Positions 1-37,425 of a stretch of DNA of 37,425 nt are shown here, piece after piece. The position numbers and the translations under genes were made by a program. Below the pieces are notes generated by a model. That model worked only from the letters and a program-made list of their open reading frames with translations, did not search any database and was not told where the DNA came from. The stretch spans positions 1 to 37,425 of the forward strand of contig CAUJHZ010000066.1 in NCBI GenBank assembly GCA_963205185.1. Direction: 5' to 3'. Each line of letters starts with the position of its first letter. The first letter of the stretch is position 1. The DNA comes from Planctomycetota bacterium. Its GTDB lineage: Bacteria > Planctomycetota > Phycisphaerae > Phycisphaerales > UBA5793.

Positions 1-1
1 C

Positions 2-130
2 ATCGCCTGGCTGCACCAGTACCGCCGACTTCGCATTCGCTATGAACGCACCGGCGAAATCCATCAGGCCTTCCTCTCCATCGGCTGCAGCCTCATCTGC
101 TTCAACAAACTCAAACCGCTATTGTGTTAG
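2..130 (+). CDS. IS5-family transposase, C-terminal end (cut by window start)
   Basis: The window opens inside a reading frame that ends at the TAG at 128-130. The last 42 residues include AWLHQYRRLRIRYER, then a segment like IHQAFLSIGCSLIC. This is the usual C-terminal block of IS5-type DDE transposases, where the final catalytic Glu lies in the E-R-x-x-A-W-L/F-x-x-Y-R-R-L motif just upstream; that Glu is outside the window. The sequence straight after the stop (131-150, starting GGGCTCTTAG) may be part of the element's right terminal inverted repeat, but its partner is not visible. Whether the whole element is intact cannot be judged. The next gene starts about 215 bases downstream, and I see no gene in between. 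Confidence 0.75.
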   Translation: MAWLHQYRRLRIRYERTGEIHQAFLSIGCSLICFNKLKPLLC

Positions 131-345
131 GGGCTCTTAGAGAAACTCGGCCCACGAATGCACCTATTTCAGCAGGACGGCTGGCTCCCACGCCCGAAGG
201 ATCGAAGGAAAGTCCACAAGAATATCGGACTGGCTGAAGATGTCGAGGGAACTCCCCTAGTTTCTTCTGGTTCGGCGTCGACTAATCGCGTAGGATGTGG
301 AACGGACTAGTTTCGGGTACCGCAGAATTTTCGAGGGAGTCGCCA

Positions 346-1110
346 ATGCCGTGCGTCCGGCCGGAACGAACCCGCGCGTTCACGCTCCTTGAATTGCTGA
401 TCGCCCTCTCGATTTGCAGCCTGCTGCTCTCGCTCCTCGTCCCTGCACTGGCTCGAGCGAGGGGTGAGGTGCGCCGAGTGCAGGCAATGGCGACGATGCA
501 GCAAGTCTGGATCGGGCTTTCTCTCTACGGCCAAGACCACCGTGACGCTCTCCCCTTCCTTGCAACTCCAGGGCGGCCGAAAGCACCCTTGATTGTAAAC
601 GGCGCGGACCTTTCTAATGCTCAGGGCGTTTATTTCCGACCCCAAGCCGAGTACTGGCCCTCGGTCGCGCGCAAGTACTTCAGCGCGTATCCGGACTTGC
701 CGGAGGTGCCGTGTTTCCAACCGTCTGGGGTGGCGTTCGGACTCTCCAAGGAGCAGGATGATCTCATCCTGCGGACGAGATACTGGTTGACTCCGACCGC
801 CTTCGCGGCTCCAGAGTTCTGGATCGACGACCGGCTACCGCACCACCCTTCGTATTTTCGCAGAACGCGGTGGGACGAGATTTCCTTCCCGTCGCAGAAG
901 GGGGTGCTCATTGATATGGGGAACCCAGGTTGGAGCAGCTTTGGCTACGGCAGTTCACGCTCGGAGTTGCCGCTCTGGTTCGCCACCGCGGATGGCGCTG
1001 TTCACAACCGCATGCTCAAGGATATGAAACAGGACACCGTCGGCAGGAGCGGTCTGGGCGCCTCACCGATACTCACCACCAGATTCGGGCTCCGCGGCCG
1101 CGACTTCTGA
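346..1110 (+). CDS. Type II secretion/type IV pilin-like prepilin protein
   Basis: A 254-residue protein with a prepilin-type N-terminus. A short basic leader (about 11 residues) is followed by FTLLELLIA, with Glu at mature position 5, then a hydrophobic helix to about residue 34 ending in a charged stretch. This is the pattern cleaved and methylated by prepilin peptidase PilD. The residue before the Phe is Ala rather than the usual Gly. The C-terminal half contains a W-F-x-x-A-D-G-x-x-H segment like the C-terminal motif of many planctomycete prepilin-like proteins. These are abundant in the phylum and of mostly unknown function, so an exact role cannot be given. I chose the ATG at 346 over an upstream ATG at 295 because GAGGGAG lies just before it and the leader then has normal length. 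Its stop lies 3 bases from the convergent guaB stop. Confidence 0.75.
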   Translation: MPCVRPERTRAFTLLELLIALSICSLLLSLLVPALARARGEVRRVQAMATMQQVWIGLSLYGQDHRDALPFLATPGRPKAPLIVNGADLSNAQGVYFRPQAEYWPSVARKYFSAYPDLPEVPCFQPSGVAFGLSKEQDDLILRTRYWLTPTAFAAPEFWIDDRLPHHPSYFRRTRWDEISFPSQKGVLIDMGNPGWSSFGYGSSRSELPLWFATADGAVHNRMLKDMKQDTVGRSGLGASPILTTRFGLRGRDF

Positions 1111-1113
1111 GCC

Positions 1114-2598
1114 CTAGCCGTCCATCATGTAGGTGTCCACGGTGTAGTTCGGCGCTTCGCGCGTGATGGTGATGTCGTGCGGGTGCGATTCGACGAGGCT
1201 GGCGCTGCTCACCCGCGTGAAGCGAGCCTGCGTGCGGAGGTCTTCGATCGTCTGGCAGCCGCAGTAGCCCATCGCGGCGCGGACGCCGCCGACCATCTGG
1301 TAGGCGAAGTCGGCGAGTTTGCCGCGGAAGGGCACGAGCCCCTCGACGCCTTCGGGGACGAACTTGCTGCTCGGCGTGTCGCTCTTCTGGCCGTAGCGGT
1401 CCGCCGAGCCCTTGGCCATGGCCCCGGCCGAGCCCATGCCCCGGTAGGACTTGTAGCGCCGGCCGCGGCGGATGACGATCTCGCCGGGCGACTCTTCGAG
1501 CCCGCCAAAGAGCGAGCCCATCATCACGCTCGACGCCCCCGCCGCGAGCGCCTTGGCGATGTCGCCCGACGAGCGCACGCCGCCATCGGAGATGACGGGG
1601 ATGCCGGCGCTGTCGGCGGCGCTGCAGGCGTTGAAGATGGCGCTGATCTGCGGCACGCCCACGCCGGTGACGACGCGCGTCGTGCAGATCGAGCCAGGGC
1701 CGATGCCGACCTTCACCGCATCCACGCCGGCGTCGGTCAGGTCGCGCGCCGCCTCGGCCGTGGCGATGTTGCCAGCGATGATCTCGATGTCGAACTGCTC
1801 GCGAATGGCGCGCACCGTGCTCAGCACGTTTTCACTATGGCCGTGCGCGGTGTCGACGATGATCACATCCACCTCGGCCCCGACCAGCGCTTCGACCCGG
1901 TCGTACTGGTGCACGCCCACGGCGGCGCCGACCCGCAACCGGCCTCGATCATCGCGGCAGGCCAGCGGGTGCTGCTCGAGGTTGTCGATGTCGCGCATGG
2001 TGATCATGCCCGTCAGGCAACCTGCGTTGTCGACCAAGAGCAACTTCTCGACTTTGCCCCGGCTCAGGATGTCCTTGGCCAGTTCGAGCGTCGTGTTGCT
2101 GGGCCCGGTGACGAGATGGTTGCTGGTCATGACCTCGCGCACGCGCTGGTCGCGGGATTCGAGGAACTTGATGTCTCGCCGCGTGAGAATGCCAACGACC
2201 TTGCCGTGCCCCGAGCCGTCCACGGTCACCGGGAAGCCCGAGACGTGGAACTTTTCCATCAGATCGAGAGCCACGGAGACAGGCTGGTCGGGGCTGAGCG
2301 TGACGGGGTCGGTGATGACGCCGTTTTCGGAGCGCTTGACCTGCACGACTTCGCGGGCCTGGTCTTCGACGCTGAGGTTCTTGTGGATGATGCCGATGCC
2401 GCCCTCCTGCGCGAGGGCGATGGCCAGGGCCGACTCCGTCACCGTGTCCATGGGCGCGCTGACGAGCGGGATGTTGATTCGGATGTTGCGGGTGAGCCGG
2501 GTGGAGGTGTCCACGCCCGAGGGCAGGACATCGGACCGGCGGGGAATGAGCAGGACGTCGTCGAAGGTGATGCCGTCGCTGATGATCTTCTGTTCCAT
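1114..2598 (-). CDS. guaB: Inosine-5'-monophosphate dehydrogenase
   Basis: IMP dehydrogenase converts IMP to XMP with NAD+, the committed step of GMP synthesis in the cytoplasm. The 494-residue protein has normal family length. It starts with the typical TFDDVLLIP segment and has two CBS domains at about residues 95-210 (GFPVTVDG..., [16 protein letters not shown]), which usually bind adenine nucleotides. The catalytic loop [17 protein letters not shown] places the nucleophilic Cys at 305. [20 protein letters not shown] and the YRGMGS motif follow, and the MVGG-R-A-MGYCG region lies near the end. The start at 2598 matches the family N-terminus; further in-frame starts upstream would add non-conserved residues. 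No Shine-Dalgarno sequence precedes it, and a promoter-like sequence almost touches the start codon. It is convergent with the prepilin gene and divergent from uvrC. Confidence 0.97.
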
Positions 2599-2602
2599 GC
2601 TG

Positions 2603-2631
2603 AAAATACGCCGGGGCGCCATGCGAGTCAA
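2603..2631 (-). promoter_or_regulatory. Promoter-like sequence immediately upstream of guaB
   Basis: Reading the minus strand, TTGACT (2631-2626) and TATTTT (2608-2603) are separated by 17 bases, close to the housekeeping sigma consensus. The -10 box ends only 4 bases before the guaB ATG, which has no Shine-Dalgarno sequence. If used, transcription would begin at or very near the start codon and give a leaderless mRNA. The match may be fortuitous. Confidence 0.45.
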
Positions 2632-2743
2632 TCGCACGTGGCGCCCCCGCCGCAGGGAATCGGGCAAAACGCTGCCAATTCAGCCGCCTGCGGCGCGCCC
2701 ATCGAACAGAACCCGCCCAGCTTCGCGTACCATTCATTTGACG

Positions 2744-4084
2744 ATGCCCCAGCCCGATTCCCGCATTCCCGATCTGCTGCGCAAGGCCCGCTCCCTGCCG
2801 GCCGCGCCCGGCGTCTACCTCATGAAAGACGACAAGGGGCGGGTTCTGTACGTCGGCAAGGCGAGCCGGCTGTGCGATCGCGTCAGCTCCTACTTCATCC
2901 CTTCGACGGACCTCGGACCGCGCAAGCAGCCCATGCTCGATGTCGTGCACGACTTCGACACCATCGACTGTGAAACCGAGTGGGAGGCCTTGCTCGCCGA
3001 GAATCGGCTTATCAAGGACCTGCACCCGCGCTTCAACGCCTTTCTGACCGACGACAAGACCTTCCCGTACCTCGCCGTCACGGTGCGCGACGACTTTCCC
3101 GGCGTGTTCATCACCCGCAATCCGTCGGATCCCAGGCTCAAGGGCGCCAAGTTCTACGGCCCGTTCACGACCGGCTATGCCCTGCAGGACGCCGTCAAGA
3201 TGCTCCAGGGCGTGTTCAAGTATCGCACGTGCAGCCTCGACATCCTCGAAGGCGATCCGAAGAACAGCACCTTCCGGCCCTGCCTGCTTTACACGATCGG
3301 ACAGTGCACCGCGCCGTGCGCCAACAAGATAGACAAGGAGACCTATCGCGAGGACATCCGCCGCTTCATGCGCTTTCTCGAATCGAAGCGATCGGCGATG
3401 CTGCGCGAATTGCGCGATGAGATGGAGCAGGCCAGCGCCGATCTGGAGTTCGAGCGCGCGGCCGTGCTGCGCGACCAGGTCCGGGCGATCGAAAAACTCG
3501 ACGATCGAGGCCGCATCACCGACGGCTGGCAGCCCGAGGCCGAACTCATGGTCGGCATCGATCCCAAGCGCAGCCTTCGCAGCCTCAAGCGCACGCTCAA
3601 ACTCGAACAGGACATCCGCTGCGTCGAAGGCATCGACATCGCGCACCTGCAGGGCGGCGAGACCGTCGGCTCAAAGGTGTGTTTCGTGGATGGGCGGCCG
3701 TTCAAGGACGAGTACCGCCGCTACAAGATCCGAAGCGTGGACAACGACGACTACATGGCCATTCGCGAAGTCGTCTCGCGCCGCTATCGCGACGCCGGCC
3801 AGGGGCACGAACTCTACCCCGACGTCATTCTCATCGACGGCGGGCTCGGGCAATTGCACGCGGCGCTCGAAGCGTTCGAGACGCTGGACGTCAAGCCGCC
3901 GATGGTGATCTCACTGGCCAAGAAGGAAGAGTTGGTCTACATCCAGCGCCAGAGCGAGCCCATCCGGCTCGGCCGCGACAACCTCGGCCTGCGCCTGTGC
4001 CAGGCCATCCGCGACGAAGCGCACCGCTTCGCCCAGCACTACCACCACGTACTGCGGCGAAAGAAGACGCTCGGCGAGAAGTGA
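2744..4084 (+). CDS. uvrC: UvrABC excinuclease subunit C, short form lacking HhH domains
   Basis: UvrC makes both incisions in nucleotide excision repair after UvrB loads on damaged DNA. This protein has 446 residues; typical UvrC has about 600. The N-terminal GIY-YIG nuclease domain is at about 20-100 ([28 protein letters not shown]). Cysteines at 163, 180, 188 and 192 match the family's iron-sulfur ligands, the last three with the usual spacing. A UVR (UvrB-binding) helix pair is at about 215-250. The RNase H-like 5'-incision domain keeps Asp298 (EGIDIAH), Asp365 (ILIDGG) and His427 (RDEAHRFA), the expected catalytic triad. The protein stops about 20 residues after that His, so the tandem helix-hairpin-helix DNA-binding domain is absent. 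The other frames downstream show no HhH remnant and a minus-strand gene begins 30 bases on, so a recent frameshift is unlikely. Confidence 0.93.
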
Positions 4085-4114
4085 GCTGGCCGCACGAGCC
4101 GGCTCGTTCCGCGT

Positions 4115-4459
4115 TCACTTCTTGGCCTGCGAGATGGCGACGTACACGAGGACGATCTCGAACATCATCGCGATGTAAAACGGCGTGTCGCTGGTGAGCA
4201 GGTACGACAACTCCATCATCACGATGATGAGCACGGCGTTGCCGGCGTGCACGGCGATCAGCGTTCGCTGCGACGCAGCCCGGCTCCAGCGGGCCATGAC
4301 GCCTGCCGCCACCCCCGGCCAGCAGGCGACGCACCAGAGAAACCACGCGATGGGCCAATCGGTGAAGCCCGTCAGCCCGAGCAGCCGCTCGTTGAGCAGC
4401 AGGACCAGGCCGACTGCGGCGGCATAGGCCAACAGCGTCAGGACGATGAATCCGAGCAC
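4115..4459 (-). CDS. Small integral membrane protein, function unknown
   Basis: A reading frame of about 114 residues with four likely membrane helices: FIVLTLLAYAAAVGLVLLL, a WPIAWFLWCVACWPG segment, LIAVHAGNAVLIIVMMEL and FYIAMMFEIVLVYVAI. It ends in a basic SQAKK tail. I do not recognise the family. The start is uncertain. A GTG at 4459 begins just before the first helix, but no Shine-Dalgarno sequence is visible. An ATG at 4561 in the same frame would add 34 residues and overlap the divergent cyclophilin start by two bases. The amphipathic arrangement and the fit between two genes support real coding. The gene is convergent with uvrC and leaves 30 bases between the two stops. Confidence 0.6.
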   Translation of the reverse strand: MLGFIVLTLLAYAAAVGLVLLLNERLLGLTGFTDWPIAWFLWCVACWPGVAAGVMARWSRAASQRTLIAVHAGNAVLIIVMMELSYLLTSDTPFYIAMMFEIVLVYVAISQAKK

Positions 4460-4559
4460 CGGGCATTGTTGGCGCGATTTCCGGCTCGCGTGCCTACGCT
4501 CCTCTTTGTCGCCCGCTCCAGCGCGACGCCTGCAGAATCCATCAATGGGGAACGAAGCC

Positions 4560-5042
4560 ATGCCCGAATATCCGCAAGTTGAACTCGACACCGAATTCGG
4601 CACGATCACCGTCGAACTCTGGAACGATGTCGCGCCCAACCACGCCGCGAACTTCATCAAGCTCGCCGAGCAGGGCTTCTACGACGGCCTCACGTTCCAT
4701 CGCATCGTCCCGCAGTTCGTCATCCAGGGCGGCTGCCCGCGCGGCGACGGCACAGGTGGGCCGGGCTGGACCGTCAACGCCGAATTCAACGACCGCAAGC
4801 ACGAAAAAGGCGTGCTCTCGATGGCGCGGAGCAGTGATCCGAACTCGGCGGGCAGCCAGTTCTTCATCTGCCTCGGCCGCGAGCACTGCAAGCATCTCGA
4901 TGGGCAGTACACCGCCTTCGGAGCGGTGGTGGACGGCATCGAAGTCGTCGATCAGATCGCCGCGACGCGCTCCGCCGGCCAAGAAGAGGGCCGCTCGGGC
5001 AAAGCGCCCAGGATCAATGCCGCGAAAGTGATCAAGCGATAG
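4560..5042 (+). CDS. Cyclophilin-type peptidyl-prolyl cis-trans isomerase
   Basis: This enzyme accelerates cis-trans isomerisation of peptide bonds before proline and helps proteins fold. The 160-residue protein is a single cyclophilin domain. FHRIVPQFVIQGG carries the catalytic Arg and Phe region, GTGGPGW and LSMARSSDPNSAGSQFFI carry the active-site Gln and Phe, and YTAFGAVVDGIEVVDQI ends the fold. There is no signal peptide, so it probably works in the cytoplasm. The start at 4560 is preceded by GGGGA at about 8 bases spacing; an in-frame ATG at 4543 is possible but less well placed. It is convergent with the metallophosphoesterase gene, with 25 bases between the stops. Confidence 0.93.
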   Translation: MPEYPQVELDTEFGTITVELWNDVAPNHAANFIKLAEQGFYDGLTFHRIVPQFVIQGGCPRGDGTGGPGWTVNAEFNDRKHEKGVLSMARSSDPNSAGSQFFICLGREHCKHLDGQYTAFGAVVDGIEVVDQIAATRSAGQEEGRSGKAPRINAAKVIKR

Positions 5043-5067
5043 CTTGCGCCGGATCGCAGCGGCTCGG

Positions 5068-6963
5068 TCAGAATCGACTGGGCAGGATAATCGTGCTGCC
5101 TGCGCGCGGGTCGGCCCAGCGCCGCCATTGCGTGTGGTACGTCTCGTCGTTGTCGGCGATCTCGATGTTGAAGCGCACTTCCTGGCCCGACTGACCGACC
5201 AGATCGAGCGGCGCCTGGATGATCACGCCGTAGCCGCTTTCGGTCCGAATGGTCTCCCAGGTGATGCGCGGCTCGGGCTGCAGCGTGTAAGTGAATTCAC
5301 CGTCTTGGCCGGGCACGGGATGAGCCGTCGCCTGCCAGGCGGGCCTCTGCGGATCGCTCGTCATCGGCTCGATGAGATACAGGCGCTGCGACTCACCGGC
5401 GCCGATGCGCACGAGCACCGCATCCGAAGGCGGGTTGGTGACGCGCACCGTTGGGTATTCCTCCGCCAGCCAGCACGGCACGTTGTCGCGCACCGCGATG
5501 GCGATGTTGAGACGCCCTTCGTGCGCAGACAGCCCGATCTCCGGGTTCGGCTCAGGCAGGTCGTAGACGTCGTACTTCCACGCGCAGGCCATCATGTCCA
5601 CTGCGCCGTACGGGCCCAGGACGGAGCGCATCTTCAGCGGCACGCGGCTGCGCAATTCGACGGGCACGGTGCGCCCCTGCGAATCTTCAAACGTCGCGGT
5701 GAAGTCAAACTCCGGCGGCATGATCATGCGCGGCTGTGCTTCGCACCGCACCTCGAGTTCGACCTCCGCCGACTGCCCGGCCTCGATCGTCACCGGCGCC
5801 ATCTCGCCCACCTGCCGGAACGGCGTGCCGACGTCGCTCACATGAGGATTGAGAATGTCCACCGCCGTGCGGTCAACCAGCGTCCAGTCGCCGATGATGC
5901 GCGGCTCGGGCATGGCGTGGAGCAGACCGCCGCGCACGCGGATCGGCACGTCAACCGGGTTGGTGAAGCGGAATCGCACCGCGCCGCTCACCGGGCCCGC
6001 CAGCGGCTGATCGAGCGTCGTGATGCACTCAACGGTGCGATCGCCCTTGAGGCGAAACGCCCGCGTCTGGTCTTCGGCGAGCAGGAAGTCATCAGGCAGC
6101 GTCGCTCCCACTCCCTGGAAGAAGAGGCTCATCGCGCCGCCATCGGTGATGCGCAGCAGCGCGAGGTGCTGCATCTGCCCGGCCAGCGGCCCCTGGTCGA
6201 TCATTCCGCCGCACGTGCCGATGATCTGGTACTGCACGCCGTCGCGATCCGGGTCGCGCTGCAGGCTGTGGAAGTGGCCGGCGACGACGAGCACCTGCGT
6301 TCCGGCTCGCTTCGCCTCGGCCAGCGCCTGGTGCACGCGCTCCCACTGCGCATCCCGGTAGCGCCAGAGCGGTTTGTGCATGAGCACGATGATGGGTTCA
6401 TTTCGCTGCGCGGCGATGCCAACCTGCGTCGTCGCCCACTCGATCTGCGCCTCGCTCAGGCGCGGCGCCGACTGCAGCTGCTCATCGCTGTAGAGCGCGA
6501 TGACGCTGGCAAAGTCGAGATACGCGGCGAAATAAAGCGGGCCGAAGCGCTGCTTGTACCGCTCTTCGAATTGATGATCGCCCGGCGAGCGGAAGCCCGA
6601 GATCACGTCGTGATTGCCGGCGATGGGGTAGAACGGCACGCGGAGCTGATCGATAAGTGCAAAGTACGCATCCGCCTCCGCGTCGTATCTGGCCATCGAG
6701 CGCGTGTAGCCCTGCACCATGTCGCCGATCGTGAACACCGCCTGCGGCTGCATCCGGTTCAGATCCTCGACCGCCCGCGCGAGATACGGCATGCCCCAGT
6801 CGCGACCGGCGGTCCGGTCGGGCAGGATGGCCAGGGTGTGAACGATCGGCTCGCTCGCCGCCGGCAGGGCGCGGCCGTCGGTCCCCGCCTCGATCCGCAC
6901 CTGGCCGAGAGCCGCGGGCGCCGCCAGAAAGACGAGAGCCAGAAACATAATTCGCTGTCGCAT
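5068..6963 (-). CDS. Secreted calcineurin-like metallophosphoesterase
   Basis: A 631-residue protein with an N-terminal signal peptide (residues 1-20, ending AALG before Gln21), so it is probably exported. The calcineurin-like phosphoesterase motifs come in order: Asp49 in LPDRT, GD at 80-81 (FTIGDMV), GNHD at 116-119, a His in IVLMHKP, and GHFHS. These residues bind the two metal ions of the active site. After the catalytic domain (to about residue 300) there are roughly 330 residues of beta-rich sequence with no motif I recognise, ending in a possible carbohydrate-binding-like region (DDFLLAEDQTRAF and WRRWADPRAGSTIILP). The substrate cannot be inferred. The ATG at 6963 is chosen because GGAG lies 6 bases upstream and it directly opens the signal peptide. 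It lies downstream of rpoD on the same strand with a 114-base gap. Confidence 0.85.
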   Translation of the reverse strand: MRQRIMFLALVFLAAPAALGQVRIEAGTDGRALPAASEPIVHTLAILPDRTAGRDWGMPYLARAVEDLNRMQPQAVFTIGDMVQGYTRSMARYDAEADAYFALIDQLRVPFYPIAGNHDVISGFRSPGDHQFEERYKQRFGPLYFAAYLDFASVIALYSDEQLQSAPRLSEAQIEWATTQVGIAAQRNEPIIVLMHKPLWRYRDAQWERVHQALAEAKRAGTQVLVVAGHFHSLQRDPDRDGVQYQIIGTCGGMIDQGPLAGQMQHLALLRITDGGAMSLFFQGVGATLPDDFLLAEDQTRAFRLKGDRTVECITTLDQPLAGPVSGAVRFRFTNPVDVPIRVRGGLLHAMPEPRIIGDWTLVDRTAVDILNPHVSDVGTPFRQVGEMAPVTIEAGQSAEVELEVRCEAQPRMIMPPEFDFTATFEDSQGRTVPVELRSRVPLKMRSVLGPYGAVDMMACAWKYDVYDLPEPNPEIGLSAHEGRLNIAIAVRDNVPCWLAEEYPTVRVTNPPSDAVLVRIGAGESQRLYLIEPMTSDPQRPAWQATAHPVPGQDGEFTYTLQPEPRITWETIRTESGYGVIIQAPLDLVGQSGQEVRFNIEIADNDETYHTQWRRWADPRAGSTIILPSRF

Positions 6964-7003
6964 GAATCGCTCCGCTTGATCGATCACCATCGTCCAAACG
7001 GTA

Positions 7004-7036
7004 GCGTCTCTCGCCCGCGTGTGCAGCGCGAGACGC
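7004..7036 (-). terminator. Possible weak terminator hairpin after rpoD
   Basis: GCGTCTC (7004-7010) and GAGACGC (7030-7036) form a 7-base-pair stem in the gap between the rpoD stop and the metallophosphoesterase start. There is no clear run of T on the minus-strand downstream side, so this may be only a structured spacer. Confidence 0.25.
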
Positions 7037-7077
7037 GTCAGGATTGCGTGAGCGACGTCAAGCCGGCGGCGCGGTGA

Positions 7078-8901
7078 TCAGTGTTCGAGAAAGCTCGTGA
7101 ACTTGCGGCTGCGCACCGGGTGCTGCAGCTTGCGCAGGGCCCGGGCCTCCACCTGGCGCACCCGCTCGCGCGTCACCTTGAAGATTCGGCCCACCTCTTC
7201 GAGCGTGTAGGTGTAGCCGTCGCCGATTCCGAAGCGCAGCTTGATGATCTCGCGCTCGCGGTAGGTGAGCGTCTTGAGCACGTTTTCGATGCGGGCCCGC
7301 AGCGCGTCGTGCGAGGCCGCCTCGACGGGGCTGGGCGTTCTCTCGTCGATGATGAATTCGCCGACGCTGGCCGAGTCGTTCTCTCCCACCGGCCGGTCGA
7401 GGCTCACGGGCGCGCGACCGACGCGGATCACCTTGCGCACGTCGGCGGGTGACATGCCGGTGTGCTCGGCCAGATCCTCCACGGAGGGCTCGCAGCCGTT
7501 GGCCTGGAGCATCTCGCGCGCGGCCGACCGCAACTTCGCCACCAGTTCGAGCATGTGCAGGGGCACGCGCACCGTTCGCGCGTTCTCCGAGATCGACCGC
7601 GTAATGGCCTGGCGGATCCACCACGTCGCATACGTCGAGAACTTGTAGCCGCGCTTGTATTCGTACTTGTCCACGGCCCGCATCAGACCCGTGTTGCCTT
7701 CCTGGATCAGATCGAGGAACTGCAGACCTCGATTGCGATACCGCTTGGCGATGGAGATCACCAGGCGCAGATTCGCGCACGAGAGGTCGCGCTTGGCCTG
7801 CTCATATTCGAACGCGACGCGGTCGATCTGGCGCAGGCGGCTGGCCAGTTCGTCGGGCTCTTCCTGCACCAGTTCGCACAGGCCCTCGAGTTCCTCGCGA
7901 ATGACCAGCGCATCCTCCGGCTGGTACCGGTCGGGAAACTTCTCCACTCGCAGCAGCTCGGATTGGAGTTCCTGCATCTTCGTGCAGATGCTCCGCATCT
8001 TCTTGAGCATCGGCTGGATGCGGCTGGTGCGCAACTGGCACTCTTCGATCAGCGTCGCGATCCGCCGTCGCCGCAAGCGCATCGCGTCGCGCACGGCCCG
8101 CTCCTGCGCGCGGGTGAACTTGCCGTCGCGAAACGCCAGGTAGTCGGCGGCATTCGCCTGCATGAGTTTGCGAATCGTGGCCAGGTTGCCGGGGATACAG
8201 CGGCACAGGTGCTCTTTCTGCTGCTCCTCGACCGATGAAATCCGCAGGGTCCGATCGATCGGCAGGTCGCCCCGGTGAACGCGATCGAGCAATTCAGCGG
8301 ACTGGGTTGCGGCGTAGTCGCACTCGAGCACGCGGCGGCGGAAAATCATGCGCGTGGTCTCGATCTTTTTGGCCAGCCGCACTTCCTGCTCGCGCGTGAG
8401 CAGTTCGATCGAACCCATCTGCGAAAAGTACATCCGAACCGGATCGTCGATCGAGCGGCTGTCGGCGGCCAGGTTGGCGGCCAGGGCCGCGAGTTCAGCG
8501 GGATCGTCGAATTCGCCCTCTTCGAGGTCCTGCCGGCTCGGCTCGCCGTCCTCGCGGAGCAGCGGCCACTCGTCCGCCGGTGGCCGGTCGCCGCGCGCCA
8601 GGCGCCCATTCTCACCGGTCTTTGCGGCCGGCGCGGCGTGCGCGGCGCCGTTTGATTGCTTCACTCGCGCCATTTCCGGCGCCTGATGCGCCGGGCGTCG
8701 ACCGCCTCCGCGCGCCCGAGCCTCGGGTTCGTCGATCAGTTCGATCGACAGCCGATCAAAGTAGCCGAGCAACTCGGCCACGCGGTCTTGATCGACGAAC
8801 TCATCGGGAAGTTCATCGTTGATCTCCTCGAAACTGATCCAGCCGCGCAGGCGCCCGGCCTCGATGAGTTTGGTCACGGCAGGATGAATTCGGTCAACCA
8901 C
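7078..8901 (-). CDS. rpoD: RNA polymerase primary sigma factor
   Basis: The housekeeping sigma-70-type factor that directs RNA polymerase to -35/-10 promoters. It is 607 residues long. The N-terminal part ([24 protein letters not shown]) resembles region 1.1. Region 1.2 is [23 protein letters not shown] less conserved central insertion follows. Region 2 contains [18 protein letters not shown], the [21 protein letters not shown] -10 recognition stretch and [15 protein letters not shown]. Region 3 has the VRVPLHMLE segment, and region 4.2 ends with [26 protein letters not shown], the -35 helix-turn-helix. The GTG at 8901 is the best start: GGAAGGAG lies 9 bases upstream, while a GTG two codons earlier is too close to it. 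It sits 37 bases after dnaG on the same strand, the order of the macromolecular synthesis operon without rpsU. Confidence 0.97.
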
Positions 8902-8938
8902 AGCCACTTTCTCCTTCCGACCTGATCCCCCCGATGTT

Positions 8939-10852
8939 TCAACCCCCCGCAGCGCCGGCTCGCTCGGCGCTTTCCGACGGCAGACTCGAGCGCCGCCCCA
9001 GGCGGACGCCATGCCCGCCCAGGGCCCGCAGTTGCTTGAGTCTCGACTCCACGTGATCCAGCCCGGCGCTCGACGAGTCGTTCGGCGCCGGCTGCGCGTG
9101 ATACGCCTCGACTTGCCGCAGACGTTCCAGCGCGCGCACATACTCCGTGAAGTGCTCCTCGACCGCGTGCGGCTCATCGCCAACCTCGCGCTGCAGGCGC
9201 ATCATCCACGACGTCGCCTCGTTGGCCAGCGCGGCGTCGAGCCCGGCAGGGACACCCGAGCCCCGCCGCCCGCCGGTCACATCCGATTCCTGCACCGCCG
9301 CGAACAGACTCCGGGCCGGCGGCCAAGCAAACATCTCGGCGCTCAGCGCCACCGCCGCGCCTTCCGCCGCATGCACCAGAGATGGAGCGTGAAGCAGACA
9401 CGCAATGATCCGCATCTCCGCCTCGATCCGCCTCGGCGCCACGGGCGGCAGCGCGGCTTCGGCTTCATCCGGTCCCTGCTCGCGCGTTTCGACTCGCGGA
9501 CGCGGCCTGGGGATGGAGCGCAGCAGCGTCTCGGCCGGCAACTGCACGATCTCGCTCAGCCGCGCGAGCATCAGGTCGCGCCGCAGCGGCGTCATGCGGT
9601 GGAATCCGAGCGCGCCCAGCCGCTCCAGGAATGACTCGATAAGTCTCTGCCGGCCCGACAGCCCCGCTTGCCCGCCGGTCAGTTGCGCCCGCAGTGAAGC
9701 GAATAGAAACTCGAGCGCGTCGACGGCCGCGCCGATGACGCGGTGCCACGTCTCCGTGCCCTCGGCCTGCTCGAAGAGTTCAGCCGGATCCACGCCGCCG
9801 GGCAGCACCGCGATGCGCACGTCGATCGGCGATTCAAAGAAGACTTCGACCGCCCGGTCCGCCGCCTTCTGCCCCGCCGCGTCGCCGTCGAACACGAGCA
9901 CCACGCGTTCGCACAGGCGCGAGAGCAGACGGGCATGATCGTCGGTGAGCGCCGTGCCGAGCGTGGCGACCACGTTCTCCACGCCGTTCTGATGGCAGGC
10001 AATCACGTCCGTGTAGCCCTCGACGATGACGGCGGTCCTGCTCTTCTGAATCGCCGGCCGGGCGAGGTGCAAGCCGTAGAGCGTGCGCGACTTCTTGAAG
10101 CGCGGATGCTCGGGGCTGTTGAGGTACTTGGGTTGATCCTCGGGATCGATCTTGCGCGCGCCGAAGGCGATCGGCCGGCCGTGCTCGTCGTGAATGGGGA
10201 AGATGAGCCGGTTGCGGAAGCGATCGATGAACCCGCCGCCGTCGCGCCTGCTGAGCAGCAGACCGATGGCTTCGAAGACGGCCGGGTGAACGCTCTTGCC
10301 GGCCAGGGTGCGGGCCAGGCCGTCGCGCACGTCCGGATCCGTCGGCGCTGTGCCGAGTTCGAATCGATCGATCATGGCGTCGGAGATGCCGCGCTGGGCA
10401 AAGAGCCCGCGCGCCACCGCCCCGTGGCGCTCGTGGCGCAGCAGCGTGCGGTAGAAAGACAGCGCCTGGCGATGGGCTTCGACGATCTGGGCGGTCGAAA
10501 ACCCCTCGGCCGAATCGTCGGCGCCCGCGTCTTCGCCGGGCGCCGCGGATCGCCGCGGCTTAAGCTCGATGCCGGCGCGGTCTGCAAGATATCGCAGGGC
10601 CTCGCCGAATTCGACGTGCTGGTGAAGCTGCACGAAGCGCAGCGCATCGCCGCCCGTGCCGCACGCAAAGCAGTGGAAGATGCCCTTGTGTGGCACGACA
10701 AACATTGATGGATTCGAGTCGTCGTGGAAGGGACACAGGCCCTTGTACTCTCGGCCGGAGGGCTTGAGGGTGACGTGCTCGCCGATCAGTCGGACTAGGT
10801 CCGTGGCGTCGAGCACGTTCTGCACATCGTTGTTTCGGTAGCTTTGCGTCAC
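8939..10852 (-). CDS. dnaG: DNA primase
   Basis: DnaG makes the RNA primers for chromosome replication. The 637-residue protein has the N-terminal CHC2 zinc finger with Cys40, His43, Cys61 and Cys64 ([12 protein letters not shown] and [10 protein letters not shown]). The primase core follows, with a region like [20 protein letters not shown]. The TOPRIM fold carries [14 protein letters not shown] and [13 protein letters not shown], which hold the metal-binding acidic residues. The C-terminal part (after about 430) is variable and would contain the helicase-binding domain. The start is a GTG at 10852 with only a weak GGA-type ribosome-binding site; the family N-terminus agrees with it. It is the first gene of the dnaG-rpoD pair and has a long candidate leader. 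Confidence 0.97.
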
Positions 10853-11122
10853 ACTTTTCCAGCCGCCGGGCGCCCCTCTTCATGGAACCGACGATGCATG
10901 CGGCACGAATCTGTTTCGCGCCCGGGACCGGAGAAGGTGCGCCTGCACATCCCAGAGAAGCGCACGAGGCAGAACCAGTTGGCGCGAGACGAACACAACC
11001 GCCAGGCGCGCTGCATTCAGCAGCGTGCGCGGCCGCTTTCCCACGTGTCAGATCTGGCTGCCGATAACCACTTCCTCAGGTCCGGACCCGAAAACGGTCC
11101 ACCGTCACGAATCAGCAAGTGA

Positions 11123-11150
11123 AATCTACACCAATCCGCGAGCAGGTCAA
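11123..11150 (-). promoter_or_regulatory. Candidate promoter for dnaG-rpoD
   Basis: On the minus strand, TTGACC (11150-11145) and TAGATT (11128-11123) are separated by 16 bases. The predicted start of transcription is near 11117, about 265 bases before dnaG. The -35 hexamer is identical to that proposed upstream of rpmB. Confidence 0.55.
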
Positions 11151-11164
11151 CCAAAACGAGTGAT

Positions 11165-11176
11165 TTGTCGCGACAA
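11165..11176. promoter_or_regulatory. 12-base perfect palindrome upstream of the dnaG promoter (possible operator)
   Basis: TTGTCGCGACAA is its own reverse complement and lies 14 bases upstream of the candidate -35 box. Its place fits an operator or activator site, but palindromes of this length are expected a few times by chance in a window this size. Confidence 0.25.
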
Positions 11177-11265
11177 CCGGAAGAATCGCCGACCTTTGCC
11201 CACTTTGCCCCGCCTTCCGCGCTCCGCCCCCGGACCGCCAGGCGGGCGCGCATGGGGATGCGGAA

Positions 11266-11302
11266 TCCAAAAATTGAAACGCCCCGACCACCGGCCGGGG
11301 CG
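11266..11302 (-). terminator. Rho-independent terminator after rpmB
   Basis: On the minus strand, CGCCCCG pairs with CGGGGCG (arms at 11302-11296 and 11286-11280), giving a 7-base-pair GC stem around a 9-base loop. It is followed by GTTTCAATTTTTGG, a T-rich tract. It lies 26 bases past the rpmB stop, as expected for a single-gene transcript. Confidence 0.7.
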
Positions 11303-11328
11303 CACAGAATTCGATGAGTCGCCGCGGC

Positions 11329-11604
11329 TCAGCCCTGCTTCTTCTTCTGCTGCGCGGTGTAGGTGAACTTGCGCTTCGGGGCCTTGACGATCAGCCCAGA
11401 CTTGATCGCGCGGGCGCTGACGCGCAGTTTCGTTGGCACGCCGTCCACCAGGGAGGTGACCTCCTGCAGATTGGGCTTGAACGTCCGGCGGGCGATGGAG
11501 GTGACCTTTTTGCCGATCCCGCCGAGGTACTTGGCCTTACCGCGGTACCGGACGCGGTTGCCGCGGGTGGTTCCGACTCCAGTGATATCGCAAACGCGGG
11601 GCAT
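11329..11604 (-). CDS. rpmB: 50S ribosomal protein L28
   Basis: A 91-residue basic protein of the large ribosomal subunit. It opens with MPRVCDITG, a variant of the usual L28 start (cysteine and G-x-G near the N-terminus), continues with TRRTFKPNLQ-type sequence (here ARRTFKPNLQEV) and a K-R-V-S-A-R-A-I-K-S-like segment, and ends in a lysine-rich tail. Length is a little above that of the E. coli protein. The ATG at 11604 has GGAG about 8 bases upstream. Its own promoter and terminator are visible, so it is probably transcribed alone. It does not neighbour rpmG here. Confidence 0.93.
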   Translation of the reverse strand: MPRVCDITGVGTTRGNRVRYRGKAKYLGGIGKKVTSIARRTFKPNLQEVTSLVDGVPTKLRVSARAIKSGLIVKAPKRKFTYTAQQKKKQG

Positions 11605-11671
11605 GAGAACACTCCTGTCCGAGGGGCGACGCGCTGGCGGCGCCTCCGGTCCTTGCCGTTTCGAGACTGCG

Positions 11672-11700
11672 ATGATAGAGCCGCACCCCCTGGCGGTCAA
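11672..11700 (-). promoter_or_regulatory. Promoter for rpmB
   Basis: On the minus strand, TTGACC (11700-11695) and TATCAT (11677-11672) are separated by exactly 17 bases. Transcription would start near 11665, giving a leader of about 60 bases before rpmB. This is the best housekeeping promoter match in the window. Confidence 0.65.
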
Positions 11701-11779
11701 AGCGTGGGACTCTCTCCTGCCGATGGCCTTTCCCATTCGGGACGAATGCGCGGTGCAGCCGCATGGGCAGGCTCGCCGA

Positions 11780-11807
11780 TCACCACCGGCTCGGGCCAAT
11801 CTATAAT
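11780..11807 (+). promoter_or_regulatory. Candidate promoter for the first sulfotransferase gene
   Basis: A perfect TATAAT lies at 11802-11807. The sequence 16 bases upstream (TCACCA at 11780-11785) is a poor -35 box. Transcription would start near 11814, 20 bases before the GTG at 11834 or 38 before the ATG at 11852. Confidence 0.45.
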
Positions 11808-11833
11808 GTCCCCGCACACCAGTTGTAGGCACC

Positions 11834-12892
11834 GTGGCAGGCTTGCACCCAATGGCCGAGACAATCCCGGAATCTCCGCCTCCGACCGCGGATGCGTCGC
11901 ACGGTCCGTTGCTGGTCATCGCCGGCATGTCGCGCGGCGGGACGACGTGGACGGGCAAGTGCCTCAACGAGCACTCACAGGCTGCCGTGTTCGGCGAATC
12001 GCTCTTCTGGGGTCGGCGATACCTGCCGCCCAGGTCCGGCGGCCGCTACAGCCCGGAAGAAACCGCCATGGTTCTCGACTCGCTGAGAAACGGCTTCAAG
12101 CACTTTGTCGGCGACGGTCCGGGTCACCTCAAGAAGGTGACCTTTGAGCACGGCGGCGAGATCATCGAGACCGTCGCTCGCCAGTTGCCGCCGCGCCCGA
12201 CCCCCTACGAGGTCTTCGTGACCTACGGCCGCGAAATCGCCCGCCGCGAGGGCAAGGCGACCTTCGTCGAGAAGACTCCGCACAGCGTCCTCTGGATCGA
12301 CCGCATCATCGCGCAAGCCCCAGACCTGCGCATGCTCGTGCTCGTGCGCAACCCCTACGACTTCATGTTGTCCTACAAGCACCAGGGAGATCGCAAGCCC
12401 GCCGACGTGCGGCAGGCGTTCCAGGAGGTCTACCACCCGTTTGGCTGCGCGATGGTGTGGCGCGGCTATGCGCGCGCGGCGCTCAAAGCCCGGGATGTCT
12501 ATCCGAAAGAAACGCTGCTCATCTCATTCGAGCAACTGACCGCTCCGGACTCGGGCGCCGTTGAGCAGCTTCAGCGGTTCTTCGGGCTGCCCATCGAGCC
12601 GATTGAGAAGCTCGTCCCGACGGACAACACGTCCTTTCCCGGTGGAGCGCGGCCGGAGTTGTCGGCCGTTGACCTGTTCTGGATGAATCTCATCGCCCGC
12701 CGGTGGATTTCCACGCTCGGCTACCAGCGGAGAAAGACGCCTTTCGCGCCCCTGGGCGTGCTGTGGTCGCTGGCGACGCTCGTGCCGTGGGCGTGGCGGT
12801 CGTATCGGTACGTCGCTTCGACGCGGCGCGACTCGACGCTCAAGTATCTCCTCAACTGGGTCCGCCCGCGAATCGGCCGTACGCACGGCTGA
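11834..12892 (+). CDS. Sulfotransferase family protein
   Basis: Likely transfers a sulfuryl group from 3'-phosphoadenylyl sulfate (PAPS) to a sugar or other acceptor. The 352-residue protein has the 5'-phosphosulfate-binding loop GMSRGGTTWTGK near residues 31-42, and the 3'-phosphate-binding strand-helix MLVLVRNPYDFMLSYK about 160-185, both typical of the family. A central VEKTPHSVLWIDRI segment precedes the second motif, as in carbohydrate sulfotransferases. Two hydrophobic segments near the C-terminus (FAPLGVLWSLATLVPWAW) suggest membrane contact. The start is either GTG 11834 or ATG 11852; neither has a strong ribosome-binding site. It faces the flippase gene convergently and belongs with the nearby polysaccharide genes. 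The acceptor cannot be read from the sequence. Confidence 0.85.
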   Translation: MAGLHPMAETIPESPPPTADASHGPLLVIAGMSRGGTTWTGKCLNEHSQAAVFGESLFWGRRYLPPRSGGRYSPEETAMVLDSLRNGFKHFVGDGPGHLKKVTFEHGGEIIETVARQLPPRPTPYEVFVTYGREIARREGKATFVEKTPHSVLWIDRIIAQAPDLRMLVLVRNPYDFMLSYKHQGDRKPADVRQAFQEVYHPFGCAMVWRGYARAALKARDVYPKETLLISFEQLTAPDSGAVEQLQRFFGLPIEPIEKLVPTDNTSFPGGARPELSAVDLFWMNLIARRWISTLGYQRRKTPFAPLGVLWSLATLVPWAWRSYRYVASTRRDSTLKYLLNWVRPRIGRTHG

Positions 12893-12946
12893 TCCTGACA
12901 GGATCCACTGCTCACACGGCCGTCACTGTCGGCGCGTTCCGCGGTC

Positions 12947-14707
12947 TCATGCAGCGCGCCGCCGCATGATCTGCACCAGACGCTTGCGCTCAGTCGCGGT
13001 CAGCACGAACATCCAGAAGAGCGGCACGGCGATCACGGCCGCCAGTGCGAGCCCGAGCAGCACGAGCCAGACGTTCCAGTTCTCGATCCACCAGCGCCAT
13101 GCGGCCAGGAACACTCCAATGACCGCCCCGATGAGCGCACCGGGCATGAGCGAGCCCAGGTACATGTCGCGCAACGACAGGTCGTAGAGCCGGCACGCCA
13201 GCATGGGGATGTAAAGACCGTACACCACCAGATAGATGGCGCTCATGCTCGCGGCCACGGCGTAGATCGCGGCGTTTTCGGCCAGCAGTTTCACGTGCAG
13301 CGACGCGACGAGCGGCGCCGGTCCCATGACCGCGCCCCAGGCCTGCAGCGCCTCCGCCAGCTCACGCTTCCAGTAGTAGTGGTGAACGATGTCGGGCACG
13401 AGCCAGAGAATGAGCGCGGCGATGCACGCCTGCAGTATCCCGGCCTGCAGCAGCCGATTCGCGTAGGCCTTCACGTCGCCGGCGCCGAGCATGATCCGCA
13501 GCGGCCCCTGCATGATGACAAAGAACGGACTGCCGACAAGAAGGATCATCAGCATCTGCGCGATGTCGCGGTTGGCGGCGAATCGCTGGTTCGAGAAGCG
13601 GTCGCCCATCCAGAAGTTCACGAGAATCTGGCCCATCATGAACAGCACGGCGATGATGGGAAAAATCACGCCCGACTGCACCCGCGCAATCGCCAGCACG
13701 AGGTTGCCCACGAGTTCCTTGGCGCCCTGCGCACTGTGCGAGAACTTCGCGGCCATGGGCTCGATGCCGAACGAGATGCCCATGGCGATCTGCTTCGTGT
13801 AGCCGACCAGCAGCACCACCACGCCGAAGAGCCCGTTGAGCGTGGCGCCGAGGAAGATGTTGATGAGCAACTGGTTGGTGCGGTCGTAGAGGTTCGTGGC
13901 GATCTCGCCCTTGCCCACGTGGGCGCCGAGAAAGAAGATGTCCCGCACGCGATCGAAGCGCAGGGTGCTCAATTCGACATTGACCTGCGGCGCGGTCGCG
14001 TAAGCCCAGGCGCCAAACCCAAGCCGCACGAGCGCTGTGAAAGCGCAGTTCGCCGCGACATAGGAAATGAGCGGATAGTCGCGCCCCCACTGCTGCGAGA
14101 AGACGAACCCGGCCGCCACCAGCGAGGCAACGCGCTCCATCAGCGCTTCGAGATTGCGCTGCGGAATGCGGTGCGTGGCGTCGAGCAGCGTGATGAACGG
14201 CGAAGTCACCACGACCCAGGCCGTGTAGGCGCTGAGCGTCACCCAGGACCACCACATCTGGCTGGCAAACGCGGGGCCGAACTGAAACACCCACAGCGCC
14301 AGCGGCGTGCACACGACCATCAGACCGCCCAGGGCGATGCCGAGAATCACGCAACTGGCAAAAGCGGCGGTGAAAGCAGAACGGATCTCCTGCGCCTCGC
14401 CGCCGTGGAATGCGCTGCTCAACTCGCGCACCAGCGCCGCGCGCACCGTGGACTGGAGGATGTTGATGATCCCCACGCTCGACATGAGCAGCACGAACAG
14501 TCCGAATCCGGCGGCGCCGAGGTGGTTCGCCTGGATGAGGTACCGCGTGACGATCAGCCCGACGGTGAACGTGCCCAGCAGGCGCGCGTAGGACGAGAGG
14601 CTGTTCTTGATCAGTTGCCGCGACGTGCCTCCGCCGGCGGGGCGCGAGCGCGGAGCAGAAGGCGGGGGCGGCGGTGCTGGGGCGATCGTCTGATCCGCTT
14701 GGGACAT
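12947..14707 (-). CDS. Polysaccharide (Wzx-like) flippase
   Basis: A 586-residue integral membrane protein with about 12-14 hydrophobic segments, including LLGTFTVGLIVTRYLIQANHLGAAGFGLFVLL near the N-terminus. That pattern is typical of the polysaccharide biosynthesis/MOP-type flippases that move lipid-linked oligosaccharides across the inner membrane. A proline-rich cytoplasmic tail (about residues 10-25) precedes the first helix. The C-terminal end is a basic TERKRLVQIMRRRAA. The ATG at 14707 is used; a GTG at 14716 is closer to the GGAGG upstream and is a real alternative. It follows the second sulfotransferase gene by about 28 bases on the same strand, so the two are probably co-transcribed. 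A role in export of the sulfated product is inferred from this pairing. Confidence 0.85.
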   Translation of the reverse strand: MSQADQTIAPAPPPPPSAPRSRPAGGGTSRQLIKNSLSSYARLLGTFTVGLIVTRYLIQANHLGAAGFGLFVLLMSSVGIINILQSTVRAALVRELSSAFHGGEAQEIRSAFTAAFASCVILGIALGGLMVVCTPLALWVFQFGPAFASQMWWSWVTLSAYTAWVVVTSPFITLLDATHRIPQRNLEALMERVASLVAAGFVFSQQWGRDYPLISYVAANCAFTALVRLGFGAWAYATAPQVNVELSTLRFDRVRDIFFLGAHVGKGEIATNLYDRTNQLLINIFLGATLNGLFGVVVLLVGYTKQIAMGISFGIEPMAAKFSHSAQGAKELVGNLVLAIARVQSGVIFPIIAVLFMMGQILVNFWMGDRFSNQRFAANRDIAQMLMILLVGSPFFVIMQGPLRIMLGAGDVKAYANRLLQAGILQACIAALILWLVPDIVHHYYWKRELAEALQAWGAVMGPAPLVASLHVKLLAENAAIYAVAASMSAIYLVVYGLYIPMLACRLYDLSLRDMYLGSLMPGALIGAVIGVFLAAWRWWIENWNVWLVLLGLALAAVIAVPLFWMFVLTATERKRLVQIMRRRAA

Positions 14708-14735
14708 GACGGCCACGATCCTCCGCTCACTCGGG

Positions 14736-15629
14736 TCAGGCGACCTCGCCGCTTCCGGCGGCCGATTCATCGAGACGATACCCCAGACGCTTCATCGTCG
14801 GTTCAAGTATCGGCGTGATGAGGGCCAACTGCTCAGGAGTGAGCCGCTGCTTCCAGGCCTGCACGGCGTCCTGCCTGATCGTCGTGGTCAGGTACGCCCG
14901 CACCTGATCGGTCGGTACGAGGTCGACGTGTTCGCAGAACCGTTGAAACTGCCCCTGAGGGTCGGCAACGAAGTCCTCGTAGCGACATTCGATCCAGCGG
15001 GTTGGGTCGACGTCGGCCAGATCCTGCTGCGCGGTTTCGACGCACCTGACCCACTGAATCGCGATCACCTCCACGAGCTCACGCGCCTTGAGGTCGTCGT
15101 ACATTCCGGGGTAGACCACCCCCCAGCTCTTCACGCGCCCCGAGCCGCGAATCGGCCCCATCACGCGGTCGTGCAGGAAGCGCGGCAGATAGGCGGGCCA
15201 CTCCCACACCGGAGTCTCTTTCAATCTTCGCCTGAGCCGGTTTTGATTAATTGGCATGGACCAGCGCTGCAGGCACGAACTCACGTTGTCTCGCCCGTCT
15301 CGAACAAGATGAATGAACTTCGCTTCAGGAAACACGCGCTGGACGAACGGCACGCGCAGGCAATTGCTTGGCGTCTTCTCCATCACGCGCCGGCCGCCAT
15401 TGTCTTGCTGATACTTCAGGAATGCATCGCGGATGCGCTCCACCACGGCCGGGCTCGCCTGCGCTTGGGTAAAGCGGTCATGCCCCATTTCGGGGTTTCC
15501 CATCGTCCACACGGTGCGCGGCTCGCGCCAGATGACGATGTCTTCGAACTGATCAAAGCAAAAAGCCGTCATCGACGTGCCGGATCTCACGTTCCCGATG
15601 AGGATGATCGGAGGCTTAAGTTCAGCCAC
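14736..15629 (-). CDS. Sulfotransferase family protein (second)
   Basis: A 297-residue PAPS-dependent sulfotransferase. The 5'-phosphosulfate loop is IGNVRSGTSMTAF (11-23). The 3'-phosphate motif is FIHLVRDGRDNVSSCLQRW at about 109-127. A VMEKTPSNCLR segment lies between them, and RWIECRYEDFVADPQG follows in the second half, as in many sulfotransferases of the Sulfotransfer_3 type. It has no signal peptide. Translation starts at a GTG (15629) with GGAG 10 bases upstream. It is the first gene of a two-gene unit with the flippase and is transcribed away from the hyaluronidase-like genes, from which it is separated by 264 bases. It is not closely similar to the sulfotransferase at 11834, which suggests different acceptors. 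Confidence 0.88.
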   Translation of the reverse strand: MAELKPPIILIGNVRSGTSMTAFCFDQFEDIVIWREPRTVWTMGNPEMGHDRFTQAQASPAVVERIRDAFLKYQQDNGGRRVMEKTPSNCLRVPFVQRVFPEAKFIHLVRDGRDNVSSCLQRWSMPINQNRLRRRLKETPVWEWPAYLPRFLHDRVMGPIRGSGRVKSWGVVYPGMYDDLKARELVEVIAIQWVRCVETAQQDLADVDPTRWIECRYEDFVADPQGQFQRFCEHVDLVPTDQVRAYLTTTIRQDAVQAWKQRLTPEQLALITPILEPTMKRLGYRLDESAAGSGEVA

Positions 15630-15793
15630 GTTGTTTCGTCTCCTGCGCGCTGAGCGCGCGCGGTCGATGGGCTGCGGCGCGCCGCGCGGAAAAAGTTGCA
15701 GAATTAATCTCGTGCAATGAAAAGTTTTTCACGTCTCACGCATCAATAACGCATTTACGGATCTTAATGCCGCACCGCCTAGGGTGTTCACGC

Positions 15794-15821
15794 TAGACAG
15801 ACTTTGCCACGGTGGTATGCT
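15794..15821 (+). promoter_or_regulatory. Candidate promoter for the first hyaluronidase-like gene
   Basis: TAGACA (15794-15799) and TATGCT (15816-15821) are separated by 16 bases. Transcription would start near 15828, about 65 bases before the ATG at 15894. The rest of the 264-base gap holds an AT-rich stretch near 15690-15730 and a GCGCGC-TGA-GCGCGC hairpin at 15645-15659, close to the sulfotransferase start. Confidence 0.4.
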
Positions 15822-15893
15822 AGACGCAGCCACTGGTCGAGGGTGCACCAGGTAACGGCTACCCACCAGAACCACGATCGAGGGACCTTTCTG

Positions 15894-16904
15894 ATGTTGA
15901 AAGCATTGCACTGCGCTTGCGCAGTGGTGGTGATCGCTCTAAGCGTCGCCTCCTCGCAGCAGGCACTGGGACAGGATCGCGTCGCCAAGAAAGATTTCAA
16001 ACTGATCCTCCAGACCAGCGGAGATTGGAGCGGCAACTACACCGGCAACTCCATTGGGTTCACTGATCGCACGATTATTCTGTATCAGCATTTTGCAGGC
16101 GAGGTCAACCTTCAAGGCCCTGAGTTCGTGAACATGGAGGCGCACCTGCGCAAACTGCGCTCGGCGATCCGTGAGCATGTGCCCAGCGGCTACAACGGCC
16201 TGGTGATCATGGACTACGAGGCCTGGCCCCTTTCGCTCTACAACGTCAACTGGCCGCAAATCCGCGATCCGCGGATCCAGCGCCAGTTGAACCTCCATCC
16301 CGGCTGGACTTACGAGCAGGCCGAACGGCAGGCCGCCCAAGAATACCTCCCCTACGTGCAGGAGTTCTTCCTCCGCTCATACGAAACGGCCAAGGCCATG
16401 CGCCCGACCGCGACATGGGGCTTCTACAGCCTCGTCAACGCCGATCGGTGGGAGCAGGCCAACGGCTACCGACGCTGGGTGAACAACCAGTCCAACTGGC
16501 TTTGGGACAAGGTCGACGCCATCTGTCCCTACGGATACATCGGCCTCTACCAGATGGACTCCGGTCACGCGACTGTCGAATCACTCGTCGCCGACAAGTC
16601 TGCGGAAGCCGTACGACTGGCTAACGGCGTCAAACAGCGAACCGGTTACCGGCCGTTCGTCTTCTCCTACCTGAACCCGCGCGTGGTGCGCTGGGGGCTT
16701 TCCAGTTACGAGGGGCTCTGGCTCGCTCAGCCGCAGATCGACCGAATCTTCGAGGCAGCCTGGGCGGGCGGCGCCGATGGCCTCATCCTGTGGCAGGCGG
16801 TTGGAGAGGAGCCAGGCCGCTACACCGAGTCTCAGTACATTCAAATCCTTGAGACACGCGTGAAACAGGCCGTGACGGAGATCGGGTTCCGGCAACTTCA
16901 ATGA
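15894..16904 (+). CDS. Secreted GH56 (hyaluronidase)-like protein, paralog A
   Basis: A 336-residue exported protein with a signal peptide (residues 1-26, ending ALG before Gln27). The body resembles glycoside hydrolase family 56, the animal and venom hyaluronidases that cut beta-1,4 N-acetylhexosaminide bonds with substrate assistance. Asp107 and Glu109 in GLVIMDYEAWP match the GH56 D-x-E catalytic pair. A helix leading to AMRPTATWGFYS (168-179) matches the R-x-x-WG-Y-Y-G region, and GGADGLILW (292-300) matches the late active-site Trp strand. Length fits a bare GH56 barrel without the EGF-like domain of animal enzymes. GAGGG lies 10 bases before the ATG at 15894. It is followed by two paralogs on the same strand. 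Activity and substrate are unproven. Confidence 0.75.
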   Translation: MLKALHCACAVVVIALSVASSQQALGQDRVAKKDFKLILQTSGDWSGNYTGNSIGFTDRTIILYQHFAGEVNLQGPEFVNMEAHLRKLRSAIREHVPSGYNGLVIMDYEAWPLSLYNVNWPQIRDPRIQRQLNLHPGWTYEQAERQAAQEYLPYVQEFFLRSYETAKAMRPTATWGFYSLVNADRWEQANGYRRWVNNQSNWLWDKVDAICPYGYIGLYQMDSGHATVESLVADKSAEAVRLANGVKQRTGYRPFVFSYLNPRVVRWGLSSYEGLWLAQPQIDRIFEAAWAGGADGLILWQAVGEEPGRYTESQYIQILETRVKQAVTEIGFRQLQ

Positions 16905-16973
16905 ATTGGTTCGCGTTTAGTTGTCACGCGCTCGGAAAAGGCGCACAATTTGCGCCAACGTCCTGAAAAACCG

Positions 16974-17002
16974 TTGCGACCGGTCCGCAAATCAAGTACA
17001 GT
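16974..17002 (+). promoter_or_regulatory. Candidate promoter for hyaluronidase-like paralog B
   Basis: TTGCGA (16974-16979) and TACAGT (16997-17002) are separated by 17 bases. Transcription would begin near 17009, about 70 bases before the GTG at 17079. A small GGCGCA-CAATT-TGCGCC hairpin (16940-16956) lies upstream of it, after the end of paralog A. This suggests paralog B may be transcribed separately. Confidence 0.45.
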
Positions 17003-17078
17003 CACCGCTGCGTTCCCGCCAGCGGAAGAGTGAGAGAGAACCGAGTCCTTTTTACAAAAGGCGAACGAGGGGGAGCCC

Positions 17079-18095
17079 GTGAGAATTGGTGTGAGACTCG
17101 CGCTTTGCGCGACTGGCGTCATTACAGGCATGGTGGCTCAGCCCGCGCTCGGACAGAGCGAAGTGGTCAGGCGCCAGAACTACCGGATGGTGCTCCAAGC
17201 CACTGGGGAATGGAGCGGTAACTACGATCCCGAGCAGATCGGCTTTACCGATGACACGGTCGTCCTGTACGACTACGAGGCCAGTTGTATCAATGAACTG
17301 GGTCCTGAGTACACGGACATGGGGTGCCACATCGACGCCCTGACGAGCGCGATCGAGCGGAAGGTCCCGGAGGGCTTCAGCGGCATTGCCATTCTGGACT
17401 TCGAATCCTGGCCGCTGTCGCTGTACAACAAGAATTACGAGGAGTTCCGCGAGATTCGCATCCAGGCCCAGTTGCAGCTCCACCCCGAGCTGACCTACAA
17501 GCAAGCCGAGGACCTCGCGGCGGAGATCTACCTCCCCTACATCCAGGACTTTTACCTGCGTTCGCTTCATCTGGCTCGCGCCATGCGACCCGACGCCACC
17601 TGGGGCTACTACAGCAACATCTACGCAGACCGCTGGACGCCGCAGAACGCGACCCGGCGCTGGGTGAACGACCAGTCGCTGTGGCTCTGGGACGAGGTGG
17701 ATGTGCTCTGTCCCTACGGATACACAGGCGTTGACGAGTCGGATCCGCGCCATGAGACGATCGAAGCGCTCGTGATCGACAAGACGCGCGAAGCGGTGCG
17801 CATCGCCGATCTGGTCAAGGACCGGACGGGCAAGCGACCGCTGGTTCTGACCTACCTGAATCCTCGGATCGTCTACTGGGGGATTTCGGGCCACGAAGGC
17901 GACTGGCTCACGTCCCAGCAGATGCACAATCACATCCAATCGGCTTGGGTCGGCGGCAGCGACGGATTCGTGATGTGGCAGTCTGTCGGGGACGATAAGT
18001 ATCGCCGGCCCGAGCCTGAACTCATCGATTACCTCGACACGGTGGTGCTCGACGCGGTCAAGACGCTTCGCCTTGGTCGGTGGGCCGTAGACTGA
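17079..18095 (+). CDS. Secreted GH56 (hyaluronidase)-like protein, paralog B
   Basis: A 338-residue exported protein with signal peptide cleavage expected after ALG (residue 25). It aligns with paralog A without gaps at least to residue 300. The catalytic pair is Asp107-x-Glu109 in ILDFESWP, the DFE form found in bee-venom hyaluronidase. AMRPDATWGYYS (168-179), CPYGY (211-215) and GGSDGFVMW (292-300) match the other conserved positions. Cys211 is shared by all three paralogs; an extra Cys70 is shared with paralog C. The start is a GTG with GAGGGGGAG just upstream. Two neighbouring Trp-rich segments (SLWLWDEVDV and LTYLNPRIVYWG) are also conserved in the set. The product is most likely periplasmic or released. 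Substrate unknown. Confidence 0.75.
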   Translation: MRIGVRLALCATGVITGMVAQPALGQSEVVRRQNYRMVLQATGEWSGNYDPEQIGFTDDTVVLYDYEASCINELGPEYTDMGCHIDALTSAIERKVPEGFSGIAILDFESWPLSLYNKNYEEFREIRIQAQLQLHPELTYKQAEDLAAEIYLPYIQDFYLRSLHLARAMRPDATWGYYSNIYADRWTPQNATRRWVNDQSLWLWDEVDVLCPYGYTGVDESDPRHETIEALVIDKTREAVRIADLVKDRTGKRPLVLTYLNPRIVYWGISGHEGDWLTSQQMHNHIQSAWVGGSDGFVMWQSVGDDKYRRPEPELIDYLDTVVLDAVKTLRLGRWAVD

Positions 18096-18272
18096 CGCTC
18101 CGGTCCATGCCGTCTGTGCCGAACGTGCGGCCTGCGCGACGCGTATCGATGGCGGGGTGGGGGAAACTGCGCGACATTGGTTGAAATCTGAGCCCGGTAT
18201 CGGATGCTCTATGCGAGAATCAATCGCGGGGGGCATCGATATGCGAGCGCCCGCTGCGGGAGGAGGATTTCA

Positions 18273-19577
18273 ATGCGTATCAGCGGCCTTTCCAAGTGCG
18301 TTTCAGGCCTCGTGGCGGTGCTTTGTGCCGTGCCTGTCTCGTCGTCGGCCCTCGGGCGGAGCGGAAACTCGGACTTCCATCTCTACCTGCAGACGACGGG
18401 CGACTGGAGCGGCACGTTTACCGGCGCCGATCTGGGCCTCGATTCCAACACCAGGATCCTCTACGCCCATAACGCCGGCTGCCTCTCCGAACAGGGGCCG
18501 GAATACGTGGACATGGAGGCTCACCTTGCCGCTCTGCGGAGTGGCATCGAGCGTTATATCGCCCCGGATTTCGACGGGCTCGCCATCCTCGACTACGAGG
18601 GCTACCCGCTCTCGCTGTACAACAAGAACTACTCCGCCATTCGCGAGCCGCGCATCGAGGCCGTTCTGCGTCAGCGGCCTTCGCTCTCCCAGGAAGAGGC
18701 GCTCGCCGTGGCCGACGCCGCGTATCAGCCGGCGGTGCGGCGTTTCTTCCTCGAGTCGCTCGACCTGGCCAAGCAACTGAGGCCCAACGCCAAGTGGGGC
18801 TACTACAGCCTCGTGGCGTCTGATCGCAATCAGCCGGCCGACGAGGAAACTCGGGCGCTCAATGACCGCTCGACCTGGCTTTGGGACCGCGTGGATGTCA
18901 TCTGCCCCTACTCCTACACGGGCTATTTCGAGTTGGACCCCGAGCATGAACGGATTGAGACGCTCATGCGCGATAAGGCGGAGGAAGGCGTGCGCCTGAG
19001 CCGCGGCGTCGAGAGCCGCACCGGCCGAAGGCCGCCTGTCTATCCGTACCTCAGCATCCGGACGGTGTACTGGGGCTTGTCGCAGTACGAAGGCAGTTGG
19101 GCCACGTCTGCCCAGGTGCGCAACTTCCTGACGGCCGCGCGCGACGGCGGGGCCGACGGCGTGGTGCTGTGGCAGAGCGTCAAGAACACCGACCCGCGGC
19201 GCCGCACCGAATCCGAGTACATCGACGCGATCAACACCACTCTTGCCGGCGTGCTCGAAGAGCTGGAGATGGGTTCTTTCGCCGGCACGAGCAACCACAA
19301 TCGGCGCGAGACGCGAGCCTACCACTTCATCATCAGCTCCGGTCCCAGCCGGATCATCGAGCGCGCGAAGGCCGAACTGTCCCCCGAGCAGCAGGCCAAT
19401 CTGCCGGCACTGCGCAACGAGGCGGCACGGGTCATCGCCCGGCGGACCGAGGATCGAAGCGAGCAGGTGCGGCAGCGGCTCATCACCGCGGCCCGGCAGG
19501 TCGAGCGCACCGTCCGCCGCGAGGGTGAGAACGGAGAAGGCGGCGAGGGCGGCGAGGGAGGAAACAGCGGCAACTGA
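18273..19577 (+). CDS. Secreted GH56 (hyaluronidase)-like protein, paralog C, with C-terminal extension
   Basis: A 434-residue exported protein. The signal peptide ends at ALG (residue 28). Residues 35-300 align without gaps with paralogs A and B and keep Asp107-x-Glu109 (ILDYEGYP), WGYYS (175-179), CPYSY and GGADGVVLW (292-300). The Trp after the catalytic Glu is Tyr here. About 100 extra residues follow: a charged, probably helical segment (AELSPEQQANLPALRNEA, then many Arg/Glu) and a Gly-Glu tail (GENGEGGEGGEGGNSGN) of low complexity. The extension could be a linker or a surface-attachment region; nothing in it is recognised. The ATG at 18273 has a strong AGGAGG seven bases upstream. A terminator follows the gene, so it ends the three-gene block. 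Confidence 0.72.
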   Translation: MRISGLSKCVSGLVAVLCAVPVSSSALGRSGNSDFHLYLQTTGDWSGTFTGADLGLDSNTRILYAHNAGCLSEQGPEYVDMEAHLAALRSGIERYIAPDFDGLAILDYEGYPLSLYNKNYSAIREPRIEAVLRQRPSLSQEEALAVADAAYQPAVRRFFLESLDLAKQLRPNAKWGYYSLVASDRNQPADEETRALNDRSTWLWDRVDVICPYSYTGYFELDPEHERIETLMRDKAEEGVRLSRGVESRTGRRPPVYPYLSIRTVYWGLSQYEGSWATSAQVRNFLTAARDGGADGVVLWQSVKNTDPRRRTESEYIDAINTTLAGVLEELEMGSFAGTSNHNRRETRAYHFIISSGPSRIIERAKAELSPEQQANLPALRNEAARVIARRTEDRSEQVRQRLITAARQVERTVRREGENGEGGEGGEGGNSGN

Positions 19578-19619
19578 AATTGCTCCCGAGCAGCCAAAAT
19601 CGCAGAACCAGTCATTTCC

Positions 19620-19657
19620 ATGCCCCTTCGCACCGTCGAAGGGGCATACTTCTTTCT
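19620..19657 (+). terminator. Rho-independent terminator after the hyaluronidase-like genes
   Basis: ATGCCCCTTCG (19620-19630) and CGAAGGGGCAT (19637-19647) form a perfect 11-base-pair stem with a six-base loop, followed by ACTTCTTTCT. It lies about 40 bases past the paralog C stop and separates it from the next gene. Confidence 0.85.
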
Positions 19658-19756
19658 CGGATTCCCATAGGATTGTGACGAAGACTCACGGAGTCGCAGC
19701 GGCCCGCGGAAGTCCTGCGGTCCAACGCTCCCGCAAGTCGCACGAGGTTTTCTGAT

Positions 19757-21112
19757 ATGCCGCATCTGTCTGCACCATTGCTGCTGGCGATGATCGTCGG
19801 AGGGACGGTCGGTCTCATCATCGCCCTGGCGGCGACCGGCCGGCCCGTGCGCGGCGTGTGGATCGTGGCGGGGATGCTGCTCGCGGCGGGGCTGGGCGTT
19901 CAGGTGAACTGGCTGGGCCGGCTGGTGGTAACCTTCTGGACGCCGATCCAGATCTATCGATCGCCGCTGTTTCTGAGCGGCGGGGCGCTGCTTTTTATCG
20001 TGATCATCGGGCTCTTCGCGCGGCGATCGCTGCAGCGCCTCGCGGCGCCGACCGTATTTCTGCTGATCATCGCCGGCTTCGCCGGGCTGCTGCGGCTGGT
20101 GCACGGCGACCCGAAAGACGGCGTGGCGACGCTGGGCTTCGCGATCGCCACGCTGATGCCGCTGGGCTACTTCGGAACTTCCTTTGCCGGCGAATGGACC
20201 GACTGGCACAAACTCTTTCGCGCCCTGACCGTCGCGAATGTCATCTGGATCCTCGGCGTATTCGTACAGCTGGTCGTTAATCCCTCGGTGCTCACGGTGA
20301 GTAATTCCGCGCGATTCGTCGGCCTGACCGGCAATCCGCAACACTGCGCCGTGTTCCTGAGCATCATGTGCGTGCTGCTGCTCTGGCTGGCCATGAATGA
20401 TCCGCAGCGGCGGTACCTGGGCATCTGGATCGCGCTGCTTGGCATCGACGGCGTGCTTCTGCTGTGGACCGGCTCGCGCACCGGCCTGCTCATGGCCCTG
20501 ACAGGCAGCAGTCTCATCCTCTGGCGGCGCATGGGCCAGGCCATTCTCCTGCTGCCCATCGCGGCGGTGGTCGCGTTCGCGGCGATTGAGTTCGTGCCGG
20601 GCCTGGACATCGGCTCCGCGTCTTCCCGCCTCACCTCCGTCGAAAACACACGCGCCAGCGTCTGGCTCACGCTGCTCAAGGAGGGGATGGAGAATCCGAT
20701 CATCGGTGTGGGCGTGGACGCGACCAAGTCGCAGGACGCCAGCGAGAACAGCTACCTGCTCGCGTGGGCGGCATACGGCTTCGGGATGGTCATCGTGCTC
20801 ATCGGGCTGATGATCGTTTCCGCCGCGCAGGCCTTTCGCCTGCTCCGCGCCCGGTCCTGGCTGGGCGATCAGGCGCCGCTGGCGGATCTTGTCTGCGCGT
20901 ATTACCCGATGTTCTTCCTCGGGGCTCTCTTCGAAGGCTACATCATGGCTCGGGTGAGCGTGACGCTCGTGTTCCTGGTGTTGTACAGTTCGCTGGGAAT
21001 CGTTCTGCTGCGAGCGCTTGCTGCGGAGCAGGAGTATGAACCGGTCGAAGCCGCTCGGGGCGACTCGATGGATCTCGACCCGGCCGGTCTGGCGCCGTCA
21101 GCCTACGGCTGA
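19757..21112 (+). CDS. O-antigen ligase/polymerase-like membrane protein
   Basis: A 451-residue integral membrane protein with about 10-12 hydrophobic helices. It has the pattern of the Wzy_C / O-antigen ligase family, which joins or polymerises sugar repeat units on the periplasmic face. Visible family features are RFVGLTGNPQHCAVFLS, LLWTGSRTGLLMALTGS and a large loop with R-x-S-V-W-x-x-L-L-K-E-G-M-E-N-P-I-I-G-V-G, the usual conserved region before the last helices. The start at 19757 is preceded by GAGG. It follows the terminator of the preceding block, with a 179-base gap, and leads toward the methyltransferase and glycosyltransferase genes. Whether it is a ligase or a polymerase cannot be told from the sequence. 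Confidence 0.8.
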   Translation: MPHLSAPLLLAMIVGGTVGLIIALAATGRPVRGVWIVAGMLLAAGLGVQVNWLGRLVVTFWTPIQIYRSPLFLSGGALLFIVIIGLFARRSLQRLAAPTVFLLIIAGFAGLLRLVHGDPKDGVATLGFAIATLMPLGYFGTSFAGEWTDWHKLFRALTVANVIWILGVFVQLVVNPSVLTVSNSARFVGLTGNPQHCAVFLSIMCVLLLWLAMNDPQRRYLGIWIALLGIDGVLLLWTGSRTGLLMALTGSSLILWRRMGQAILLLPIAAVVAFAAIEFVPGLDIGSASSRLTSVENTRASVWLTLLKEGMENPIIGVGVDATKSQDASENSYLLAWAAYGFGMVIVLIGLMIVSAAQAFRLLRARSWLGDQAPLADLVCAYYPMFFLGALFEGYIMARVSVTLVFLVLYSSLGIVLLRALAAEQEYEPVEAARGDSMDLDPAGLAPSAYG

Positions 21113-21249
21113 GCCGGGCAGCCCGCGAGACGACAGGACCGGCATCTTGCTGCAGGTGGCCGGGGCAGGGGCATCCCTACACTGTGTCTCCGGCCCAAGC
21201 CGATAGCAGTGCCGGGCAAGGCCCTCGGAAGCAGAGGAAGTGAACCGAC

Positions 21250-21987
21250 ATGCCGCCGACCACCGCGCCAAATGCCCCGGCTCGTGAAACCGCCTACTCC
21301 GAGGCCCAGGCTGCCGCGTACGACGACAAGCGATTCACCAGCCCCGCCGGGCGGCGCATCCACGCCTTCGAGCGCGACATCCTTCTCGAGGCGCTGGCGC
21401 ACGTGGACCGCAACGGGCGGATTCTCGAAGTCGGCTGCGGAACGGGTCGCTTGCTCCTCGAAGCGAGAAGCGCGGGCTACAACGTCGGCGGGCTCGACGC
21501 GTCGCCGCACATGCTCGAGAAACTCAATCAGAAGATCGCCGGTCGAGGCGGGGAGTTCGAAATGGTCGTCGGGCAGGCGGCTCAGACCGGCAGACCCGAT
21601 GCCTCCTACGACTTCATATACGCGATCCGCCTGCTCAATCAGACCGAATCGCCGGCTTATGCCCTCGATGTGGTCTCCGAGATGCTTCGCCTGGCCCGGC
21701 CGGGCGCATACGTGCTGGCCGAGTTCGTCAACGGCCGCCGGCCGCGCTGGGGCGACAACAAGCGCTCGACGACGCGGCTGACTCCCGAAGAGGTGATCGA
21801 GCGAGGCCGCCACCGTGGGGGTGAGTTCGTGTACACCCGCGGAGCATTCTTCCTGAGCATGCAGGCGTACAACGCCGTGCCCGGCTGGCTCGCGCCGGCC
21901 GTCGCGGGATGCGATCGCCTGCTGTCGCGGCTGATGCCGCGCCTGTGCAGCCGGTGCTACGTCTTGTTTCGCCGGGCAGGCGAATGA
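21250..21987 (+). CDS. SAM-dependent methyltransferase (class I)
   Basis: A 245-residue cytoplasmic methyltransferase. Motif I is ILEVGCGTGRLLLEA (about 58-72), which binds S-adenosylmethionine. The acidic residue that ends strand 2 is in VGGLDASPHML. Motif IV is YDFIYAIRLLNQ, and ARPGAYVLAEFVNG follows. This is the fold of the Methyltransf_11/25 type; the substrate is not determined. The start at 21250 is the first good ATG after the previous gene. Its stop overlaps the start of the following glycosyltransferase as ATGA, so the two are probably translationally coupled and act on the same surface sugar or lipid. Confidence 0.85.
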   Translation: MPPTTAPNAPARETAYSEAQAAAYDDKRFTSPAGRRIHAFERDILLEALAHVDRNGRILEVGCGTGRLLLEARSAGYNVGGLDASPHMLEKLNQKIAGRGGEFEMVVGQAAQTGRPDASYDFIYAIRLLNQTESPAYALDVVSEMLRLARPGAYVLAEFVNGRRPRWGDNKRSTTRLTPEEVIERGRHRGGEFVYTRGAFFLSMQAYNAVPGWLAPAVAGCDRLLSRLMPRLCSRCYVLFRRAGE

Positions 21988-23141
21988 AGATCGGCATCTA
22001 CGCCTCCATGCTGGCCAGCGAAATCGGCCATGAGCACAACGTCTCAGGGCACATCCAGGTGCCGGCCCAATCCGCCCGGCTCCTGCACCAGGCCGGTCAC
22101 GAGGTGCATCTCATCACCAACGAGTTCGGGCCGCAGCACACCTTTCCGGCAATGATGCCACGGGACCTGCGCACGCACTTCGTCGTCGATGCGCGCGTGC
22201 GGCCGGAGAAGATGCGCGGCGCCCGCTCGACCGACGGCGTTCGCCCGGGCGCGCTGCTGCGGCAGGTCTCGCAGATCCGGCGCATCATGCGTCGCCAGCG
22301 GCTCGACGTGCTGCACGTCTTCGGCTTCATGCGAACGGCCCAGCTCGGCGGCGCGCTGGCCGCCTCAGCGGTGCGCTCCCCCGTCGTCGCCACCGTGCTC
22401 AATGGCGAAGTTTCGAGAAGCGGCGGCCGGGTTGGACGCTGGCTTCTGCGCCGGCTCGACGCCGTTTGCTCTGCGACCTCGTACGTGGCCCGGCAGTATG
22501 AGAGCCTGGGCCTGACCGTGGCGCAGATCCGACATGGCGTCATCCGCGATCTGCGGGCCGAAGAGGGCTTCAATCCCGCCGCCACTCGCAATCGCGTGCT
22601 CTTCTGGCGCGACGCCAATGAGATGAACGGCGGCGATCTGAGCCTGGCTGCATTCGACGCGCTGGCGCCCAGGTTCCCGCAGTTCACGTTCACGATGGCG
22701 ATTCGCCCGGCGTGGAATGAAGTGCCGGGCGTCGATGATCTGCCTCGTCGGCATCCCAACGTGCACATCCACCGCTTCCCTTACGAGCCGGGCATGAGCC
22801 TGGCCAGACTCATGAGCGAGTCGCTGCTGGTGGTGCTGCCGTTTCGCAAACTGTCCGTCGAGCCGCAATTCGCCATCGCCGAGAGCCTGGCGTCCGGCGT
22901 CGCGGTCATCACTTCCGACGTGCAGTCGAGTCCTGAACTCATCGAGCGCGGCGTGACCGGCGAGACGGCGCCGGCCGGCGACGCCGAGGCGCTGACCAGA
23001 GCGATCGACCGCCTGCTCTCCAGCCCCGAGCGACTTGGCGCGATGGGCAAGGCGGCCGCCCAGCGCTTCGCGCAGCAGTGGAACTGGTCGAACTACGTGA
23101 GTGAACTCGAAGCGCTGTACGGGCGCCTCATCCGGCATTGA
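21984..23141 (+). CDS. GT4-family glycosyltransferase
   Basis: A 385-residue GT-B fold glycosyltransferase. The N-terminal Rossmann-like domain starts MKIGIYASMLASE and holds HVF-type signature (VLHVFGFMRTAQLGG). The C-terminal nucleotide-sugar domain contains PYEPGMSLARLMSESLLVVLPF and PQFAIAESLASGVAVITSD, with Glu residues in the expected E-x7-E-like position for retaining GT4 enzymes. The donor and acceptor are not predictable. The ATG at 21984 overlaps the stop of the methyltransferase; an upstream in-frame start at 21909 would overlap that gene by 79 bases and is not supported. It converges with another GT4 gene, leaving 9 bases between the two stops. Confidence 0.88.
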   Translation: MKIGIYASMLASEIGHEHNVSGHIQVPAQSARLLHQAGHEVHLITNEFGPQHTFPAMMPRDLRTHFVVDARVRPEKMRGARSTDGVRPGALLRQVSQIRRIMRRQRLDVLHVFGFMRTAQLGGALAASAVRSPVVATVLNGEVSRSGGRVGRWLLRRLDAVCSATSYVARQYESLGLTVAQIRHGVIRDLRAEEGFNPAATRNRVLFWRDANEMNGGDLSLAAFDALAPRFPQFTFTMAIRPAWNEVPGVDDLPRRHPNVHIHRFPYEPGMSLARLMSESLLVVLPFRKLSVEPQFAIAESLASGVAVITSDVQSSPELIERGVTGETAPAGDAEALTRAIDRLLSSPERLGAMGKAAAQRFAQQWNWSNYVSELEALYGRLIRH

Positions 23142-23150
23142 GACGATCCG

Positions 23151-24296
23151 CTACGCGCGCACCACTGCGGCATACATCGCATCGATCTTTCCCGCAATCA
23201 CATCCCAGCGGAACGTGCGCTCCACCCACGGCCGGGCGTGCGCGCCCATCTCCGCCAGGCGCGACCGATCGGCGAGCATGGCTTCGAGCTTCGCAGCGAG
23301 CGGCTCGACGCGGCAGGGCACGACCTCGCCCACGCCCGCTGCCGCTACCTCGCCCTGAATGTTGACCTGATCTGAGATGAGCACCGGCGTGCCCACGCCC
23401 AGCGCCTCGATCACCGACACGCCGAAGTTTTCCTGGTAACTGGGCAGGCAGAACAGATCCGCATCGCGCAGCGCTTCGAGGCGACCGCGACCGGCGATCA
23501 TGCCCGGAAAGATCACGCGATCACCAATGCCAAGTTGCTGCGCCCGAGCCTGCAGATGCGTGAGGTACTCCGGCTCGCCGGGCCCGATGATTGCCAGCAT
23601 GGCCTGCCGATCCGCAAGCCGCGCAAAGGCGGGAAGCAGCAGGTCGAGACCCTTCTTGTGATGCACGCGGCTGAGGAACATGACCAGCGGCCGGTCGCCG
23701 ATGCCGTGCGCTGCGCGAAAGGCGCCGCGCACCGGCTGCAACTCGAATTCGCCCCAGTCGAGGCCGTTGGCAATGACGTGCGCCGGCGGCGCCAGGCCGA
23801 GCGGCTCGACGAGCCGGCGCTCCGTCTCCGTGGTGAAGTGCAGCGCCGCGGCGCGGTTCAGATCGCGCCGGCCGCGCAGCAGAAGGAACGCTCGCTTTCT
23901 GAGTCGCCCTTGATTGAGCGACCACGGATCGAGCATGCCGCAGGGCCTGAAGATATAGGGCACGCGGGCCGTGCGCGCTTTGGCCGCCGCGACATGCGGC
24001 GCGTGCTGCCAGAGGCCGTGGATGTGCACGAGATCGACGCCTGTTCTGAGGCGCTCGTCGATCATCTCGACCGTGCGCGGCCCCTTTGCAAACGGCCCGC
24101 GCGCCGGGCCGCCGGCTGCAAGCCGGGCGGCGCCGAGACCGGCCGACACGTCGCGCACGCGCGCCGGGTCATCGGCCGTGATGATGTGCACTTCGTGGCC
24201 GCACGCCTCCGACTGCACGCGCGCCAGCCGGGCCAGCACATTGGCCGGGCCGCCGGTTTGCGGGTCGATCGAGGTGCACACATGCAGAATCTTCAT
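23151..24296 (-). CDS. GT4-family glycosyltransferase (second)
   Basis: A 381-residue GT-B glycosyltransferase. It opens MKILHVCTSIDPQTGGPANVLARLA, then carries VDLVHIHGLWQHAPHVAA and a central VMFLSRVHHKKGLDLLLPAFARL, the glycine-rich/nucleotide-sugar-binding start of Glycos_transf_1. SYQENFGVSVIEALGVGTPVLISDQVNI holds the conserved E-N-F-G-x-x-x-x-E-A motif of retaining GT4 enzymes. It is clearer to this family than its plus-strand neighbour. The donor is unknown. It lies last in a minus-strand run that begins with the FlgI-domain gene, 12 bases after the endonuclease/exonuclease/phosphatase gene. Its product probably acts on the same surface polysaccharide, but the context is mixed. Confidence 0.92.
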   Translation of the reverse strand: MKILHVCTSIDPQTGGPANVLARLARVQSEACGHEVHIITADDPARVRDVSAGLGAARLAAGGPARGPFAKGPRTVEMIDERLRTGVDLVHIHGLWQHAPHVAAAKARTARVPYIFRPCGMLDPWSLNQGRLRKRAFLLLRGRRDLNRAAALHFTTETERRLVEPLGLAPPAHVIANGLDWGEFELQPVRGAFRAAHGIGDRPLVMFLSRVHHKKGLDLLLPAFARLADRQAMLAIIGPGEPEYLTHLQARAQQLGIGDRVIFPGMIAGRGRLEALRDADLFCLPSYQENFGVSVIEALGVGTPVLISDQVNIQGEVAAAGVGEVVPCRVEPLAAKLEAMLADRSRLAEMGAHARPWVERTFRWDVIAGKIDAMYAAVVRA

Positions 24297-24308
24297 CGCG
24301 ATCTCGTT

Positions 24309-25382
24309 CTATCGACCATTCTCGCCCTCATGGCGGACCGGCGGCGTGGGCAGCGAAAGTGTGACCAGAATCGGCCGGTGATCTGAGCCGATGTCTTCGA
24401 GCACTTCACGCGAGAGCAGTCGCACTTCAGGCGACACCCACACGCGATCGAGCGTCAGCCGCGCGGGTGCGGGCCAATCGCTGGGCCAGGTGCCTTCGAT
24501 GCCGCCAAGCCGGTCGGAGGGGACCAGGCCGCTGCGGCTGAGCATGATGCGATGTCGGTAGCCGCTGGGAGTGGAGTTGAAGTCACCTCCGATGACCACG
24601 GGCACGCCGGTAGGCAGCAGCTGCTGGCGGCAGACCTCGGCCAGCAGCGAGGTCCACTCGTTGCCGCGCATCCACGACGCCGCTTCGCGCGGGCTGGGCG
24701 GATGCATCGCCGTCAGGAGGTAGCGCCCGCTGGGGTCTTCGATGAAGCACGATCGACGGTAGGCGAAGAGGTGCTGGTAGCGCTGGTCGTCGCCGTCGAA
24801 GTGCAGGCGGTGCATCGGGTGGCGGCTGAGCATCATGTCGCGCCACAGCATGCCGCGCTCCGGGCCGATCGCGAAAGGCAGAATCGATCGGACGGTTTCG
24901 TTCTCCGACAGATAGGCTTCGAGTCCCGGCTGAACCTCGATGGCGACGAGGACGTCGGGCCGGACCCGCTCGATGAGCGAGATCAGCCCATCCAGCGCGA
25001 CGTGGCTGCCGTGCACGTTCGCTTCGAGCACGTGGACAACGTGGCTGCCGGGCTCGCCGCCGGCTGGAGTCGCCGCGCTCGGGCTGACGATTACCCAGCG
25101 CACCGGCCACGCGGCCACGAGCGCGAGCATGACCGCCGCTGCGGCCGCCGGCCATCGCCGCCTGGCCGCCGCTGCCAAGGCGGTAAGCAGCGCGGGAACG
25201 CACGCGAAGTAACTCACGTTGGCCAGCAGATCGATGGGCCAGGCAAGCGCGGCAAAGAACCGGCTCAGCGCCGCCAGCGCCAGCACGAGGATCCACAGCC
25301 ACCACAGCGCGCTGCACACGCGGCGGCGGGCCGGGCGTCGCGGAGCCACGCCGCCATCTACTTTTTCTTCACGGTCAGCCAC
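24309..25382 (-). CDS. Membrane-anchored endonuclease/exonuclease/phosphatase-family protein
   Basis: A protein of about 357 residues. About three hydrophobic segments (residues 25-105) anchor it in the membrane. The rest is an endonuclease/exonuclease/phosphatase domain: LEANVHGS near 118, a catalytic Glu in VLVAIEVQPG, VVIGGDFNSTPSG, and the final catalytic His-containing GSDHRPILVTL. These motifs bind the metal and the phosphate. The arrangement matches the YafD/YdjV-like membrane EEP proteins, whose substrate is not settled. It could be a phosphodiesterase rather than a nuclease. The start is uncertain: GTG 25382 overlaps the thiD stop by 25 bases, while GTG 25349 lies just after it. Either way the two genes are linked. 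Confidence 0.78.
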   Translation of the reverse strand: MADREEKVDGGVAPRRPARRRVCSALWWLWILVLALAALSRFFAALAWPIDLLANVSYFACVPALLTALAAAARRRWPAAAAAVMLALVAAWPVRWVIVSPSAATPAGGEPGSHVVHVLEANVHGSHVALDGLISLIERVRPDVLVAIEVQPGLEAYLSENETVRSILPFAIGPERGMLWRDMMLSRHPMHRLHFDGDDQRYQHLFAYRRSCFIEDPSGRYLLTAMHPPSPREAASWMRGNEWTSLLAEVCRQQLLPTGVPVVIGGDFNSTPSGYRHRIMLSRSGLVPSDRLGGIEGTWPSDWPAPARLTLDRVWVSPEVRLLSREVLEDIGSDHRPILVTLSLPTPPVRHEGENGR

Positions 25383-26206
25383 GCCAGATGATTGACCGGC
25401 CCATTGCCCTGGCCAATGTTGATGTTCTGACGAATCGCTTCGCTCACGATGTTGCGGGCCTGCTCCACAGCGTCGTTGAGGGGCTTGCCGAGCGTGAGGC
25501 CGCCGGCGATGGCCGCTGCGAACGTGCAGCCCGCGCCGTGCGTGTTGCCGCCCTGCCGCTTTTCGGCGACCAGTTCGACCGTCTCTTCACCGGTCCAGAA
25601 CGCATCGACCATTTCCGGCGGGCTGTCGGGCGTGGGCCCCGGCCGCTCGAATCCCGTAACAACCACCGCGTGGCAGCTGAATTTTTTGGCGATCTGCTTC
25701 GCGGCAGCCATGCCTTCGGCGATCGTGTTGCAGTTCTGCCCGCCCAGCAGCCGCGCCGCTTCGACGCGATTGGGCGTAACGATCGCGGCGAATCGGAAGA
25801 TCTTCTCCGCCACGGCCCTGGCTACGGCGTCGTCAACCAGTTTCCCGCCCGACTTGCTGACCATGACCGGATCGGCCACGAGCGGCTGGAGCTGATGCCG
25901 CTTGATCGCCTTGGCGACGGCGTCGGCGATCGCGACGGTGCCGATCATGCCCGTCACAGTGGACTGGCAATCGATGTCGCCGACGACGGATTCGATCTGA
26001 TCTTCGACGAGATCAGCGGCGACGTGCTCGACGCGCTGCACGCCGCGCGTGTTCTGAGCGGTGATGGCGGTGACCACCGAGCAGCCGAAGACGTTCATGG
26101 CGGCCCAGGTCTTGAGATGCGCCTGCAGGCCGGCGCCGCCACTGCTGTCACTTCCGGCGATGGACAGCGCCGCTTTCATTCCCGGGGTGGTGCGTTCTTC
26201 GGCCAC
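25358..26206 (-). CDS. thiD: Hydroxymethylpyrimidine/phosphomethylpyrimidine kinase
   Basis: ThiD phosphorylates HMP and then HMP-phosphate to give the pyrimidine pyrophosphate used in thiamine synthesis. The 282-residue protein has family length. Motifs include ALSIAGSDSSGGAGLQAHLKT, TAITAQNT, VADPVMVSKSGG, VTPNRVEAA and GGNTHGAGCTFAAAIA, the last carrying the catalytic Asp/Cys loop position (here T-H-G-A-G-C-T-F; the usual Asp-like place is the G-x-G-C region). The GTG at 26206 has AAGGAG 10 bases upstream. No other thiamine genes are nearby, and no TPP riboswitch was recognised in the 123 bases before the gene. It may depend on the promoter of the upstream operon or on one of its own. Confidence 0.93.
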   Translation of the reverse strand: MAEERTTPGMKAALSIAGSDSSGGAGLQAHLKTWAAMNVFGCSVVTAITAQNTRGVQRVEHVAADLVEDQIESVVGDIDCQSTVTGMIGTVAIADAVAKAIKRHQLQPLVADPVMVSKSGGKLVDDAVARAVAEKIFRFAAIVTPNRVEAARLLGGQNCNTIAEGMAAAKQIAKKFSCHAVVVTGFERPGPTPDSPPEMVDAFWTGEETVELVAEKRQGGNTHGAGCTFAAAIAGGLTLGKPLNDAVEQARNIVSEAIRQNINIGQGNGPVNHLAWLTVKKK

Positions 26207-26329
26207 TGCCTGTGGTCTCCTTGTTGAATCGCCGGCTGCCTGGCTGTGCAGTGCAACGGGTCGGCAAGATAGGCGCGAGCCGCATCGTTGAAAAGCACGG
26301 CAAAGTCCGCAAAGCCGCCGCGGCCGCGA

Positions 26330-26923
26330 TCATTGGCGGTCCGGCGCGGCCCGGCGGCGCTGGACATAGTCGAGTACGACGGGGATGAATTCGTCATTGC
26401 GCAGACCCGCCAGCCGCGCCTCCGCCTCGGCCCGCTCGGCGGTGTAGCCGTCCTCGAGCATGCGCCAGGCCATCCACACCGCCCCAACGCGGTTGCCCGA
26501 GGCGCAGTGCACCAGCAGCGGCTTTTCGCTGGTCCGGATGATGCGCAGCGATTCATCGAGCGCCTCGTCGGTGAGTTGATCGGGCCCGCCCACCGGGACG
26601 TTTTCATATTCGATATCGAGGCGGTCGAGCTCGGCCGCCTCGTCAAAGCCGCGGTTCTCGCTCTCGCGGCGGAGATCGAGCACGGACTCGATGCCGGGAT
26701 AGCGCGCCGCGGCGGCCAGGTCGGCGCGCGACGGCTGGCCGCCGAGATAGACCTTCCCGTCCGCCAGCGCCATGTCATGCGCGCCCAGGCTCGCCGACTG
26801 CACGCCGTGATTCGCGGCAGCCGCAGCGTCTGCCCGCTCGCGGCTCGCGGAAGTCGTCTCGCATCCGACCAGGGACGCGGCAGCGACCGCAAGCAGGACG
26901 CATTCAACCAGAACGTGGCGCAT
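26330..26923 (-). CDS. Lipoprotein with tyrosine-phosphatase-like (DUF442-type) domain
   Basis: A 197-residue protein. The N-terminus is a lipoprotein signal peptide with lipobox SLVGC; Cys21 would be lipidated. The mature part has VYLGGQPSRADLAAAARYPGIESVLDLRRESE, then LLVHCASGNRVGAVWMAW. The Cys140-x4-Arg145 pocket and the Q-P-S motif are typical of the small phosphatase/sulfurtransferase-like DUF442 family. Its substrate is unknown. A location in the periplasmic space, attached to membrane, follows from the lipobox. Its start overlaps the queG stop by 20 bases, so the two are co-transcribed. The C-terminus ends in a basic RRRAAPDRQ tail. Confidence 0.8.
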   Translation of the reverse strand: MRHVLVECVLLAVAAASLVGCETTSASRERADAAAAANHGVQSASLGAHDMALADGKVYLGGQPSRADLAAAARYPGIESVLDLRRESENRGFDEAAELDRLDIEYENVPVGGPDQLTDEALDESLRIIRTSEKPLLVHCASGNRVGAVWMAWRMLEDGYTAERAEAEARLAGLRNDEFIPVVLDYVQRRRAAPDRQ

Positions 26924-28022
26924 CGTCGTGTTCCTCCCGGGATGAAGATTTCAACTTCTGCAGCACCTGCCGCGCCGTTTCGCGAACGACTTCGTGCTCA
27001 GCCGCGTCGGCGGCCAGTTGAGCGATTCTATTGAGCAGATCGGGATCGCGCCGCCGCACGAGGTAGTTGCCCGCGGCGATGAGGGCATTGCGCTTCATCA
27101 TCCACAGCTTGGCCCGCTTCATGGCCGAGCGCGTGAAGGCGGCGAGACGGTCGTCCTGCGACCAGTTCAGAATCTCGAGCAGGTCAAACCCGCCGCGCCG
27201 CGGGCGGTACGCCTCGTGCACCGGCGCCGCCAGCGTGCGCGGCGTATCGCCGTTGTGGGGGCAGACTTCCTGGCACACGTCGCAGCCGAAGATCCAGTCG
27301 CCTATTCCCGCGTGCCATCGCTCGTCGATCAGGCCGCGCAACTCGATCGTGTGGTAACTGATGCACTCCGTGGCGTCGAGCGACCAGGGCGTGAGCGCGC
27401 CGGTCGGGCAGGCGTCGAGGCAGCGCGTACACGAGCCGCAGTGGTCGTCGTATGGCTGTGAATTCGTTTCGAGCGGCAGGGTGGTGATGATCTCGCCCAG
27501 CAGCAGGTAACTGCCCACGCCGGGCTCGATGAGCATGGTGTTCTTGCCGACGTAGCCCAGCCCGGCGCGCCGGGCGTGCTCGCGCTCGAGCACGGGGGCG
27601 GTATCGACGCAGGCGACGAACTCATGTCCGTTGAATTCGCAGGCGAGCGCATCGCACAGCTCATGCAGCCGCCGCTTCATCACGCGGTGGTAGTCATCGC
27701 CGCGTGCGTAGCGCGCGATGCGGCCGGTGCGCCCGCGGGGCGCCTGCATCTCGGGTTCTGACGCCGCGTAACGGTCTGCCACGCAAATGACCGACTGGGC
27801 GCCGAGCAGCTTTTTCCGCGGATCGATGCGTTGAGCCAGATGCGATTCGAGGTACTCCATCTGCCCGTGCCGGCCGGCCTCGAGCCAGGCGATCAGCTCG
27901 CGGTGATGCTCGATCGTCTCGGCGGAAGCCACGCCGCTGAGTGCAAAGCCGAGTTCCGCGCACCGATCGAACACCCGCCTTGCAGCAACTCCGGCGGCGT
28001 GGTCCTCCATCACGGCGCTCAC
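26904..28022 (-). CDS. queG: Epoxyqueuosine reductase
   Basis: QueG reduces epoxyqueuosine to queuosine in the wobble base of tRNAs, using cobalamin and iron-sulfur clusters. The 372-residue protein has the N-terminal domain of the family (LGFALSGVASAETIEHH, AWLEAGRHGQMEYLE), the VDTAPVLEREHARRAGLGYVGKNTMLI segment, and the two 4Fe-4S motifs CGSCTRCLDACPTGA and CDVCQEVCP with a linking ECISYHTIELRG. A HEAT-like helix region ends the protein. The start is a GTG at 28022 that overlaps the stop of the FlgI-domain gene as GTGA; an ATG at 28010 is an alternative. It is in the middle of an operon-like run with overlapping genes. Confidence 0.95.
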   Translation of the reverse strand: MSAVMEDHAAGVAARRVFDRCAELGFALSGVASAETIEHHRELIAWLEAGRHGQMEYLESHLAQRIDPRKKLLGAQSVICVADRYAASEPEMQAPRGRTGRIARYARGDDYHRVMKRRLHELCDALACEFNGHEFVACVDTAPVLEREHARRAGLGYVGKNTMLIEPGVGSYLLLGEIITTLPLETNSQPYDDHCGSCTRCLDACPTGALTPWSLDATECISYHTIELRGLIDERWHAGIGDWIFGCDVCQEVCPHNGDTPRTLAAPVHEAYRPRRGGFDLLEILNWSQDDRLAAFTRSAMKRAKLWMMKRNALIAAGNYLVRRRDPDLLNRIAQLAADAAEHEVVRETARQVLQKLKSSSREEHDDAPRSG

Positions 28023-29896
28023 CGCTCGCGAATCGTGGATTCAGCCGGCGGCGCATCGGGATCCGGATCGAGGCGCGAGGGATCGCGCGTCGTTTCCGGC
28101 CGCTCTTCCGGCGCGGCGTTGCGGATGCTGTCGATCACCGCCTGCATGAGCGTATTGCGCTCGGGCACGAAGCGAACGTTCAGGCCGCGCTGCACTTCCG
28201 ATTCGTACAGCACGCGCACCGTTTCGCCGTAGGTCAGGCCCAGCGACGGGTCGAGGCTGTACTGGGACGGCCGGGCCCCCAGGAACGTGATGAAGCCGAT
28301 CAGATCCGAAGGCGGTTCGTATTCCACCGCCTCGAGCGATCCCTTCGTGCGATAGCGCACGCGCAATGGCTCGTCGCTGCCGTAGCGCACGATCTGCAGC
28401 CGATCCGAGAGCGCCTGCACGAGCACTTCATCCGCAAAGCCGTTGTCCGAGCCGAACACGACCAGCTGCGGCTTGTCCTGCAGCGTGGCATAGACCATCC
28501 GCTTCTCGGAAGGCACCGCGTAAACCTCGAATTCCTGCTGCGGATCGAGCGTCATGCGCTTCACCAGCGGGTCGCGCTGCTTGAGCAGGGCGTCGAATGT
28601 CGCTACGCGCACGTCAAACGATTCGTCGTTGAGCAGCTCGCGCAGCGCCAGGCTGATGCGCGGCGAAGCGGGCATGTCGCCCAGCAGGTTAATCGCATCC
28701 ACGCGCAGCGCGTTGTCGGTGTCGACCGCGAGTTCGACGAGGTGCGGCACGACGCGCGGATCGTCCAGCCGGGCGCCGGCGTTGAGCGCCGCCAGGCGGG
28801 GAATCACGTCCGGGCAGGTGTAGAGGTGTGAAAAGCCGTTGATCGCCAGTTCGCCCAGCGCCACCCAGCACCAGGTCACGGGAACAGCGTCAATCGGATT
28901 CTCCATGACCCACTGCGCGAGGAAGTTGGCTCGCGATTCGATGCCACCCTGGAAAATCTGCGTGTGCAGCATCGTCTCCACGAACACTTCCGAGTCGGCG
29001 TGGCGGCTGGGAGGCACGGTGATGAGAATCTGCTCCTCAGAGTGGCCGGCCACGGGGTCGGCTGTGGGCCGCGTCTGCGAGGGCTCCTGCGGGAAGCGCG
29101 AGTTGATCGCGTCGATGATGGCGCGGGCCCGGCCGAAGTTCGGCGTGCGCAGCTGCAGGATCAGGGGCATGTCGTCAGTCAGTACGCCGCCGTTGAGGAT
29201 GCGGGCGACGCGCCGATCGACGACGACGCCCGCGCTGCTGGGCTGGCCCTCCGGCGCGGAAGGATCCGGCAGGCCCCATTCGACGCCGCCCACGAGCGAG
29301 TTGCGATCGTCCGGGGCAAAGGGATTGATGAACAGATCGCCGTGCGCCTGCGCGACGGGCTTGACGCCCTGCACCGCGCCGGTGAATCCGCTGCTCAGGT
29401 TGGTGGTCCAGAGGCGGCCGCCCTCGAGGCTGGTGGTGCTCGAGCCCGGCGCCGCCGAGACCATGACGTCAAAGCGGGTGCCTTTGACCGCTCCGGCGGG
29501 AATCACGGCCTGCACAAGCACTGCCGCCGTGTTCTTGTCCTGGAGCAGTTTGGTCATGGTGATGCGCTGCTCGGTCTCGATCCGCGGGTCGGGCAGCAGC
29601 TTGGAGCCCTCGCGTTCGAGGTACGCCCGAATGGGCAGCGGCGTATCCGCCGAGCCGGTGCCGTCGAGCCCGACGACGACGCCGTAGCCCTGCACAAGCG
29701 AGCGGCCGTACCCGCGCAATTCGGCCTCGTAAAGGACCGTGCCGCGCAGGTAGCGCGGCAGCGGATTGGGAGTCAGTTCCGGGGTGGTGAGCTTCGGCGG
29801 CGGCTTGTCGTCGGAGCACGCGGGCGTGACGAGCACCGCTGCACCCATACCAAGCGCGAGCGACAGAACGCCGGAGAGAGAGAACTGATGAGCCAT
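28019..29896 (-). CDS. FlgI (flagellar P-ring)-domain lipoprotein with HEAT-like C-terminus
   Basis: A 625-residue protein. The signal peptide has a lipobox-like VTPAC with Cys27, so it is probably lipidated. Residues about 45-320 resemble FlgI, the P-ring subunit of the flagellar basal body: LVQGYGVVVGLDGTG, KNTAAVLVQAVIPAG, GTRFDVMVSA, SLEGGRLWTTNLS and VAQAHGDLFI correspond to the conserved P-ring segments. Canonical FlgI is about 365 residues. Here a region with ALGELAINGF and LAVDTDNALRVDAINLLGDM suggests HEAT-like repeats, followed by a beta-rich tail. No other flagellar gene is in the window, so a structural flagellar role is doubtful. The ATG at 29896 has GAGG 8 bases upstream. Its stop overlaps the queG start. 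Confidence 0.75.
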   Translation of the reverse strand: MAHQFSLSGVLSLALGMGAAVLVTPACSDDKPPPKLTTPELTPNPLPRYLRGTVLYEAELRGYGRSLVQGYGVVVGLDGTGSADTPLPIRAYLEREGSKLLPDPRIETEQRITMTKLLQDKNTAAVLVQAVIPAGAVKGTRFDVMVSAAPGSSTTSLEGGRLWTTNLSSGFTGAVQGVKPVAQAHGDLFINPFAPDDRNSLVGGVEWGLPDPSAPEGQPSSAGVVVDRRVARILNGGVLTDDMPLILQLRTPNFGRARAIIDAINSRFPQEPSQTRPTADPVAGHSEEQILITVPPSRHADSEVFVETMLHTQIFQGGIESRANFLAQWVMENPIDAVPVTWCWVALGELAINGFSHLYTCPDVIPRLAALNAGARLDDPRVVPHLVELAVDTDNALRVDAINLLGDMPASPRISLALRELLNDESFDVRVATFDALLKQRDPLVKRMTLDPQQEFEVYAVPSEKRMVYATLQDKPQLVVFGSDNGFADEVLVQALSDRLQIVRYGSDEPLRVRYRTKGSLEAVEYEPPSDLIGFITFLGARPSQYSLDPSLGLTYGETVRVLYESEVQRGLNVRFVPERNTLMQAVIDSIRNAAPEERPETTRDPSRLDPDPDAPPAESTIRER

Positions 29897-30094
29897 GGAT
29901 CTTCCTCGCACAAGGCAAGTCGGAGCAACTGGTTGGCAGGCCGCCGCCCCCCGGCCGCACCCGCCCAAACCCAGCGTCAAGCGTATGGCCGAACTCGCGG
30001 GGCGACCACAGCCGGGCCAAGGCAACCGCCCCGACGCGCGTGGTTTTGCAGCCGAAACCGCCGGCAGTTCGATACGCTCCTGCGAGAGTGCCAG

Positions 30095-31009
30095 ATGCAC
30101 GATAGTTCCTGGACCGGCTCAATCCGAGACTTCCTGACCTTCATCCGCGTGGAATGCGGCCTGGCGGCCAACACGCTCACCGCTTACTCAGCCGATCTCC
30201 GCGACCTCGAACAAGACCTGACGGCGTTGCAGCGCCCCAGCCTGGCGACCGTCGAGCCGCAGGATCTCGCCACCCACATCCGCAACCTCAAGACCGAGCG
30301 AGGCCTCTCGACCTCGAGCGTCTGCCGCCATCTGGCCACGACGCGCATGTTCTTCCGGTTCCTGCACGCCAACGGACGCATTGAGCGCAACCCTGCCGAG
30401 CTGCTTGAAACACCGACGCGCTGGCAGCGGCTGCCCGGCTGCCTTTCGCCGATCCAGATGAAGAAGCTCCTCGCGGCCCCGAACGAATCGCAGGGCCCGC
30501 TGTGGATTCGCGATCGCGCGCTGCTCGAACTTTTGTACGCCGCCGGCCTGCGCGCCAGCGAGGTGGTGCGGGTGCGCGTCCGCGATGTGCATGCAGCATT
30601 GGGCGTGGTGGATGTAATCGGCAAGGGCAACCGGCAGCGCCTGGTTCCGCTCGGAAAGCCCGCCCTGGCCGCGATTGCCGACTACCTCGACGCGCTGCGC
30701 CCGCTGCTTGCTGCGAAAGCGGCGGGCCGCGATGACGAGCGGCTTGTTCTCTCGCGCTCGGGCCGGCCGCTCGAGCGCATCGCCATCTGGCAGATCGTTC
30801 GCCGCCAGGCGCTGGCCGCCGGCTTGCGAAACGTGCACCCTCACATGCTGCGTCACAGTTTCGCGACGCACCTGGTCTCGGGCGGGGCGAATCTGCGCGT
30901 CGTGCAGGAACTGCTTGGCCATGCGGACATCAAAACCACGCAGACCTACACGCACGTGGACGCCAGCCGCCTGCGCGAAGTCCACGCGAAGTTCCATCCG
31001 CGCTCGTAG
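30095..31009 (+). CDS. xerD: Tyrosine recombinase XerD/XerC
   Basis: Site-specific recombinase that resolves chromosome dimers at dif during division. The 304-residue protein matches the usual length. The N-terminal SAM-like core-binding domain (FLTFIRVECGLAANTLTAYSADL) is followed by the catalytic domain with all expected residues: Arg153 (AAGLRASEV), Lys177 (GKGNRQR), His250 and Arg253 (HMLRHSFATH), His276 (LGHADIKTT) and the nucleophile Tyr285 (TQTYTHV). It is closer in pattern to XerD than to phage integrases, and no attachment repeats are seen, so it is most likely the housekeeping enzyme; XerC versus XerD is not certain. It diverges from the FlgI-domain gene with 198 bases between the starts. 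Confidence 0.93.
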   Translation: MHDSSWTGSIRDFLTFIRVECGLAANTLTAYSADLRDLEQDLTALQRPSLATVEPQDLATHIRNLKTERGLSTSSVCRHLATTRMFFRFLHANGRIERNPAELLETPTRWQRLPGCLSPIQMKKLLAAPNESQGPLWIRDRALLELLYAAGLRASEVVRVRVRDVHAALGVVDVIGKGNRQRLVPLGKPALAAIADYLDALRPLLAAKAAGRDDERLVLSRSGRPLERIAIWQIVRRQALAAGLRNVHPHMLRHSFATHLVSGGANLRVVQELLGHADIKTTQTYTHVDASRLREVHAKFHPRS

Positions 31010-31057
31010 CGGCGATGAAAGGCGACGCGACCGCGATCAGAGGCGACACGACGGAGA

Positions 31058-31096
31058 GCGAAAAAGACAGCACCTCGCGACGAGCGCGAGGTGCTG
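31058..31096 (-). terminator. Terminator of the PEP-CTERM-like gene
   Basis: CAGCACCTCGCG (31068-31079) and CGCGAGGTGCTG (31085-31096) form a perfect 12-base-pair stem with a five-base loop. On the minus strand it is followed by TCTTTTTCGC, giving a T-rich tract. It lies 36 bases past the stop at 31133. It may also slow transcription from xerD on the plus strand, where the T tract is poor. Confidence 0.85.
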
Positions 31097-31132
31097 GGGA
31101 TTTCGGTCCGAAATCTTCAGAGGCAGTGAGGC

Positions 31133-31759
31133 TCAGGCGCGGCGGCGACGGCCACCGATGGCGAGCGAGCCGAGGCCGAGCAGGGCGAGGCTGCCGGGCG
31201 CGGGGATTTCGTAGAGCAGGACGGAGCAGAGCCATTCGCCGCGGCCCTGGAAGTTTTCGACTTCGGTGTCCTGCGCGTCAAAGCTGTCCCACGTCGTGTT
31301 GTAGGGGCCGATCACGACGAGGTACTCACCAGCGAGCAGGTTGATCTCGTTGGTGATGTTGCCCTGACGGGTCGTGCCGTTGAACGGATCGTTGGGCTGG
31401 GGCGCATCGCCGGCGGCGATGTAGGCGTCGAAGACGTCGCCCGAGTCGTAGTCGTCGTTGATGGCGAGGATCTGCAGGCCGTCACCCGTGTAGAGGGCGA
31501 GTTCGGTATCAGAGCCGAGATCGAACGAGCCGAAGCTGTCGAGGATCAGGCCGTAGCCGCTACCCTGCGTCACGTTGCGATCGAGCGTGAATCGCATGCC
31601 GAAAAGCACGTTGCCGTTGTTCTCAAAGAAGCCGGCGTCCTGAAGGGCAACACCAACCTGCAGCACGCCGCCGTTCGCGATCGGGAAATCGGCGAGAGCC
31701 GGAGTCGCAACCGCGGCAGTCAGTGCGGCGCCACACAAAAGGGTCTTGATCTGGTTCAT
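31133..31759 (-). CDS. Secreted protein with PEP-CTERM-like sorting tail
   Basis: A 208-residue exported protein. The signal peptide (MNQIKTLLCGAALTAAVATPALA) ends before Asp24. The middle is Gly/Asp-rich and lacks a recognised domain; DTELALYTGDGLQILAINDDYDSGD resembles pre-peptidase C-terminal or DVUA0089-like calcium-binding segments. The C-terminus has the tripartite sorting pattern: PAPG (in place of Pro-Glu-Pro), a hydrophobic SLALLGLGSLAIGG helix and a basic GRRRRA tail. Such tails are processed by exosortase or related sortases and are tied to exopolysaccharide export, which fits the nearby polysaccharide genes. GGAG lies 10 bases before the ATG. No exosortase gene is in the window. 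Confidence 0.8.
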   Translation of the reverse strand: MNQIKTLLCGAALTAAVATPALADFPIANGGVLQVGVALQDAGFFENNGNVLFGMRFTLDRNVTQGSGYGLILDSFGSFDLGSDTELALYTGDGLQILAINDDYDSGDVFDAYIAAGDAPQPNDPFNGTTRQGNITNEINLLAGEYLVVIGPYNTTWDSFDAQDTEVENFQGRGEWLCSVLLYEIPAPGSLALLGLGSLAIGGRRRRA

Positions 31760-32110
31760 TTCTCACACTCTCCTGTACTGTTTGAGCCCGGACCGTAGGC
31801 TGGACTTGGAACGATGATCATCACTCGCGCGCTCGGTATCGACTTTCGAGCCGATTCCGCACCAGTCCCCTGGCGAGACGGCCCTTCACCACCGTACGGG
31901 TGGACTTCAGGCTCTTCGCCCAGACACGCGACGCATGCTGATGGAGTTCGTTCTCCTCTCCTCAACATGACTCTACCAGTGTATCAGATTACTCGGTTTT
32001 TGCCCAGATGTCCAGTGGGAAGTGCAAATTCCTGCACCATTTTGCAAAATCGTCCCGCAACAACCAGATTGCTGCTTCAGATCGGCCCCTCCGGCCCCAC
32101 GTCCGATAAG
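31760..32110 (-). other. Gene-free region upstream of the PEP-CTERM-like gene (possible structured leader)
   Basis: About 350 bases with no convincing gene. A promoter-like pair (31978-32006) would give a leader of about 200 bases. Within it, GCTCG (31831-31835) can pair with CGAGC (31847-31851), and CCACC (31889-31893) with GGTGG (31899-31903). No known riboswitch core was recognised. A 70-codon minus-strand frame across it looks like chance. Confidence 0.4.
31978..32006 (-). promoter_or_regulatory. Candidate promoter for the PEP-CTERM-like gene
   Basis: On the minus strand, TGGGCA (32006-32001) and TACACT (31983-31978) are separated by 17 bases, with TGA just before the -10 box. The -35 match is 4 of 6. 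Transcription would begin near 31971. Confidence 0.4.
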
Positions 32111-32491
32111 CTAGTACCTCGCCACGCTCGAATCCACGCCCGTTGACCACGCGTCAATCCCGCCAGCCAGCGACCAGACGTCCGAAAACCCCTGCTCACG
32201 CAAAAATGCCGCGACTCGCAGCGATCGCTGCCCGCGGTGGCAGTGAATCACGATCCGCGCGTCGCGATGCGCCTCCAACTCCTCAAGCCGGCTGGGAATC
32301 TCCCCCATCGGGACGAGAACAGCCCCGTCAATGCGGGCTACGGCGTGCTCCTCGGGCGTCCGGCAGTCGATCAGCAGCAGCGTGTGATCGCCGGCCATCT
32401 CGGCGGCGAGCCGTTGAGGCGTCACTTCCCAATCCTCCCGGAGCCGATAGCCGGCGGGAAGGCCTGTTTCAGTATTGGGACCCTGGCTCAT
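32111..32491 (-). CDS. Rhodanese-domain protein
   Basis: A 126-residue single-domain rhodanese. LLLIDCRTPEEHAVARIDGAVLVPMGEI is the family N-terminal part (VR-x-x-x-E-x-x-x-G-H-I-pattern with Ala in place of Gly-His). The active-site loop is IVIHCHRGQRS with Cys84, the residue that would carry a persulfide. A W-S-L-x-GGIDAW segment closes the domain. Single-domain rhodaneses have varied sulfur-transfer or redox roles, and none can be chosen here. No signal peptide. The ATG overlaps the stop of the upstream lipoprotein gene as ATGA, so it is probably co-translated with it. Confidence 0.92.
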   Translation of the reverse strand: MSQGPNTETGLPAGYRLREDWEVTPQRLAAEMAGDHTLLLIDCRTPEEHAVARIDGAVLVPMGEIPSRLEELEAHRDARIVIHCHRGQRSLRVAAFLREQGFSDVWSLAGGIDAWSTGVDSSVARY

Positions 32492-33015
32492 GGCTGCGGC
32501 GCGGTCGGGCTGATGTCGATGGGGTCGGTCGCGGGCTGCAGTTCGTACGCATCCTTGGGACCGTGCAGGATCTTGCGCGGCCGCTGGATGAACGCCATTC
32601 TGAAGGGCGCCATGACCAGGTTGCCCAGTTGCACGATGGGATCGGTCACGATCTCGAGGTATTCAGCCCCCAATGTGCGCGGATGATCCGCCAGATCGAG
32701 GGCCGTGTCCGGGGTCGGATAGTCGCCTAACTCGCGCACGCGGTAGCGGTCCCCGATGGTAAATGATCGGACGTAGGTCGGCCGCGTCTCGACGTCGTCG
32801 CGCGACAGGCGGACTTCCGTGGCCGGCCAGTCGCTGCGGTCGATGCCGGCAACGGAGGGTTCGCCGCTGAAGGTAGCCGGAGGCGCGTCCGGCTTGAGGG
32901 CCGGCAGCGGAGTGGCCTGGCGCGGCTGGTTATCGACGTTCATCGACCCGCACCCCTGCCCGAACCACATCGACATGGTGACCCAGAACGTCAGCCAGAT
33001 GATGCGCATCTTCAT
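32488..33015 (-). CDS. Lipoprotein, function unknown
   Basis: A 175-residue protein that begins MKMRIIWLTFWVTMSMWFGQGCGSMN: a short signal peptide with a Gly-Gln-Gly-Cys lipobox-like site (Cys22). The mature part has many Pro/Asp residues and a segment YLEIVTDPIVQLGNLVMAPFRMAF, which is hydrophobic but not a clear membrane helix. I do not recognise the family. GGAGG lies 10 bases before the ATG at 33015; the frame is open further upstream, but those residues lack a signal peptide. It lies between recX (79 bases upstream) and the rhodanese gene, whose start it overlaps. Confidence 0.7.
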   Translation of the reverse strand: MKMRIIWLTFWVTMSMWFGQGCGSMNVDNQPRQATPLPALKPDAPPATFSGEPSVAGIDRSDWPATEVRLSRDDVETRPTYVRSFTIGDRYRVRELGDYPTPDTALDLADHPRTLGAEYLEIVTDPIVQLGNLVMAPFRMAFIQRPRKILHGPKDAYELQPATDPIDISPTAPQP

Positions 33016-33094
33016 ATCCAAACGGCCTCCAGTCCAAAGTGGAGTGTATGGCCCTGCGGCCCAGCAGACAGCATGCGCCACGGCGGGGAGGTTG

Positions 33095-33679
33095 TCAATC
33101 GGGAAGGTCAATAAACTCGCGCACCACCTCCCGGGCGATCTCAGCATCAAAGCCGCGGCGCGCCAGCAGGCCGAGCAGCCGCATCGCCTGCTTTTCACTC
33201 GACAGGTGACGCATGGACGGCCGCCGGGCACGGATCAGCGCCCGAGCCTGCTCGATCGGGCTGGGCGAGTCGCGGTTTGCTTCATCGATCGCCTCGCGGG
33301 CCGCCTCGGCGTCCACGCCGTGGCGTTCGAGCACGTGGCGCATGAGCCGTTCGCCTGCCGGTCCGCGGCGCTGTGTCTGTTCAATCGCCTCGCGCGCAAA
33401 GGCGCGATCATCGAGCAGGTTCAGCTCGCGCAATCGATCGAGGATCGCTTCGACGTGCTCGGCGGTGAATCCTCGTTCACTCAGGTGCGCTCGCATCTCC
33501 GCTTCGCTGCGTGCGCGGCGCCTGAGGTGCTGGAGCGCGCGGTCGAGCCCGGCGGCGAATCGGGCGCGATGAAAGATCTCAGCAAGCCGGTTCTGAGAGA
33601 GCGCTTCACCGACGTCAAGTTGCAGGTCCGCCACATCGCGGGCGCGCAGCGTGGTCAGCCGCCGGCGGCCGGCGTGCAC
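33095..33679 (-). CDS. recX: RecX family regulatory protein (start probably upstream of 33679)
   Basis: RecX binds RecA filaments and modulates recombination. The protein shows three-helix repeats of the family: ALQHLRRRARSEAEMRAHLSERGF, VEAILDRLRELNLLDDRAFAREAI, and RPSMRHLSSEKQAMRLLGLLARRGF. The first standard start codon in frame is the GTG at 33679, giving 194 residues. The codons before it, however, encode ITSLTPTGRDPQWIAV, the usual RecX N-terminal strand (IT-x-L/I-x-P followed by a nucleotide-like segment). The true start may be a non-standard CTG at 33775, which overlaps the TPR gene stop as CTGA, or an ATT/ATC at 33724/33736. recA is not in the window. It belongs to a minus-strand group with the TPR, lipoprotein and rhodanese genes. 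Confidence 0.85.
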   Translation of the reverse strand: MHAGRRRLTTLRARDVADLQLDVGEALSQNRLAEIFHRARFAAGLDRALQHLRRRARSEAEMRAHLSERGFTAEHVEAILDRLRELNLLDDRAFAREAIEQTQRRGPAGERLMRHVLERHGVDAEAAREAIDEANRDSPSPIEQARALIRARRPSMRHLSSEKQAMRLLGLLARRGFDAEIAREVVREFIDLPD

Positions 33680-33771
33680 GGCTATCCATTGCGGGTCGCG
33701 GCCCGTGGGCGTGAGCGAGGTAATCGAATCGCCGATGAACGGCGCCCAATCCTCGAATCGCTCCGGCCCTG

Positions 33772-34089
33772 TCAGCCGCCCAGCGATTGCAGATACTCCT
33801 GGAGTTCGCGGTGCGCTTTGGCGTCGGCGCCGGGCGAGACGGCCTGCAGGCCGCTGCGCAGCGTCGCGCAGGCATCGTCAGTGCGGCCCATGGCTTCGAG
33901 CGATCGCGCTTTGTGGTAGTAGGCGTAGCCATGCGCGGGTTCGACGGCAATGACGCGATCGAAACAGGCGATCGCCTGCTCGTGATCGGCCGCCTTGACG
34001 TACTCTTGAGCCAGGGCGTAGAGGCAGAACGCATCGTCAGGCTCGAGTTCGAGCAGGCGGCGAAGTTTTTCGAGACGGTCGCTGGCCAT
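33772..34089 (-). CDS. Small TPR-repeat protein
   Basis: A 105-residue protein made of about two to three tetratricopeptide repeats: DDAFCLYALAQEYVKAADHEQAIACFDRVIAVEP, then HGYAYYHKARSLEAMGRTDDACATL, with the Gly/Ala and Ala spacing of TPR helices. No signal peptide. It would act as a protein-interaction scaffold in the cytoplasm; the partner is unknown. The ATG at 34089 is used; GGA-like sequence lies about 12 bases upstream, so its ribosome-binding site is poor. It is the first gene of the run that includes recX, with which its stop may overlap. Confidence 0.85.
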   Translation of the reverse strand: MASDRLEKLRRLLELEPDDAFCLYALAQEYVKAADHEQAIACFDRVIAVEPAHGYAYYHKARSLEAMGRTDDACATLRSGLQAVSPGADAKAHRELQEYLQSLGG

Positions 34090-34194
34090 GGATGCATCGA
34101 ATCCTACGCTACCGCCCCGCCGCGAGGTGGCGCCCGCCGGCGGCGCCGCAAGGCGCTGCGGCGGCTGGATTGTGGATGAGCAAGGGGAGCAAAG

Positions 34195-35193
34195 ATGCCT
34201 GCATTTCCGTCGCTTTACCGTATCGCCGGGCGGCTTGTGAGTACTGCGGCGATCGTCGCGTGTTCAACGGTCATGGCCGATGATCGCATCACCCTGATTG
34301 GCGGGGATGTCATTCACGGCACGATCGTCGAGCAAACGGAAGAGAACATCATCTTCGAACACGCCGTGCTGGGCCGCATGGTGATCGAGCGGACGAAGAT
34401 CGAGTCGATCACGCTCGAGGGTCAGGAGCCTGCCGAGCCCACCCCGCAGCAGGCGCAGGCGGAGGGTCAGGCCGAAGCGGCCGCGGCCGGCGCGCCCGTA
34501 GAGGCGACGACCACGATCGAAGAGCAGACGCCGGCGCCGAGTCCGTGGAAGTCGCGCTTCGAGGCCGGGTTCAACGGCAGCGAGGGCCGCACGGAGAAGC
34601 TCGATGCGCGCCTCACTTTCGCCACCGAGCGGCGCACTGACGAGACGCGGCTGGCGCTCGATGCGAATTACCGCGCCGCCACTTCGCAAGGAGACCGCAC
34701 GCAGAACAAGTTCGACGCGGGCGGCATCCACGACTGGTACTTTCCCGAGTCGCCCTGGCTCGCGTTCGTGCAGGGCCGTTTCGAATACGATGAGTTCGCG
34801 GCCTACGACCAGCGGTATTCGGCGGGTGGCGGCCTGGGTTACACGTTCATCAAAGATGACAAGACCGAACTCGTCGGCCGCGTCGGCCTGGGCGGCTCGC
34901 TTGAGAATGGCGGGCCCAATGACGGCGAGATCACGCCCGAGGGCATCATCAAACTCGATCTCACCCATCACTTCAGCGAGATCACCAGCATCGTCGCCGG
35001 GGCCGAGTATTACCCCGACCTGAGCGAATTCGGCGACTACCGCGCCGTTCTCAGCGCCGCCGTCGAGACCAAGCTCTCCGTCGGCAGCCCCGCCAGCCTC
35101 AAATTCGGCGTGCGCCAGGAATTCGAGGAATACGAGAACTCCGACCGCGAAGACCTGCTCGAGTTCTTCGGCCTGCTCGTGGTGGAGTTCTGA
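34195..35193 (+). CDS. DUF481-type outer-membrane protein
   Basis: A 332-residue exported protein. The signal peptide ends near residue 28 (VMA before Asp). An N-terminal small domain (TLIGGDVIHGTIVEQTEENIIFEHAVLG and IESITLEGQ) resembles the DUF481/YdiY-associated start, then comes an Ala/Gln/Glu-rich linker (about 80-115). The rest alternates charged and aromatic strands, for example SRFEAGFNGSEGRTEKLDARL and LAFVQGRFEYDEFAAYDQRYSAGGGLGYTFI, as in DUF481 beta-barrels, and ends in VVEF with a C-terminal Phe. The start at 34195 has GGGGAG spaced 6 bases. It diverges from the TPR gene. A barrel in the outer membrane fits a planctomycete with an outer membrane. Confidence 0.85.
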   Translation: MPAFPSLYRIAGRLVSTAAIVACSTVMADDRITLIGGDVIHGTIVEQTEENIIFEHAVLGRMVIERTKIESITLEGQEPAEPTPQQAQAEGQAEAAAAGAPVEATTTIEEQTPAPSPWKSRFEAGFNGSEGRTEKLDARLTFATERRTDETRLALDANYRAATSQGDRTQNKFDAGGIHDWYFPESPWLAFVQGRFEYDEFAAYDQRYSAGGGLGYTFIKDDKTELVGRVGLGGSLENGGPNDGEITPEGIIKLDLTHHFSEITSIVAGAEYYPDLSEFGDYRAVLSAAVETKLSVGSPASLKFGVRQEFEEYENSDREDLLEFFGLLVVEF

Positions 35194-35245
35194 GCGGCGG
35201 CGTAGCGCCGATGACTCGATGCCGTGGTGCCTTTCCCGAATGGCC

Positions 35246-35272
35246 AGTGCCTAATGCCAAGTGCCTAATGCC
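35246..35272 (+). repeat. Short direct repeat between two genes
   Basis: AGTGCCTAATGCC occurs at 35246-35258 and again at 35260-35272, separated by one base, between the DUF481 gene and the HAF-repeat gene. It is a two-copy direct repeat of 13 bases. No hairpin or coding role is evident. Confidence 0.7.
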
Positions 35273-35277
35273 TCGCC

Positions 35278-36621
35278 TTACTCAAACTCATGCACCACCA
35301 GCTGGCTGATGGCGCACTCGTTCTGGACCACGGCCTGGAAGAGGATGGTCTGGCCGCGGGCGATGAGGGGGACGGTGCGGGTGATTGACGCCACGCCATT
35401 GGCGTCGGCGGTGGTGGTGCCGATGAGGGTCGGGTCTTCGATCTGCAGGGCGTTCTGCTGGAGGTTGCAGCCGGGGATGATGGCGCCGCCGCCGCGCCGG
35501 CTGTAGAGGAAGGCGATGCGCTTGCCGGGTGTCACGCCCGAAACGGCCAGCGTGTTTGACGCGCCCGCAGCGCCGGGCGAGGGCGCGCTGAGGTTCATCG
35601 TGGGGTAGACCGGACTGACGAGTGCGCCGGTCGACACGCCAGATCGCCGCGCCTGGCAGGCGATCTGCCCGGCGTCGTTGATCTGGTTGGCTACTTCGAG
35701 CACCCAACCGGATCGCGGCGGGATGATTTCGTTGAGATCGATCATGTGCAGTTGCGGCGTCCAGTAGACGGCGCGGCTGCTGTTATAGGTGTTTCCATAG
35801 CCGACGATCTCGCCCTGGTCGTTGATATCTTGCGCCATACTATACGGACTGACGCCGCGTTGATGGATGTCGATGAGCGTGTTGTCGCGCCAGAGGAAGG
35901 CATGATTCTCGCTGCCGCCGTTGCCGCTGTAGCCGACTACGTGTCCGAGGTCGTTCACGGCATATGCCTGACTGAACCGGTCGCCGATGAAGAGGCCGAG
36001 ATCGATCACGGTTTCCGGATCCGTCCAAAGCGCGGCGTGGAAGTACTCGTTCGGAAGTCTTGCCGAACCAACGACAAATGCACCGTCGGAAGAATTACTC
36101 CACCCAAAGGAGTTCGTCCCGCCGAGCGTGGCCAGCATCTGCATCACCCCTCTCTGCCACACGAACCCTCGCGTTGTTCCCGCTTCAACTTCCGCCCATC
36201 CTACGATGACCCCGCTTTCACTAATCCCCTCGGCCGAACTCTCATCGCCGCCGAATGTGCCTAAATCCGTCATCTGCCCATTTGACCACAGAAATGCATG
36301 GCGGTTGAAACCAAGAATGTTCGAACTGCCAACAACATCATTGCGATCGTTGATCGCCAGCGGTATGGTACTTCCTCCATTGATCGATCCGAGGTACGTA
36401 TACTCGCCGTGATCCCAGATGTAAGCGACACTCGTCAATCCAACGAATTGCGTAGCGGCGACTACGCCGGCGTTGTTGATCGCATGCGCCTCTCCCACGT
36501 CGCCTCCATCGAACGGCCCGATCTGGATCACGGCGACGGGCGACTGACCCGTGGCGGCCGCCGCAACGGCCACAGTCAGCGTGAACGACAGTACCCGAGA
36601 ATGTAATCTCGCTCTGTGCAT
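35278..36621 (-). CDS. Secreted HAF-repeat protein
   Basis: A 447-residue exported protein. The signal peptide ends AATG before Gln. Residues about 30-300 are six or seven HAF-type repeats: NGQMTDLGTFGGDESSAEGIS, HAFLWSNG, AINDRNDVVGSS, GWSNSSDGAFVVGS and NDLGHVVGYS show the D-L-G-x-x-G-G, I-N-x-x-G-x-V-V-G and H-A-F-L-W blocks of the family. HAF proteins are extracellular with unknown function. The C-terminal part (about 320-447) is a separate beta-rich domain with a VPLIARGQTILFQAVVQ segment, typical of planctomycete secreted proteins. A strong AGAGGAGG precedes the ATG at 36621. A gene of unknown family lies just upstream. Confidence 0.85.
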   Translation of the reverse strand: MHRARLHSRVLSFTLTVAVAAAATGQSPVAVIQIGPFDGGDVGEAHAINNAGVVAATQFVGLTSVAYIWDHGEYTYLGSINGGSTIPLAINDRNDVVGSSNILGFNRHAFLWSNGQMTDLGTFGGDESSAEGISESGVIVGWAEVEAGTTRGFVWQRGVMQMLATLGGTNSFGWSNSSDGAFVVGSARLPNEYFHAALWTDPETVIDLGLFIGDRFSQAYAVNDLGHVVGYSGNGGSENHAFLWRDNTLIDIHQRGVSPYSMAQDINDQGEIVGYGNTYNSSRAVYWTPQLHMIDLNEIIPPRSGWVLEVANQINDAGQIACQARRSGVSTGALVSPVYPTMNLSAPSPGAAGASNTLAVSGVTPGKRIAFLYSRRGGGAIIPGCNLQQNALQIEDPTLIGTTTADANGVASITRTVPLIARGQTILFQAVVQNECAISQLVVHEFE

Positions 36622-36680
36622 CTTAACCTCCTCTGCTAAAGGCAAGCAGCGCAGCAGATTCTCATCCGCCGCGCTGTAAA

Positions 36681-37425
36681 TCAGTTGTTGCACTGCGGAC
36701 AGGTCTCCGCAAGCGTGCAGGCGATGTCGTGCGGCGTGAAGGAACTGAGCATCCATGTCACCGCCGCCGTTTCGTATTCGTTCTTGAACACCGTCATCAG
36801 GTCCGTTGGCAGGTGCGAGGTCTTGAAGTTCTGCGCTTTGATCGCCGCCACGTCGAACCGGCTCGGTTCGGCCAGCGTGCCGATCTGGAGCACTGAGCCG
36901 TAGCAGGCGTTGTTGAACCCGGCGGAGTTGAGCGTTGACAGGAGCGTAGTAAGGCCCAGGTCGCCGTTCTTTCCAAACGCCTCGATGTCCGCGTCGATCC
37001 AAGCATTCTGAATGAACGTGTTCCACGGATCATTCGGGGTGTCGAGATGGTTCTTGTAATACTCAGCCACATCGTCTTCATTGGAGCCAGCCGCGAACCA
37101 CGCTCCACTCGGCAGCGATGTAAACTCCATGCACACGCGCCGATGCGGCGGCGTCCACGGCGGCGCCGGCGTCGAGTAATCACCCGTCCCCGTCAGCATC
37201 TCCGCCGCATCCACGCCGTCTTCGACGAACTCGAAGTTGATGTGCACGTCGAAGTAGGCCTGGTTCTCATTGCACCAGTCGCACAAACGGTTCACGCGAT
37301 ACCACGCCGAGTAGCCTTCCTCCTCTTCATTTCCTCCGTTGGCGTGGCCTTCGCGCACCGCGTTCTCACCGATGGCCGGAGCGATGATCCGCATCGGCCG
37401 GCCCGCCATCGCTGAACCTTCGCGC
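36681..37425 (-). CDS. Unknown protein, C-terminal part (runs off the right edge)
   Basis: At least 242 residues are open to the window end. Inside the frame are a Gly-Asn-Glu4 stretch, FDVHINFEFVEDGVDAAEM and several Cys residues, including CDWC and a C-terminal CPQC pair. I do not recognise the family. The first Met is at 37409, but the codons before it (to 37425) remain open and give no ribosome-binding site, so the true start probably lies outside the window. Residues CNENQAYFDVHINF and ACTLAETCPQCNN suggest a disulfide-bearing secreted or surface domain. The stop is 59 bases upstream of the HAF gene start on the same strand, so the two may be co-transcribed. Confidence 0.65.
   Translation of the reverse strand, partial: REGSAMAGRPMRIIAPAIGENAVREGHANGGNEEEEGYSAWYRVNRLCDWCNENQAYFDVHINFEFVEDGVDAAEMLTGTGDYSTPAPPWTPPHRRVCMEFTSLPSGAWFAAGSNEDDVAEYYKNHLDTPNDPWNTFIQNAWIDADIEAFGKNGDLGLTTLLSTLNSAGFNNACYGSVLQIGTLAEPSRFDVAAIKAQNFKTSHLPTDLMTVFKNEYETAAVTWMLSSFTPHDIACTLAETCPQCNN

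Follow-up and report, generated by a model that had tools for sequence, protein, structure and literature searches.

The FlgI P ring, a 26-fold assembly, steadies the bacterial flagellum and the protein that builds it is usually regarded as purely flagellar. In PMC8298488, the Salmonella FlgI protomer is divided into an upper inner ring domain (IRU, residues 12–159), an outer ring domain (OR, residues 1–11 and 160–230) and a lower inner ring domain (IRL, residues 231–346), and subunits of the known P ring pack through their inner-ring domains. The planctomycete protein studied here, named FlgI-HEAT, shares with FlgI (PF02119; PDB 7cbl, 7bgl, 7nvg, 8z5n) the IRU and OR domains, a signal sequence and probably a C-terminal IRL domain. 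Unlike FlgI, it features an N-terminal Cys anchor and a HEAT insert, is about 250 residues longer, is encoded outside the flagellar operon, is kept in genomes without flagellar markers, and misses the NCBIfam FlgI equivalog and subfamily cut-offs (67 bits vs. 300 and 54 vs. 557, respectively). With HEAT-repeat proteins (PF13646, PF02985; alphaRep and the HEAT domains of epoxyqueuosine reductase in the PDB) it has in common an alpha solenoid, at residues 292–417 of the mature protein; unlike them, it is exported and its HEAT part lies within or beside a ring-protein fold. Likeness to the genes of the SMC-ScpAB complex is confined to gene order: most carriers have the FlgI-HEAT gene immediately ahead of smc. 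Unlike ScpA and ScpB, its product is an exported lipoprotein with a signal peptide and the FlgI-HEAT fold, and not a cytoplasmic kleisin or KITE protein.

The gene is found in a window of 37,425 bp (the whole stretch of DNA that was analysed), which corresponds to the complete contig C66 of a 4.55 Mb genome with a completeness of 97%. Features of the locus are listed in Table 1. The coordinates assigned to the gene by an earlier, sequence-only reading of the window are correct. Comparison with congeners yields dN/dS values of 0.065 (L055, dS 0.26) and 0.14 (L057, dS about 1), and two more comparisons yield 0.23 and 0.29 with dS likewise high; the gene thus appears to be under purifying selection. 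A scan of genome contigs with the protein as query gave no match and, among the 20 matches listed of 30 in plasmid records, coverage of the query is at most 40%.

Table 1. Position of features at the FlgI-HEAT locus (window numbering)
Feature	Position	Strand	Remarks
Shine-Dalgarno-like AGGAAGA	29900..29906	minus	immediately 5' of the FlgI-HEAT ATG, read off the sequence
FlgI-HEAT lipoprotein CDS, 625 aa	28019..29896	minus	ATG at 29896, stop codon (included) ends at 28019; Pfam and dN/dS
Signal peptide and anchor Cys27 (residues 1–27; ...LVTPAC)	29816..29896	minus	atypical lipobox
FlgI-like part, IRU and OR (about residues 49–316)	28949..29752	minus	Pfam FlgI, hhalign, PDB FlgI chains, Foldseek
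HEAT solenoid of eight helices forming about four repeats (roughly residues 317–441)	28574..28948	minus	Pfam, AlphaFold, PDB matches
C-terminal beta-rich domain, probably FlgI IRL (about residues 442–582)	28151..28573	minus	own model, structure and profile matches
Acidic Pro-rich tail (about residues 583–625)	28022..28150	minus	pLDDT falls to 44–59
queG	26904..28022	minus	4-bp overlap with the FlgI-HEAT stop; adjacent only in this genus

The lipobox proposed for this protein holds in part: a signal peptide and Cys27 are present, but the T-P-A preceding the Cys does not fit a PROSITE PS51257-like lipobox pattern, the misfit being the Pro at position -2. Signal peptide and Cys could be placed in 35 of the 37 relatives that genome searches gave and in 76 of 80 named relatives, the pattern fitting 25 of those 35 and 57 of those 76. 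Nearly all relatives thus have the export signal and conserved Cys of bacterial lipoproteins.

The amino-terminal part of the protein matches the Pfam FlgI profile (76.7 bits, cut-off 25.3; E 2.1e-21) over residues 61–306, covering profile positions 9–217 of 343, as expected from the P-ring-like domain that had been proposed. It aligns to 17 canonical planctomycete FlgI proteins in hhalign with E 9e-27. The AlphaFold model computed from a 72-row alignment (mean pLDDT 83.7, pTM 0.78) has as best Foldseek matches the FlgI chains of solved LP rings, namely 7cbl_a (E 3.8e-13), 8z5n_4, 7bgl_a and 7nvg_r3, and a second aligner superimposes FlgI chains on mature residues 26–290 with Z 15.5–17.9. The rmsd of the latter superpositions is high (8–9 Å), which would fit a changed angle between domains in the model. 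The IRU and OR domains of FlgI hence correspond to the amino-terminal part of FlgI-HEAT. The HEAT-like repeats of the sequence-only reading are also borne out, even though the Pfam HEAT_2 match (E 4e-6, 27.4 bits) falls 0.3 bits below the 27.7 cut-off. The model predicts eight helices at full-length residues of about 319–439 with pLDDT of about 95, and HEAT chains of the PDB are among the top matches, at about mature residues 292–417; model and matches together confirm the predicted solenoid of tandem paired-helix repeats.

The claim that the P-ring domain and the HEAT repeats are fused is probably wrong: the HEAT part seems to have been inserted ahead of the FlgI C-terminal domain. The domain that follows HEAT, folded alone, reaches a pLDDT of 86 and returns nothing at E<=0.001 in Foldseek. 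When re-aligned to 997 chains its top two matches are FlgI residues 248–365 (IRL), at a weak Z of 5.0 over 85 residues with rmsd 3.7–3.8, while the next row (Z 4.7) spans only 44 residues. Its hhalign comparison with the canonical FlgI carboxyl terminus has a P of 7.7e-4, whereas two mismatched controls give 0.03 and 0.09. In the relative from G055, positions 299–341 at the tail of the FlgI profile match behind HEAT in the same ORF, below cut-off (E 3.1e-4). These data point, weakly, to an IRL-type domain after HEAT. Since the individually weak matches agree jointly and occur in the same order, HEAT most likely interrupts an otherwise complete P-ring protomer between its OR and IRL domains, the assignment of IRL being the weak step.

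The genome of origin holds two FlgI matches, the FlgI-HEAT gene (78 bits) and a canonical FlgI that lies on contig C30 and matches the whole profile with 165 bits. ORFs around the latter match Flg_bb_rod/LlgE_F_G, ChapFlgA, FlgH, FlgI, FlgN and FlgK, which places it in a flagellar operon with the order flgG-flgA-flgH-flgI-flgN-flgK. FliF and FlhA are encoded on contig C76. This set of genes makes it very probable that the organism is flagellated. Searches of the genome for FliF, FlhA and Flg_bbr_C gave matches on other contigs only and none on C66. The statement that no flagellar gene lies nearby is consequently accurate, and the label "without flagellar genes" is valid for the contig but not for the genome. 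The sequence-only reading was to be abandoned if the gene were the only FlgI of a genome with a full flagellar operon; the operon is present, but the gene is not the only FlgI, because a canonical one sits within that operon on another contig. FlgI-HEAT is not the flagellar FlgI of this genome.

A family profile run over 294 Planctomycetota genomes finds full-length relatives in 43 of them at 361–702 bits, far beyond chance (the G242 match is split over contigs), and leaves a clear gap to canonical FlgI proteins, which score at most 115 bits. FlgI-HEAT is carried by all 15 genomes of the same order (own included) and by the 7 others of the class (22/22), while the further 21 carriers are spread over other families. 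Genomes G031, G075 and G093, all of another family, contain pieces of it. A tree was built from the FlgI part with 27 chosen FlgI-HEAT rows, of which 2 without the cutting motif were dropped; one branch with support 100/99 parts the remaining 25 from 22 canonical rows. Within the FlgI-HEAT rows, the order and class of the window are mostly separate from the other class-level group, as expected of old vertical descent. FlgI-HEAT thus behaves in the tree as an old planctomycete family of single origin, apart from canonical FlgI.

FliF is present in 39 of the 43 carriers. The remaining four are G220, G127, G055 and G194, the last of which has canonical FlgI and Flg_bbr_C. No canonical FlgI, FliF, FlhA or Flg_bbr_C was detected in G220, G127 and G302 (97, 99 and 97% complete, respectively), nor canonical FlgI, FliF or Flg_bbr_C, the three markers searched, in G055 (84% complete). 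Note that the G127 assembly is a single contig. The FlgI-HEAT frame is open and its Cys kept in G220, G127, G302 and G055. G300 has neither canonical FlgI nor Flg_bbr_C and was left out of this group because it codes for FliF and FlhA. Conversely, full-length FlgI-HEAT is missing from 135 of 174 FliF-bearing genomes, three of the 135 holding pieces. A flagellar FlgI is expected to be encoded among flagellar genes and to occur in flagellated genomes only, and FlgI-HEAT does neither. Its persistence in four carriers with none of the flagellar markers tried, combined with its absence from most of the flagellated planctomycetes sampled, leads to the conclusion that it is not a flagellar part.

Flagellar motors of other bacteria are decorated by additional rings and lipoproteins, and FlgI-HEAT might by analogy build an accessory motor ring, for instance a disk of lipoproteins that surrounds the P ring in planctomycete flagella. 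An extra flagellar role is conceivable in the many carriers with FliF, but the two distributions just described and the lack of a flagellar neighbour in the window already strain this explanation, which is very improbable. The idea of the sequence-only reading that an envelope component has here departed from the flagellum gains support from the canonical FlgI found elsewhere in the genome and from the same distributions.

The neighbourhood of the gene was analysed by clustering in 111 loci, composed of the window, 80 named loci (the best 80 of 139 relatives, found using patterns from the order of the window) and 30 stretches chosen for lineage spread; removal of four copies at >=95% identity left 107 non-redundant loci. 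In 95 of the 105 testable ones smc starts on the same strand at most 500 bp downstream of FlgI-HEAT. Among the others of the 107, smc is 2.1–2.8 kb downstream in 2, none is found in 8, and a contig edge intervenes in 2. All SMC ORFs near FlgI-HEAT (102/102) are on its strand, with a median gap of 94 bp, and the five downstream SMC ORFs tested all exceed the TIGR02168 cut-off. Independently, a comparison by eye of the 24 carriers in which the place of smc is visible shows it adjacent in 19, at 2.8 kb in G220, and not adjacent in G000, G111, G167 and G274. The carriers without flagellar markers keep gaps of 22 bp (G127), 97 bp (G302) and 37 bp (G055), or the 2.8 kb of G220.

The smc link is lost in the genome of origin, whose smc is on contig C25, and in its genus and family; L171 (G298), a member of the same family, has no smc in its stretch, and L095 lacks the link as well. 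The losses in this family and in G111, G167 and G274 indicate that the link is not obligatory. The two neighbours named in the sequence-only reading, queG and a phosphatase, are both confirmed, the latter as a dual-specificity-phosphatase-like gene. QueG does adjoin FlgI-HEAT, and the 4-bp overlap of the two genes recurs in L062, L063 and L064, but this arrangement is special to the genus: queG is a local neighbour, while smc is the widespread partner of the family.

The linkage suggests that the expression of FlgI-HEAT is coupled to chromosome segregation and the cell cycle, and that its function may be as well. It may reflect cell-cycle timing, a shared function or merely a trapped operon. 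The chance falls a little short of even that it is such a relic, in which a gene caught ahead of an important one shares its transcription but not its function. The short gap and common strand are what this explanation predicts, and the gene does without the link in its own family, L095, G111, G167 and G274; yet smc outlasts the best other same-strand neighbours, which are common to only 21 (downstream) and 18 (upstream) of the 107 loci, and no FlgI-HEAT relative is found in the stretch upstream of smc in 19 non-carriers (0/19, three carriers serving as positive controls).

The explanation that we favour, with a probability of roughly 0.55, is that FlgI-HEAT is a P-ring-derived, envelope-anchored ring or scaffold with HEAT arms that plays a housekeeping role outside the flagellum, possibly tied to chromosome segregation. 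Both the formation of a ring and the tie to segregation are inferred. The lipidated Cys would fix the protein in a membrane, which is probably the outer membrane. By analogy to the structure of FlgI, its OR domain would rest on peptidoglycan, and packing of IRU and IRL would let the protein oligomerise as a ring or an arc from which the HEAT arm reaches out to dock a partner. In this view the protein would help to organise the envelope as a housekeeping function. Direct contact between FlgI-HEAT and SMC is impossible because the former is exported and a membrane lies between them.

Many HEAT proteins act as plain binders, and the P-ring fold could have been kept solely as a binding module, monomeric or in a small complex, with OR attached to peptidoglycan, HEAT to a partner, and no ring. 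The fold accommodates variable insertions as well as a HEAT domain, which agrees with this view, as does the lower conservation of the C-terminal domain (mean frequency of the commonest residue 0.52, vs. 0.62 in the N-terminal ring domain). It is rather unlikely, given that IRU and OR are the best kept parts of FlgI-HEAT and that subunit packing in the known P ring is brought about by the inner-ring domains, as described in PMC8298488. A bolder extension of the favoured ring or scaffold, which we regard as a long shot, would couple a P-ring-derived, lipid-anchored envelope ring with HEAT arms to SMC-driven segregation, through shared expression and a putative inner-membrane partner, in bacteria without recognisable FtsZ. 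If true, a flagellar bushing would be recast as part of the cell-division or nucleoid-envelope machinery. A connection to the crateriform or nuclear-pore-like structures of planctomycetes was considered as well and would be pure conjecture. The ftsZ cut-off is passed by 0 of the 294 genomes of the phylum (10 weak matches), in carriers and non-carriers alike. Absence of FtsZ was accordingly rejected as an explanation for the distribution of FlgI-HEAT and, being common to both groups, this background gives no evidence for a division role.

FlgI-HEAT is a variation on a known fold family and not a new fold. What surprises is to find a P-ring fold, a HEAT insert and a lipid anchor combined with retention throughout the class without flagella and with a place beside smc. 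Among the papers listed by searches of open-access literature, judged by title and start of abstract, none describes a HEAT-bearing FlgI or its smc link, and neither is described in the accessible parts of PMC12758564, PMC10632474 and PMC8567305. The accessible main text of the Planctopirus limnophila essentiality study does not mention flagell-, SMC or P-ring. A gene that belongs to the core of an entire bacterial class has the fold of the P ring, persists where flagellar genes were lost and is in most cases tied to smc, showing that the fold of a flagellar ring can be reused. FlgI-HEAT proteins match the "flagellar P-ring" family model and should not be counted as flagellar genes in metagenomes. 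They are a concrete candidate for envelope machinery in planctomycetes, where no FtsZ passed the cut-off.

The rod-facing residues of FlgI, Lys63 and Lys95 (PMC8298488), were considered as a means to discriminate the two families and are not decisive, as they are often missing from canonical planctomycete FlgI too. None of 72 FlgI-HEAT proteins carries Lys at the Lys95 position, and of the 18 canonical planctomycete FlgI only some do; the Lys63 position is variable in both.

In several genomes lacking the full-length FlgI-HEAT gene, which codes for the exported P-ring-like protein with a HEAT solenoid, the gene upstream of smc resembles, on inspection by eye, one for a radical-SAM activating protein next to an anaerobic ribonucleotide reductase (loci L205, L208, L210, L211, L213, L214 and L218). 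In other lineages, smc may therefore have different fixed neighbours. The sampled genome G300 (contigs C17 and C18) codes for FliF and FlhA, but searches of it for canonical FlgI and Flg_bbr_C gave no match to either. This combination may represent an incomplete flagellar gene set or a type III apparatus of a different kind.

Features of the window in and around the FlgI-HEAT gene are listed in the table. Structure matches to the HEAT solenoid include chains of the queG family (Z about 10), whose solved structures feature a HEAT-like domain. This likeness is probably a coincidence involving a common fold. Like the FlgI-HEAT protein, the dual-specificity-phosphatase-like protein begins with a segment resembling a signal peptide, and its LVGC motif looks like a lipobox; it may therefore be a periplasmic lipoprotein phosphatase. 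The PEP-CTERM protein and the divergent ORF both have relatives in the three congener loci L062, L063 and L064. The second half of this ORF resembles, by eye, a tyrosine recombinase of the XerC/XerD type.

Features near the FlgI-HEAT gene (window coordinates)
Feature	Position	Strand	Location
Dual-specificity-phosphatase-like protein	26330-26923		downstream of queG
queG	26904-28022		overlaps FlgI-HEAT gene
HEAT solenoid	28574-28948		within FlgI-HEAT protein
Divergent ORF	28964-31009	+	upstream of FlgI-HEAT gene
PEP-CTERM protein	31133-31759		short way upstream of FlgI-HEAT gene
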